In this document: piece after piece, positions 1-54,404 of the stretch
Layout: every line of letters begins with the position of its first letter
How positions within the stretch are numbered: the stretch's first letter is position 1
From: Roseobacter sp.
GTDB taxonomy: Bacteria; Pseudomonadota; Alphaproteobacteria; Rhodobacterales; Rhodobacteraceae
Direction: 5' to 3'
DNA length: 54,404 nt
Assembly: GCA_018500125.2 (NCBI GenBank)
Contig: JAHBAM020000008.1
Span: 1 to 54,404, forward strand
The notes under the pieces: generated by a model
Database searches by the model: none
What the model was told of the DNA's origin: nothing
Seen by the model: the letters and a program-made list of their open reading frames with translations, nothing else
Made by a program: the position numbers and the translations under genes

Positions 1-16
1 AGGATGAGTATATCGA

Positions 17-2506
17 ATGAGCGATAGCGACGGCAAAAAGACACTTGGTCTCCGCGGCGGTCCGCGGTCTGGCAACGTAAAGCAAAGCTTTAGCCACGGC
101 CGCACCAAGAATGTGGTGGTAGAAACGAAGCGCAAGCGCGTTGTCGTGCCCAAACCCAATGTCGCAGCATCAGGTGCGGGCACTGGGGGTAACAAATCAT
201 CCGCAGCGTCAAGCAACCGCCCCGGCGGCATCACTGATGCGGAAATGGAACGTCGTCTGAAGGCTGTTCAGGCTGCAAAGGCGCGCGAGTCAGACGAAGA
301 AGAACAACGCGCCGCCGAAGAAAAGCAGCGCGAAGAAGAGCGTATGCGTCGTCGCGCGGAAGCCGAAGAAAAAGAACGCGAAGAAAAAGAGCGCGAAGAA
401 CGCGCGCGCGCCAAGGCAGAAGAAGATGCCCGCAAACTTCGCGAAACCGAAGACGCCGCAAAACGCGCAGCAGCCGCACCTGCACCCGATGCAGACGCAG
501 GCGCAAACCGCACGGCGGCCAAGCCTATGCCCGAGCGTCGCAAAGTTGAAAACAACGATCGCGACGATCGCAACAAAGCCACCAAAGCGCGCGGCGATGA
601 AAGCCGTCGCAGCGGAAAACTGACGCTCAACCAAGCTCTCTCTGGTGGCGAAGGTGGCCGCCAGCGCTCCATGGCGGCTATGAAACGCCAGCAAGAGCGC
701 GCACGCCAAAAGGCTATGGGCCAGAATGTCGAGCGCGAGAAGATCGTGCGGGAAGTTCAGCTTCCAGAAGCGATTGTTGTAAGCGAACTTGCCAACCGTA
801 TGGCTGAGCGCGTTGCTGATGTTGTTAAGGCCCTGATGAACATGGGCATGATGGTTACACAGAACCAAACGATTGACGCTGACACTGCCGAACTGATCAT
901 CGAAGAATTTGGCCACAAAATGACACGCGTTTCGGCGGCTGACGTTGAAGACGTGATCAAGGAAGTGCCCGAAAACGAAGAAGATCTGAAGCCGCGTCCT
1001 CCGGTTATCACCATCATGGGCCACGTTGACCACGGTAAAACATCACTTCTCGACGCGATTCGAGATGCGAAAGTTGTTGCCGGAGAAGCTGGCGGGATCA
1101 CCCAGCACATCGGCGCCTATCAGGTCACAACAGAAAGCGGAGCCGTGCTGTCGTTCTTGGACACACCCGGCCACGCCGCCTTTACCTCCATGCGCTCACG
1201 CGGTGCGCAGGTCACGGATATCGTTGTTCTTGTTGTCGCAGCAGATGATGCGGTCATGCCGCAAACCATCGAGGCGATCAATCATGCCAAAGCGGCCAAA
1301 GTGCCCATGATTGTTGCAATCAACAAAATCGACAAACCAGCGGCAAACCCGACCAAGGTTCGCACAGATCTGCTACAGCACGAAGTTGTTGTTGAGGCTA
1401 TGTCTGGTGATGTTCAGGACGTCGAAGTTTCTGCCATCACGGGTCAGGGGCTTGACGAATTGCTCGAAGCGATTGCCCTTCAAGCTGAAATTCTGGAACT
1501 CAAAGCCAACCCCGATCGCGCAGCTGAAGGCGCTGTCATCGAAGCCCAGCTTGATGTTGGCCGTGGCCCTGTTGCGACTGTTCTTGTGCAAAAAGGCACG
1601 CTGCGCCAAGGCGATATTTTTGTTGTCGGGGAGCAATACGGTAAAGTCCGGGCGCTCATCAATGACAAGGGTGAACGCGTTAAAGAGGCTGGCCCTTCTG
1701 TTCCTGTCGAAGTGCTTGGCTTGAACGGAACACCAGAAGCGGGTGACGTTCTCAATGTGGTAAGCTCCGAAGCGCAGGCCCGTGAAATTGCCGAATACCG
1801 CGAAAGTGCTGCCAAAGAAAAACGTGCCGCTGCTGGCGCCGCAACCACGCTTGAACAGCTTATGGCGAAGGCAAAAGATGACAAGAATGTCACCGAAATG
1901 CCGATCGTTATGAAAGCGGACGTTCAAGGCTCTGCCGAAGCCATTGTGCAAGCCATGGAAAAAATCGGTAACGAGGAAGTTCGCGTGCGTGTTCTCCACT
2001 CAGGTGTTGGCGCGATCACAGAAAGCGATGTGAGCCTTGCTGAAGCCTCCGGTGCGCCTGTGTTTGGCTTTAACGTTCGGGCCAATGCGCCCGCGCGAAA
2101 CAGCGCAAACCAGAAAGGCGTCGAAATTCGCTATTATTCTGTGATTTACGATCTGGTCGATGACGTAAAACAGGCGGCGAGCGGCCTCTTGTCTGCGGAG
2201 ATCCGCGAGAAGTTTATCGGATATGCCGAAATCCGCGAAGTCTTCAAAGTTACGGGTGTTGGCAAAGTTGCGGGCTGTCTTGTGACAGAAGGCGTCGCGC
2301 GTCGCAGTGCGGGTGTTCGCCTCCTTCGCGACAACGTCGTTATCCACGAAGGCACACTGAAGACACTCAAGCGCTTCAAAGACGAAGTGGCGGAAGTTCA
2401 GTCAGGTCAGGAATGTGGTATGGCGTTTGAAGCCTATGACGATATCCGCGCCGGTGATGTGATCGAGATCTTTGAGCGTGAAGAGATCGAGCGCAACCTC
2501 GACTAA
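17..2506 (+). CDS. infB: translation initiation factor IF-2
   Basis: 829-aa ORF; charged low-complexity N-terminus, then GTPase motifs [25 protein letters not shown] and IF-2 C-terminal domains. Confidence 0.98.
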
Positions 2507-2526
2507 TCGAACGCGAAATTGAAAAT

Positions 2527-2563
2527 CAAAAGGCTGGTGGGTTATCCTGCCAGCCTTTTTTCG
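2527..2563 (+). terminator. rho-independent terminator downstream of infB
   Basis: AAAAGGCTGG - loop - CCAGCCTTTTTT inverted repeat followed by a T-run, just after the infB stop; also overlaps the 3' end of the minus-strand small CDS. Confidence 0.85.
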
Positions 2564-2694
2564 TATCGTTCTGATGTGATGAGCGTGCCCACGTATTCTT
2601 TTTTTCCGACGCGCACAACAGTCAGCCCGTTTGGCAGCGTTTTGACAAAGCAACCATGAACAGACACACCACTGGCGACAAAAATTGTGCACAT
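2542..2694 (-). CDS. small conserved-looking hypothetical protein (50 aa; MCTIFVASGVSVHGCFVKTLPNGLTVVRVGKKEYVGTLITSERYEKRLAG)
   Basis: Start at 2694 is preceded by an AAGGAGA Shine-Dalgarno on the minus strand; the listed longer start at 2736 has weaker context. Confidence 0.55.
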   Translation of the reverse strand: MCTIFVASGVSVHGCFVKTLPNGLTVVRVGKKEYVGTLITSERYEKRLAG

Positions 2695-2770
2695 GATCTT
2701 TTCTCCTTGGTTACTGCTGCCAATATTTACGGCCACAGGCGCACAAAAAACAAGATTAATGTGTGTTTAT

Positions 2771-3169
2771 TCACATCCAGTCACGTAAAATCGGGATAAG
2801 CGGAATGTCTGCTGCGGGCATCGGGTAGTCTCTGAGTTTCGCAGCGTGAACCCAAGCAAGTTGTTGGCCTTCTCTTGGCGTTACGATTCCGTTCCACTTG
2901 CGGCAGGCAAAAAGCGGCATCATCAAATGAAAGTCATCATAGCTGTGTGACGCAAAAGTGAGCGGTGCGAGGCAGCTGTTCCACGTTTCTATGCCAAGCT
3001 CTTCGTTTAGCTCACGCACCAGAGCGCTTTCGGGGGTTTCTCCAGGTTCGATCTTTCCACCAGGAAACTCCCAGAGGCCCTCCATGGGCTTGCCTTTCGG
3101 GCGTTGCGCCAAAAGAACACGGTTGTCTTGGTCTAGGAGCGCAACTGCGGACACAAGGACAATCTTCAT
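2771..3169 (-). CDS. mutT: 8-oxo-dGTP diphosphatase / Nudix hydrolase
   Basis: Nudix box GGKIEPGETPESALVRELNEELGI; 132 aa. Confidence 0.93.
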   Translation of the reverse strand: MKIVLVSAVALLDQDNRVLLAQRPKGKPMEGLWEFPGGKIEPGETPESALVRELNEELGIETWNSCLAPLTFASHSYDDFHLMMPLFACRKWNGIVTPREGQQLAWVHAAKLRDYPMPAADIPLIPILRDWM

Positions 3170-4395
3170 GACCTGTAATCCGCGTTGATTTCGATATAGC
3201 CGTGCGTCAGATCACAGGTCCAAACGGTCCTTGCGCCCTGACCGAGGCCAAGATCAACGCTGATGGTGATCTCCGGTTGTTTCATTAAGGAGGCTGCGTC
3301 TTCTTCTCGATACTCGGGGTTGACCCAGCCGTCCTTGGCAACAAGAACGTCTCCAAACCAGATCGAAAGTTTATCCCGATCTGCAAAGGCACCAGATTTG
3401 CCAATCGCCATAACAATACGGCCCCAATTTGGATCTTCTCCGGCAATCGCTGTTTTGACCAAAGGCGAATTTGCAATCGCCATCGCATGAGTGTGAGCGT
3501 CTTGTTCACTTTGCGCGCCGGTCACGCGGATTTCTACAAACTTCGTTGCCCCCTCGCCATCTCTGACAACCTGATGCGCCAAATCCAGCATCACGCCGCG
3601 CAACGCATCCTTAAACTGCGAGTCTTCGCGCCCGACAGAAACACCACTTTTGCCTGTGGCACAGAGAAGAAGCGTATCCGATGTTGATGTGTCGCTGTCG
3701 ACAGTGATCGAATTGAAAGTCGGGCCTGTCAGCTCCGACAATACGGCTTGCAAGTCAGCCTGAGTCACTGCGGCATCGGTAAAGATATAGACCAGCATCG
3801 TCGCCATATCCGGCGCAATCATGCCCGATCCTTTGGCAATTCCGGCTATTTTGACAAGCTTGCCATCCACTTCAAAGCTGGCACTTGCACCCTTTGGGAA
3901 AGTGTCCGTTGTCATAATGGCTTTCGCGGCATCCGCGATACCGGCCTCGGACAAACTGTTTTGAAGCCCCTCCAGAGCGACCACGATCTTGTCATGTGGC
4001 AAGCGCTCTCCAATCACACCTGTCGAGGAGGTGAATACACGGCTTGAGTCCATATCAAACAGGGTTGCTGCGGCCGAGGTAATTGCCTGAACAGACTCTG
4101 CACCCACAGCGCCCGTGAAAGCGTTGGAATTGCCCGAATTCACAATGATCGCGGCGCGGCCACTGTTTGTCCCTCCGGTTTTTGACTGACAGTCAAGCAC
4201 CGCAGCCGAGCGCGTCGAAGACCGCGTGTAAACGCCCGCGATAGACGTTCCTTCACACAATGATGCAAGCATGACATCCGTCCGGCCCGCATATTTTACG
4301 CCCGCCGCCGCCGTGGCAAAGCGCACACCTTCAATGACAGGAAGCTCGGGAAAATGCGCAGGTGCGAGCGGTGATACTTTTGTGATCTTGGCCAT
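3166..4395 (-). CDS. argJ: bifunctional glutamate N-acetyltransferase / amino-acid N-acetyltransferase
   Basis: 409 aa; ArgJ-type sequence with an ATMLVYIFTDA segment at the autoproteolytic region; ends EINADYRS. Confidence 0.95.
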   Translation of the reverse strand: MAKITKVSPLAPAHFPELPVIEGVRFATAAAGVKYAGRTDVMLASLCEGTSIAGVYTRSSTRSAAVLDCQSKTGGTNSGRAAIIVNSGNSNAFTGAVGAESVQAITSAAATLFDMDSSRVFTSSTGVIGERLPHDKIVVALEGLQNSLSEAGIADAAKAIMTTDTFPKGASASFEVDGKLVKIAGIAKGSGMIAPDMATMLVYIFTDAAVTQADLQAVLSELTGPTFNSITVDSDTSTSDTLLLCATGKSGVSVGREDSQFKDALRGVMLDLAHQVVRDGEGATKFVEIRVTGAQSEQDAHTHAMAIANSPLVKTAIAGEDPNWGRIVMAIGKSGAFADRDKLSIWFGDVLVAKDGWVNPEYREEDAASLMKQPEITISVDLGLGQGARTVWTCDLTHGYIEINADYRS

Positions 4396-4401
4396 CAGCC
4401 T

Positions 4402-5259
4402 TTACTCCGTGAGCAGCACATCTTCTTTCAAGACGGCTGGATCTATCTCGCCCTCAGCGATTTGGTCTATGCTTCCAAGTTTTTTCAAGCGCGCGACCTC
4501 GGCTTCAATCACTGTGTTGAACAGCTCGCTTTCAAGCTCTGCTCTCACCTCCTCGAACTGAGGAAGATCGGCAAGCCTTGTTTCATTGAGCTTGATCACG
4601 TGCCAGCCAAACTGCGTCTGCACAGGCTCCGAGATAGCGCCGTCTTCCATGGCCGCGACAGCGTCTTCAAAAGGTGGAACCATCATACCCTTGCTAAACC
4701 AGCCCAGATCACCGCCGTTTGGCCCGGACGGGCCAGTCGAGCGCTCTTTGGCAAGCTCGCTAAAGTCGGCACCGGCTGCAAGCTCTGCAATAAGCGTTTT
4801 GGCGTCCTCTTCCGTTTCCACAAGGATGTGGGCCGCCTTGAACTCCTTGTCAGGCGTGGCATTGGAATACTTCGCACTGTAGGCGGCTTTAAGCGCATCA
4901 TCGGTCAGCTTCTCTTCAACAATCTGTTCGATGACAGTTGATGCAACAAGCGAGCGGCGCTCGTTATCAAGGCGGCGCTGAACGGGCGTTGGCAAGTCTC
5001 CGTCAAAGCGGTCTGCAAGGATGGTCTGGTTGACCAACTGATCGAGGATCGCTTTGAAAAGCACATCATCCGGAAGCTGTAGATACTGCTCGGGAAGCCC
5101 GCTCCGTGCGACGGCCATATGGCCCAACGTGATCTTGGTTCCGTTGACTGTCGCGACGACAGTGCTTGGGTTTGGGGCTGTGTCATCCGCAAAAGCGGGA
5201 GCAGAGGCCAAGGCACCCGCCAAAACCAGTGACATAATCTTGAAGTGTTTAGACATCAT
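4402..5259 (-). CDS. periplasmic parvulin-type peptidylprolyl isomerase
   Basis: Signal peptide MMSKHFKIMSLVLAGALASAPAFA; PpiC domain AAHILVETEEDAKTLIAEL...GGDLGWFSKGMMVPPFEDAV; start trimmed from the listed 5307. Confidence 0.9.
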   Translation of the reverse strand: MMSKHFKIMSLVLAGALASAPAFADDTAPNPSTVVATVNGTKITLGHMAVARSGLPEQYLQLPDDVLFKAILDQLVNQTILADRFDGDLPTPVQRRLDNERRSLVASTVIEQIVEEKLTDDALKAAYSAKYSNATPDKEFKAAHILVETEEDAKTLIAELAAGADFSELAKERSTGPSGPNGGDLGWFSKGMMVPPFEDAVAAMEDGAISEPVQTQFGWHVIKLNETRLADLPQFEEVRAELESELFNTVIEAEVARLKKLGSIDQIAEGEIDPAVLKEDVLLTE

Positions 5260-5431
5260 ATTCCCTTTGTTTCCTTCGTGTATCGCGCTCGGCGTTGACA
5301 CTGCCAAAGCCGCCCCTTACATCGCCTTAAGGCCAAGACACGCTATCTGTTCCAAGCCGTTGTAGGACGCGCACAAAACCGGAGCAAGCAAATGTCTTGC
5401 GACGAGATAAAATGAGCGGATCGGACGAAAT

Positions 5432-8107
5432 ATGCTTGGACTTGGATCACTCGCCAAAAAGATTTTTGGCACGGCAAACGACCGCAAGGTTAAGGCAACA
5501 AAGCCCTTAATTGACCAGATCAATGCACTTGAGCCGACTTTTGAAGCTCTGAGCGATGAGCAAATTATTGCTAAGACATCCGAATTCAAAAAGCGCGTCT
5601 CGGAAGGCGAAAGCCTTGACGCCCTTCTCCCCGAGGCATTCGCCAACTGCCGGGAAGCCGCAAAGCGCGCCTTGGGGCTGCGAGCCTTTGATGTGCAGCT
5701 CATGGGCGGGATCTTTTTGCATCAGGGCAATATTTCCGAAATGAAAACGGGCGAGGGCAAAACACTCGTCGCCACATTCCCGGCCTATCTCAATGCGCTG
5801 ACCGGCAAGGGCGTTCATGTTGTCACGGTAAACGACTATCTTGCCCGCCGCGATGCCGAGTGGATGAGCAACGTATTTAGCGCACTCGGAATGACCACCG
5901 GGGTGATCTACCCGCAGCAGCCAGAAAACGAAAAGTCGGACGCCTATGCGTCAGACATCACTTACGCGACAAACAACGAGCTTGGCTTTGACTACCTGCG
6001 CGACAACATGAAGTCCGAGCTGAAACAGATCAATCAAAAGGTCCATCATTTTGCGATCGTTGACGAAGTTGACTCGATCCTGATTGATGAAGCGCGCACG
6101 CCGTTGATTATTTCGGGGCCGTCTGAAGACCGCTCCGAGCTTTATATCCAGATCGACAAGCTCATCCCGGAGTTGAGTGAAGACCATTACAGCCTTGACG
6201 AGAAAACCCGCAATGTAACCTTCTCCGATGAAGGGAACGAATTTCTGGAGCAGCTCTTGCTTCAGCGTGGCGTTCTGGCAGAGGGCCAGAGCCTCTATGA
6301 CCCCGAGAGCACAACAATCGTGCATCACGTCAATCAGGGCCTGCGCGCGCACAAGCTTTTTTCAAAAGACAAAGATTATATCGTGCGCAACGGCGATGTT
6401 GTTTTGATCGACGAATTCACTGGCCGTATGATGGCCGGCCGTCGACTTTCGGAAGGGCTTCATCAGGCGATTGAAGCCAAGGAGGGCTGCAATATTCAGC
6501 CCGAGAACGTCACCTTGGCGCAGGTTACGTTTCAAAACTATTTCCGCCTCTATGACAAACTTGCCGGCATGACAGGCACAGCGACAACAGAAGCCGAAGA
6601 GTTTATGGAAATCTACGGTCTTGGCGTTGTTGAAGTGCCTACAAACAAGCCGATTGCACGGATAGATGACGACGACGCCGTTTACCGCACAGCTCAAGAA
6701 AAATACGCCGCGATTGTCGAGACAATCAAGGAAGCCAACGCCAAGGGCCAACCTATTCTTGTGGGCACAACTTCGATTGAGAAATCCGAATTTCTCAGCG
6801 AGATGCTGACCAAGGAAGGCGTGAAGCACAATGTTCTGAACGCCCGCCAGCACGAGCAAGAAGCCCAGATCGTTGCGGATGCGGGAAAGCTTGGCGCTGT
6901 CACGATTGCAACCAATATGGCCGGACGGGGAACCGACATCAAACTTGGCGGCAATGTCGAATTCAAGATCATGCAAGCCATCGCGGACTCGCCCGAGGAC
7001 GACATCGAAGAGGTGCGCGCCAAGATTGAAGCGGATCACGAGGGCTGGGAGCAAAAGGTCAAAGACGCGGGGGGCCTCTTTGTTCTGGCAACAGAACGCC
7101 ACGAGAGCCGCCGCATCGACAACCAGCTTCGGGGCCGGTCTGGCCGTCAGGGCGACCCGGGACGCTCTTCTTTTTATCTTAGCCTTGAAGATGACCTGAT
7201 GCGCATCTTCGGATCGGAACGGCTCGACAAAGTGCTTTCAACGCTCGGCATGAAAGACGGTGAAGCGATTGTTCACCCTTGGGTCAACAAATCACTCGAA
7301 CGGGCGCAGGCGAAAGTTGAAGGCCGCAATTTCGACATCCGCAAACAGCTTCTCAAGTTTGATGATGTTATGAACGAACAGCGCAAGGTGATCTTCAAGC
7401 AGCGCCGTGATATCATGGAAGCGGCTGATCTGTCCGACATTACCCAAGATATGCGCAACCAGGTGATTGACGATCTGGTTGACGAGTTTATGCCGCCCAA
7501 AACCTACGCCGATCAATGGGACACAGAGGGCCTCTATGCGGCCTGTCTTGAAAAGCTTGGCGTTGATGTGCCCGTCATCGACTGGGCCGCAGAAGAAGGC
7601 GTTGATGACGACGAAATCACCGAACGTCTCGAGAACGCCAGCGATGCCTTTATGGCGTCCAAGGCGGCGCATTTTGGGCCGGAAACGATGCGGATGATCG
7701 AGAAACAGGTCTTGCTTCAAACGATCGACAAGAAATGGCGCGAGCACTTGCTCACCTTGGAGCACCTGCGCTCGGTTGTCAGCTTTCGCGGGTATGCGCA
7801 ACGCGATCCGCTCAACGAGTATAAAAACGAAGCCTTCCAGCTTTTTGAAAATATGCTCGACAGCCTGCGCGAGGATGTCACCCAGCAGCTTGCGCTTGTC
7901 AGACCGCTGTCAGACGAAGAGCAGCAGCAAGCCATCGCCATGATGCGAGAGCGTGAAAACATGAGCGCCGGTCCGGCCGCGCCCCTCACGCCCAAGGCGG
8001 AAGGCTTTGTCGAGGATGATCCGAGCACGTGGGGCAACCCCGGGCGCAACGAAGAGTGCCCCTGCGGCTCTGGCAAGAAATTCAAGCACTGTCACGGGCG
8101 CGTTTAG
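5432..8107 (+). CDS. secA: preprotein translocase ATPase subunit SecA
   Basis: 891 aa; [11 protein letters not shown] Walker [21 protein letters not shown]-terminal zinc-binding [17 protein letters not shown]. Confidence 0.99.
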
Positions 8108-8172
8108 ACACCACAGAAACGACAGAATGACTCCGTGCTTTTGCCCTAAGAGTGCCCAAGTTTTTAACGATG

Positions 8173-8201
8173 CTGCCTCCGAACCTTTATGGCGGAGGCA
8201 G
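8173..8201 (+). promoter_or_regulatory. RNA hairpin enclosing the Shine-Dalgarno of the downstream ORF
   Basis: CTGCCTCCG (8173-8181) - 11-nt loop - CGGAGGCAG (8193-8201), perfect 9-bp stem; GGAGG at 8194-8198 lies 5 nt before the ATG at 8204; no T-tract follows. Confidence 0.6.
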
Positions 8202-8203
8202 AT

Positions 8204-9130
8204 ATGCCCGACTACAAAAGATATGGAATTGCTGGCGCGACATTCGCCACAATTTTGATCACAGGCCAGATCATGCAGACGATGTCTGCCCCCGAACGCG
8301 CCAGCGCGGCGGATGTGCAGGCCATGCCTTTGCCTGTTGCGATCTCGGATATTGAATTGACCGCTGCAAACGACGCCAGCCTGACAGCGGCGTCCCTCGA
8401 CAGCCCGTCAAGCGCAACCCATAGCGGCGAACAGCCGCTGACAGGCGAGAGTTGCAGCGTTACCTTATCAGCCAAAGCGATCGCTGCGGCCCTTGTAGAC
8501 CTTGAGCTTTCGGCCCCCTGCGCTCCAAATGAACGGGTGGTCATCCATCACAACGGCATGATGTTTTCGGACGTCACGAACGGCGCTGGCCGGTTTAGCA
8601 CCACGGTTCCTGCCTTGAGCAAAGAGGCCGTATTTATTGCTTCTTTTGCGGGTGGTGACGGCGCGGTTGCGACGGCGACTGTGGAAGAAATCGATATCTT
8701 TGACCGAGCTGTTGTTCAAATGCAGGGCAGTTTTGCCATCAACCTTCACGCCCGCGAATTTGGCGCACAGTATGGTGACACGCGGCACATCTGGACCGGG
8801 CACCCTGGCGATATTGTCGACGGGGTAACGGGGCATGGCGGCTTTATGCTTGAATTGGGCGACCGTAGTCTTGAAAACCCCCTGATTGCAGAGGTTTACA
8901 CCTTTCCGACAGGTATGGCGAAAGAAGCCGGAAGCATTGCTCTGAGCGTAGATATCGAGATTACCGCCGAGAACTGCGATAAGGACATCGAGGCGCAAAC
9001 CCTTCAAACAAGCCGTGGCGAAAAGATCGCGGTTCAGACTTTGGATATGTCTATGCCAGCTTGTGAGGCGGTGGGAGACTTTCTGATGTTGAAAAACCTC
9101 GTCAATGACATGAAGGTGGCTTTCAACTGA
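8204..9130 (+). CDS. membrane-anchored or secreted hypothetical protein, lineage-restricted by impression
   Basis: N-terminal hydrophobic segment GIAGATFATILITGQIMQ, four scattered cysteines, no recognised domain; ATG at 8204 has an SD, the listed 8189 start does not. Confidence 0.75.
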   Translation: MPDYKRYGIAGATFATILITGQIMQTMSAPERASAADVQAMPLPVAISDIELTAANDASLTAASLDSPSSATHSGEQPLTGESCSVTLSAKAIAAALVDLELSAPCAPNERVVIHHNGMMFSDVTNGAGRFSTTVPALSKEAVFIASFAGGDGAVATATVEEIDIFDRAVVQMQGSFAINLHAREFGAQYGDTRHIWTGHPGDIVDGVTGHGGFMLELGDRSLENPLIAEVYTFPTGMAKEAGSIALSVDIEITAENCDKDIEAQTLQTSRGEKIAVQTLDMSMPACEAVGDFLMLKNLVNDMKVAFN

Positions 9131-9151
9131 CTGTTTGGTTGAGAGGCTGTT

Positions 9152-10714
9152 TTGGTAAATGTGAAACGTGCGGCTATTGGCGCTGCACTCGTGGTTATTG
9201 GTTCGCTACAGTCGCTTGATGCTCAAGACGTCACACTCACGTCGCGCGATAGATCTGTGCAGATTATTGGCGACCTTCTGGGGTTTGATGGTCAGTTCTA
9301 TCGGGTCGAAACGGAATATGGCGAGCTGACGGTTGATGGCTCGGGCGTGGACTGTGTTGGGCCGGGCTGTCCCAATTTGAAATCTTTTGTAGCTGATCTT
9401 GATATTTCCGGAGCGCCCGAAATCGGCCGTCTTTTGCTGCCCGCCCTGATCGAGGCCTTCGCCGCCGAAAACGGGCTGAAAACCGACCGCACAGCAGAAA
9501 GCGATGATAAATTTAGCATCACACTCACCCGCAAGACGGATAGCACCAAGCTCGCCCGGTTTTATATCCGTTTAAATTCAAGCGGCGAGGGTTTTGCCGA
9601 TCTGCTGGCCGACGAAACCGACATTGTGATGTCGACGCGCGAAATAACCGCGCAGGAGCGCAAACTTGCCCGCGAGGCGGGAATGGGCGATATGACACGT
9701 CTTGGGCGGGCGCGTGTTTTGGCTCTTGATGCGTTGGTTGCGATTGTTTCAAATCAAAATCCGGTTGAAGGTATCAGTGTTTTGCAACTTTCCAAAATTT
9801 ATTCCGGAAAGATTAACAACTGGAAAACCATCGGTCCGCAGGACGCAGAGATCACCCCCTATCTGCGAGACCTTGAAACCGGCGCCGGCGCTGTGGCCTT
9901 ACAGCGGCTCCTGCTTCAAGAGAGTCAGGCCGCCGCCAGCGCAACGCGCTTTTCGAGCGATAATTTTGATCTCTCCGAACGCGTGTCTATCGACCCATTC
10001 GGGATCGGGCTTGTTGGGCGTTCGGCAACGCTGGATGCCAAAATCCTCACGCTCACCGGACCATGCGGGCGCTCCTTGCGGCCCTCGCGCCGTAATGTAA
10101 AAACAGAGGATTACCCCCTGACAACTCCCTTGTTTTTATACCTTCCTGCCAGACGCTTGCCCAAAATCGCGCGCGACTTTTTGAGCTATACGCGTAGCCC
10201 TGCAGCTCAGTTTGTGATCCGGCGCGCAGGCTTTGTGGATCAGGCGCCCGAGGAAATCCCGATCGACTTTCAGGGCGACCGTTTGGCAAATGCGATTTCG
10301 GTTGCGGGGCAGGAAACCAGCCTTGCGATGACCCGCGAGATGATTGCGACGCTGCGCCAGATGCGCCGCTTGACCACTTCGTTCCGGTTTGAAGCCGGGT
10401 CTGTGCGCCTTGATGCGCAGTCCCGCTCGAATGTGGAGCAGCTTGCCGGCGCACTTGAGGCGGGGATATATGACGGAAAAACCATTGTTTTTGTGGGGTT
10501 TAGCGATGGCGACGGCGCTGCGGAGACCAATCTTGAAATCTCGCGGCGACGGGCGGATGTTGTGAAAAATGCGGTGCAAAAAGCGGCGGAAACCGCTGAT
10601 TTTTCGCAGCTTGAAATCAATGTTCTGGCCTATGGCGAGGCGATGCCTATGGCCTGCGATGACACCGAATGGGGGCGGCAGGTGAACCGCCGCGTCGAGG
10701 TCTGGATCCGCTAG
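9152..10714 (+). CDS. PstS-like periplasmic substrate-binding domain fused to C-terminal OmpA-like peptidoglycan-binding domain
   Basis: 520 aa; signal peptide; PBP-like segment ALDALVAIVSNQNPVEGISVLQLSKIYSGKINNW; OmpA-like VFVGFSDGDGAAETNLEISRRRADVV...WGRQVNRRVEVWI. Confidence 0.85.
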   Translation: MVNVKRAAIGAALVVIGSLQSLDAQDVTLTSRDRSVQIIGDLLGFDGQFYRVETEYGELTVDGSGVDCVGPGCPNLKSFVADLDISGAPEIGRLLLPALIEAFAAENGLKTDRTAESDDKFSITLTRKTDSTKLARFYIRLNSSGEGFADLLADETDIVMSTREITAQERKLAREAGMGDMTRLGRARVLALDALVAIVSNQNPVEGISVLQLSKIYSGKINNWKTIGPQDAEITPYLRDLETGAGAVALQRLLLQESQAAASATRFSSDNFDLSERVSIDPFGIGLVGRSATLDAKILTLTGPCGRSLRPSRRNVKTEDYPLTTPLFLYLPARRLPKIARDFLSYTRSPAAQFVIRRAGFVDQAPEEIPIDFQGDRLANAISVAGQETSLAMTREMIATLRQMRRLTTSFRFEAGSVRLDAQSRSNVEQLAGALEAGIYDGKTIVFVGFSDGDGAAETNLEISRRRADVVKNAVQKAAETADFSQLEINVLAYGEAMPMACDDTEWGRQVNRRVEVWIR

Positions 10715-11475
10715 AGAAGGCCCGCCGCGCGGAAGCTCAGCTCTGTTGATTTGCCGATGATGAGATGGTCATGAAGCGTCAGTCCGAGGGCTTGTGCGGC
10801 GCGCTCGATTTGAGCCGTCATTGAAATATCTTCGGGCGAAGGCGTAGGATCGCCTGACGGGTGATTATGCACCAAAATCAAGGCACTGGCGTTTAGCTCC
10901 AGAGCGCGTTTCACGACTTCGCGGGGGTAAACCGGGACATGATCAACCGTGCCGGAGGCTTGTTCTTCGTCGGCGATGAGGGTGTTTTTTCGGTCTAGAA
11001 ACAGCACGCGAAACTGCTCGGTGTCGCGGTGGGCCATGGCGGTGTGGCAGTAGTCGATCAGGGCGTCCCAACTGGAGACAACAGGGCGCTGGAGGACGCG
11101 GGAGCGGGCGAGGCGTTGGGCGCTCGCGGCGACGATCTTCAGCTCACAGATAACCGCCTCGCCAACCCCGTTGACCTCGAGCAAACGCTCGGCAGGTGCG
11201 GATATTATCCCATTGAAATCATTGAATTTATCAAGGAGCAGCCGCGCGAGGGGCTTAACGTCGCGGCGGGGAATGGCGCGAAAGAGCACAAGCTCCAGAA
11301 GCTCGTAATCCGGCATCGCATCGGCCCCGCCAGAGAGAAAGCGGGCGCGCAGGCGCTGGCGGTGATCCGCGATATAGGAGGGCAGCTTACCCTTTGGAAT
11401 AGCCTGAGAAATTGTGACCTCATCGCATTCAAACAGGGGCAGGCTGGCCTCGGAAAACTGGTTACGCTTTGACAT
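10711..11475 (-). CDS. radC: DNA repair protein RadC (JAB/MPN domain)
   Basis: VHNHPSGDPTPSPEDISMT JAMM motif; N-terminal HhH-like region. Confidence 0.95.
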   Translation of the reverse strand: MSKRNQFSEASLPLFECDEVTISQAIPKGKLPSYIADHRQRLRARFLSGGADAMPDYELLELVLFRAIPRRDVKPLARLLLDKFNDFNGIISAPAERLLEVNGVGEAVICELKIVAASAQRLARSRVLQRPVVSSWDALIDYCHTAMAHRDTEQFRVLFLDRKNTLIADEEQASGTVDHVPVYPREVVKRALELNASALILVHNHPSGDPTPSPEDISMTAQIERAAQALGLTLHDHLIIGKSTELSFRAAGLL

Positions 11476-11549
11476 GAGAAAAGCCTGCCTGAGCAGGGTG
11501 AATAAGTGGTTAATTTTGTAAAGGTTAACGATTCGATTTTAAAAAATTA

Positions 11550-11593
11550 GGGGGGTGATATGCGTGCACAACCCGTGCACCATGCGTGCACCG
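11550..11593 (+). repeat. dispersed 44-nt intergenic element, copy 1 (three 11-bp-phased GTGCAC palindromes)
   Basis: GGGGGGTGATATGC-GTGCAC-AACCC-GTGCAC-CATGC-GTGCAC-CG; GTGCAC at 11564, 11575, 11586; 38/44 matches by hand alignment to copy 2. Confidence 0.85.
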
Positions 11594-11648
11594 CCTATTT
11601 GAAACGGCGCAAAAGAGCAGGTGTGAAGGCTGCGTGCGGTCCTTGTTA

Positions 11649-11684
11649 ACCAAAAAGTAAGGGCGCTGCTATAAGCGCGCCCTC
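11649..11684 (-). terminator. probable rho-independent terminator of dnaJ
   Basis: On minus strand GGGCGC - loop - GCGCCC followed by TTACTTTTTGG. Confidence 0.6.
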
Positions 11685-11706
11685 ACCAGTCGACCTGAGT
11701 CGAACG

Positions 11707-12855
11707 TTAACCCTTCATCGAGTCCCAAAAGCCTTTGACCGACTTGAAGAAGCTCTTGCTCTCGGGATTGTTGTCTTCGGACAGCTCTTCGAACTCCTTG
11801 AGCAGCTCTTTTTGCTTGCTCGTCAGATTGACAGGTGTCTCAACAGCCAATTCGATAAACATATCACCCGAGCCGCCCCCGCGCAGCGCCGGCATCCCTT
11901 TGGCGCGTAGGCGCATCTGGCGGCCAGACTGGGAGCCGGAGGGGATTTTGACACGCGAACGGCCACCGTCGATTGTCGGGACTTCGATGTCACCGCCGAG
12001 CGCGGCGGCGGCCATGCTCACCGGAACGCGACAGAAGAGATTAACCCCTTCCCGCTCGAAGATTTTGTGGGCTTCGACCTCTATGAAAATATAAAGATCG
12101 CCGGTTGGCCCGCCACGCATCCCGGCCTCGCCTTCGCCAGCGAGACGAATGCGCGTGCCTGTCTCGACCCCCGCAGGGATATTGACAGCGAGCGAGCGGT
12201 CTTTTTGAACGCGGCCCTGACCGTGGCATTTGCCACAGGGGTTTTTGATGGTTTGGCCAAGGCCCGAGCAGGTCGGGCAGGTGCGCTCGACCGTAAAGAA
12301 GCCCTGCTGCGCGCGGACCTTGCCCATGCCCGAACAGGTCGGGCAGGTGGTTGGCTCTGCGCCGCCTTCTGCGCCTGTGCCACTGCAGCCATCACAGGCG
12401 ACAGACGTTGGCACATTGATGGTTTTTTGCAGGCCGGAGAAGGCTTCTTCGAGTGAGACGCGCAGATTGTAACGCAGGTCCGCGCCACGCGCGGCGCGCT
12501 GACGTCCGCCGCCGCGCTGACCGCCCATGAAATCACCGAAGAGATCATCAAACACATCAGAGAAGGCAGACGAGAAGTCGCCTTGTCCGCCGCCCATACC
12601 CCCGCCGGGACGCCCGCCGCCCATGCCGCCCTCAAAGGCGGCGTGGCCGTAGCGGTCGTAGGCGGCCTTTTTGTCCGCATCCTTCAAGACCTCATAAGCC
12701 TCGCCCGCCTCTTTGAACTTGGCCTCGGAGTCGGGGTTGTCTGTATTGCGGTCGGGGTGCAGCTCTTTCGCTTTGGTGCGATAGGCCTTTTTTATTTCTT
12801 CGGCTGTGGCGCCTTTTGAGATGCCAAGCGTCTCGTAATAATCGCGTTTTGCCAT
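11707..12855 (-). CDS. dnaJ: molecular chaperone DnaJ
   Basis: J-domain with HPD; four CxxCxGxG-type zinc repeats; 382 aa. Confidence 0.99.
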
Positions 12856-12931
12856 GGGTCATTACCCTTTCTGGAAACAAGCGAGGCCGATCCGGCGCGC
12901 GGACCGGCCCCTGCCAATCTTCCTTTGGCGC

Positions 12932-14845
12932 TTAGCTGCGCTTTTCGTCGCCAAGGTCTTCGAAGTCAGCATCGACGATATCATCATCGGCGCCGCCTTC
13001 ATCGGCCGCGTTAGGCATATCCTCGCCCGCTTCGGCCTGAGCCTTATAGATCGCTTCGCCCAGCTTCATGGCTGATTCTGTGACGTTTTGGATACCGGCT
13101 TTGAGCTTGTCTGCGGTCACGTCCTCTTTTTCGAGGTCATCGCGCAGAGCGGCAATAGACAGTTCGATCGCTTCGACTGTGGTTGGATCAACCTTGTCGG
13201 AATGCTCCTCCACCGACTTTTCTGTCGAGTGAATGAGGCTCTCGGCCTGATTGCGTGCTTCGACAAGCTCACGGCGCTCTTTATCGGCTTCGGCGTTTTC
13301 TTCGGCGTCTTTCACCATTTTCTCGATATCGGCATCAGAAAGACCGCCCGAGGCCTGGATGGTGATTTTCTGCTCTTTGCCTGTGCCTTTGTCAGCCGCG
13401 CCAACAGACACGATACCGTTTGCATCGATGTCAAATGTGACTTCGATTTGCGGCAGGCCACGCGGCGCTGGCGGGATGTTCTCGAGGTTGAACTGACCCA
13501 GCATCTTGTTGTCGGATGCCATTTCACGCTCGCCCTGGAAGACCCGAATTGTCACGGCGTTCTGGTTGTCTTCGGCTGTCGAGAAGATCTGCGACTTCTT
13601 CGTCGGGATCGTTGTGTTGCGATCGATCAGACGGGTGAAGACACCACCGAGTGTTTCGATGCCCAAGCTAAGCGGTGTCACGTCGAGCAGAACAACGTCT
13701 TTCACATCGCCCTGAAGAACGCCGGCCTGAATGGCCGCGCCCATGGCGACGACTTCATCAGGGTTTACGCCTTTGTGCGGCTCCTTGCCGAAGAACTTTG
13801 TCACTTCTTCGATCACTTTTGGCATACGTGTCATACCGCCAACGAGAACGACTTCGTCGATATCGTCTTTGGAGAGGCCCGCATCCTTGAGCGCTGCGGC
13901 GCAAGGCTTGAGAGAGTTTTTGATCAGGTCGCCGACGAGGCTCTCCAGCTTGGCGCGTGTCAGCTTCATGACCATGTGCAGCGGCGAGCCGTCTTTGCCC
14001 ATGGAGATAAACGGCTGGTTGATCTCGGTTTGTGAGGAGCTGGACAGCTCGATCTTGGCCTTTTCAGCGGCTTCCTTGAGGCGCTGGAGGGCCATTTTGT
14101 CTTTGGTCAGATCAACGCCGTTGTCTTTTTGGAACTGGTCCGCAAGGTATCCAACGATGCGCATATCAAAGTCTTCACCGCCGAGGAATGTGTCACCATT
14201 GGTGGATTTTACTTCAAAGAGGCCATCGTCGATTTCGAGGATGGTCACATCGAATGTGCCGCCACCAAGGTCATAGACGGCAATGGTCTGGGTTTCTTTT
14301 TTGTCCAGACCATAGGCCAGCGCGGCGGCTGTTGGCTCGTTGATGATCCGCAGGACTTCGAGGCCGGCGATTTTGCCGGCGTCTTTGGTCGCCTGACGCT
14401 GGGCATCGTTGAAATAGGCGGGAACCGTGATCACCGCTTGTGTCACATCTTCGCCAAGATAGCTCTCGGCGGTTTCTTTCATTTTGCCGAGGATGAAGGC
14501 AGAAATCTGGCTGGGCGAATATTTTTCGCCGCGCGCTTCGATCCACGCGTCGCCATTGCCGCCATTCACAACATTGAAAGGCATATGCTTTTTGTCTTTT
14601 GCGAGGTCCGCATCATCAAAGCGGCGGCCAATCAGACGCTTGACGCCAAAGACTGTGTTTTCAGGGTTGGTGACAGCCTGACGCTTGGCGGACTGGCCGA
14701 CGAGGCGCTCGTCTTCTGTGAAAGCAACGATGGAGGGCGTTGTGCGCGCGCCTTCGGAGTTTTCGATCACGCGGGCGGCAGAGCCGTCCATGATGGCGAT
14801 ACATGAGTTTGTGGTGCCGAGGTCAATACCAATGACTTTAGACAT
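12932..14845 (-). CDS. dnaK: molecular chaperone DnaK (Hsp70)
   Basis: [32 protein letters not shown]; 637 aa. Confidence 0.99.
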
Positions 14846-14971
14846 TTTTGATCCCTTCTACGTTAAGGCGATGTTGCGAGGTCAGACCCGTTACGGCATC
14901 TGCCCCCGATATGTTAGCTTGAACAGGACTATCCCGCTCAAGGGCTTCGGAGGGTATATAAGGAGCACAAA

Positions 14972-15025
14972 ATGCCCCTGCAAGCGCCGAGACAGAGAAG
15001 AATCGGCAAATTTAGCTGCTTTTAG
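14972..15025 (+). CDS. putative 17-aa leader peptide MPLQAPRQRRIGKFSCF
   Basis: ATG preceded by AAGGAG SD (TATATAAGGAGCACAAAATG); stop lies 17 nt before the alkB GTG start; too short for the supplied ORF track. Confidence 0.4.
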   Translation: MPLQAPRQRRIGKFSCF

Positions 15026-15042
15026 CCCAGAAAGGTGGAAAC

Positions 15043-15657
15043 GTGGTAAATCTGGCTCATAAGATCGACCTGAACGGGGCCTTCCTTTATGGCGAAGCGC
15101 TGAGCCGGAGCGCGCAGGAGCGTCTTGTGGACGACATCCGCCAGATCGCCCGCGCCGCGCCGCTGTATGCGCCCGAGACGCCGCAGGGGCAGAAAATGAG
15201 CGTCAGGATGACGGCGGCGGGCAGGTTTGGCTGGGTCACAGACCGGCGCGGCTATCGGTATGAGGCGCGCCACCCGCGCGGGACGGCTTGGCCTGATATT
15301 CCCGAGAGCCTGCGGGCGATCTGGAGCGTGGTTGCGCCTGAGGCGCGGGCGCCGGAGTCTGCTCTGATCAATTTTTACGGCGAGGGGGCACGCATGGGGC
15401 TTCATCAGGACAAGGACGAGGCCGACTTTGGCCAGCCTGTTGTTTCGGTGAGTCTCGGGGATGAGGGGTTGTTCCGGATTGGCGGCACCGCGCGCGGCGG
15501 CAAGACGGCGTCGCACTGGCTCCGCTCGGGGGATGTGCTTGTGCTTGGCGAGGTGGCACGGCTGGCACATCATGGCGTCGACAAGATCCGCTATCGCTCA
15601 AGCACGCTATTGCCGGATGGCGGGCGGATCAATGTGACGATGCGGGTTGTGACCTGA
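15043..15657 (+). CDS. alkB: alpha-ketoglutarate-dependent dioxygenase AlkB
   Basis: NFYGEGARMGLHQDKDE (HxD) and RLAHHGVDKIRYRSSTLLPDGGRINVTMR; GTG start. Confidence 0.95.
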   Translation: MVNLAHKIDLNGAFLYGEALSRSAQERLVDDIRQIARAAPLYAPETPQGQKMSVRMTAAGRFGWVTDRRGYRYEARHPRGTAWPDIPESLRAIWSVVAPEARAPESALINFYGEGARMGLHQDKDEADFGQPVVSVSLGDEGLFRIGGTARGGKTASHWLRSGDVLVLGEVARLAHHGVDKIRYRSSTLLPDGGRINVTMRVVT

Positions 15658-16249
15658 GCGTGCAGCAGCCTGTCAGAAGTGTGGTGACGCCATCGGATGT
15701 GAGCAATAGATCAACCGAGAGGCCAAAGGCACGGTCGCTCATACCGTCGTTGCACTGCGCCCGCGTGATCACAGCGGAGAGGCCGGCTTCCGCGGCCTGA
15801 CCGCGCGTTCGAGCTGTTGCAAAGAACTTGCCGCTATAGCCCAGCGCTGTGTCGCGATCGACCGGCTCAAACCGGAGCGGCGTCCCCTCGGCCAGATTGA
15901 GAGTCATGTCGGCCGCATTGCGCAACTGCCAGAACGGCTCTGTCCCGAAACACCAGGCAGGATATCCATGCGGCGGCTGGACAGAAGCCGCAGCAAGATA
16001 TCGCATCGAGGCCCAACCCGACCGCTCGCCCGTATTGAGCAGGCCCCAGCCATCGCGGGCCTCGACCACTTCTACACCGGTCGCATCGGGCGGCAGAGCG
16101 CCAAGGATTGCAGAGGTGCTTTTTGGCTCGGCGCGCAGATTGAGCACATCTTCTGTGCCCACATCATAGACATCATAAAGCGCAGGCAACTCTTGGGCGT
16201 TTGCAGCTGTGGCACAAGCCAGAACCACAACAGCAAGACGGCGGATCAC
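15629..16249 (-). CDS. secreted SH3-domain-containing protein
   Basis: Signal peptide VIRRLAVVVLACATAANAQ; SH3b-like LNLRAEPKSTSAILGALPPDATGVEVVEARDGWGLL; GTG start overlaps the stop of the upstream permease. Confidence 0.8.
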   Translation of the reverse strand: MIRRLAVVVLACATAANAQELPALYDVYDVGTEDVLNLRAEPKSTSAILGALPPDATGVEVVEARDGWGLLNTGERSGWASMRYLAAASVQPPHGYPAWCFGTEPFWQLRNAADMTLNLAEGTPLRFEPVDRDTALGYSGKFFATARTRGQAAEAGLSAVITRAQCNDGMSDRAFGLSVDLLLTSDGVTTLLTGCCTLRSQPASSH

Positions 16250-17067
16250 CGGCGGGCGCTCCAAGACAGGCTTGCGTGGCGACGGGTATAAAACTCGCCC
16301 ATGAGACCCACCATAATCAGCACCAACCCCACCACGAAAGCATACTCCCAATGGGTATAGCGGGGGTTGTAATTGATGAAGGCAAAGCCGCGGGACTGGT
16401 CAATGATGTGAAACAGCGGGTTCCAGTCAAACATCGAGAGCATATAGCCGGGCAATGTATTGGCGACGAACATCTTGCCGGAGGCGATCATATTGGCGCG
16501 CTGGTAAATCAGCGTGAATGTGGCAACAAACCCCGGAAACCACGGCTTGATCGCGAGAAGCACCATCCCGACAGCGCAGCCAGTGAACCACGCCAGAAGG
16601 AGCATCCCCATCGCCGCGATCGGGCGGTCAATCGTGAAGCTCTGGACGGCCATATAATAGCCGAACAGAATGACGAAGGCCGAGAGAATTTGAAGATAGA
16701 GCGAGGACAGGGCCGAAGCGGCGATCGCGACGATTGTATTCATCGGGGCGTGCAGCATCATCGGAGACGACGGACCAGCAGCGCCAGACACCGCCCCCAC
16801 AGCCTTCACATGGGTCATGTAAAGGAAGATCCCTGTCATGATATAGACGAGAAAGTCGCCGCGCAAGGCCGCGCCGCGCAGGCCGAGAAGCGAGAACATG
16901 ATATAAAACGCCAGCACCATCACAGCCATTTGCATGAGATTGGTGACGAGTGACATGATCGCATTGCCATGCGAGGATCGGATGGAATGCACCACCGAAT
17001 GATAGATCAGCTCGAAGATAATGAGGGCCGAAGTGAGCGCCGACCTGCGCCGCCTAACCTGAAACAT
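16246..17067 (-). CDS. ABC-2 type polysaccharide/polyol phosphate export permease (KpsM/Wzm-like)
   Basis: 273 aa, about six hydrophobic segments; FDWNPLFHIIDQSRGFAFINYNPRYT near the C-terminus, typical of this family. Confidence 0.88.
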   Translation of the reverse strand: MFQVRRRRSALTSALIIFELIYHSVVHSIRSSHGNAIMSLVTNLMQMAVMVLAFYIMFSLLGLRGAALRGDFLVYIMTGIFLYMTHVKAVGAVSGAAGPSSPMMLHAPMNTIVAIAASALSSLYLQILSAFVILFGYYMAVQSFTIDRPIAAMGMLLLAWFTGCAVGMVLLAIKPWFPGFVATFTLIYQRANMIASGKMFVANTLPGYMLSMFDWNPLFHIIDQSRGFAFINYNPRYTHWEYAFVVGLVLIMVGLMGEFYTRRHASLSWSARR

Positions 17068-17184
17068 CTACTCTTTACCCCGCCTTTCGCGGTCTGTTTT
17101 AAACGCCAATTCTTGCCGAACCGTTACACACACACCATAAAGGCAATATGCGGCCTAAGCAACAAAACCGTGATCTGAGGCATA

Positions 17185-18003
17185 ATGAGTAAAGGACTGA
17201 CGCAAATGGACTACGAAAAGCTAACCCGGGTGATGCGCGAGCTGGCGCTTGTTGCGGGGGAAAAGATCATGGGAATCTATGGTCGTGATGATTTTGAGGT
17301 CAAGTCAAAGTCCGACGACAGCCCTGTCACCGAGGCCGACGAGGCGGCGGATGCACTTATCTCGGCGGGGCTGCGCGCGGCGTTTCCCGATGTGCTTCTG
17401 ATCACCGAAGAGCAAGCGGCGACGCATGATATGCAGGCGGATACTTTTTTGATTGTTGATCCGCTGGATGGCACCAAGGAATTTGTGCACCGACGCGGCG
17501 ATTTTACGGTCAATATCGCCTATGTGGAAAACGGCGTGCCAACCCGTGGGGTTGTCTATGCGCCCGCAAAAGGGCGGATGTTTTACACGCTGGCAGACGG
17601 CAGCGCTGTGGAAGAAGACGGGCCGTTCGAGACCGCCCGCCCCGGCACAACACGCGCGATCCGCGTGGCGGCGAGCGACAATGCGGCGCTTATGGTTGTC
17701 GCGTCAAAGTCGCACCGTGATCAGGCGACAGATGACTATATCCAGAAATACGCCGTAAAGGACAGCAAGAGCGCAGGCTCGAGCCTGAAGTTCTGTCTTG
17801 TGGCAACCGGCGAGGCCGACATCTACCCCCGCGTGGGCCGCACAATGGAGTGGGATACGGCGGCTGGCCATGCTGTGCTTCATGGGGCGGGGGGGAAGGT
17901 TGTTGTGTTTTCCACGCATGATCCGCTTGTTTACGGCAAAGAAGGCTATGCGAACCCGTTCTTCATTGCTTATTCCCCTTTTGTTGAGCTGAAGACGCCC
18001 TGA
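17185..18003 (+). CDS. cysQ: 3'(2'),5'-bisphosphate nucleotidase
   Basis: Inositol-phosphatase fold motifs DPLDGTKEFVHRRGDFTVNIA and EWDTAAGHAVL. Confidence 0.93.
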   Translation: MSKGLTQMDYEKLTRVMRELALVAGEKIMGIYGRDDFEVKSKSDDSPVTEADEAADALISAGLRAAFPDVLLITEEQAATHDMQADTFLIVDPLDGTKEFVHRRGDFTVNIAYVENGVPTRGVVYAPAKGRMFYTLADGSAVEEDGPFETARPGTTRAIRVAASDNAALMVVASKSHRDQATDDYIQKYAVKDSKSAGSSLKFCLVATGEADIYPRVGRTMEWDTAAGHAVLHGAGGKVVVFSTHDPLVYGKEGYANPFFIAYSPFVELKTP

Positions 18004-18004
18004 T

Positions 18005-19225
18005 ATGTCCGGGCCGTCTGTCAGCGTTGTGATTGTCAGCCACGGGCGGCCAGAGAGCCTTTTGTGGTGTCTTTCGGCGCTGGCGGGTGTGGAGTATCAG
18101 CCCTTTGAAATCGTGGTTGTCGCCGATCTGGCGGGCTGTGCTTATGTCGGCCAAAGCCCTTATGCGGGGCGCGTCAAGCTTGTGGCTTATGACGCGCCAA
18201 ACATCGCCGCCGCGCGCAACACTGGCGTGGCCGAGGCGGCTGGCGAGATCATTGCGTTTATTGATGATGATGCCGCCGCAGAGCCTTTGTGGCTCAAGCA
18301 TCTTGTGGCAGGGTTTGAGCTTGCGGACGTGATGTGCACCGGCGGATATGTGCGTGGGCGCAACGGGATATCCTATCAGTGGAGCGCGCGGCAAGTGGAC
18401 CGTGCCGGGCGCGCAAAGCCGCTGTTGGCGCAGGAGAAGCTGGCGCCGTTTGTCGCCGAACCTGAGGCTGGTTTTGCTGTAAAGACCGAGGGCACAAATA
18501 TGGCTGTGCGGCGTGATGTTCTGGTCGCGCTGGGCGGATTTGACGAGGCGTTTCACTTTTATCTGGACGAAACCGACCTCAACCTGCGGCTCGCCAGCGC
18601 GCATCACAAAACAGCGCTCTGCCCCAGCGCAGAGGTTCACCACGCCTATAAAGCCAGCACGCGGCGCAAGGCGGACAGGACTGTCACCGACCTGTTTGAT
18701 GTGGGGGCGAGCACCGTTGTTTTGCTGCGCAAATTCGGGCAACCGCTTGAGCCGCGCTGCTCTGAAATGCGCGCAGAGCAGGCCGAGCGGCTCGCCGGGC
18801 AGGTCGGGCGCGGACGTCTTGGCGCGGATGCGGCGGCGCAGGTTATGCAAAGCCTTGAGGCGGGCTTTGACGCGGGGCAGCGGCGGCGGCCCGAGCAATA
18901 TCCGGACAGGCTGCACCACCCTTCCGGCTTTCTGGCGTTTTTGCCGGACCGGCGCGGAAGTGTCACGCTCTCGGGGCGCTGGTGGCGGCGCGGAGCGCTG
19001 CGCAGGAAAGCCGCCGCTCTGGCCGCGCAAGGGGTGTCTGTTTCGCTTTATCTTTTCTCTTTGGATGCGCGGTTTCACCATGTGCGCTATGATGCGGCGG
19101 GCTACTGGGAGCAATCGGGCGGGCAGTTTGGACGCGCGGACCGCGACGCGCCCCTGCTTCAGCTGATGGGCTTTGGCAAACGCCTCAAGCAAGAGCAAAA
19201 CCGCGTAAAGCCAACACGCGGTTAA
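18005..19225 (+). CDS. glycosyltransferase family 2
   Basis: SVVIVSHGRPESLLWCLSAL ... NIAAARNTGVAEAAGEIIAFIDDDAA. Confidence 0.88.
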   Translation: MSGPSVSVVIVSHGRPESLLWCLSALAGVEYQPFEIVVVADLAGCAYVGQSPYAGRVKLVAYDAPNIAAARNTGVAEAAGEIIAFIDDDAAAEPLWLKHLVAGFELADVMCTGGYVRGRNGISYQWSARQVDRAGRAKPLLAQEKLAPFVAEPEAGFAVKTEGTNMAVRRDVLVALGGFDEAFHFYLDETDLNLRLASAHHKTALCPSAEVHHAYKASTRRKADRTVTDLFDVGASTVVLLRKFGQPLEPRCSEMRAEQAERLAGQVGRGRLGADAAAQVMQSLEAGFDAGQRRRPEQYPDRLHHPSGFLAFLPDRRGSVTLSGRWWRRGALRRKAAALAAQGVSVSLYLFSLDARFHHVRYDAAGYWEQSGGQFGRADRDAPLLQLMGFGKRLKQEQNRVKPTRG

Positions 19226-19380
19226 CGTGAAAATGTGAGCAAATGGGCCACAGTGAAGAAAATTCCCCGCCTTTGTCTCTTTTTTAGGATCTATAATATA
19301 CTCCAAGTGCACATTTCGTGTCATTGTTCGCACAATCCGGCGCACACCAAATGATGCGCCTTGTCAGTAAGAGGTCAGGC

Positions 19381-20277
19381 ATGAAGAAGAAAATCACCAA
19401 GGCAATTTTCCCTGTCGCGGGGCTTGGGACGCGGTTTTTACCTGCGACGAAATCTGTTCCCAAAGAGATCATGACATTGGTCGACAGACCTCTGATCCAA
19501 TATGCGATTGATGAAGCGCGGGCCGCGGGCATCAAGGAATTCATTTTTGTGACCTCGCGTGGCAAAGGCGCGCTTGAGGATTATTTTGACGAAGCGCCCC
19601 AGCTTGAGCAAACGCTGCGCAAGAAGGGCAAAACCGAGCTTCTGGATATCTTGCAATCGACCAATATGGAGAGCGGCGCGATTGCTTATATCCGCCAGCA
19701 CAAGGCGCTTGGGCTTGGTCATGCGGTCTGGTGTGCGCGGCGACTTATCTCCAACGAGCCTTTCGCTGTGATCCTGCCTGACGATGTTATTGCGGCTGAA
19801 AAGCCCTGCTTGCAGCAGATGGTAGAAGCCTATGAGGAAAATCCGGGGTGTATGGTTGCGGCGATGGAAGTGCCCCAATCCCAGACAAGCGCTTATGGTA
19901 TTCTGGATGTCGAGGACGATATGGGCGCGCGGGTGAGCGTGAAAGCTATGGTGGAAAAACCCGCCGCAGGCACCGCACCGTCCAACCTCGCTGTGATCGG
20001 GCGCTATATCCTGACCCCGGATGTTTTGCGCAATCTCAACAAAAAGAAATCGGGCGCTGGCGGAGAAATCCAGCTGACCGACGGGATTGCTGACGAAATC
20101 GAAGAAGGCCGCCCCGTCTATGGCTATCGCTTTCAGGGGCAACGGTTTGACTGCGGGTCAAAATCGGGGTTTCTTCAGGCGACCGTGTCTTTCGGGCTGG
20201 AACGGCCAGAGCTGCGCGACGATTTGATGGGGTATTTGCAGCACGTGGTAAACCACAGCCGAAAAGCAGCAGAATAA
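19381..20277 (+). CDS. galU: UTP-glucose-1-phosphate uridylyltransferase
   Basis: KAIFPVAGLGTRFLPATKSVPKEIMTLVDRPLIQYAIDEA; start trimmed to ATG at 19381. Confidence 0.97.
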   Translation: MKKKITKAIFPVAGLGTRFLPATKSVPKEIMTLVDRPLIQYAIDEARAAGIKEFIFVTSRGKGALEDYFDEAPQLEQTLRKKGKTELLDILQSTNMESGAIAYIRQHKALGLGHAVWCARRLISNEPFAVILPDDVIAAEKPCLQQMVEAYEENPGCMVAAMEVPQSQTSAYGILDVEDDMGARVSVKAMVEKPAAGTAPSNLAVIGRYILTPDVLRNLNKKKSGAGGEIQLTDGIADEIEEGRPVYGYRFQGQRFDCGSKSGFLQATVSFGLERPELRDDLMGYLQHVVNHSRKAAE

Positions 20278-20292
20278 TAGCCGAGGTGCTCT

Positions 20293-21276
20293 TTGGATAA
20301 CATACTTGTCACAGGCGGCGCAGGCTATATCGGCTCGCACGCCTGCAAAGCTTTGAGAGCGGCGGGGTTTAACCCTGTCACATATGACAACCTCGTCACC
20401 GGGTGGGAAGATGCGGTAAAGTTTGGCCCGTTTGAGCGTGGCGACCTTTTGGATCGGGCCCGGCTTAATGAGGTCTTTGCGGCGTATCGGCCTGTGGCCG
20501 TGATGCATTTTGCAGCGTTGAGCCAAGTGGGCGAGAGTATGCAAGCGCCCGGAAAATACTGGCTCAACAATGCGGGCGGCTCTCTCACTCTGATCGAGGC
20601 GGCGGCGGCGGCCGGCTGTCAGCGGTTTGTCTTTAGCTCGACCTGCGCAACCTACGGGGATCAGGACAATGTTGTGCTTGACGAGCAGAGCGTGCAGCTC
20701 CCGATCAACGCTTATGGCGCGAGCAAACGTGCGATTGAGGATATGCTAAGCGACTTTGGCGCCAGCCACGGGATCGAGAGTGTGATCTTCAGATACTTCA
20801 ATGTCGCGGGGGCCGACCCCGAGGGCGAGATCGGGGAGTTTCACCAGCCCGAGACACATCTTATCCCGCTGATTCTGGATGCGATTGACGGCAAGCGCGC
20901 GGCGCTCACGATCTTTGGGACCGACTATGACACCCCCGATGGCACCTGCATTCGCGACTATGTTCATGTGTGCGATCTGGTGGATGCGCATATTCTGGGC
21001 CTCAACTGGCTTGTCGATGGCAAGGGCAGCCGCGCCTTCAACCTCGGCACAGGCGCGGGGTTTTCTGTTCGTGAGGTTATGGAGCGCGCCGCGATGGTGA
21101 CGGGCAAGCCCGTGCCGTGCAGCGAAGGGCCGCGCCGCGCGGGCGACTGCACCAAGCTTGTGTCTGGCTCAAAGCGCGCTGAAGACGAGCTTGGCTGGCG
21201 CCCGAAGCGCTCGACGCTTGAGCATATGGTGGCTGATGCCTGGCGCTGGCATCAGAGCGGACACTATGCAAAGTGA
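20293..21276 (+). CDS. galE: UDP-glucose 4-epimerase
   Basis: NILVTGGAGYIGSH; YGASKRAIEDML; FRYFNVAGADPEGEIGE; TTG start. Confidence 0.96.
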   Translation: MDNILVTGGAGYIGSHACKALRAAGFNPVTYDNLVTGWEDAVKFGPFERGDLLDRARLNEVFAAYRPVAVMHFAALSQVGESMQAPGKYWLNNAGGSLTLIEAAAAAGCQRFVFSSTCATYGDQDNVVLDEQSVQLPINAYGASKRAIEDMLSDFGASHGIESVIFRYFNVAGADPEGEIGEFHQPETHLIPLILDAIDGKRAALTIFGTDYDTPDGTCIRDYVHVCDLVDAHILGLNWLVDGKGSRAFNLGTGAGFSVREVMERAAMVTGKPVPCSEGPRRAGDCTKLVSGSKRAEDELGWRPKRSTLEHMVADAWRWHQSGHYAK

Positions 21277-22501
21277 CCCCCCCTCGGCACGGCTGTTGGA
21301 CCTGTCACGACTGTTGAGTCGCGCAGGGCGGGTTATGACGGGTGTTGACCGTGTGGAGCGCGCCTATCTCGGGGCGCTGATCGCCAGTGATGTGCCGGCC
21401 TACGGGCTGATCCGCACGCCCATCGGCTTTCTTCTTCTGGACGAGAGCGGGCTGAAAAAACTTTTGGCAAAGATTGACGGAGAGGTGCCTTGGGGGCCAG
21501 CGAGCCGCTTTGCAAAAGTGTTTTCAAAGCTGCCTGCCGAGCTGCAACGCGCCCTCACAGATGCGCGCAAGCTGGCTCTGGCGCGCTCTACACGACGCGG
21601 CTTGGGGCGGATGCTCAAGCGGCATTTGCCCGAGCGAACGGCCTATTTCAACACGGGCCACAGCAATCTGACCGACTATGTGACCGCGGGCGTAAAGGCG
21701 CTGCGCGGCAGCCGGATTGTTGTGTTTGTGCATGACACTATTCCGCTGGAGTTTCCGCATTTCCAGCGGGACGGCTCTGTGGAGCGCTTCAAGCTTTTCT
21801 TGGGGCGGGTCGCAGCCAAAGCCGACCTTGTGATCTATAATTCGCGCGCCACCCAGCAGGCCGCAGAGGCGCAGCTTGCCCATTACGGGCGGGTGCCAAA
21901 AGGCATGGTCGCGCATCTCGGAGTGGATATGACAGAGCCGGACAGGGCCGCGCTGCCCGAGGGGCTGCCGTTTGGGGGGCCGTATTTTCTCTGTGTCGGA
22001 ACCATCGAGCCGCGCAAGAACCATCTCTTGCTGATTGATGTCTGGGAACAGATGGAAAAGCAGACCCCGCCCCAAGACCTGCCACAGCTTTTGATCTGTG
22101 GGCAGAGGGGCTGGAAAAACGACGAATTTTTCTTTCGATTTGAAAACTCACGTCTCAAGGGGCGGTTTATCCATGAGGTTTCCAGGCTGAGCGACGGCGC
22201 GATTTCTGCGCTTCTTGAGGATGCGGCGGGTGTTGTTTTTCCCAGTCTTGCGGAAGGCTACGGTCTTCCTGCGCTGGAGGCGGCGGCGCGGGGTGTTCCT
22301 GTGATCTGCGCCGATCTGCCTGTTTATAAGGAAGTGCTCGGGGATATTCCCGTTTACGCAAGCGTGAATGACAGCTATCTTTGGATCAGAAGAGTATTGT
22401 CATTGGCTGAGAGCAAGCGGACAGGACAGAGGCCGAGCAGAGAAGCCTTCGCCCCGCCAACATGGGACGCGCATTTCAACCTCGTCTTAAGCGAGACATG
22501 A
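21266..22501 (+). CDS. glycosyltransferase family 1/4
   Basis: FLCVGTIEPRKNHLLLIDVWEQM ... GVVFPSLAEGYGLPALEAAARGVPVICADLPVYKEVLGD; ATG at 21266 overlaps the galE end. Confidence 0.93.
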   Translation: MQSDPPSARLLDLSRLLSRAGRVMTGVDRVERAYLGALIASDVPAYGLIRTPIGFLLLDESGLKKLLAKIDGEVPWGPASRFAKVFSKLPAELQRALTDARKLALARSTRRGLGRMLKRHLPERTAYFNTGHSNLTDYVTAGVKALRGSRIVVFVHDTIPLEFPHFQRDGSVERFKLFLGRVAAKADLVIYNSRATQQAAEAQLAHYGRVPKGMVAHLGVDMTEPDRAALPEGLPFGGPYFLCVGTIEPRKNHLLLIDVWEQMEKQTPPQDLPQLLICGQRGWKNDEFFFRFENSRLKGRFIHEVSRLSDGAISALLEDAAGVVFPSLAEGYGLPALEAAARGVPVICADLPVYKEVLGDIPVYASVNDSYLWIRRVLSLAESKRTGQRPSREAFAPPTWDAHFNLVLSET

Positions 22502-22547
22502 AAGAGTGATCCCGCGTTCGTTTTTAACCAGTGAGGTGAGGTAGCAG

Positions 22548-23558
22548 TTGGGCTTGATCCAGTCATATCGCTTAAGGTTGCAGCGTCGTCGCTGGCGGAT
22601 TCGTGCGTTTCGCAAGCGCCGCGAGCTGAGGGCTATGTCAGACCATAGTGCGCTGGTGAAGCCTGACGATATTCTCTGCTTCACCACCATGCGCAACGAG
22701 AAAATCCGTCTGCCCTATTTTCTCAAATATTATCGCGACCAAGGCGTTGATCACTTCTTTATTGTGGACAATGACAGCGGCGATGGCTCGCTTGAATACC
22801 TGATGGAGCAGCCAGACGTTTCGGTCTGGCATACAAACAAGAGCTATAAGCGCGCCCGCTTTGGCGTGGACTGGCTCAACTGGTTGCAGATGAAATATGC
22901 CCACGGGCATTGGGCGCTTGTTGTCGATCCTGACGAGTTTCTGATCTATCCGTTCTGTGACACGCGGCCCATCCGGGCGCTGACCGACTGGCTGGATGCC
23001 AGCTCGATCAAGAGCTTTAGCGCCATGCTTTTGGATATGTATCCAAAGGGGCGGATTGATGCGCAGCCTTACCGCGAAGGGCAGAACCCGCTTGAGATCA
23101 CCAGCTGGTTTGACGCTGGCAATTATATGATCAACAAGAACAAGACCTTCGGAAACCTGTGGATACAGGGTGGGCCACGGGCGCGGAGCTTTTTCAAGGA
23201 CAAGCCCGAGAAAGCACCGGCGCTCAACAAGATCCCGCTGGTGAAGTGGGACCGGAAATATACCTATGTCAGCTCGACCCATATGCTGCTGCCGCGCGGC
23301 TTGAACCTTGTTTATGACGAGTGGGGCGGTGAGAAGGCCAGCGGCGTTCTGCTGCACACGAAATTTCTCGACACTTTTACCCAAAAGGCCGCAGAGGAGC
23401 TTGAGCGGCGCCAGCATTATTCTGCGAGCGTGGAATACCGCGCCTATGCCGAAAGCCTCAAGGACAACCCCGACCTGTGGTGTAAATGGAGCGAAAAATA
23501 CATCAACTGGCGTCAGCTTGAAATTCTCGGTCTCATGTCAAAAGGCAACTGGGCGTGA
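22548..23558 (+). CDS. glycosyltransferase family 2-like (Glyco_tranf_2_4 / GT92-like)
   Basis: TMRNEKIRLPYFLKYYRDQGVDHFFIVDNDSGDGSLEYLMEQ; DPDEFLIYP; start may be TTG 22548 or ATG 22635. Confidence 0.88.
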   Translation: MGLIQSYRLRLQRRRWRIRAFRKRRELRAMSDHSALVKPDDILCFTTMRNEKIRLPYFLKYYRDQGVDHFFIVDNDSGDGSLEYLMEQPDVSVWHTNKSYKRARFGVDWLNWLQMKYAHGHWALVVDPDEFLIYPFCDTRPIRALTDWLDASSIKSFSAMLLDMYPKGRIDAQPYREGQNPLEITSWFDAGNYMINKNKTFGNLWIQGGPRARSFFKDKPEKAPALNKIPLVKWDRKYTYVSSTHMLLPRGLNLVYDEWGGEKASGVLLHTKFLDTFTQKAAEELERRQHYSASVEYRAYAESLKDNPDLWCKWSEKYINWRQLEILGLMSKGNWA

Positions 23559-25258
23559 GCGGCGTTGGCATCATCATGCTTGTGCACACCGCCTTTGAGC
23601 GGGCTGAGCAGGTTGCGCGGCATTGGAACGCTGCGGGCTGCCCTGTGGTGATCCATGTGGATGAAGCCGTATCGCGCAAGGCATTTGCCAGCTTCAAAAC
23701 AAAGCTGTCAGACCTTACAGACATCCGCTTTTCCAGCCGTCATCGCTGTGAATGGGGCTCCTGGGGGATTGTCGCGGCGACGCAGGAGGCCAGCGAGCTT
23801 ATGCTCGGGCGCTTCCCCGAGGTGCGGCACGTCTACCTTGCCAGCGGCTCCTGTCTGCCGTTGCGCCCGGTGGAGGAGCTGATTGACTATCTGGCCGAGC
23901 GGCCCAACACCGACTTTATCGAAAGCGCCACGACCGCCGATGTTCCCTGGACTGTGGGCGGGCTGGACGAAGAGCGCTTTACCCTGCGGTTTCCGTTTAG
24001 CTGGAAGCGCCACCGTATCTTGTTTGACGGCTATGTTGCGCTTCAGCGCCGGCTTCGTTTCAGCCGCAAGATGCCCAACGGGCTTACGCCGCATATGGGC
24101 AGCCAGTGGTGGTGTCTGACGCGACAGACGCTTTCGGGCATTCTGGAAGATCCTGACCGCAAGCTCTATGACCGCTATTTCAAGCGGGTCTGGATTCCTG
24201 ATGAGAGCTATTTTCAGACCCTCGCCCGCCAGCGCAGCCAGAAAATCGAGAGCCGGTCCTTGACGCTTTCGAAATTCGATTTTCAGGGCAAACCACATAT
24301 TTTCTATGATGATCATTTGCAGCTTTTGCGCCGCTCGGATTGTTTTGTGGCGCGCAAGATATGGCCCCATGCGAACCGGCTATATGAAGTGTTTCTGGCT
24401 GCAAAAGACAGCCCGGCAAGCCGCACAGAGCCAAACCCCGGCAAGATTGACCGGATCTTTGCCAAGGCAGTCGACAGGCGCACCCGCGGCAGGCCCGGGC
24501 TATATATGCAGAGCCGCTTTCCCAATCATGGCTGGGAAAACGGAACAACCTCGGGGCAGTATTCTGTGCTACAGGGCTTTGCCGACCTGTTTGAGGCGTT
24601 CGAGCCGTGGTTTGCCAAGGCCACGGGTGCGCGCGTCCACGGGCACCTCTTTGCACCGGATAAGGCGCATTATGCCGGTGCGCAGGGGGTCATCAACGGC
24701 GCGCTGAGCGACAGCGCCTCTGTGCGCGACTACAACCCGCGGGCCTTTCTCACCAGCCTGATCTGGAACACGCGCGGCGAGCGGCAATGCTTCCAGTTTG
24801 GCCCTGCCGACAATCAGGACCTCACCTGGACCATGGCGGGCGACCCGAATGCACAGATTTCTGTGATCAGCGGGGCATGGGCTGTGCCGCTCTTTCGCTC
24901 AAACAAGAACTTTGGTGAACTGCGTGCAGAGGCCGCAGAGTTGCAAAAAATCGAGAGCGAGTTTTTGAATGTGCTGCGCTCGCCACACTCCAAAGCGCGC
25001 ATCCGTATCTGGACCATGGCCGACTTTATCGAAAACCCGATGGAGCATTTGCAAACCATCCTTGACGAAATCGGCTTTAAATCCTTGCGGCGTTTGACCG
25101 AGGCGCCAAAGATGAACGATCTGACAGGCTTTGGGCAGTTTTTGCAAAACCTCAAGAATCAGGGAATGCACCCCTATCTGATGGGTGATTTTCCTGTGGT
25201 GGGAAGCCCTGTCGGGCTTCAGCATCCAACCCCGAAACCCTATTTGGTAAAAAAGTAG
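23555..25258 (+). CDS. core-2/I-branching (GT14-like) glycosyltransferase with a large C-terminal extension
   Basis: N-terminus IMLVHTAFERAEQVARHWNAAGCPVVIHVDEA ... VYLASGSCLPLRPVEELIDYL ... MGSQWWCLTRQTL; about 270 aa unassigned C-terminal domain. Confidence 0.85.
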   Translation: MSGVGIIMLVHTAFERAEQVARHWNAAGCPVVIHVDEAVSRKAFASFKTKLSDLTDIRFSSRHRCEWGSWGIVAATQEASELMLGRFPEVRHVYLASGSCLPLRPVEELIDYLAERPNTDFIESATTADVPWTVGGLDEERFTLRFPFSWKRHRILFDGYVALQRRLRFSRKMPNGLTPHMGSQWWCLTRQTLSGILEDPDRKLYDRYFKRVWIPDESYFQTLARQRSQKIESRSLTLSKFDFQGKPHIFYDDHLQLLRRSDCFVARKIWPHANRLYEVFLAAKDSPASRTEPNPGKIDRIFAKAVDRRTRGRPGLYMQSRFPNHGWENGTTSGQYSVLQGFADLFEAFEPWFAKATGARVHGHLFAPDKAHYAGAQGVINGALSDSASVRDYNPRAFLTSLIWNTRGERQCFQFGPADNQDLTWTMAGDPNAQISVISGAWAVPLFRSNKNFGELRAEAAELQKIESEFLNVLRSPHSKARIRIWTMADFIENPMEHLQTILDEIGFKSLRRLTEAPKMNDLTGFGQFLQNLKNQGMHPYLMGDFPVVGSPVGLQHPTPKPYLVKK

Positions 25259-25262
25259 TCCT

Positions 25263-26687
25263 ATGAGCACACGGTTTGATTATTTTGTTGTTTTTGCCGA
25301 GATGCGCACAGGCTCGAACTTTCTTGAGGCCAATATCAACAGCTTTCCGGCACTGCACTGTCTGGGCGAGGCGTTTAACCCGCATTTTATCGGATACCCC
25401 AATCGCGAGGACTGTCTTGGCGTGAGCGAAGAGGCGCGCAATCACGACCCTCTGGTGCTGATCGAGGCGGTGAAGGCGGCGCAGGGGCTGGCGGGCTTTC
25501 GCTTCTTTCATGACCACGAACCGCGTGTGCTTGAGACCGTCTTGACCGATCCGCGCTGTGCCAAGATTATTCTCACGCGCAACCCGGTGGAAAGCTATGT
25601 CAGCTGGAAAATCGCGCAGGAGACAGGGCAGTGGAAACTGACCAATGTTGCAAAGCGCAAAGACGCCAAGGCGGTTTTTGATGCCGAGGAATTTGGCACA
25701 CATCTTGAGGCGCTTCAGGCGTTTCAGCTGCGGCTTATGAAGGCGCTTCAGACCACGGGGCAAACCGCGTTTTATGTGGCCTATGAAGACTTGCAGGATG
25801 TCGACGTGATGAACGGTCTGGCCGCTTATCTGGAGCAGGATGACAGGCTTGAGCGACTTGACCGCAACTTGAAGCGCCAGAACCCCGAGCCGCTTTCCGA
25901 GAAAGTCGAGAATTTTGAGGAGATGGAGGCCGCGCTTGCCAAAACAGACCATTTCGGACTTGGACGGACCCCGAATTTTGAAGCGCGGCGCGGCGCGGCT
26001 GTGCCGAGCTATGTGGCCTGCGCAAAGACGCCGCTTTTGTTTTTGCCAGTGCGCTCGGCGCCCGAAGACGAGATATTGAGCTGGATGGCCGCGCCTGACG
26101 GCGTGACGGAGGACAGGCTTCAGAGCGGCTTTAGCCAGAAAACCCTGCGCCACTGGATGCGCGCCAACACAGGCCACCGCAGTTTTTGTGTGGTGCGCCA
26201 CCCGGCCCTGCGCGCGCATCGTGCCTTTTGTGAGCGGATCTTGAACAAAGGGCCGAAATGTTACCCCGAAATCAGGCGCACGCTGCGGCGGGTGCACAAG
26301 CTGCCGATTCCGAAAGAGGCGCCAGACGCGGGCTGGAGCCTTGCCGACCACCGCGCCGCCTTTTGTGCGTTTCTGGAGTTTGTCAAAGCGAACCTCTCTG
26401 ACCAGACCGCCGTGCGCGCTGATGCGGCTTGGGGCAGTCAGGCGGGCATATTGCAGGGCATGGGAAACTTTGCGCTGCCCGACTTTGTGCTTCGGGAGGA
26501 CGAGCTTGAGGCCTATCTGCCTGCTGTTGCCTTGCAAGTGGGTGTGATGCATGAGGCCACAGCGCCCGCGCCTGCGCCAGACACGCCCTATTGCCTCGAC
26601 CAGATTTATGACGACGACATCGAGGCGCGCGTGGCCGAGACCTACCAGCGCGACTATTTGGTTTTTGGCTTTGGGCGCTGGCGCTAG
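25263..26687 (+). CDS. sulfotransferase (Stf0-like N-terminal domain, second sulfotransferase-like C-terminal half)
   Basis: FAEMRTGSNFLEANI (PAPS loop) and KIILTRNPVESYVSWKIA; C-terminal FCVVRHPALRAHRAFCERIL ... FALPDFVLREDELEAYL. Confidence 0.82.
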   Translation: MSTRFDYFVVFAEMRTGSNFLEANINSFPALHCLGEAFNPHFIGYPNREDCLGVSEEARNHDPLVLIEAVKAAQGLAGFRFFHDHEPRVLETVLTDPRCAKIILTRNPVESYVSWKIAQETGQWKLTNVAKRKDAKAVFDAEEFGTHLEALQAFQLRLMKALQTTGQTAFYVAYEDLQDVDVMNGLAAYLEQDDRLERLDRNLKRQNPEPLSEKVENFEEMEAALAKTDHFGLGRTPNFEARRGAAVPSYVACAKTPLLFLPVRSAPEDEILSWMAAPDGVTEDRLQSGFSQKTLRHWMRANTGHRSFCVVRHPALRAHRAFCERILNKGPKCYPEIRRTLRRVHKLPIPKEAPDAGWSLADHRAAFCAFLEFVKANLSDQTAVRADAAWGSQAGILQGMGNFALPDFVLREDELEAYLPAVALQVGVMHEATAPAPAPDTPYCLDQIYDDDIEARVAETYQRDYLVFGFGRWR

Positions 26688-26690
26688 GGC

Positions 26691-27155
26691 TTAAGCGACC
26701 TGCTTGCTCACATCTTCGGTGATGATTGTGTAGAGCGTGCTGGCGTTCTTGTTGGAGCGGAGCTTGCCGCAGCGGGCAGCATCGCGCAACGCACGCGAGA
26801 CTTTGGCCAGTGCCTTGAGATGTTCTACGCCGGCATCACTTGGCGCAAAGAGCGCAAAGGCCAAATCGACCGGGAGCTTGTCAACTGCGTCAAAATCAAT
26901 CGGCTTTTCAAGCAACACAAAGACGCCAACCACTTTTTCTAGCCCGTCCACATGGGCGTGGGGCAATGCAACGCCATTGCCAACACCTGTAGGGCCAAGG
27001 CTTTCGCGCTCTTGAAGTGCGCGCACAGCAACGACAGGGTCTATCCCGTAAACAGCGCCGGCGGTTTCGCCCAGCTCTTGCAACAGGCGCTTTTTGCTCG
27101 AGGCAGAGGATAACACCCTGACTGCCTCGGGCTTTAGTAAAGAGGACATTTGCAT
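26691..27155 (-). CDS. ptsN: PTS IIA-like nitrogen regulatory protein PtsN
   Basis: GVALPHAHVDGLEKVVGVFVLLEKPIDFDAVDKLPVDLAFALFAP. Confidence 0.93.
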   Translation of the reverse strand: MQMSSLLKPEAVRVLSSASSKKRLLQELGETAGAVYGIDPVVAVRALQERESLGPTGVGNGVALPHAHVDGLEKVVGVFVLLEKPIDFDAVDKLPVDLAFALFAPSDAGVEHLKALAKVSRALRDAARCGKLRSNKNASTLYTIITEDVSKQVA

Positions 27156-27195
27156 CGTTCGTCTACTGCTCCACAGACGCGACCGACTGCGCCTG

Positions 27196-27765
27196 TTATT
27201 TACCTGGGTCTATCCAGCCGATATTGCCATCTTCGCGGCGATACACGACGTTTAGGCCGTCTTTACTCTCGTTACGAAAAATCAGAACAGGAGATCCTGC
27301 AAGTTCCATTTGCATAACAGCTTCTCCGACGGAGAGCGATGGTATTTTTGTTTCCATCTCTGCAATGATCATGGGTTGAAGCGTATCTGGCTCCGAATCC
27401 TGACTTTCGTGATCCGAGGCGAGGATATACGAGGACGCTCCGAAAAGTTCAACCGGTTCCACCCGATCTTTATGATGGTCTTTCAGACGGCGCTTGTAGC
27501 GCCTCAGCTGCTTTTCCATTTTCTCGCAACAGCCGTCAAATGCGGCATAGATTTCATTGGCGCTGGCCTTGGCCGAGGCTGTGAGACCCGTCGAAAGATG
27601 CACGGTCGATTCACAGTTGAACTCGTGACCACTTTTGGAGAAAACAACGAGCGCTTCTGTGGGACGTTCGGCATATTTTGCGACGGCGGCCCCAAGCTCT
27701 TCTTTCACATGGGTTTGCAGTGCTTCCCCGATGTCGATTTGCTTTCCGCTGATTTGGTAGCGCAT
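27196..27765 (-). CDS. hpf: ribosome hibernation promoting factor (long HPF/RaiA-type)
   Basis: MRYQISGKQIDIGEALQTHVKEELGAAVAKYAERPTEALVVFSKSGHEFNCESTVHLSTG; C-terminal dimerisation-like domain; start trimmed from 27819. Confidence 0.93.
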   Translation of the reverse strand: MRYQISGKQIDIGEALQTHVKEELGAAVAKYAERPTEALVVFSKSGHEFNCESTVHLSTGLTASAKASANEIYAAFDGCCEKMEKQLRRYKRRLKDHHKDRVEPVELFGASSYILASDHESQDSEPDTLQPMIIAEMETKIPSLSVGEAVMQMELAGSPVLIFRNESKDGLNVVYRREDGNIGWIDPGK

Positions 27766-27989
27766 CTTCTCTCCTTCACTCAATTGTATAGCCCAGCCCT
27801 GCGAGCGCATCTGCGGCACAGGATGAGGCGGTTATTATATTGAAATAGGGGTTGTTTTTGGTTTGAACAGAGCCGCTGCAAAAAATGCAGGTCACGCTAT
27901 TTTGTTCAGTGAGAAAACAAGATCCCATAGCCCATTTGAGGCTTTTGGGCGGGGGCTTGTCAACTGAAAGAGCGAATTGTCGCCAAAAT

Positions 27990-28757
27990 TCAGGAGATGC
28001 GGAAACTGTCGCCGAGATAGACGCGGCGGACATTCTCGTTTTCCACAACTTCGCTTGGTTTGCCCGACATCAGGACGGTTCCGTCGTGCAGAATATAGGC
28101 GCGATCGACGATTTCGAGCGTTTCGCGGACATTGTGATCTGTGATCAGAACGCCGATGCCGCGGGTTTTCAGATCGGCGACCAGCGTGCGGATATCGCCG
28201 ACCGAGATCGGATCGACGCCTGCGAACGGCTCGTCAAGCAGGAGATAGGAGGGGTTGGCCGCCAGACAGCGGGCAATTTCGACGCGCCGCCGCTCGCCGC
28301 CTGACAGGGCCATGGCAGGCGCACGGCGCAGATGCTCGATCGAAAACTCCGACAAAAGCTCTTCCAGCTTTTTGGCGCGTTCGCGCCTGTCTGGCTGAAC
28401 CACTTCGAGCACCGCGAGGATATTGTCTTCGACAGACAGGCCCCTGAAAATCGACATTTCTTGCGGTAGATAGCCGATTCCAAGCCGCGCGCGGCGATAC
28501 ATCGGCAGATCTGTCACATCGGTGCCATCCAGCAGAACGTGGCCGCCCTCGGCCTGAACCAGACCCGCGACAGTGTAAAATGTTGTTGTTTTTCCAGACC
28601 CGTTCGGCCCAAGCAATGCTACAACTTCGCCCCGCTTGAGCGACAGCGAGACATCCCGGATCACCGGGCGGCGCTTGTAACTTTTGCGCAGGTTGCGAAC
28701 TTCCAGGCCCTTTGAGCCTTCGGCAACAGACAGATTGGGCAGATTAGTTTTTGACAT
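27990..28757 (-). CDS. lptB: LPS export ABC transporter ATP-binding protein
   Basis: [35 protein letters not shown]; position next to lptA and lptC. Confidence 0.97.
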
Positions 28758-29229
28758 TGAGCACCGTCTTCACGCGGCCTTCCATTTTGGCTGCGCCTGC
28801 ATTTGTATCGACCCGCATTTTATCGGCTGTGATCGCGGTGGTGCCCTGCACCAGCAGCACATTGCCCGACAGAAGAATGATACCTGAGGCGACGTTATAA
28901 TCTGCCTCTGCGGCCTCGGCGGCGTCTTCACCGCTCACAAGCGTGACCCCGCCAGACGCCTGCAGCCGAGCAATTCGGGAGCGGTCCGAATTATACAGAA
29001 TGCTCACGGAGGCGGCAGAAATACGCATTTCGCCCTGCCCGATCAGAACATTGCCAGCCAGAACAGCGGAGCCTGTGGTCTGGTTGATATCCATCGTGTC
29101 GGCAGAGACTTCGACAGGCGCGCCGCTGTCTTGCTTGAGATTGCCAAACGCGATGTTTGCGCCTTGTGACGCAACAGGGCCGGCAAGCACAGCGCAAAGC
29201 GAGGCAACAATGAAAAAGCCAATACGCAC
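28744..29229 (-). CDS. lptA: lipopolysaccharide transport periplasmic protein LptA
   Basis: Signal peptide; OstA-like [29 protein letters not shown]. Confidence 0.93.
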
Positions 29230-29233
29230 AGTT

Positions 29234-29848
29234 CTATTCCTTATCGTTCACAGGTGTATATACCAGCTTCACACCGTTTTTTAGCAAAATATGCGCTTCT
29301 TTTTCCCCCTTGGGAACCTCAAGCGTCATTTGACCCGCCGTCACCGTAAAGCCCGGCCCTGCACCCGCCACCTGACCCAAGCTTCCGGCGTTCAAATCGG
29401 TCAGGCTGAGGACCAGCTTTTGCGCTGTGAACTGGTAGCCTGTTGTTGTTGTCGCAAAAACCTCACCCGAAAGAACAAGCGTTTGCTCGGCTGGATTGTG
29501 CAGCGCCATATCGGCGGATAAATCAACTCTCTGGCCCGAGGTAAGCTTGATCTGCGCGGTGACGTCTTGCGCTTCCAGCAGGCTGGGATCGTCTGTGTTT
29601 TGGCGCGCAAGGTCCGCACGCAGCGAGATCAGATCGCCCCGCGGCGTGACGCCAAAAACCTCGGGCTGGGATATTTGTTGTGTTTGGGTGCGCTCTGCAA
29701 GATCGCTCTCGGAAAACGGAATGGTGGCGACAGGATCAACGCTTTTGGACAGCAAAAACAGTGTCGAAAGCATACCAAGCGCAATCACTGGCAAGATAAT
29801 TTTTGCCCATGCCACCAATTTTGTATGCCTGTCGATCCGGCTTTGCAT
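29234..29848 (-). CDS. lptC: LPS export ABC transporter periplasmic protein LptC
   Basis: Single N-terminal TM; synteny with lptA/lptB. Confidence 0.88.
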   Translation of the reverse strand: MQSRIDRHTKLVAWAKIILPVIALGMLSTLFLLSKSVDPVATIPFSESDLAERTQTQQISQPEVFGVTPRGDLISLRADLARQNTDDPSLLEAQDVTAQIKLTSGQRVDLSADMALHNPAEQTLVLSGEVFATTTTGYQFTAQKLVLSLTDLNAGSLGQVAGAGPGFTVTAGQMTLEVPKGEKEAHILLKNGVKLVYTPVNDKE

Positions 29849-29878
29849 CTGTTCGCAACCCTCCTGCGCTTGTGCGCA

Positions 29879-30493
29879 TTACGCGTGTGCGAAAATATCG
29901 GTTTCGGGCCAACCTTCCAGATCAAGCAGGGCGCGCGTGGGAAGAAAGCGGAAACACGCTTGCGCAAGCTCGTCACGGCCCTCGCGCGCGAGCATCACAT
30001 CGAGCTTTTCGCGCAGCTTGTGAAGGTGCAAGACATCAGAGGCGGCATAGTCGATCTGCGCTTTGGTCAGGGTATCTGCGCCCCAATCAGAGCTTTGCTG
30101 CTGCTTGGAGATGTCTTCGTTGAGAAGCTCTTGCAACAGGTTTTTCAGGCCGTGGCGGTCGGTATAGGTCCGCACCAGACGGCTGGCGATCTTGGTGCAA
30201 TAGACCGGCGCTGTGAGCGCGCCAAACGTATTTTGCAGCGCGGCAATATCAAAGCGGCCAAAATGAAAAAGCTTGAGCACATCGGGGTTTGTCAGCATGG
30301 CGCATAGATTGGGGGCGTCTGTCTGGCCCTGAGCAATCTGGACAAGATGCGCATTTCCATCACCAGAAGACATCTGAACCACACAGAGCCTGTCACGGTT
30401 GGGATGCAGACCCATTGTCTCGCAATCAATCGCCACAACAGGGCCAAGATCAAGGCCATCAGGGAGGTCGTTTTTATATAGGTGGTTGGTCAT
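29879..30493 (-). CDS. ribonuclease D-like 3'-5' exonuclease
   Basis: VAIDCETMGLHPNRDRLCVVQMSSGDG; LKLFHFGRFDIAAL; YAASDVLHLHKL (DEDDy); start trimmed to ATG at 30493. Confidence 0.92.
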   Translation of the reverse strand: MTNHLYKNDLPDGLDLGPVVAIDCETMGLHPNRDRLCVVQMSSGDGNAHLVQIAQGQTDAPNLCAMLTNPDVLKLFHFGRFDIAALQNTFGALTAPVYCTKIASRLVRTYTDRHGLKNLLQELLNEDISKQQQSSDWGADTLTKAQIDYAASDVLHLHKLREKLDVMLAREGRDELAQACFRFLPTRALLDLEGWPETDIFAHA

Positions 30494-30730
30494 GTCATTC
30501 CTCTGGGGTTCTGCAGGAATGGCGCCCGGCAAAAGAGCTCCAGCTTCGCAATTTTCCATGCAGTGTTAGAGCCATAACGAGATGGCCTCAAGGCAAAATG
30601 GTCTGGCAGAGAGTCTATCACGACAGTCAAACGCACCGCGCCGTGGCGGCTTGGATGTTGAACTTGCCTTCAAACTTTAGAGAACATAAATAGAACTCAA
30701 ACATCGCTGTGGTGCGGAACAGAAAGATGC

Positions 30731-32083
30731 GTGAACAAGATGCAGCCCTCAAATTTAACCGTCGGTAGTATATGCTCAGGTATTGAGGCTGCGAGTGTTG
30801 CATGGGCAGATATCGGCTTCACATTTGAGTGGTTCTCCGAAATTTCAGATTTTCCTTCAAAAGTCTTGGCTCAAAGGTACCCGCAAATCCCGAACCTTGG
30901 CGATATGAGTCACATTTCAGAGATGTTGATATCTGGCGCCATAAATTCTCCCGACGTGATATGCGCAGGCACCCCATGCCAGTCCTTTTCTGTGGCCGGA
31001 TGGATGAGCGGCCTAACAGACCTGAGGGGCAATCTCACGCTTGAATTTGTAGAAATCATTAAAGCAAATGACGCCGTTCGCAAAATATCAGGACAGCCAC
31101 GCTCGATCGTCTTTTGGGAGAATGTGGAAGGCGTTCTTCGTGATAAAACAAACGCGTTTGGATGTTTGCTATCTTCGTTGCTCGGGGTTCAAAACGAAAT
31201 TAGACCTCGCAATGGTTGGCCCAAAGCTGGAATGGCGCGCGGCCCTGAAAGAACTGTTGCCTGGCGAGTCCTTGACGCAAAATACTTTGGATTGCCGCAA
31301 CAACGGCGCCGGCTGTATTTGGTTGCTGGAGGTCCTGATTTATCGCCCGAGAACATCTTATTTGAGCGTCATGAGGGCATTGGTTTACCGAACTATCCTG
31401 CAAGTGAGTTGAATTTCACATTAAATGGTCACTCATTTGAAGTGTTTCGCTCCTATACTGATTGTCTATATGCGGCCTATGGAACAAAATGGAATGGCAA
31501 TGCCGCTGCTTACAATGGGTCTCTATTTGTCTGTCAAAACGATCGACTCAGGAGGCTAACACCTTTGGAGTGTGAGCGGATAATGGGATTTCCCGATGGC
31601 TATACAAAAATAGAGAAGGCTAAGCCGACGGCGCGATATCAAGCGATAGGAAACAGCTGGTCTGTTCCGGTTGTTCGTTGGCTTGGAAACCGAGTGACGC
31701 AGCAATTGGCAAAGACTCACCACGATCCCGCTATTGATATTCCAGACGACTATAGGATTTTCGTCGATAAAAATGTGGAGATATTTGGCCTCCAGGACGA
31801 CCCGTTTTGGATAGACAGTGACCGCTACCTGAATTGTTCTCCTGTTCCTTCGAAGGCCACCATTGGTAATCTGAGAGATATTGTTGATCCCGAAGCGGAT
31901 GAAAAATTTTACTTAACACCCGTAGGCTGCAAAGGCATCCTTCGTCGCCGTGCAGAGCGGAATTTAAGAATTAATCCTTTGTTAGAGGAAAGGCTAATTC
32001 GGATATCTTCACAATGGTCAGATGAGAAAATTGAAGCAATTTCCAAAATACAGCCGAGGGGTAGATTTGGCCGCTTAGCTTAG
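30731..32083 (+). CDS. DNA (cytosine-5-)-methyltransferase
   Basis: Motif I GSICSGIEAASVAWADIGF; IV CAGTPCQSFSVAGW; VI FWENVEGVL; VIII PQQRRRLYLVAG; IX LTPLECERIMGFPDGYT; X YQAIGNSWSVPVV. Confidence 0.95.
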   Translation: MNKMQPSNLTVGSICSGIEAASVAWADIGFTFEWFSEISDFPSKVLAQRYPQIPNLGDMSHISEMLISGAINSPDVICAGTPCQSFSVAGWMSGLTDLRGNLTLEFVEIIKANDAVRKISGQPRSIVFWENVEGVLRDKTNAFGCLLSSLLGVQNEIRPRNGWPKAGMARGPERTVAWRVLDAKYFGLPQQRRRLYLVAGGPDLSPENILFERHEGIGLPNYPASELNFTLNGHSFEVFRSYTDCLYAAYGTKWNGNAAAYNGSLFVCQNDRLRRLTPLECERIMGFPDGYTKIEKAKPTARYQAIGNSWSVPVVRWLGNRVTQQLAKTHHDPAIDIPDDYRIFVDKNVEIFGLQDDPFWIDSDRYLNCSPVPSKATIGNLRDIVDPEADEKFYLTPVGCKGILRRRAERNLRINPLLEERLIRISSQWSDEKIEAISKIQPRGRFGRLA

Positions 32084-32106
32084 TGAATAATTATTTTTGG
32101 CAGTGA

Positions 32107-32997
32107 TTATGTTAATTTTCTTTCCAAGGCTTTGCGCCACTTCTGAATATCATACCATCCACAACCAATGCAGCCTTTTTCCGCAGCCTTGCCGTTTTTG
32201 GGAAACCGCATATCCCAAGCTTCAACCCCGTGATAAAAGAAATCTATTCCAAAAATCTTCCCTCTAACCCCCGATTGGTAACAGGATCGGCATACTTCTC
32301 TTTTTTGCTGATTTCGTTGATTTGACAAAAGCTGGAAATCATTCACGATCTCGGCATCCGAGAGATCGTTCAGGCTCTCCCTTCTGGTCTCATGATCCCA
32401 TCATATTTCGGGAAACTTGTGATCAGGAAGCAGCCCCTCCTTTCGGCCCACCTTGCCTTCGAATGCGTCGTAGCTTTTGAGAAGTCTAATGATCCTATTT
32501 CGTGTATCGGAAGACCATTTCTCATAGCCCGAGACTCCACCCCGCTTTAGCGGCAATAACATCAAATGTGTTTTATTGGCGTTACATTGCTTACAACTAC
32601 GGCTTGTGTCGGTTGCCAAAGTATAGCCAAACTCCTTTAGGTCTTGAATTCTTCGCGCCCAATTTGGGTTGGTGGGAAGTTCGCACCCGACACACACCCA
32701 GCGCGGCGTACCCGACAAGACATCAAAGAACGCCTTAGTTGTTGTCGCACCCGGTTTACTCTTCCAGAACTTTGCTTGTTCTTCCTGCCATTGCGCCCAG
32801 CTGTTCGGATTTAATTCCTCATAAACTTCAGCCAAATACTTATCTATTTTGGTGTCAGGAATGTCTGTTCCAGTTCTCCGATATTCAATTGGAATTGATA
32901 ACTCTAATTCCAAATTCGGGTAAGAAAAAACAACATCTACGTACCGTTCTGACGCCTTACTGTGAGACCTTGTTAGAAGACGCTGAACCTTTTGCAC
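32107..32997 (-). pseudogene. HNH-type restriction endonuclease gene interrupted by one in-frame TGA at 32401-32403
   Basis: ORFs 32401..32997 and 32107..32346 share a frame: ...LLPDHKFPEI-TGA-WDHETRRESLNDLSDAEIVNDFQLLSNQRNQQKREVCRSC...GCIGCGWYD; together an HNH core plus CxxC pairs; convergent with the methyltransferase. Confidence 0.8.
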
Positions 32998-33332
32998 CCA
33001 ATATCCTTCGTTTATCGCTTATCAATAGAACAAAGCCTCACCATTTTTGGTCAGCTCGCTGAGGTGTCTTTTGCACCATGTGAAAACGTTACGTCCCGAG
33101 AAGTTGGGTGTCAAATACCGCAAGCTCGCGCCCAAAATGAAAGCGGCGAGAGTGAATTATCTGCATATGTATCTGCGGGCAGCGGAGGGGGTGTGGTTTG
33201 TTTCAGCCCTGAACCGACTTTTAAATGCTGCTTGCATTATCGCACTCTTTCGCCCCAAGGCGGAGGGGTGAGTGGGTAGCGGCCAAACAGTCGGGCCGTC
33301 TTTTGCGCCAGGTTGTTTCTTGCATCGGCGCG

Positions 33333-36300
33333 TTACGGGGCGGCGGGGGTGGGGTGATTTTTGGGCCGGACATCTTCGAGGGCGGCATAGAATGCGGGCA
33401 GAACCAGCAGGATCAGAACGGTCGCCGCGAGAAGTCCGAAGACGACCGAGATCACCAGTGGTTTGAGGGTCTGGGCTTGGGTCGAGGTTTCCAGGAGCAG
33501 CGGTGCCATGCCCATGATGGTGGTGGAGACCGAGACAAAGATCGGTCGGAACCGCGAGCGCACGGCTTCGCCCGCGGCCAGCGCGGCAGAAAGCCCCTCG
33601 GCGCGGCGGGCATTTATGACACCGACCAGCAGAATCGCATTGTTGACCACGATACCGGCCAGCGAGGCCGCGCCCACCAGTGAGGGCATGGAGATATTGT
33701 AGCCCATCAGGACATGGCCCCAGATCACCCCGAGAAACGCGAGCGGGATCGTGATCATGACGATCAGCGGCTCGATATAGCTGTGGAACTGGAAGCTGAG
33801 CACCACATAGATCCCCAGCAGCCCGATCAGGAAGCCGCGCAGGATTGAGGCGACGGTTTCTGCCGAATTCGCCGCTTGCCCGCCGACGTCAAAGGTCAGG
33901 CCGGGGGTGGCGGAGACAAGCTCGGGAAGAAAGCCCTCTGTCAGCCGGGCGGTGATTGCGTCGGCGTTGCCGATCCGGCCATCCACATCGGCTGAAACGG
34001 TCACTGTGCGCAGGCCGTTGCGACGCGAGATGCTGCCCCAGCCGCGGGCCTCGGCAATTGTCACCACATTGGACAGTGGCACAGTGCCACCGCCCGGCAG
34101 GGCGATTTCGAAGGCTGTCAGGTCATCGCGGGTGGCACGGTCGCGACCTGTCAGGCGCACTTCCAGATCCCACGCCAGATCACCACGCCGGATTTCGGCC
34201 AGTTGGGTGCCAAGAAAGGCTGCGCGGAGTTGGCTGGCAACATCTGTCGCGGTCAGCCCCATGGCTTCGGAGCCGGGGGCAAGGGTCAGGCGCAATTCCG
34301 GCGCTCCGGGGCGCAGATCAAGGATCGCATTGCGCACACCGGCATAGGTTTGCAGGTCTGCCAAGGTGGCGCGGCCACTTGCTTCCAGCGTGGCGAGATC
34401 GGGATGGCTGAGGCGCAACTCGATGGCGATACCCTGCGGCCCGATGCCCGGTTCGGTCAGGATCAGCGAGGAAACGCCGGGCAGCGGGCCGATTTCTGCG
34501 CGCCAGAGCGTGACGATATCGTCAAGTGTGCTGCTGCGGACCTCGGCACCGAGCAAATCAATCGCAACGGTGGCCACATGGGCACCGCTTTCGCCAGCAG
34601 ACAGGTTGCGGCCAAGCCGTGTGATACGGCGGATGACCAGTGGTTGGGATTGAGGCTGTTCGGGCGTCAGGCGCGCGTTCACGCGGTCAAGTGCCCTCTC
34701 GACCTGCGCAACGGTTTCGCTGGTGCGGGCCAGTGGCGTGCCTGCGGGCAGCATCAGCCGCGCCTCGAGCACATCACCGTCGATCTCTGGCATGGCCTCG
34801 CGCTTCACGACGCCGCCGCCCAATGCGCCAGCCGTCAGGATCAGCGCACCAATCGCCAGCCCCGCAACGAGCCAGCGCCCACGGATCGCCATATCGGCCA
34901 GACGGCCCATCGCTTCGCGCAAAGTATCAAAGCCTGCATCAAACCGGCTGCGGAACCGCGAGGGCGTGGTCTCCTTGATCCCGCCTTTCAGGTGATGTGG
35001 CAGGATCAGGAAGGCTTCAACAAGCGAGGCGGCCAAGGCCGCCAGCAGGACCACCGGCAACACATCGAGCACCGCACCCAATTCGCCGGCCAGAAACGCC
35101 AGCGGCAGGAACACAGCAAGGGTGGTCAGGAAAGACGAGATCACGCCGGGCGCCACAGCGGAGACGCCAGCCGCAACATTTTCGACCGTTGCGCCCTTGG
35201 TGGAATGCACCGCAATGGAATCTGCGATCACGATAGAGTCGTCCATCACGATCCCGATCGCCATCAACAGCGCAACCAGCGTCATCATGTTCAGGCTCAG
35301 CCCTGTCAGTGCCATCCAGAGGAATGCGCCAGCAAAGGCCACGGGCAGGCCCATCGCGGCCCAGATCGCGAAACCGGGGCGAAAGAACAGGCTCATCACC
35401 GCCACGACCAGCACAAGCCCGACCACCCCGTTCTGCACCAGCATGACGAGCCGGTCGCGGATGATTGAGGTCACATCCTGCACCACTTCGACCTTGATCG
35501 TATCGGGCAGGCGCGCGCGCTCTTGCGCCACCAGCTCGGCCACGGAATCAAGCACACGCAGCGCATCGGCATCGAGCGCCTTGGCCACGTCAATCACGAT
35601 GGCCGGAATGCCATCGACAAAGGCGCGGTCCTGTGGCGGCTCAAAGCGCTCCTCGATCAGGGCGACATCGCCCAGCGTCAGGGTTGCGCCGTTCGGCAGG
35701 ACCATAACCGGAATCCGCGCCAGCGTGAGCGCCGTGTCGCGCTCGGCGGTAAAGCGCAGGGTCGTGTCCACGCCCGGCCCGTCCAGTGTTCCGGCGGGGA
35801 GATCAATATTTTGGGCCGCGATGGCGGCGGCCAAAGCGGCAGGTGTCAGACCGTGGCTGTCAAGCACGGCGCGGTCTGCCGTGATCGAGAGTGTCCGCAC
35901 GCCCAAGCCGCCACGGGTCACGCGGGCGATGCCGGGCAAGGCTGTGAGGCGGTCGGACAGGCCATCGGCGTAAAGATCAAGCTCGCCCAGCGGCAAATCA
36001 CCGGAGATCGCGACCGATGTGACCGGATCAGAGCGGTGCAATTCGCGCACCACGACGGGATCGGCGCGCTCGGGAAAGCTGTCGATCGCCGCCGCTTCGG
36101 TGCGCAGAGAATTGACAAAGCGCAGCGCATCATTGCCCGGCGCCAGAGTGGCCACGGCGCGCGCGCGGCCGGTCTGCGCGTTGCAGGTCAGGGTTTCTAG
36201 CCCCTCGACGCCTTGCACCCCGTCCCAGAGCGGGGCGCAGATGGCCGTTTCCACATCTTCGGCGGCCGCCCCGCGGTAGGGCACTGTGATCTCGGCTTCG

Positions 36301-36422
36301 ACCGCGCGGAAATCGGGAAAAGTTTCGCGCAAGAGACCCGGTGCCGCGAACACACCGGCTGCAAGAAAAAGAAGCAACAACAGGTTGCCTGCTGTCGGAT
36401 GGCTAGTGAACCAGCGGATCAT
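33333..36422 (-). CDS. efflux RND transporter permease subunit (AcrB/HAE-type)
   Basis: 1029 aa; MIRWFTSHPTAGNLLLLLFLAAG; GIVMDDSIVIADSI; repeated TM blocks. Confidence 0.96.
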   Translation of the reverse strand: MIRWFTSHPTAGNLLLLLFLAAGVFAAPGLLRETFPDFRAVEAEITVPYRGAAAEDVETAICAPLWDGVQGVEGLETLTCNAQTGRARAVATLAPGNDALRFVNSLRTEAAAIDSFPERADPVVVRELHRSDPVTSVAISGDLPLGELDLYADGLSDRLTALPGIARVTRGGLGVRTLSITADRAVLDSHGLTPAALAAAIAAQNIDLPAGTLDGPGVDTTLRFTAERDTALTLARIPVMVLPNGATLTLGDVALIEERFEPPQDRAFVDGIPAIVIDVAKALDADALRVLDSVAELVAQERARLPDTIKVEVVQDVTSIIRDRLVMLVQNGVVGLVLVVAVMSLFFRPGFAIWAAMGLPVAFAGAFLWMALTGLSLNMMTLVALLMAIGIVMDDSIVIADSIAVHSTKGATVENVAAGVSAVAPGVISSFLTTLAVFLPLAFLAGELGAVLDVLPVVLLAALAASLVEAFLILPHHLKGGIKETTPSRFRSRFDAGFDTLREAMGRLADMAIRGRWLVAGLAIGALILTAGALGGGVVKREAMPEIDGDVLEARLMLPAGTPLARTSETVAQVERALDRVNARLTPEQPQSQPLVIRRITRLGRNLSAGESGAHVATVAIDLLGAEVRSSTLDDIVTLWRAEIGPLPGVSSLILTEPGIGPQGIAIELRLSHPDLATLEASGRATLADLQTYAGVRNAILDLRPGAPELRLTLAPGSEAMGLTATDVASQLRAAFLGTQLAEIRRGDLAWDLEVRLTGRDRATRDDLTAFEIALPGGGTVPLSNVVTIAEARGWGSISRRNGLRTVTVSADVDGRIGNADAITARLTEGFLPELVSATPGLTFDVGGQAANSAETVASILRGFLIGLLGIYVVLSFQFHSYIEPLIVMITIPLAFLGVIWGHVLMGYNISMPSLVGAASLAGIVVNNAILLVGVINARRAEGLSAALAAGEAVRSRFRPIFVSVSTTIMGMAPLLLETSTQAQTLKPLVISVVFGLLAATVLILLVLPAFYAALEDVRPKNHPTPAAP

Positions 36423-37717
36423 TTCAGCGCCTCAACGGGTGTCAGCGCCATGCCGGGGATCGCCGGAGCTATGTCGTCGATCACAACGCGGTCGCCCGCA
36501 GCGAGACCATCAGCAATAATGACCCGGCTGTCTTGGGAAAATGCGGCTGTGACAGGGCGCAGCGCCAGCAGATCATCAGCATCGGCCACGCGCACAAAGC
36601 CGCCATGCAGCGCCGCCTCGGGAATGGCGATTGCACCGGCGAGGGGCGCGCCCGCGAAAGACAGTTGCACCTGCATATTGGGAACAAGCGGCAAGCGGCG
36701 CGGCGGGTCTGCGCCCTCATAGGGCGCATCGACGGCCACCACCACCGGCACAGTGCGCGCGCGAGCGTCGAGCGCGCCTTCGATGCGGACCACACGGGCG
36801 GCCCATATCTGGGCCGGGTCCGACAGCGGGCTGAGGGTTACATCAATCTGTTTGGCCGGCGTATCCCGCATCAGTGTGGCAACGGTCGTGCCTTGGGGGA
36901 TGGCGCCGATCAGGCGGCGAAAACTCTCGATCGGCAGATGCGCCACGACCTCGGCAACCGCGATGCTGTCTCCACGGATCAGGATCTGACCCGGCGCGAC
37001 GGTCTGGAAACGCTCTGCGGCCACATCGGTTATGCGCAGGTTGAAAGGTGTGCTCAGCGTTGTGCGCTCCAGCGCCCGCTCTGCGCGGTCAATGGCCGCG
37101 GCACTCCGCTCGACCTGCGCCGCGATCCGCGCCTCTCGGGGCGGGATCAGCGAAAGGCTGTTTTCCAGCTCTGTCACGGTGCGGCGGGCCAGAAGCGTGG
37201 CGCGCTCTGCCTCATCGGCGCGCGACTGCGGGACAGTGCCCTGATCAAAGAGAGTGCGGGTTCGGGTCAGCTCGGCTTGGGCGAGCGTCAAGCGGGTGCG
37301 CTCCAGATCAAGGATACGGGCTGTGTTGGCGGCCTCGGCCGTCAACTGCGCGCGTTCGGCGGCGAGCACCGCAAGATCGGCCTGCGACTGGGCGAGCGCC
37401 AGTTCGTAATCGGCCGGATCGATCCGCAACACCTCGGTTCCGGCGGGAATCATCCGCCCGGCGTCGAGATCCGGATGGCGCCAGACCACCTCGCCCTGCA
37501 CCTCGGCCACTGCGACCCAGCTTTGCGCTGCGCGCAGATTGCCCCAAGCGATCGCCGTTGGGCGCAGCTCGTCCTCTGCAACGGTCATCACATGGACGGG
37601 CAGCGCCGGTGCCTGCGCGTCTGTCCGGGCGGGACCGGGGGCCGATGCAATCATCCAGGCCGCAGCAGCGACCCCGAGACCAATCGGCGGCAAGGCAAAG
37701 AGCGGAGTGAAACGCAT
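36419..37717 (-). CDS. efflux RND transporter periplasmic adaptor subunit
   Basis: Membrane-fusion protein layout: lipoyl-like halves flanking coiled coil, N-terminal TM; start trimmed to 37717 (MRFTPLFALPPIGLG). Confidence 0.9.
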   Translation of the reverse strand: MRFTPLFALPPIGLGVAAAAWMIASAPGPARTDAQAPALPVHVMTVAEDELRPTAIAWGNLRAAQSWVAVAEVQGEVVWRHPDLDAGRMIPAGTEVLRIDPADYELALAQSQADLAVLAAERAQLTAEAANTARILDLERTRLTLAQAELTRTRTLFDQGTVPQSRADEAERATLLARRTVTELENSLSLIPPREARIAAQVERSAAAIDRAERALERTTLSTPFNLRITDVAAERFQTVAPGQILIRGDSIAVAEVVAHLPIESFRRLIGAIPQGTTVATLMRDTPAKQIDVTLSPLSDPAQIWAARVVRIEGALDARARTVPVVVAVDAPYEGADPPRRLPLVPNMQVQLSFAGAPLAGAIAIPEAALHGGFVRVADADDLLALRPVTAAFSQDSRVIIADGLAAGDRVVIDDIAPAIPGMALTPVEALK

Positions 37718-37721
37718 TGGC

Positions 37722-38219
37722 TTAATCCTGTGCTCTGCGCATCCGCGCCAGTATGTTGTCGCGCAGCACAAATTGGTGGTAGAGCGCGCCGGCGATATGC
37801 AACGCCACCAGCGCCAGCAGAATAACTTTCATCACGTTGTGGCCCTGTGCGGCGGCTTGAAGACCGCCAAACCACGCCACCGAGCCGCTGACCGGCATCA
37901 GGATCATCAGCGCGTAGAGACCAACATGGGTGATCTTGGCGAGGACGCCTTGCAGCCTGTTGGCCTCCTGCGCCGGCAAAACCCCGCGCCGAGCACGCAG
38001 CATGAGCCGCCAGAGCGCAAAGATCAGCACGAGAGCGCCCCCCGCCACATGGGCCAACACAAGCGGATCAAAGCCGGCCTCAAGCCCGTCGGTAACCCGG
38101 CCCCAGGCGGTCGAAATCGCATCCTTGAAGATATATTGCTGCGCGATCAAAGCAAAAACGAGCCAATGCAGCACAATCTGCAGGCGGGAGTAGCGGGTCG
38201 GAGCGTCTGTGGCGGGCAT
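37722..38219 (-). CDS. cytochrome b561
   Basis: RYSRLQIVLHWLVFALIAQQYIFKD; four-helix pattern with conserved His; RDNILARMR. Confidence 0.92.
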   Translation of the reverse strand: MPATDAPTRYSRLQIVLHWLVFALIAQQYIFKDAISTAWGRVTDGLEAGFDPLVLAHVAGGALVLIFALWRLMLRARRGVLPAQEANRLQGVLAKITHVGLYALMILMPVSGSVAWFGGLQAAAQGHNVMKVILLALVALHIAGALYHQFVLRDNILARMRRAQD

Positions 38220-38282
38220 ATGGGCGGTCTTTCAATCTGGAAAAGCGACTCAGGAAGATGGTTGCCTGTGTCGGCAATATAA

Positions 38283-38302
38283 GTTAGTTTGTTATCACTA
38301 AC
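38283..38302. promoter_or_regulatory. probable TetR-family operator
   Basis: GTTAGT-TTGTTATC-ACTAAC 6+6 inverted repeat in the divergent tetR / cytochrome b561 intergenic region, 13 nt before the tetR ATG. Confidence 0.6.
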
Positions 38303-38314
38303 AAGGGGTGAGCT

Positions 38315-38908
38315 ATGTCGGGGCGTCAAACTGCGGAAGACCGCAAAGCACAGATCGTGGCCGTGGTGCTGCAAATTGCCGATGAGATCGGGCCTGACAG
38401 GCTCAGCACCACCGATGTTGCGCGCGCCATCGGCATCAGCCAGCCTGCGATCTTCCGGCATTTTCCAACCAAAAGCGCCCTCTGGCTGGCTGTGGCCGAG
38501 AGCGTTTCGGAGCGGTTACAGCGCGACTGGGCCGCAGCCGAAGCCGAGGCAAGCGGGGCGCACCCGCGCCTGAAGGCGCTGATCATGGCGCAACTCTCTG
38601 CCATTGCAAAGACCCCTGCCCTGCCGTCGCTCTTGTTCTCGCGAGAACTGCAGGTGGAAAACATGGCCCTGCGCGACGTGTTTCACAGGCTTCTGGGCGC
38701 ATTTCAAAGCCGCCTGATCGAGGCGATCCGCGACGGCCAAGCCACGGGCGATATATGCGAAACTGTCAGCCCCGAGGATGTTGCCAGCTTGCTGACCTCG
38801 CTTGTGCAGGGCGTCGCGATCCGCTGGACCCTTGGCGCGCGGAGCTTTTCACTTGTCCACGAGGGCCTGCGCCTGTTTGACGTCCAAATCGCGCTTTTGC
38901 GCAGATAA
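38315..38908 (+). CDS. TetR/AcrR family transcriptional regulator
   Basis: HTH segment IGPDRLSTTDVARAIGISQPAIFRHFPTKSALWLAV. Confidence 0.94.
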   Translation: MSGRQTAEDRKAQIVAVVLQIADEIGPDRLSTTDVARAIGISQPAIFRHFPTKSALWLAVAESVSERLQRDWAAAEAEASGAHPRLKALIMAQLSAIAKTPALPSLLFSRELQVENMALRDVFHRLLGAFQSRLIEAIRDGQATGDICETVSPEDVASLLTSLVQGVAIRWTLGARSFSLVHEGLRLFDVQIALLRR

Positions 38909-39141
38909 CACGGCGCCTGCGACCCTCCGCGCAGGTCTGGGAGCGCAATTACGCCCGCAAATTCAGCGATGTGGGTCTTGGCTGCCTGCATTTTAATCAA
39001 CGCTAAAGTCCTGAGGGTTAATTTCGGCCCGATATCTGCCATTCCTCTGAGCATTGTGATGCATATAGCGGCAACACCACAGCTTGCCGGAGGCGTCACA
39101 TCACCCTGACCATTCCCATAAACCTGCCCGATAAGAGCAGC

Positions 39142-39942
39142 TTGCAGCCCCGTGCTGTGGGGGCGGCACGGCTGTCGGTCTGTGGCGATGCGATGGGCAA
39201 GACGCGCTTGCAGGTCTTGCGTCAATCCGGCTCGCTCAAACTGGTCTTTCCGCAGACGCACCGCACAGATGCCGAGGTGGTGCTCGTCAATACCGCCGGA
39301 GGGATCACGGGCGGCGACAGGTTTTCTCTGGATATAAATGTGCAGGACGGGGCCAAACTGACGCTCACAACCCAAGCCGCAGAGCGCGCCTATCGCGCGC
39401 AACCCGGCGAGGTCGGGAGCGTACAGACCAAGCTCACTGTCGCAGATGGCGGGTGTTTGAACTGGCTTCCCCAAGAGCTGATCCTGTATGACCGCTGCGC
39501 CCTGCGCCGCCGTCTGGAGATATCGCTTGGCCCTGCCGCACGGCTCCTGATGGTGGAGCCGCTGGTCTTCGGGCGCGCCGCAATGCCCGAGCGGCTTGAG
39601 GATATCTTCTTTCAGGATCGCATCACGATCTGGCAAGCCGGCAAGCCGCTCTACATCGACGGGATTGATCTTGGCGGCAATGCGGCAGCGCATCTGGCGC
39701 GCCGTGCTCTGGCAAACGGGGCTGGCGCTCTGGCGAGCGTTGTTATGGTCGCGCCTGATGTCGAGAGCTATCTGCCCAAACTACGAGCGCTTTTGCCCGC
39801 GACGGCGGGGGCAAGCCTCTTGCGCCCCGGTGTGCTTTTCATCCGGCAGCTCGCAACAGAGGGGTTTGCACTGCGGCGCGCGCTCATCCCTATGCTCGAG
39901 CACCTTTCAAACCACATTTTGCCCACGTCCTGGAGGCTGTAA
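39142..39942 (+). CDS. ureD: urease accessory protein UreD/UreH
   Basis: VVLVNTAGGITGGDRFSLDINVQDGAKLTLTTQAAERAYR; TTG start in the track, exact start uncertain. Confidence 0.94.
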   Translation: MQPRAVGAARLSVCGDAMGKTRLQVLRQSGSLKLVFPQTHRTDAEVVLVNTAGGITGGDRFSLDINVQDGAKLTLTTQAAERAYRAQPGEVGSVQTKLTVADGGCLNWLPQELILYDRCALRRRLEISLGPAARLLMVEPLVFGRAAMPERLEDIFFQDRITIWQAGKPLYIDGIDLGGNAAAHLARRALANGAGALASVVMVAPDVESYLPKLRALLPATAGASLLRPGVLFIRQLATEGFALRRALIPMLEHLSNHILPTSWRL

Positions 39943-39945
39943 CTC

Positions 39946-40248
39946 ATGCAACTGACCCCGCGTGAAAAAGACAAACTGTTGATCGCCATGGCCGCCGAGG
40001 TGGCCCGCAAGCGGCTGGCCCGTGGGGTCAAGCTGAACCACCCCGAGGCGATTGCGCTGATCACAGATGCAGTGGTCGAAGGCGCGCGCGACGGGCGCTC
40101 TGTGGCCGATATGATGGAGGCAGGCGGCTCTGTGCTCAGCCGTGCGCAATGCATGGAGGGCATCGCGGAGATGATCCACGAAGTGCAGATCGAGGCCACC
40201 TTTCCAGACGGAACCAAGCTGGTCACCGTCCACAATCCGATCCGTTAA
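39946..40248 (+). CDS. ureA: urease subunit gamma
   Basis: [50 protein letters not shown]. Confidence 0.98.
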
Positions 40249-40267
40249 ACCTTCTTGGGAGCCACAA

Positions 40268-40435
40268 ATGAAACCTATTCTGCGCAGCCTGCCTCTGATC
40301 CTACTCGCCAATGCCTCTGTCGCACATGAGGCCTCGCATATGCACCATCACCTGACCGATCCGAACTGGATGCCGCTGGTCGCCGGTTTGCTCGCGGTCG
40401 GCTGTCTGGCCGCCCTGGCGTGGAGCCGCAAATGA
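40268..40435 (+). CDS. 55-aa His-rich small membrane protein ([55 protein letters not shown])
   Basis: Translated by hand; signal-like N-terminus, HEASHMHHH, one TM helix; stop overlaps the ureB start (ATGA); absent from the supplied ORF track. Confidence 0.75.
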
Positions 40436-40737
40436 TCCCTGGCGAGCGTTTCCCCGCAGAGGGCGGCATCATGCTCAACGCCGGGGCCGAGGCGATCACG
40501 CTTCTGGTGGCCAATACAGGCGACCGCCCTGTGCAAGTGGGCAGCCATTACCATTTTGCCGAGACCAACCCCGCGCTCACATTTGACCGTGTCGCCGCAC
40601 ATGGCCGGCGCCTTGATATCGCCTCTGGCACAGCCGTGCGCTTTGAGCCGGGCCAACGCCGCGAAGTGCAGCTGATCCCGATTGGCGGCGCGCGGCGCGT
40701 GTTTGGCTTTAACGGCCACGTTATGGGAGCGCTTTAG
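40432..40737 (+). CDS. ureB: urease subunit beta
   Basis: [49 protein letters not shown]; start trimmed to ATG 40432. Confidence 0.98.
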
Positions 40738-42447
40738 ATGCCCGTTGAAATCCCCCGCGCGCAATATGCCGCCATGTATGGCCCGACAACGGGCGACCGT
40801 CTGCGCCTTGCCGATACCGATCTGGTCATCGAGGTCGAGCGCGACCTGACCACCTATGGCGAAGAAGTGAAGTTCGGCGGCGGCAAGACCATCCGCGACG
40901 GCATGGGCCAATCGCAAGTCACCCGCGCGGGCGGGGCCGTCGACACGGTGATCACCAATGCGCTGATTGTGGATCACTCGGGCATCTACAAGGCCGATGT
41001 GGCGCTCAAGGACGGCTTGATCCACGCCATCGGCAAGGCCGGAAACCCCGACACGCAATCCGGCGTTGATATCATCATCGGCCCTGGCACAGAGATCATC
41101 GCCGGGGAAGGCCGTATTCTGACAGCGGGCGGGATGGACAGCCATATCCACTTTATATGCCCCCAGCAGATGGACGACAGTCTGCACTCCGGCGTCACCA
41201 CCTGCTTTGGCGGCGGCACTGGCCCAGCGCATGGCACGCTGGCCACAACCTGCACACCCGGCCCCTGGCATATCGGGCGGATGCTACAGTCTTTTGACGG
41301 TATTCCCATGAACATCGGCCTTTCGGGCAAAGGCAACGCCAGCCAGCCCGCCGCGCTTGTCGAGATGATCAAGGGCGGCGCCTGTGCGCTCAAGCTGCAT
41401 GAAGACTGGGGCACAACCCCCGCGGCGATAGATTGCTGTCTGTCGGTGGCCGACGATATGGATGTTCAGGTGATGATCCACACCGATACGCTCAACGAGA
41501 GCGGCTTTGTGGAACATACGGTCGCCGCCATGAAAGGCCGCACGATCCATGCCTTTCACACCGAAGGCGCAGGGGGCGGCCACGCGCCTGATATTATCAA
41601 GATTTGTGGCGATGCAAATGTCCTGCCCTCCTCGACCAATCCGACACGCCCCTTTACAGTGAACACGCTGGAAGAGCATCTAGATATGCTCATGGTCTGT
41701 CACCACCTCGACAAATCCATTCCCGAAGACATCGCCTTTGCCGAAAGCCGCATCCGCCGCGAGACAATTGCGGCCGAAGACATCCTGCATGACATGGGCG
41801 CCTTCTCGATCATCGTCTCTGACAGTCAGGCCATGGGGCGCGTCGGAGAAGTGATCATCCGCACATGGCAAACGGCCGATAAGATGAAAAAGCAACGCGG
41901 CCCGCTCCCTGAAGAAACCGGGGACAACGACAATATGCGCGTGCGCCGCTATATCGCGAAATACACAATCAACCCCGCGATTGCGCAGGGCGTGAGCCAT
42001 GTAATCGGCGATATCAACATCGGCAAACGCGCCGATCTGGTTTTGTGGAGTCCTGCCTTTTTCGGGGTGAAGCCCGAGATGATCCTTATGGCCGGTTCAA
42101 TCGTGGTCGCCCAGATGGGCGATCCGAACGCCTCGATCCCGACTCCGCAGCCCGTCTACAGCCGCCCGATGTTCGGCGCCTATGGCAGCGCGCTGCGCCA
42201 CAGCTCGGTGAGCTTTGTGTCAGGCGCTGCGCAAGCGGCGGGCATCGGCGAGACGTTTGGTCTGGCCAAAGAGACCGTTGCGGTGAAAAACACCCGCAAG
42301 ATCGGCAAAGCAGACATGATCCTCAACGCTGTCTTGCCCGAGGTCGATGTGCACCCCGAAACCTATGAGGTGCGTGCCGACGGTATCCTGCTCACGTGCC
42401 AACCCGCCGAAGTGCTGCCCATGGCACAGCGTTATTTCATGTTCTGA
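40738..42447 (+). CDS. ureC: urease subunit alpha
   Basis: [30 protein letters not shown] (carbamylated Lys); [21 protein letters not shown]; 569 aa. Confidence 0.99.
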
Positions 42448-42456
42448 GAGGACACC

Positions 42457-42930
42457 ATGACAGCTTTACCCACCGCACACACCCTGCACCGCAAGGGCCA
42501 CTGGGCTGGCCCCGCCATGACCTGCGAGCTGGATTATACCGAGCGGTTCTTGCGCCGCAAACGGCTGATCACCTCGACAGGCGAGGCGTTTGTCGTCGAT
42601 CTGGCGCAAACCACTTCGCTGGATGAGGGCGATGCGCTGGAGCTTGACAGCGGCGCGTTGGTGCAGATCAAGGCGGGTCGGGAAGCGCTCTACAAAGTCT
42701 CTGGCCCCGATCTTGTGCGCCTTGCCTGGCACGTGGGCAACCGTCACACGCCCTGCCAGATCGCCCCAGACCACCTGCTCATTCAGGCCGATCCTGTCAT
42801 TGGCCATATGCTTCAACACCTTGGCGCAACTGTTGCGCCACTCACCGGCCCCTTTACGCCCGAAGGCGGCGCCTATGGGCATGGGCGCACCCATGCGCAC
42901 GCACACGTCGCAACGGCCCATGACCACTAG
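42457..42930 (+). CDS. ureE: urease accessory protein UreE
   Basis: YTERFLRRKRLITSTGEAFVVDLAQTT; GNRHTPCQI; His-rich tail [16 protein letters not shown]. Confidence 0.95.
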   Translation: MTALPTAHTLHRKGHWAGPAMTCELDYTERFLRRKRLITSTGEAFVVDLAQTTSLDEGDALELDSGALVQIKAGREALYKVSGPDLVRLAWHVGNRHTPCQIAPDHLLIQADPVIGHMLQHLGATVAPLTGPFTPEGGAYGHGRTHAHAHVATAHDH

Positions 42931-43582
42931 CGATATCATCACGCTCGCCCAATGGCTTTCGCCGGCCTTCCCTGTGGGAGCCTTTGCCTATTCGCACGGG
43001 CTGGAAGTTGTTATCCAACAACAGACGTTGACCAGCGCGCAAGACTTGCAAGACTGGCTTGCCGATGTGCTGGCGTATGGCAGCGGGCGTAACGAGTGTA
43101 TCCTGCTGCGCGCCGCCTACGCGTGCACCTCTCCGGCCGCGCTCGCCATGATCAACGAAACCGCCCTCGCCGCCTCCGCCTCGCGCGAGCGGATTTTGGA
43201 AACAGAATTGCAAGGCAGCGCTTTTGCCCAGACAGCGGCGGCCATCTGGCTGCGCACCGAACCCGAGGAGACCGCGCCGACAGCGCTCTGTTACCCCGTT
43301 GCTGTCGGATATGCCGCTGCGCGCCAGCAGTTTGATGTCGAACTCACTGCGGCGATGTATCTGCACGCCTTTGCCAGCAATCTGGTCTCTGTGGCCGTGC
43401 GCGCCGTGCCGCTGGGCCAGACCGAGGGGCAGCGCGTCCTCGCGGCTCTTGCCCCTCTCTGCGAGCAGATCGCCGCGCAGACCGCGGGCATGGCTCTTGA
43501 TGATCTCAGCAGCACGGCTTTTCTCTCCGACATCGCCAGTATGCATCACGAAACGCTTCAACCAAGGATATTTCGCTCATGA
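42920..43582 (+). CDS. ureF: urease accessory protein UreF
   Basis: [21 protein letters not shown]; start trimmed to ATG 42920. Confidence 0.95.
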
Positions 43583-44202
43583 CATCTCCCAACGGCCCTC
43601 TGCGCATTGGCATCGGCGGCCCTGTCGGCGCCGGCAAAACAACGCTTACAGCCTGTCTTGCGCGTGCATTACAAGCTGATTTTTCCATCGGCGTGATCAC
43701 CAACGACATCTACACCCAGGAAGACGCAGAGGCCTTGATGCGGATGCAGATCCTGCCGCAGGATCGTGTGATCGGGGTTGAGACAGGGGGCTGCCCCCAT
43801 ACCGCCATCCGCGAGGACGCCTCGATCAACCTCGCCGCAATCGCGCAGATGCGCGCGCGCCATCCCGATCTTGATATTGTGCTGATCGAGAGCGGCGGCG
43901 ACAATCTTTCGGCAACCTTCAGCCCCGAATTGGCCGATGTGACGATCTATGTGATCGACGTGGCCGCAGGCGAGGACATCCCGCGCAAAGGCGGGCCGGC
44001 GCTGACAAAATCAGATGTTCTGGTGATCAACAAAACCGACTTGGCCCCCCATGTCGGCGCATCTTTGGCTGTCATGGGGCAAGACTGTAAAAAAATGCGC
44101 GCAGGCCGGCCCTATATATTTTGCGCACTGCGGCAAAATGAAGGAATTGATGAGGTTCTGAACCATGTTCTCGAAATAGGCGGGCTTGGTCACAGCCGGT
44201 GA
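43579..44202 (+). CDS. ureG: urease accessory GTPase UreG
   Basis: [39 protein letters not shown]. Confidence 0.98.
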
Positions 44203-44252
44203 GGGGCAGCTCACCGATGATCTATTTAGATCGGCAATAGGCTGAAATAAAA

Positions 44253-44338
44253 TGGTGCCCAGGAGAGGACTCGAACCTCCACGTCCATACAGACACTAGC
44301 ACCTGAAGCTAGCGCGTCTACCATTCCGCCACCTGGGC
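44253..44338 (-). tRNA. tRNA-Leu (anticodon CAG), CCA-encoded
   Basis: Reverse complement GCCCAGGTGGCGGAATGGTAGACGCGCTAGCTTCAGGTGCTAGTGTCTGTATGGACGTGGAGGTTCGAGTCCTCTCCTGGGCACCA; long variable arm, GGTTCGAGTCC T-arm. Confidence 0.97.
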
Positions 44339-44485
44339 AGGTGTCGATGGCAGCGCTTTAAGCGCGGGGAAGCGCGCTGTCAACGGGATTCAAAGGCTTT
44401 TGTGTTGAAACTCTCCATATCGGCTTGCCCAATGCCCCGTGCGCGCGTAGGAAAAGGCAAGTTTATGCCAAACGGAGGCCACCCC

Positions 44486-45466
44486 ATGTCAAAGCTTGTT
44501 ACCATTTTTGGCGGCTCGGGATTTGTTGGACGCTATATTGCGCAGCAGCTTGCGATGAAAGGCTGGCGTGTTCGCGTGGCGGTGCGCCGTCCCAACGAGG
44601 CTTTGTATGTGCGCCCTTATGGCGCTGTCGGGCAGGTCGAGCCGGTCTTTTGCAACATTCGGAATGACGCCTCTGTGGAGGCGGTGACACGCGGCTCTGA
44701 TGCTGTTGTGAATTGTGTTGGCACTTTTGAGCGCAAGGGAAAGAACAATTTTGACGCGGTCCAAGCCGAAGGTGCGGAGCGCGTCGCACGTATCGCTGCG
44801 GCGCATGGCGTTAAAACGCTTGTTCATCTCTCGGCTCTGGGCGTCGACCGTGACCAGCAGAGCGACTACGCCCGCACAAAGCGGGCCGGTGAGGCCGGTA
44901 TTCTGGCCCATTTCCCAAGTGCAATGATCCTTCGGCCTTCGGTTATCTTTGGTCAGGAGGACGGTTTCTTTAACCGCTTTGCCGGGATGTCCCGGATGGG
45001 GCCGATCTTTCCCTTGATCGGGGGCGGCACGAAGTTTCAGCCGGTTTACGTTATGGATGTGGCAAGTGCGGCTGTTGCGGGCGCTGAGGGACACGCCAGC
45101 GGAGTCTATGAGCTTGGCGGACCCGAAGCCAAAACCCTGCGCGGCTGGATTGATGTGATTCTGACGGAAGTTCACCGCAAAAAGCCTGTTCTGAACGCGC
45201 CTATGTTTGTGGGCCGTATGATGGCCTGGAGCCTTGATCTGGCGCAGAGCCTAAGCTTTGGTATCGCCAAGAACGGGCTGATCACGCGGGATCAGGTCAA
45301 ACAGCTGCAAACTGATAATGTGGTGCAGGACGGCGCAAAAACGCTGGCGGACCTTGGTATTATTGCGACGGCGCCCGAGGCTGTGATCGGAAGCTATCTC
45401 TGGCGCTACCGCCCATCAGGGCAGTATGATGCGATCCGAGACTCTGCGAAAAACCTCAATATTTAA
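44486..45466 (+). CDS. NAD-dependent epimerase / complex I NDUFA9-like protein
   Basis: VTIFGGSGFVGRYIAQQLAMKGWRVRVAVRRPNEA; ILRPSVIFGQEDGFFNRFAGM; start 44465 also possible. Confidence 0.9.
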   Translation: MSKLVTIFGGSGFVGRYIAQQLAMKGWRVRVAVRRPNEALYVRPYGAVGQVEPVFCNIRNDASVEAVTRGSDAVVNCVGTFERKGKNNFDAVQAEGAERVARIAAAHGVKTLVHLSALGVDRDQQSDYARTKRAGEAGILAHFPSAMILRPSVIFGQEDGFFNRFAGMSRMGPIFPLIGGGTKFQPVYVMDVASAAVAGAEGHASGVYELGGPEAKTLRGWIDVILTEVHRKKPVLNAPMFVGRMMAWSLDLAQSLSFGIAKNGLITRDQVKQLQTDNVVQDGAKTLADLGIIATAPEAVIGSYLWRYRPSGQYDAIRDSAKNLNI

Positions 45467-46269
45467 GCGCTGTAAGAGATCGTCAGAAGAACAAGGCCGA
45501 GCGCGACACGGTAGATCACGTAGGGTGCAAAACTGACGCTGCGCAAAAGGCGCATCATCAGGCTGAGCGCGCCGAGCGCCGCTATGAAGGCAAGTGCCGC
45601 GGCGACGGCGCCGTCTTTGGCGAGCTGTGCGTCGGCTGTCGTGATCACTTCTGCACCGAGCAGTGCCCCGCTGGCGAGGATTGTCGGGATAGACATGAGC
45701 ATAGCGAGCTTTGCTGAGTCCTGGCGCGAATAACCGAGCATCCGGCCCGCTGTGATACAGATCCCGGATCGGGACGTGCCGGGAATAAGCGCAACAGCTT
45801 GCCAGAGACCCATCTTGAGGGCGTCTTTTGTAGTCCAGTCCGTGTCTTTTTTATCGTTTGGGCCGCGCTGGTCGGCCCACCAGAGGAGCAGGCCAAACAA
45901 CAGCATTGTCCAGCCGATTACTGTCATGGAGCGCATCGCGTCAGACAGGCCTGTGAGCTTTAACACAAGGCCAAAAACGATAGCGGGGAGAGTTGCTATG
46001 GTGAGAAGGAAGGCAAGCTTTGCGCCCGCGGTGTCAATCCGACCTGTGAGCATACGAGGAAGACCGGCGAGACCCATGGACACATCGCGCCAGAAATAGA
46101 GAACCACGGCGCAGAGTGTTCCGATATGAACGGCCACATCTATGGCAAGGCCTTGATCCGGCGCGGAGGACAGCTCGGAAATCAGGATCAGATGTCCAGA
46201 TGAAGAGATCGGCAAGAACTCGGTGATGCCTTGCACCAGCGCGACGAGAATCAATAAATAAAACGGCAT
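45463..46269 (-). CDS. uppP: undecaprenyl-diphosphate phosphatase (BacA type)
   Basis: LVQGITEFLPISSSGHLIL; IPGTSRSGICITAGRMLGYSR. Confidence 0.97.
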   Translation of the reverse strand: MPFYLLILVALVQGITEFLPISSSGHLILISELSSAPDQGLAIDVAVHIGTLCAVVLYFWRDVSMGLAGLPRMLTGRIDTAGAKLAFLLTIATLPAIVFGLVLKLTGLSDAMRSMTVIGWTMLLFGLLLWWADQRGPNDKKDTDWTTKDALKMGLWQAVALIPGTSRSGICITAGRMLGYSRQDSAKLAMLMSIPTILASGALLGAEVITTADAQLAKDGAVAAALAFIAALGALSLMMRLLRSVSFAPYVIYRVALGLVLLTISYSA

Positions 46270-46479
46270 GAAGGCCCCCGCTCTGGTTGCTCCTTTGCAG
46301 CTATAAAGAGCTGACAGAAAAAGAAAAGTCGCTTGATGGGTCCGATTCGGAATTAATAGTTTTGAAAATTGTGCAAAATTGACAATTTGGCGCAGGCTTT
46401 TCTAACAATAGGTCAATAAAACTGACTTTCTTTTATTTTTTTGGTGTATTATTGGGGGGGAGAAGAGGGAGATTTGGCT

Positions 46480-47913
46480 ATGGCAAAGCAACCAATGCTG
46501 AAATTTGTATCTGTGGAGCGCGATATGCCTGAGAAGCGGGCGGCGGCGGCGCGGAGGCAGGACTTTGGCGAGATTTATCAGGAATATGCTCAGGCCAAGG
46601 CCGAGGAGCAGGCCAGCCGCTGTAGCCAGTGCGGGGTTCCTTATTGTCAGAACCACTGCCCGCTGCACAACAATATCCCCGATTGGCTCAACCTGACGGC
46701 GACGGGTCGCCTCAAGGAGGCCTATGAGGTCAGCCAAGCCACAAACACTTTCCCCGAGATTTGCGGGCGGATCTGCCCGCAAGACCGCCTCTGTGAGGGC
46801 AACTGTGTGATCGAGCAGTCCGGCCACGGCACTGTGACCATTGGCGCGGTGGAAAAATACATCACCGACACAGCCTGGGAAAACGGCTGGGTCACACCCG
46901 TGAACCCCGCAGAGGAGCGCCCCGAAAGTGTCGCCATCATTGGCGCCGGCCCTGGCGGGCTTGCGGCGGCAGAGCGGCTTCGGGCCGAGGGCATCCAAGT
47001 CACTGTCTATGACCGCTATGACCGCGCGGGCGGCCTGCTGACCTATGGAATCCCCGGCTTCAAGCTGGAAAAAGACGTTGTGATGCGCCGCATTGACCAG
47101 CTCGAGCAGGGCGGCGTAACGCTGAAACTGAACTGCAACATCGGCACAGACATCACTTTTGGCGCGCTGCGCGGACAGCATGACGCCGTGATTATTGCCA
47201 CGGGCGTCTATAAAACAAGGGATTTAGGCGGTGAGGGCGCCGAGGCTGAGGGGATTGTCAATGCGATCGACTATCTCACAACGTCCAACCGTCTGAGCTT
47301 TGGCGACGCTGTGCCGGAGTTTGACAGCGGCGAGTTGAATGCGGCGGGCAAAAAAGTCGTTGTCATTGGCGGCGGCGATACGGCGATGGACTGTGTGCGC
47401 ACAGCCATCCGCCAAGGCGCAGAGAGCGTCAAATGCCTCTACCGCCGTGACCGCGCCAATATGCCAGGGAGCCAGCGCGAAGTGAACAACGCCGAAGAAG
47501 AAGGCGTGATCTTTGAATGGCTGGCCGCCCCTGCGGGCTTTGTCGGTAGCCCTGTGAGCGCTGTGAAGGTCCAGAAGATGCGCCTTGGTGCGCCCGATGT
47601 GTCTGGGCGGCAAAGCCCCGAAGTGATCGAGGGAGCCGATTACAACGAGGCTGCCGACCTTGTGATCAAGGCGCTCGGCTTTGAGGCGGAAGACCTGCCG
47701 ACGCTCTGGGACACGCCCGAGCTGCCTGTGACCCGTTGGGGCACGATCAAGGCCGAATACGAGACCGGCGCGACAGAGCTGGAGGGCGTTTATGCCATTG
47801 GCGATATCGTGCGCGGGGCCTCGCTTGTTGTTTGGGCGATCCGCGACGGGCGGGATTGTGCCGATGCGATCCTGAGAAAATTTGCCGCCGTTAACAAAAT
47901 CGCGGCGGAGTGA
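46480..47913 (+). CDS. gltD: glutamate synthase small subunit
   Basis: CSQCGVPYCQNHCPLHNNIPDWL; VAIIGAGPGGLAAAERL; VVIGGGDTAMDCVRTAIRQGA; start trimmed to 46480. Confidence 0.97.
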   Translation: MAKQPMLKFVSVERDMPEKRAAAARRQDFGEIYQEYAQAKAEEQASRCSQCGVPYCQNHCPLHNNIPDWLNLTATGRLKEAYEVSQATNTFPEICGRICPQDRLCEGNCVIEQSGHGTVTIGAVEKYITDTAWENGWVTPVNPAEERPESVAIIGAGPGGLAAAERLRAEGIQVTVYDRYDRAGGLLTYGIPGFKLEKDVVMRRIDQLEQGGVTLKLNCNIGTDITFGALRGQHDAVIIATGVYKTRDLGGEGAEAEGIVNAIDYLTTSNRLSFGDAVPEFDSGELNAAGKKVVVIGGGDTAMDCVRTAIRQGAESVKCLYRRDRANMPGSQREVNNAEEEGVIFEWLAAPAGFVGSPVSAVKVQKMRLGAPDVSGRQSPEVIEGADYNEAADLVIKALGFEAEDLPTLWDTPELPVTRWGTIKAEYETGATELEGVYAIGDIVRGASLVVWAIRDGRDCADAILRKFAAVNKIAAE

Positions 47914-47918
47914 TTCTG

Positions 47919-47962
47919 GGGGGGTGATATGTGTGCACCCCCCGTGCACAACCCGTGCACCG
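47919..47962 (+). repeat. dispersed 44-nt intergenic element, copy 2 (three 11-bp-phased GTGCAC palindromes)
   Basis: GGGGGGTGATATGT-GTGCAC-CCCCC-GTGCAC-AACCC-GTGCAC-CG; GTGCAC at 47933, 47944, 47955. Confidence 0.85.
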
Positions 47963-48056
47963 GCAAAACGGGTTTTGCGCAAAAGCCCAATGATGAACAG
48001 ATCGGGCGCTGCCCCCATAGGACAACTTGACTGACCCAAACACGAAAAAGAGACGA

Positions 48057-48482
48057 ATGAGCAAAACAAGAGACATCAGCGGACAGTGCCTATGCGGGGC
48101 CGTGACAGTGAGCGCCACTGTGACGGAGCCGACTGTGCGCGCCTGTCATTGCGATATGTGCCGCCGTCACACGAGCAGTATGTTTATGTCTCTGAAAACC
48201 GACGCAGGCAGTATCCGCCTGAGCGGTCCGGCCAAGAGCTTTGTCTCATCTGAATGGGCCGAGCGCGGCTTCTGCGCAACCTGCGGCTCAACGCTCTGGT
48301 ACGGGCTGCGCGAAACCGGCGAGATCAACCTTGCGGCAGGTCTGTTTGACAACGCGGGCGGCGCGCCGCTCACCACCGAATTTTTTGCCGATCTGTGCCC
48401 GGCGGGCTACGCGCTTGCCGGCGCGCACAGACGGCTGACAACTGACGAAACGATTGCGCTGTTTGCGCCCAAGGAGGACTGA
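48057..48482 (+). CDS. GFA family (glutathione-dependent formaldehyde-activating-like) protein
   Basis: GQCLCGAVTVSATV; ACHCDMCRRHTSSMFM; RGFCATCGSTLWYGL zinc-binding motifs. Confidence 0.93.
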   Translation: MSKTRDISGQCLCGAVTVSATVTEPTVRACHCDMCRRHTSSMFMSLKTDAGSIRLSGPAKSFVSSEWAERGFCATCGSTLWYGLRETGEINLAAGLFDNAGGAPLTTEFFADLCPAGYALAGAHRRLTTDETIALFAPKED

Positions 48483-48486
48483 AGCC

Positions 48487-51400
48487 ATGACCACATATGA
48501 CGAAAACTGGGTGCGTGAAGAAGAAGCCAAGCGCAAATGGATGGCTGAAAACGGGCTATACAGCGAGGAAGAAGAGCATTCATCCTGTGGTGTGGGCCTT
48601 GTTGTGTCACTGGACGGGAAGCCGCGCCGCAAAGTCGTGGAAAACGGGATCGCTGCGCTCAAGGCGATCTGGCACCGCGGCGCTGTCGACGCGGACGGCA
48701 AGACAGGCGACGGCGCGGGCATTCATGTGCAAATTCCTGCGAATTTCTTTTATGACCAGATCCGCCGGACAGGCCATGAGCCGCGCATGGACGAGCTTAT
48801 CGCTGTGGGGCAGATCTTTTTGCCGCGCACCGACTTTGGCGCGCAGGAGCGCTGCCGCACGATTGTTGAAACCGAAGTTTTGCGTCTGGGCTATTATATT
48901 TATGGCTGGCGTCACGTGCCTGTCGCAATCGGCTGTTTGGGCGACAAGGCCAATGCAACGCGCCCCGAGATTGAACAAATTCTGATTTCAAACACCAAGG
49001 GTGTGGATGAAGAGCAGTTCGAGCGCGAGCTTTATGTGATCCGCCGCCGGATCGAGAAGGCTGTGACAGCGGCTGGCATTCAGGGGCTTTATGTGTGTTC
49101 GCTGTCGTGCCGCTCTGTGATTTACAAGGGGATGATGCTGGCCGAGCAAGTTGCCGAGTTTTATCCCGACCTGATGGATGAGCGCTTTGAGAGTGCTTTT
49201 GCAATCTATCACCAGCGCTATTCCACAAACACCTTCCCGCAGTGGTGGCTGGCGCAGCCCTTCCGGATGTTGGCCCATAACGGCGAGATCAACACACTCA
49301 AAGGCAACGTCAACTGGATGAAAAGCCACGAGATCCGCATGGCCTCGAGCTTTTTTGGCGATCTGGCCGAAGACATCAAGCCGATCGTGCAGCCCGGAAG
49401 CTCTGACTCGGCGGCGCTTGATGCTGTGTTTGAAGTGCTTGTGCGCGCGGGCCGCGATGCGCCGATGGCGAAGACCATGCTTATTCCGGAAAGCTGGAGC
49501 AAGCAGGCTGTCGAGCTGCCCGAAGCCTGGCGCGATATGTATAGCTATTGCAACTCTGTGATCGAGCCATGGGACGGCCCCGCCGCTCTGGCTATGACCG
49601 ATGGTCGCTGGGTCTGTGCGGGGCTTGACCGCAACGGCCTGCGCCCGATGCGCTATGTTGTGACGGGCGACGGCTTACTGATTGCCGGCTCCGAGGCGGG
49701 GATGGTTCCGATTGACGAGGCGGGCGTTGTGGAGAAGGGCGCGCTTGGTCCGGGACAGCTTATTGCTGTGGATATGAAGGACGGCGGCCTGTTTCACGAC
49801 ACCGAGATCAAGGACCGGATGGCTGCGGCGCAGCCGTTTGGCGAGTGGGTCGGCAAGATCAACGAGCTGGAGCAGGAGCTTGCCGGTGTGACCGAAGCGC
49901 CGCTGTTTGAGGGCGAGGAGCTGCGCAAGCGCCAGATTGCGGCGGGCTACACTATGGAAGAGCTTGAGCAAGTGCTTGCGCCGATGTGTGAAGACGCCAA
50001 GGAAGCGCTGGCCAGTATGGGCGACGACACGCCCAGCGCCGTTCTGTCAAAGCAGTATCGCCCGCTGAGCCACTACTTCCGCCAGAACTTCTCTCAGGTG
50101 ACAAACCCGCCGATCGACAGCTTGCGCGAGTTCCGTGTGATGAGCCTGAAGACACGGTTTGGCAACCTCAAGAACGTGCTCGACCAGAGCAGCGCGCAGA
50201 CCGAGATTATTGTTCTGGAGACGCCGTTTGTGGCGAATGCGCAATGGGACGAAGTCACCCGGCATTTCAACGCCGATCTTGTCGAGATCGACTGCACATT
50301 TGAGGAGACGGCGGGCGAAAATGCGCTGCGCGACGCTCTGGAGAGCATCCGCCGGCGTGCCGAGGACGCTGTGCGCTCGGGCGCGGGGCATCTTGTGCTC
50401 ACCGACCAGCACCAGAGCGAGAGCCGCGTTGCGATCCCGATGATTTTGGCGACCAGCGCTGTGCACAGCTGGCTGACCCGCAAGGGGCTGCGGACCTTCT
50501 GCTCGCTCAATGTGCGGGCGGCGGAATGTATCGACCCTCATTATTTCGCTGTGCTTGTCGGCTGTGGCGCGACCACGGTGAACCCCTATCTGGCGGAAGA
50601 CTCGGTGGCTGACCGGATCCGCCGCGGCCTGCTTGACGGGACGCTCACAGAAAACATGGCGCGCTACCGCGAGGCTGTGGACCAAGGCTTGCTCAAGATC
50701 ATGGCGAAGATGGGGATCAGCGTGATCAGCTCCTATCGCGGCGGTATGAACTTTGAAGCCGTGGGCCTCTCGCGCGCGATGTGTGCCGAATATTTCCCCG
50801 GCCTCACCAGCCGCATCAGCGGGATCGGTATTCGCGGGATCGAGCAAAAAGCAGTCTCTATTCACGCCAAAGGCTTTGCGGCCGGTGCGGATGTGCTGCC
50901 GATTGGCGGCTTTTACAAAGCCCGCAAATCCGGCGAGACCCATGCTTGGGGCGCGAACACGATGCATATGATGCAAGCAGCCTGCAACCGTGCCTCCTAT
51001 GAGATGTGGAAAAACTATTCCAAGGCGATGCAATCCAACCCGCCGATCCATCTGCGCGACCTGCTGGCCATCAAACCGCTGGGCAAATCTATCCCGCTGG
51101 AAGAGGTCGAAAGCATCACCAGCATTCGCAAGCGCTTTGTCACCCCCGGCATGAGCCTTGGCGCGCTCTCGCCTGAAGCACACAAAACGCTGAACGTGGC
51201 GATGAACCGGATTGGTGCAAAGTCCGACAGCGGCGAGGGCGGCGAAGACCCCGCGCACTTCCACCCAGAGCCAAACGGCGACAACCCCTCTGCCAAGATC
51301 AAGCAGGTGGCAAGCGGGCGCTTTGGCGTGACGGCGGAATACCTCAACCAATGCGAGGAGCTGGAAATCAAGGTTGCCCAAGGCGCCAAGCCCGGCGAGG

Positions 51401-53025
51401 GCGGCCAGCTTCCGGGTATGAAAGTCACCGATCTGATCGCGCGGCTGCGCCACTCGACCAAAGGCGTAACGCTGATCAGCCCGCCGCCGCACCACGACAT
51501 CTACTCGATCGAAGACCTTGCGCAGCTGATCTATGATCTCAAACAGATCAACCCGCGCTGCAAAGTGACTGTGAAGCTCGTCGCATCAAGCGGCGTCGGA
51601 ACGATTGCGGCGGGTGTGGCCAAGGCCAAGGCCGATGTCATCCTGATTTCGGGGCACAACGGCGGCACCGGGGCCTCTCCTGCGACCAGCATCAAATTTG
51701 CCGGTCTGCCCTGGGAAATGGGGCTGACCGAAGCCCACCAAGTCTTGAGCATGAACAACCTGCGCGAGCGGGTCACGCTGCGCACGGATGGCGGGCTGCG
51801 CACAGGGCGCGATATTGTCATGGCAGCGATGCTTGGCGCGGAAGAATACGGGATCGGCACAGCCGCTCTCATCGCGATGGGCTGTATTATGGTGCGTCAG
51901 TGCCAGAGCAACACCTGCCCTGTAGGGGTCTGCACCCAAGACGAGGGTTTGCGCGCCAAATTTAGCGGCAACGCTGACAAGGTCGTCAATCTGATCACTT
52001 TCTACGCGACAGAAGTGCGCGAGATTCTGGCCGAAATCGGCGCGAGAAGCCTTGATGATGTTATCGGGCGCGCCGATCTTTTGAGCCAGGTCAGCCGTGG
52101 CTCGGAAAACCTTGATGATCTGGATTTGAACCCGCTTCTGATCACTGTGGACGGCGCAAAAGCGATCACTTATGACCGCGACCGCCCGCGCAACGCTGTG
52201 CCTGATACGCTGGATGCCGAAATCGTGCGGGACGCCCAACGCTTCCTTGAGGACGGCGAGAAAATGCAGCTGAGCTATGCTGTCCAGAACACGCATCGCA
52301 CCGTGGGCACACGCACATCCAGCCATATTGTGCGCAAGTTCGGGATGCGCAACAGCCTGCAGGACAACCATTTGACTGTGAAGCTGACAGGCAGCGCGGG
52401 CCAGTCTCTCGGGGCGTTTGCCGCGCCGGGCCTCAAGCTTGAAGTCAGTGGCGACGCCAACGACTATGTCGGCAAGGGCCTGTCGGGTGGTATGATTGTG
52501 GTGCGCCCGCCTATGGCGAGCAAGCTCACCGCGAGCGAGAACACCATCATTGGCAATACGGTGCTTTATGGTGCAACCGACGGGCATCTTTTTGCGGCGG
52601 GGCGTGCCGGCGAGCGCTTTGCTGTGCGCAACTCGGGCGCGCGCGTTGTGATTGAAGGCTGCGGCAGCAACGGCTGTGAGTATATGACAGGCGGTGTTGC
52701 TGTGATCCTTGGCAGCATCGGCGCAAACTTTGGCGCCGGGATGACGGGGGGTATGGCCTATGTCTATGACCCCGACGGCCGCGCGCAAGACCTTATGAAC
52801 CTTGAAACACTGGTGACCTGCCCTGTGAGCGTGCGCCACTGGGAAGAGGAGCTTAAGGGGCTTGTCATGCGCCATGCTGAAGAGACAGGCAGCCGCAAAG
52901 CCTCCGATATTCTGCTGCATTGGGATATGGAAAAGCAGAATTTCCTTCAGATCTGCCCCAAGGAGATGCTCGGCAAGCTGGCCCATCCGCTGACCACCGA
53001 AAGCGAAGCTGTGCCAGCCGAGTAA
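48487..53025 (+). CDS. gltB: glutamate synthase large subunit
   Basis: 1512 aa; HSSCGVGLVVSLDGKPRRKVVENGIAALKAIWHRGAVDADGKTGDGAG; ISGHNGGTGASPATSIKFAGLPWE; start trimmed to 48487. Confidence 0.99.
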   Translation: MTTYDENWVREEEAKRKWMAENGLYSEEEEHSSCGVGLVVSLDGKPRRKVVENGIAALKAIWHRGAVDADGKTGDGAGIHVQIPANFFYDQIRRTGHEPRMDELIAVGQIFLPRTDFGAQERCRTIVETEVLRLGYYIYGWRHVPVAIGCLGDKANATRPEIEQILISNTKGVDEEQFERELYVIRRRIEKAVTAAGIQGLYVCSLSCRSVIYKGMMLAEQVAEFYPDLMDERFESAFAIYHQRYSTNTFPQWWLAQPFRMLAHNGEINTLKGNVNWMKSHEIRMASSFFGDLAEDIKPIVQPGSSDSAALDAVFEVLVRAGRDAPMAKTMLIPESWSKQAVELPEAWRDMYSYCNSVIEPWDGPAALAMTDGRWVCAGLDRNGLRPMRYVVTGDGLLIAGSEAGMVPIDEAGVVEKGALGPGQLIAVDMKDGGLFHDTEIKDRMAAAQPFGEWVGKINELEQELAGVTEAPLFEGEELRKRQIAAGYTMEELEQVLAPMCEDAKEALASMGDDTPSAVLSKQYRPLSHYFRQNFSQVTNPPIDSLREFRVMSLKTRFGNLKNVLDQSSAQTEIIVLETPFVANAQWDEVTRHFNADLVEIDCTFEETAGENALRDALESIRRRAEDAVRSGAGHLVLTDQHQSESRVAIPMILATSAVHSWLTRKGLRTFCSLNVRAAECIDPHYFAVLVGCGATTVNPYLAEDSVADRIRRGLLDGTLTENMARYREAVDQGLLKIMAKMGISVISSYRGGMNFEAVGLSRAMCAEYFPGLTSRISGIGIRGIEQKAVSIHAKGFAAGADVLPIGGFYKARKSGETHAWGANTMHMMQAACNRASYEMWKNYSKAMQSNPPIHLRDLLAIKPLGKSIPLEEVESITSIRKRFVTPGMSLGALSPEAHKTLNVAMNRIGAKSDSGEGGEDPAHFHPEPNGDNPSAKIKQVASGRFGVTAEYLNQCEELEIKVAQGAKPGEGGQLPGMKVTDLIARLRHSTKGVTLISPPPHHDIYSIEDLAQLIYDLKQINPRCKVTVKLVASSGVGTIAAGVAKAKADVILISGHNGGTGASPATSIKFAGLPWEMGLTEAHQVLSMNNLRERVTLRTDGGLRTGRDIVMAAMLGAEEYGIGTAALIAMGCIMVRQCQSNTCPVGVCTQDEGLRAKFSGNADKVVNLITFYATEVREILAEIGARSLDDVIGRADLLSQVSRGSENLDDLDLNPLLITVDGAKAITYDRDRPRNAVPDTLDAEIVRDAQRFLEDGEKMQLSYAVQNTHRTVGTRTSSHIVRKFGMRNSLQDNHLTVKLTGSAGQSLGAFAAPGLKLEVSGDANDYVGKGLSGGMIVVRPPMASKLTASENTIIGNTVLYGATDGHLFAAGRAGERFAVRNSGARVVIEGCGSNGCEYMTGGVAVILGSIGANFGAGMTGGMAYVYDPDGRAQDLMNLETLVTCPVSVRHWEEELKGLVMRHAEETGSRKASDILLHWDMEKQNFLQICPKEMLGKLAHPLTTESEAVPAE

Positions 53026-53045
53026 ACCGGGCTTGAGACATATGA

Positions 53046-53082
53046 GGGGGCGGCGCGCGAGGGTGGGCCGCCCTTTTCTTTT
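53046..53082 (+). terminator. rho-independent terminator downstream of gltB
   Basis: GGGCGGC - loop - GCCGCCC followed by TTTTCTTTT. Confidence 0.85.
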
Positions 53083-53127
53083 GGATTGCTGCTTTTCGGA
53101 CAGGGCCTTGGCCACTATAGGTAGAGT

Positions 53128-53844
53128 GTGAAGAAAAAAGCGACCAAGACCCAAGCGCCAGAGCGCAGTTTTCAGCCGCTGAAATGGCTCAAGCGGTGGG
53201 GTGTCAGGCTGTGCCTGCTGGTCTTTGGGCTGGGGCTTCTGACTGTCACGGCGCACCGTTTTGTTGCGCCGCCACAGGGGCTTTATATGCGTCAGGAGGC
53301 GGCGCGGCTTGGCGGGATCAAACAGAGCTGGGTGAGTGCAGACGCCATTGCACCTGTGATGTTTCGCTCTGTTGTGGCCGCCGAGGATGCCAATTTTTGC
53401 GCCCATTGGGGCTTTGATATGACTGCGATCCGCGCGGCGCTGGCCGACGGGACCGGGCGGGGCGCCTCGACACTGACCCAGCAGGTCGTGAAAAACGCCT
53501 ATCTCTGGCATGGCCGAAACTGGAGCCGAAAGGCGCTTGAGGCTGTTTTGACGCCGCTTGTCGAGCTGATCTGGCCAAAGCGGCGGATTTTGGAAGTCTA
53601 TCTCAATATTGCCGAGTTTGATGAGGGGGTCTTTGGCGTGAAGGCCGCGGCGCAGCATTATTTTGGCGTGACGCCCGCCCAGCTCAGCCCTCTGCAGGCG
53701 GCGCGGCTCGCCGCGATCCTGCCCGCGCCAAAGGAGCGCTCGGCCTCCAAGCCCTCGAGCTTTATTCGCAAGCGCACCGCAAGGATCCGCGACGGCGCTG
53801 AAACAATCCGCCGAGACGGGCGCGCGGCGTGTTTCGAGAGTTGA
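53128..53844 (+). CDS. mtgA: monofunctional biosynthetic peptidoglycan transglycosylase
   Basis: VVAAEDANFCAHWGFD; GRGASTLTQQVVKNAYLWHGRNWSRKALEAVLTPLVELIWPKRRILEVYLNIAEF. Confidence 0.96.
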   Translation: MKKKATKTQAPERSFQPLKWLKRWGVRLCLLVFGLGLLTVTAHRFVAPPQGLYMRQEAARLGGIKQSWVSADAIAPVMFRSVVAAEDANFCAHWGFDMTAIRAALADGTGRGASTLTQQVVKNAYLWHGRNWSRKALEAVLTPLVELIWPKRRILEVYLNIAEFDEGVFGVKAAAQHYFGVTPAQLSPLQAARLAAILPAPKERSASKPSSFIRKRTARIRDGAETIRRDGRAACFES

Positions 53845-53899
53845 AACTTCTCCGCTAAAGTTGCATTGAAGGGCAGTCCCAATCTTTTGAGCATCTCTT

Positions 53900-54404
53900 A
53901 TGGCCACTTTATTTCATGTTCCTCTCTCCCCGTTTTGTCGCAAGGTGCGGCTGAGCCTCGCTGAAAAGCGGATTGAATGTGAGCTGATTGAAGAACGCTA
54001 TTGGGAGAAGGACAGCGACTTTTTGCGCCGCAACCCGGCAGCGAAAGTGCCTGTTCTCAAGATTGACGGGCGCACGCTTTCGGAAAGTGCCGCGATTTGC
54101 GAATATCTGGAGGAAGTCTATCCGGAGGTGTCTTTGATGCCGGCGGCCCCGGCGGCGCGCTATGAGGTCCGCCGTATTGTGGGCTGGTTTGATGACAAGT
54201 TTCACAGCGAAGTGACCGCGAACCTTGTTTATGAGCGGGTCAACAAGAAGGTCATGGGGCAGGGCTATCCTGACAGTAAAAACGTGAAGGCCGGCGCGAA
54301 GGCGATCAAGTTTCATCTCGATTACATGACATGGCTGTTGGAGCAGCGGCGCTGGCTTGCGGGCAACGAAATGACGCTTGCAGACTTTGCGGCGGCGGCG
54401 CATC
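53900..54404 (+). CDS. glutathione S-transferase family protein (partial, runs off window)
   Basis: MATLFHVPLSPFCRKVRLSLAEKRIECELIEERYWEKDSDFLRRNPAAKVPVLKIDGRTLSESAAICEYLEE; no stop before window end; the track lists only the antisense ORF. Confidence 0.9.
   Translation, partial: MATLFHVPLSPFCRKVRLSLAEKRIECELIEERYWEKDSDFLRRNPAAKVPVLKIDGRTLSESAAICEYLEEVYPEVSLMPAAPAARYEVRRIVGWFDDKFHSEVTANLVYERVNKKVMGQGYPDSKNVKAGAKAIKFHLDYMTWLLEQRRWLAGNEMTLADFAAAAH

Follow-up and report, generated by a model that had tools for sequence, protein, structure and literature searches.

Few signals are known to give bacterial chromosomes a direction, and KOPS, Chi and Ter sites among them are short or clustered at the terminus. 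Ter sites, which are bound by Tus or by RTP, extend over tens of bp and have one permissive orientation per replichore; they are few and centred on the terminus. Regulators of the OmpR/PhoB type bind head-to-tail 11-bp repeats. The FtsK orienting polar sequences (KOPS, GGGNAGGG), whose consensus the FtsK gamma domain recognises, exist in Rhodobacteraceae separately from the element described below (PMC13342612), and the KOPS counts obtained here agree with this. Architecture imparting sequences (AIMS) are strand-biased, selected octamers that are similar among close relatives, occur in at least about 96 copies and become commoner towards the terminus (PMC5993296).

We analysed a window of 54,404 nt (the whole stretch of DNA under study) from the draft genome G000 (2.69 Mb, 264 contigs, 83% complete), together with related genomes including Lentibacter sp. 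XHP0401 (G418) and a relative with a complete 4.6-Mb chromosome and dnaA at position 1 (G637). The window holds two copies of an element that occurs in ~50 evenly spaced copies in some marine Rhodobacteraceae; it is an array of phased units and covers at least 41 bp. Like KOPS, the array points from the origin towards the terminus in each replichore, its G-rich strand being the leading one, and its polarity switches at the origin and the terminus. However, GGGNAGGG is absent from its consensus, and KOPS is an 8-mer with a weaker bias in the same G418 DNA (134:41). Because KOPS polarity exists separately in Rhodobacteraceae, FtsK guidance is unlikely to need the element. Strand bias on the leading strands is shared with AIMS, but the element is a long 41-bp composite with 49–57 copies, below the copy number of those octamers, and on G637 it is, if anything, denser near the origin instead of increasing towards the terminus. 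With Tus-Ter and RTP-Ter it shares one orientation along each replichore, whereas its copies consist of 11-bp repeats and are found chromosome-wide, including near the origin of G637. PhoB/OmpR tandem boxes and ParR/parC iterons are likewise 11-bp direct repeats, with ~7 bp and a 4-bp spacer and head-to-tail binding; the former stand at promoters and the latter at a single plasmid centromere, in contrast to the chromosome-wide, replication-oriented element. In the open-access literature, we found no description of GTGCAC arrays of this kind in bacteria.

Composition of the element and its conservation in Lentibacter

The first-pass annotation had reported three GTGCAC hexamers at 11-bp spacing upstream of radC and a second, near-identical copy within the window. 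The positions of the former were confirmed, and the latter was found downstream of gltD (Table 1). Copy 1 lies between two minus-strand genes, 88 bp upstream of radC and 115 bp downstream of dnaJ; copy 2 begins 19 bp beyond the gltD stop codon. The pair pattern GTGCAC-N5-GTGCAC occurs four times in the window, against 0.01 expected from shuffles. As a separate observation, the window contains Rfam matches to 5_ureB_sRNA and Ruegeria Cis2_sRNA at 40893–41180 (−) and 16351–16503 (+).

Table 1 Features of the two element copies in the 54,404-nt window.
Feature	Position	Strand	Basis
Copy 1 upstream flank, GGTTAAC and GATTC (GANTC)	11523–11534	+	Flank enrichment over 106 copies
Copy 1 5' module GGGGGGTGATATGC: G-run GGGGGG (11550–11555) and TGATATGC (11556–11563); includes degenerate first 11-bp unit	11550–11563	+	Sequence, copy alignment, G-run constraint
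Copy 1 repeat unit 1, GTGCAC	11564–11569	+	Sequence, pair pattern, interspecies constraint
Copy 1 repeat unit 2, GTGCAC, preceded by C	11575–11580	+	Sequence, pair pattern, interspecies constraint
Copy 1 repeat unit 3, GTGCAC, preceded by C	11586–11591	+	Sequence, pair pattern, interspecies constraint
Copy 1 3' flank CGCCTAT (consensus C[GC][CG]CTGA)	11592–11598	+	Profile of aligned copies
Copy 1 downstream module, end GCGTGCG; AT-rich GTTAAC...TTAAYG part degenerate here	11632–11638	+	Strict module only beside elements (17/17 in 1.17 Mb)
Copy 2 upstream GTTAAC, within gltD 3' end	47890–47895	+	Sequence; flank enrichment
Copy 2 TGATTC (GANTC), overlapping gltD stop codon	47911–47916	+	Sequence; flank enrichment
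Copy 2 5' module GGGGGGGTGATATGT	47918–47932	+	Sequence; copy alignment
Copy 2 GTGCAC x3, 11-bp spacing; gltD-downstream site conserved across genera	47933–47960	+	Pair pattern, synteny, gltD 3' regions of relatives
Copy 2 3' flank CGGCAAA	47961–47967	+	Sequence; profile

Throughout G000, 98 such pairs were detected, corresponding to exactly 49 triples, and the reversed control gave 0. Using the 41-bp consensus with up to 3 mismatches, the same 49 places were recovered, and no two-unit, four-unit or decayed GTGCAC copies were detected in G000. All 49 copies were intergenic according to gene calls made with a simple codon-usage script, in line with the intergenic, dispersed character proposed for the element, and further copies with conserved 11-bp phasing occur in relatives as well. 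Near-uniform copies numbered 49 in G000, 54 in a second genome and 57 in G418. Their neighbours are unrelated housekeeping genes, and some copies lie 80–250 bp upstream of genes. The likeness to an iteron found no support in the sense of a replication origin: plasmid iterons accompany a rep gene at the origin of replication, whereas this element has ~50 dispersed copies per genome (49 in G000) beside unrelated genes.

Alignment of the 49 copies of G000 and the 57 copies of G418 gave a composite of ~110 bp. Its 5' part is composed of GGTTAACG, ~20 bp, TGATTC or CAAAA, and then GGGGGGTGATATGC; the 3' part comprises the three GTGCAC units, C[GC][CG]CTGA, ~15 bp, and GTTAAC-GNAAATTA-NNTAAYG-NRGCGTGCG. 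The array consensus is GGGGGGTGATATGC(GTGCACNNNNC)2GTGCAC, in which the final base of the 5-nt spacers is C in 209 of 212 cases. In a register of 11 bp, it is read as three invariant 7-bp units and one degenerate 5' unit, and one array end bears an asymmetric G-run/GTGATATGC module. In 1.17 Mb, 17 strict matches to the downstream module were detected; each adjoined an element at a fixed distance, the element being an exact triple in 15 cases and a degenerate one in 2. GTTAA is present within 60 bp upstream in 89 of the 106 copies. Furthermore, 57 of the 106 copies have GANTC, the CcrM site, no more than 16 bp 5' of the G-run, against ~5 expected, which hints at a link with the replication-dependent methylation state.

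Judged by flanking genes, 42 of the 49 copies of G000 occupy the same intergenic gap in G418; the search for copies in G418 allowed 3 mismatches and may have missed a few strongly diverged ones (at most 7 of the 49). Between these syntenic pairs, the hexamers were changed at 4 of 756 positions (0.5%) and the G-run at 3 of 210, compared with 189 of 420 positions (45%) in the spacers and 37–47% in the flanks. The invariance of the hexamers is not a mere artefact of exact searching, because the 3-mismatch search gave the same 49 places and the hexamers are nearly unchanged between the species. This sequence comparison shows strong purifying selection on the element. These results agree with the first-pass annotation, which had described invariant hexamers with variable spacers and a constrained array rather than a decaying repeat: decayed copies were absent under 3 mismatches, and the spacers were free. 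Constraint and phasing also support its reading of the array as a probable protein-binding site. The gap upstream of mtnP, considered as a conserved site, was rejected; among the genomes read there, it is occupied only in G000 and G418.

Orientation and spacing along the chromosome

The order and spacing of the copies were taken from the contigs of G418, because G000 is fragmented. In 47 of 49 copies in G000 and 56 of 57 in G418, the G-run was on the leading strand as judged by local G-richness; the total of 103 of 106 copies exceeds the 85% background (P = 4e-5). Besides KOPS, the background word GGGGGTGA was less biased in the same G418 DNA (108:9 overall and ~51:9 outside elements). Arrays built of other units, which are described below, were polar as well: the ratio was 9:1 for CATATG arrays, even though they lack the G-run (~20-kb skew windows), and 9:2 and 26:4 for YGTACAC arrays in ~20-kb and 3-kb windows, respectively. 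In some relatives (e.g. SKW120 and G454), arrays are numerous and their polarity may be weak.

The complete chromosome of G637 allowed both replichores to be followed. In the regions sampled, its GC skew is positive between 0.33 and 2.4 Mb and negative between 2.6 and 4.5 Mb, with sign changes near 0.1–0.3 and 2.5 Mb. Copies on the plus strand are located at 0.30, 0.46, 1.12 and 1.85 Mb and those on the minus strand at 3.07, 3.83, 4.04, 4.38 and 4.59 Mb; the exception is an atypical, reversed copy without the G-run at 3.16 Mb, so that the polarity is 9/10. The copies are spread round the whole chromosome and also occur right by the origin, and the origin-proximal half of the arms holds 7 of the 9 polar copies, a proportion based on few copies in one genome.

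The copies are also evenly spaced. In G418, neighbouring copies were 49 kb apart on average; the CV of the gaps was 0.59, compared with 0.92 when copies were placed at random (P = 0.0002), and gaps shorter than 15 kb numbered only 2, against 10.8 expected. With gene calls from the same codon-usage script, orientation was independent of transcription, as 15 copies in codirectional gene gaps had the same direction as the genes and 14 the opposite direction. Convergent gene gaps were enriched (odds ratio 2.5, P = 0.008) and divergent gaps were depleted. On G418 contigs C3, C22, C23, C25 and C27, the orientation switched only from minus to plus, five times in all and several times in regions of weak GC skew. 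More than one origin, or assembly breaks at the converse switches, would explain this.

Repeat units in other Rhodobacteraceae

Family scans were re-centred on Lentibacter G418; a negative result (0 of 399) from a scan centred on G000 was discarded because its genomes were not Rhodobacteraceae (GC 0.29–0.48, radC ~30% identical). In an even sample from the family of G418, the GTGCAC triple was present in 16 of 397 genomes. In a separate scan of named genomes, the matches listed included Lentibacter, Leisingera, Loktanella, Tateyamaria, Thalassovita, Roseovarius, Tropicibacter, Zongyanglinia, Aestuariivita, Paracoccus and others, and several genera had only 4–11 copies. Triples of two other units were detected: CATATG in 5 of 199 genomes of the family scan (14 in G634 and 10 in G455) and YGTACAC in 6 of 397 (25 in G623 and 18 in G694). 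No sampled genome contained exact triples of more than one kind, and ~370 of the 397 Rhodobacteraceae (~90%) contained no exact triple of GTGCAC, CATATG or YGTACAC. Either the element is patchy in the family, or further unit codes are in use.

The three units occupy corresponding positions. Elements are likewise present at the gltD-downstream site of copy 2 in G637 (L268), G509 and G474, with a degenerate copy in G506, and the gltD 3' regions of other genera carry CATATG arrays with the same 5-nt spacers (L329) or YGTACAC arrays (L318). By code, this site has GTGCAC in G000, G418 and G637, CATATG in G634, G455 and G621, and YGTACAC in G694 and G623. Similarly, the site 5' of lpd has GTGCAC in G637 and L248, CATATG in L337 and L348, and YGTACAC in L400. 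The 5' flank can be common to the codes, as GGGGTATGATTTG precedes CATATG in L338 and GGCGGTATGATTTGC precedes GTGCAC in L134. Since YGTACAC is non-palindromic, an 11-bp direct repeat of ~7 fixed bp describes the common unit better than a palindrome does. The first-pass annotation, which had treated the palindrome as the essential unit, overweighted it: the same architecture is built elsewhere from a non-palindromic unit, and the GTGCAC array is equally readable as an 11-bp direct heptamer repeat. The main property of the element, its replichore-wide polarity together with its even spacing, was not visible to the author of that annotation.

Several related sequences were noted. Downstream of gltD in L305 (G510), TATGCAG/CGTGCAG/CGTGCAT units spaced 12, 12 and 11 bp lie at the orthologous place and are possibly a fourth variant of the element. 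In L310 and L316, from other Rhodobacteraceae, the gltD 3' gap contains a different inverted repeat resembling AATCCGTCC...GGACGGATT, which may belong to another dispersed element or represent a further code of the present one. Single, unannotated GTGCAC elements occur on plasmids of 120–250 kb in Sulfitobacter (L445–L447) and Leisingera caerulea (L448–L449), where the Leisingera element lies between convergent nqrF and nitronate monooxygenase genes; no obvious cognate gene was seen beside the plasmid copies. The 25 matches in viral contigs were set aside, being mostly unrelated simple 11-bp repeats. A sequence like GGTTAGGTGRCCATYCGTGCACGYTTCGTGCACGNNTGGTGCAC recurs in viral contigs L352, L357, L358, L361, L367, L369, L371 and L372, with flanks unlike those of the chromosomal element.

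Proposed role and alternative explanations

We consider it probable (roughly 0.6) that the element is a polar chromosomal binding site for a putative co-evolving DNA-binding protein with a role in replication, segregation or organisation of the chromosome. Binding of a protein is suggested because the units are frozen, the spacers are free and the units are helically phased. That this protein would act in trans and co-evolve with its sites is suggested by the genome-wide replacement of the unit at kept positions, while strict polarity and even spacing, both independent of transcription, suggest a function connected with replication, segregation or folding of the DNA. On one face of the helix, each 11-bp unit would be bound by a single subunit or dimer of a sequence-specific protein, and the bound subunits would build an oriented nucleoprotein complex. 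This complex could mark direction for a machine moving from origin to terminus, or could block that machine in one direction or serve to load it; the replisome, SMC or another translocase are candidates. On this reading, the complex would serve replication, segregation or the folding of the chromosome and not the regulation of neighbouring genes; at sites close to gene starts, a local regulatory side-effect is possible.

We place the element within the broad kind of replichore-polarised DNA signals, where there is a substantial chance that it forms a class of its own. A more specific proposal, which we make only tentatively, is that oriented, evenly spaced multi-subunit complexes set domains of ~50 kb, with the protein and its sites changing together between Rhodobacteraceae lineages. 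Such a complex might act as a roadblock in one direction or as a site of loading, in loose analogy to polar CTCF sites. A long, sparse and evenly spaced site of nearly perfect orientation, whose positions persist while its code is exchanged, would expose a new chromosome-organising protein and provide a natural system for the joint change in specificity of a DNA-binding protein and ~50 sites.

Four other explanations were weighed against this one. An operator array of a global transcription regulator, bound on head-to-tail 11-bp repeats and with the 49 neighbours as its regulon, is unlikely. Concerted turnover of the unit is what co-evolution of a transcription factor and its sites predicts, the 11-bp direct heptamer repeats resemble the pho-box layout, and the copies a short distance upstream of genes would suit an operator; nevertheless, orientation tracks replication (103/106) and not transcription (15:14), convergent gaps are enriched at the expense of divergent ones, spacing is even, and the neighbours are unrelated housekeeping genes. 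The strict leading-strand polarity would also fit a signal that a recombination or primosome enzyme recognises, in a Chi-like or primosome-assembly-like manner, in the lagging-strand template while it is single-stranded, and palindromic GTGCAC could form hairpins in single-stranded DNA. We regard this as quite unlikely, because YGTACAC is non-palindromic and yet phased at 11 bp, which argues for duplex recognition; moreover, sites of the Chi type are short and occur at far higher density.

Remnants of a small mobile element (REP or MITE-like), inserted with strand bias at replication forks, would account for many intergenic copies with a common ~110-bp composite, and fork-coupled single-strand transposition can bias the strand. 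This explanation is largely refuted and very unlikely: the scattered decayed copies and species-specific sites typical of REP and MITE sequences were not seen, 42 of the 49 positions are orthologous, constraint is confined to the units (0.5% against 45%), spacing is even, and the unit has been replaced at the same sites in other lineages. Highly improbable is an intergenic RNA structure or transcription terminator. The preference for convergent gaps and the GC-rich repeats would suit it, but RNAalifold on the copies returned a trivial helix between the invariant hexamers with essentially no covariation, neither window copy had an Rfam match, and orientation is independent of gene direction.

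Returning to the binding-site reading, the neighbourhood of the elements offered one weak candidate for the cognate binder, a BrnA-like protein whose gene is one neighbour among ~100; no further candidate was found. In L025 (G000:C58), this stand-alone ribbon-helix-helix gene (PF14384, E 5e-11) lies 80 bp 3' of an element and next to prfC, and an element is present in the upstream gap of the BrnA-like gene in two genomes.
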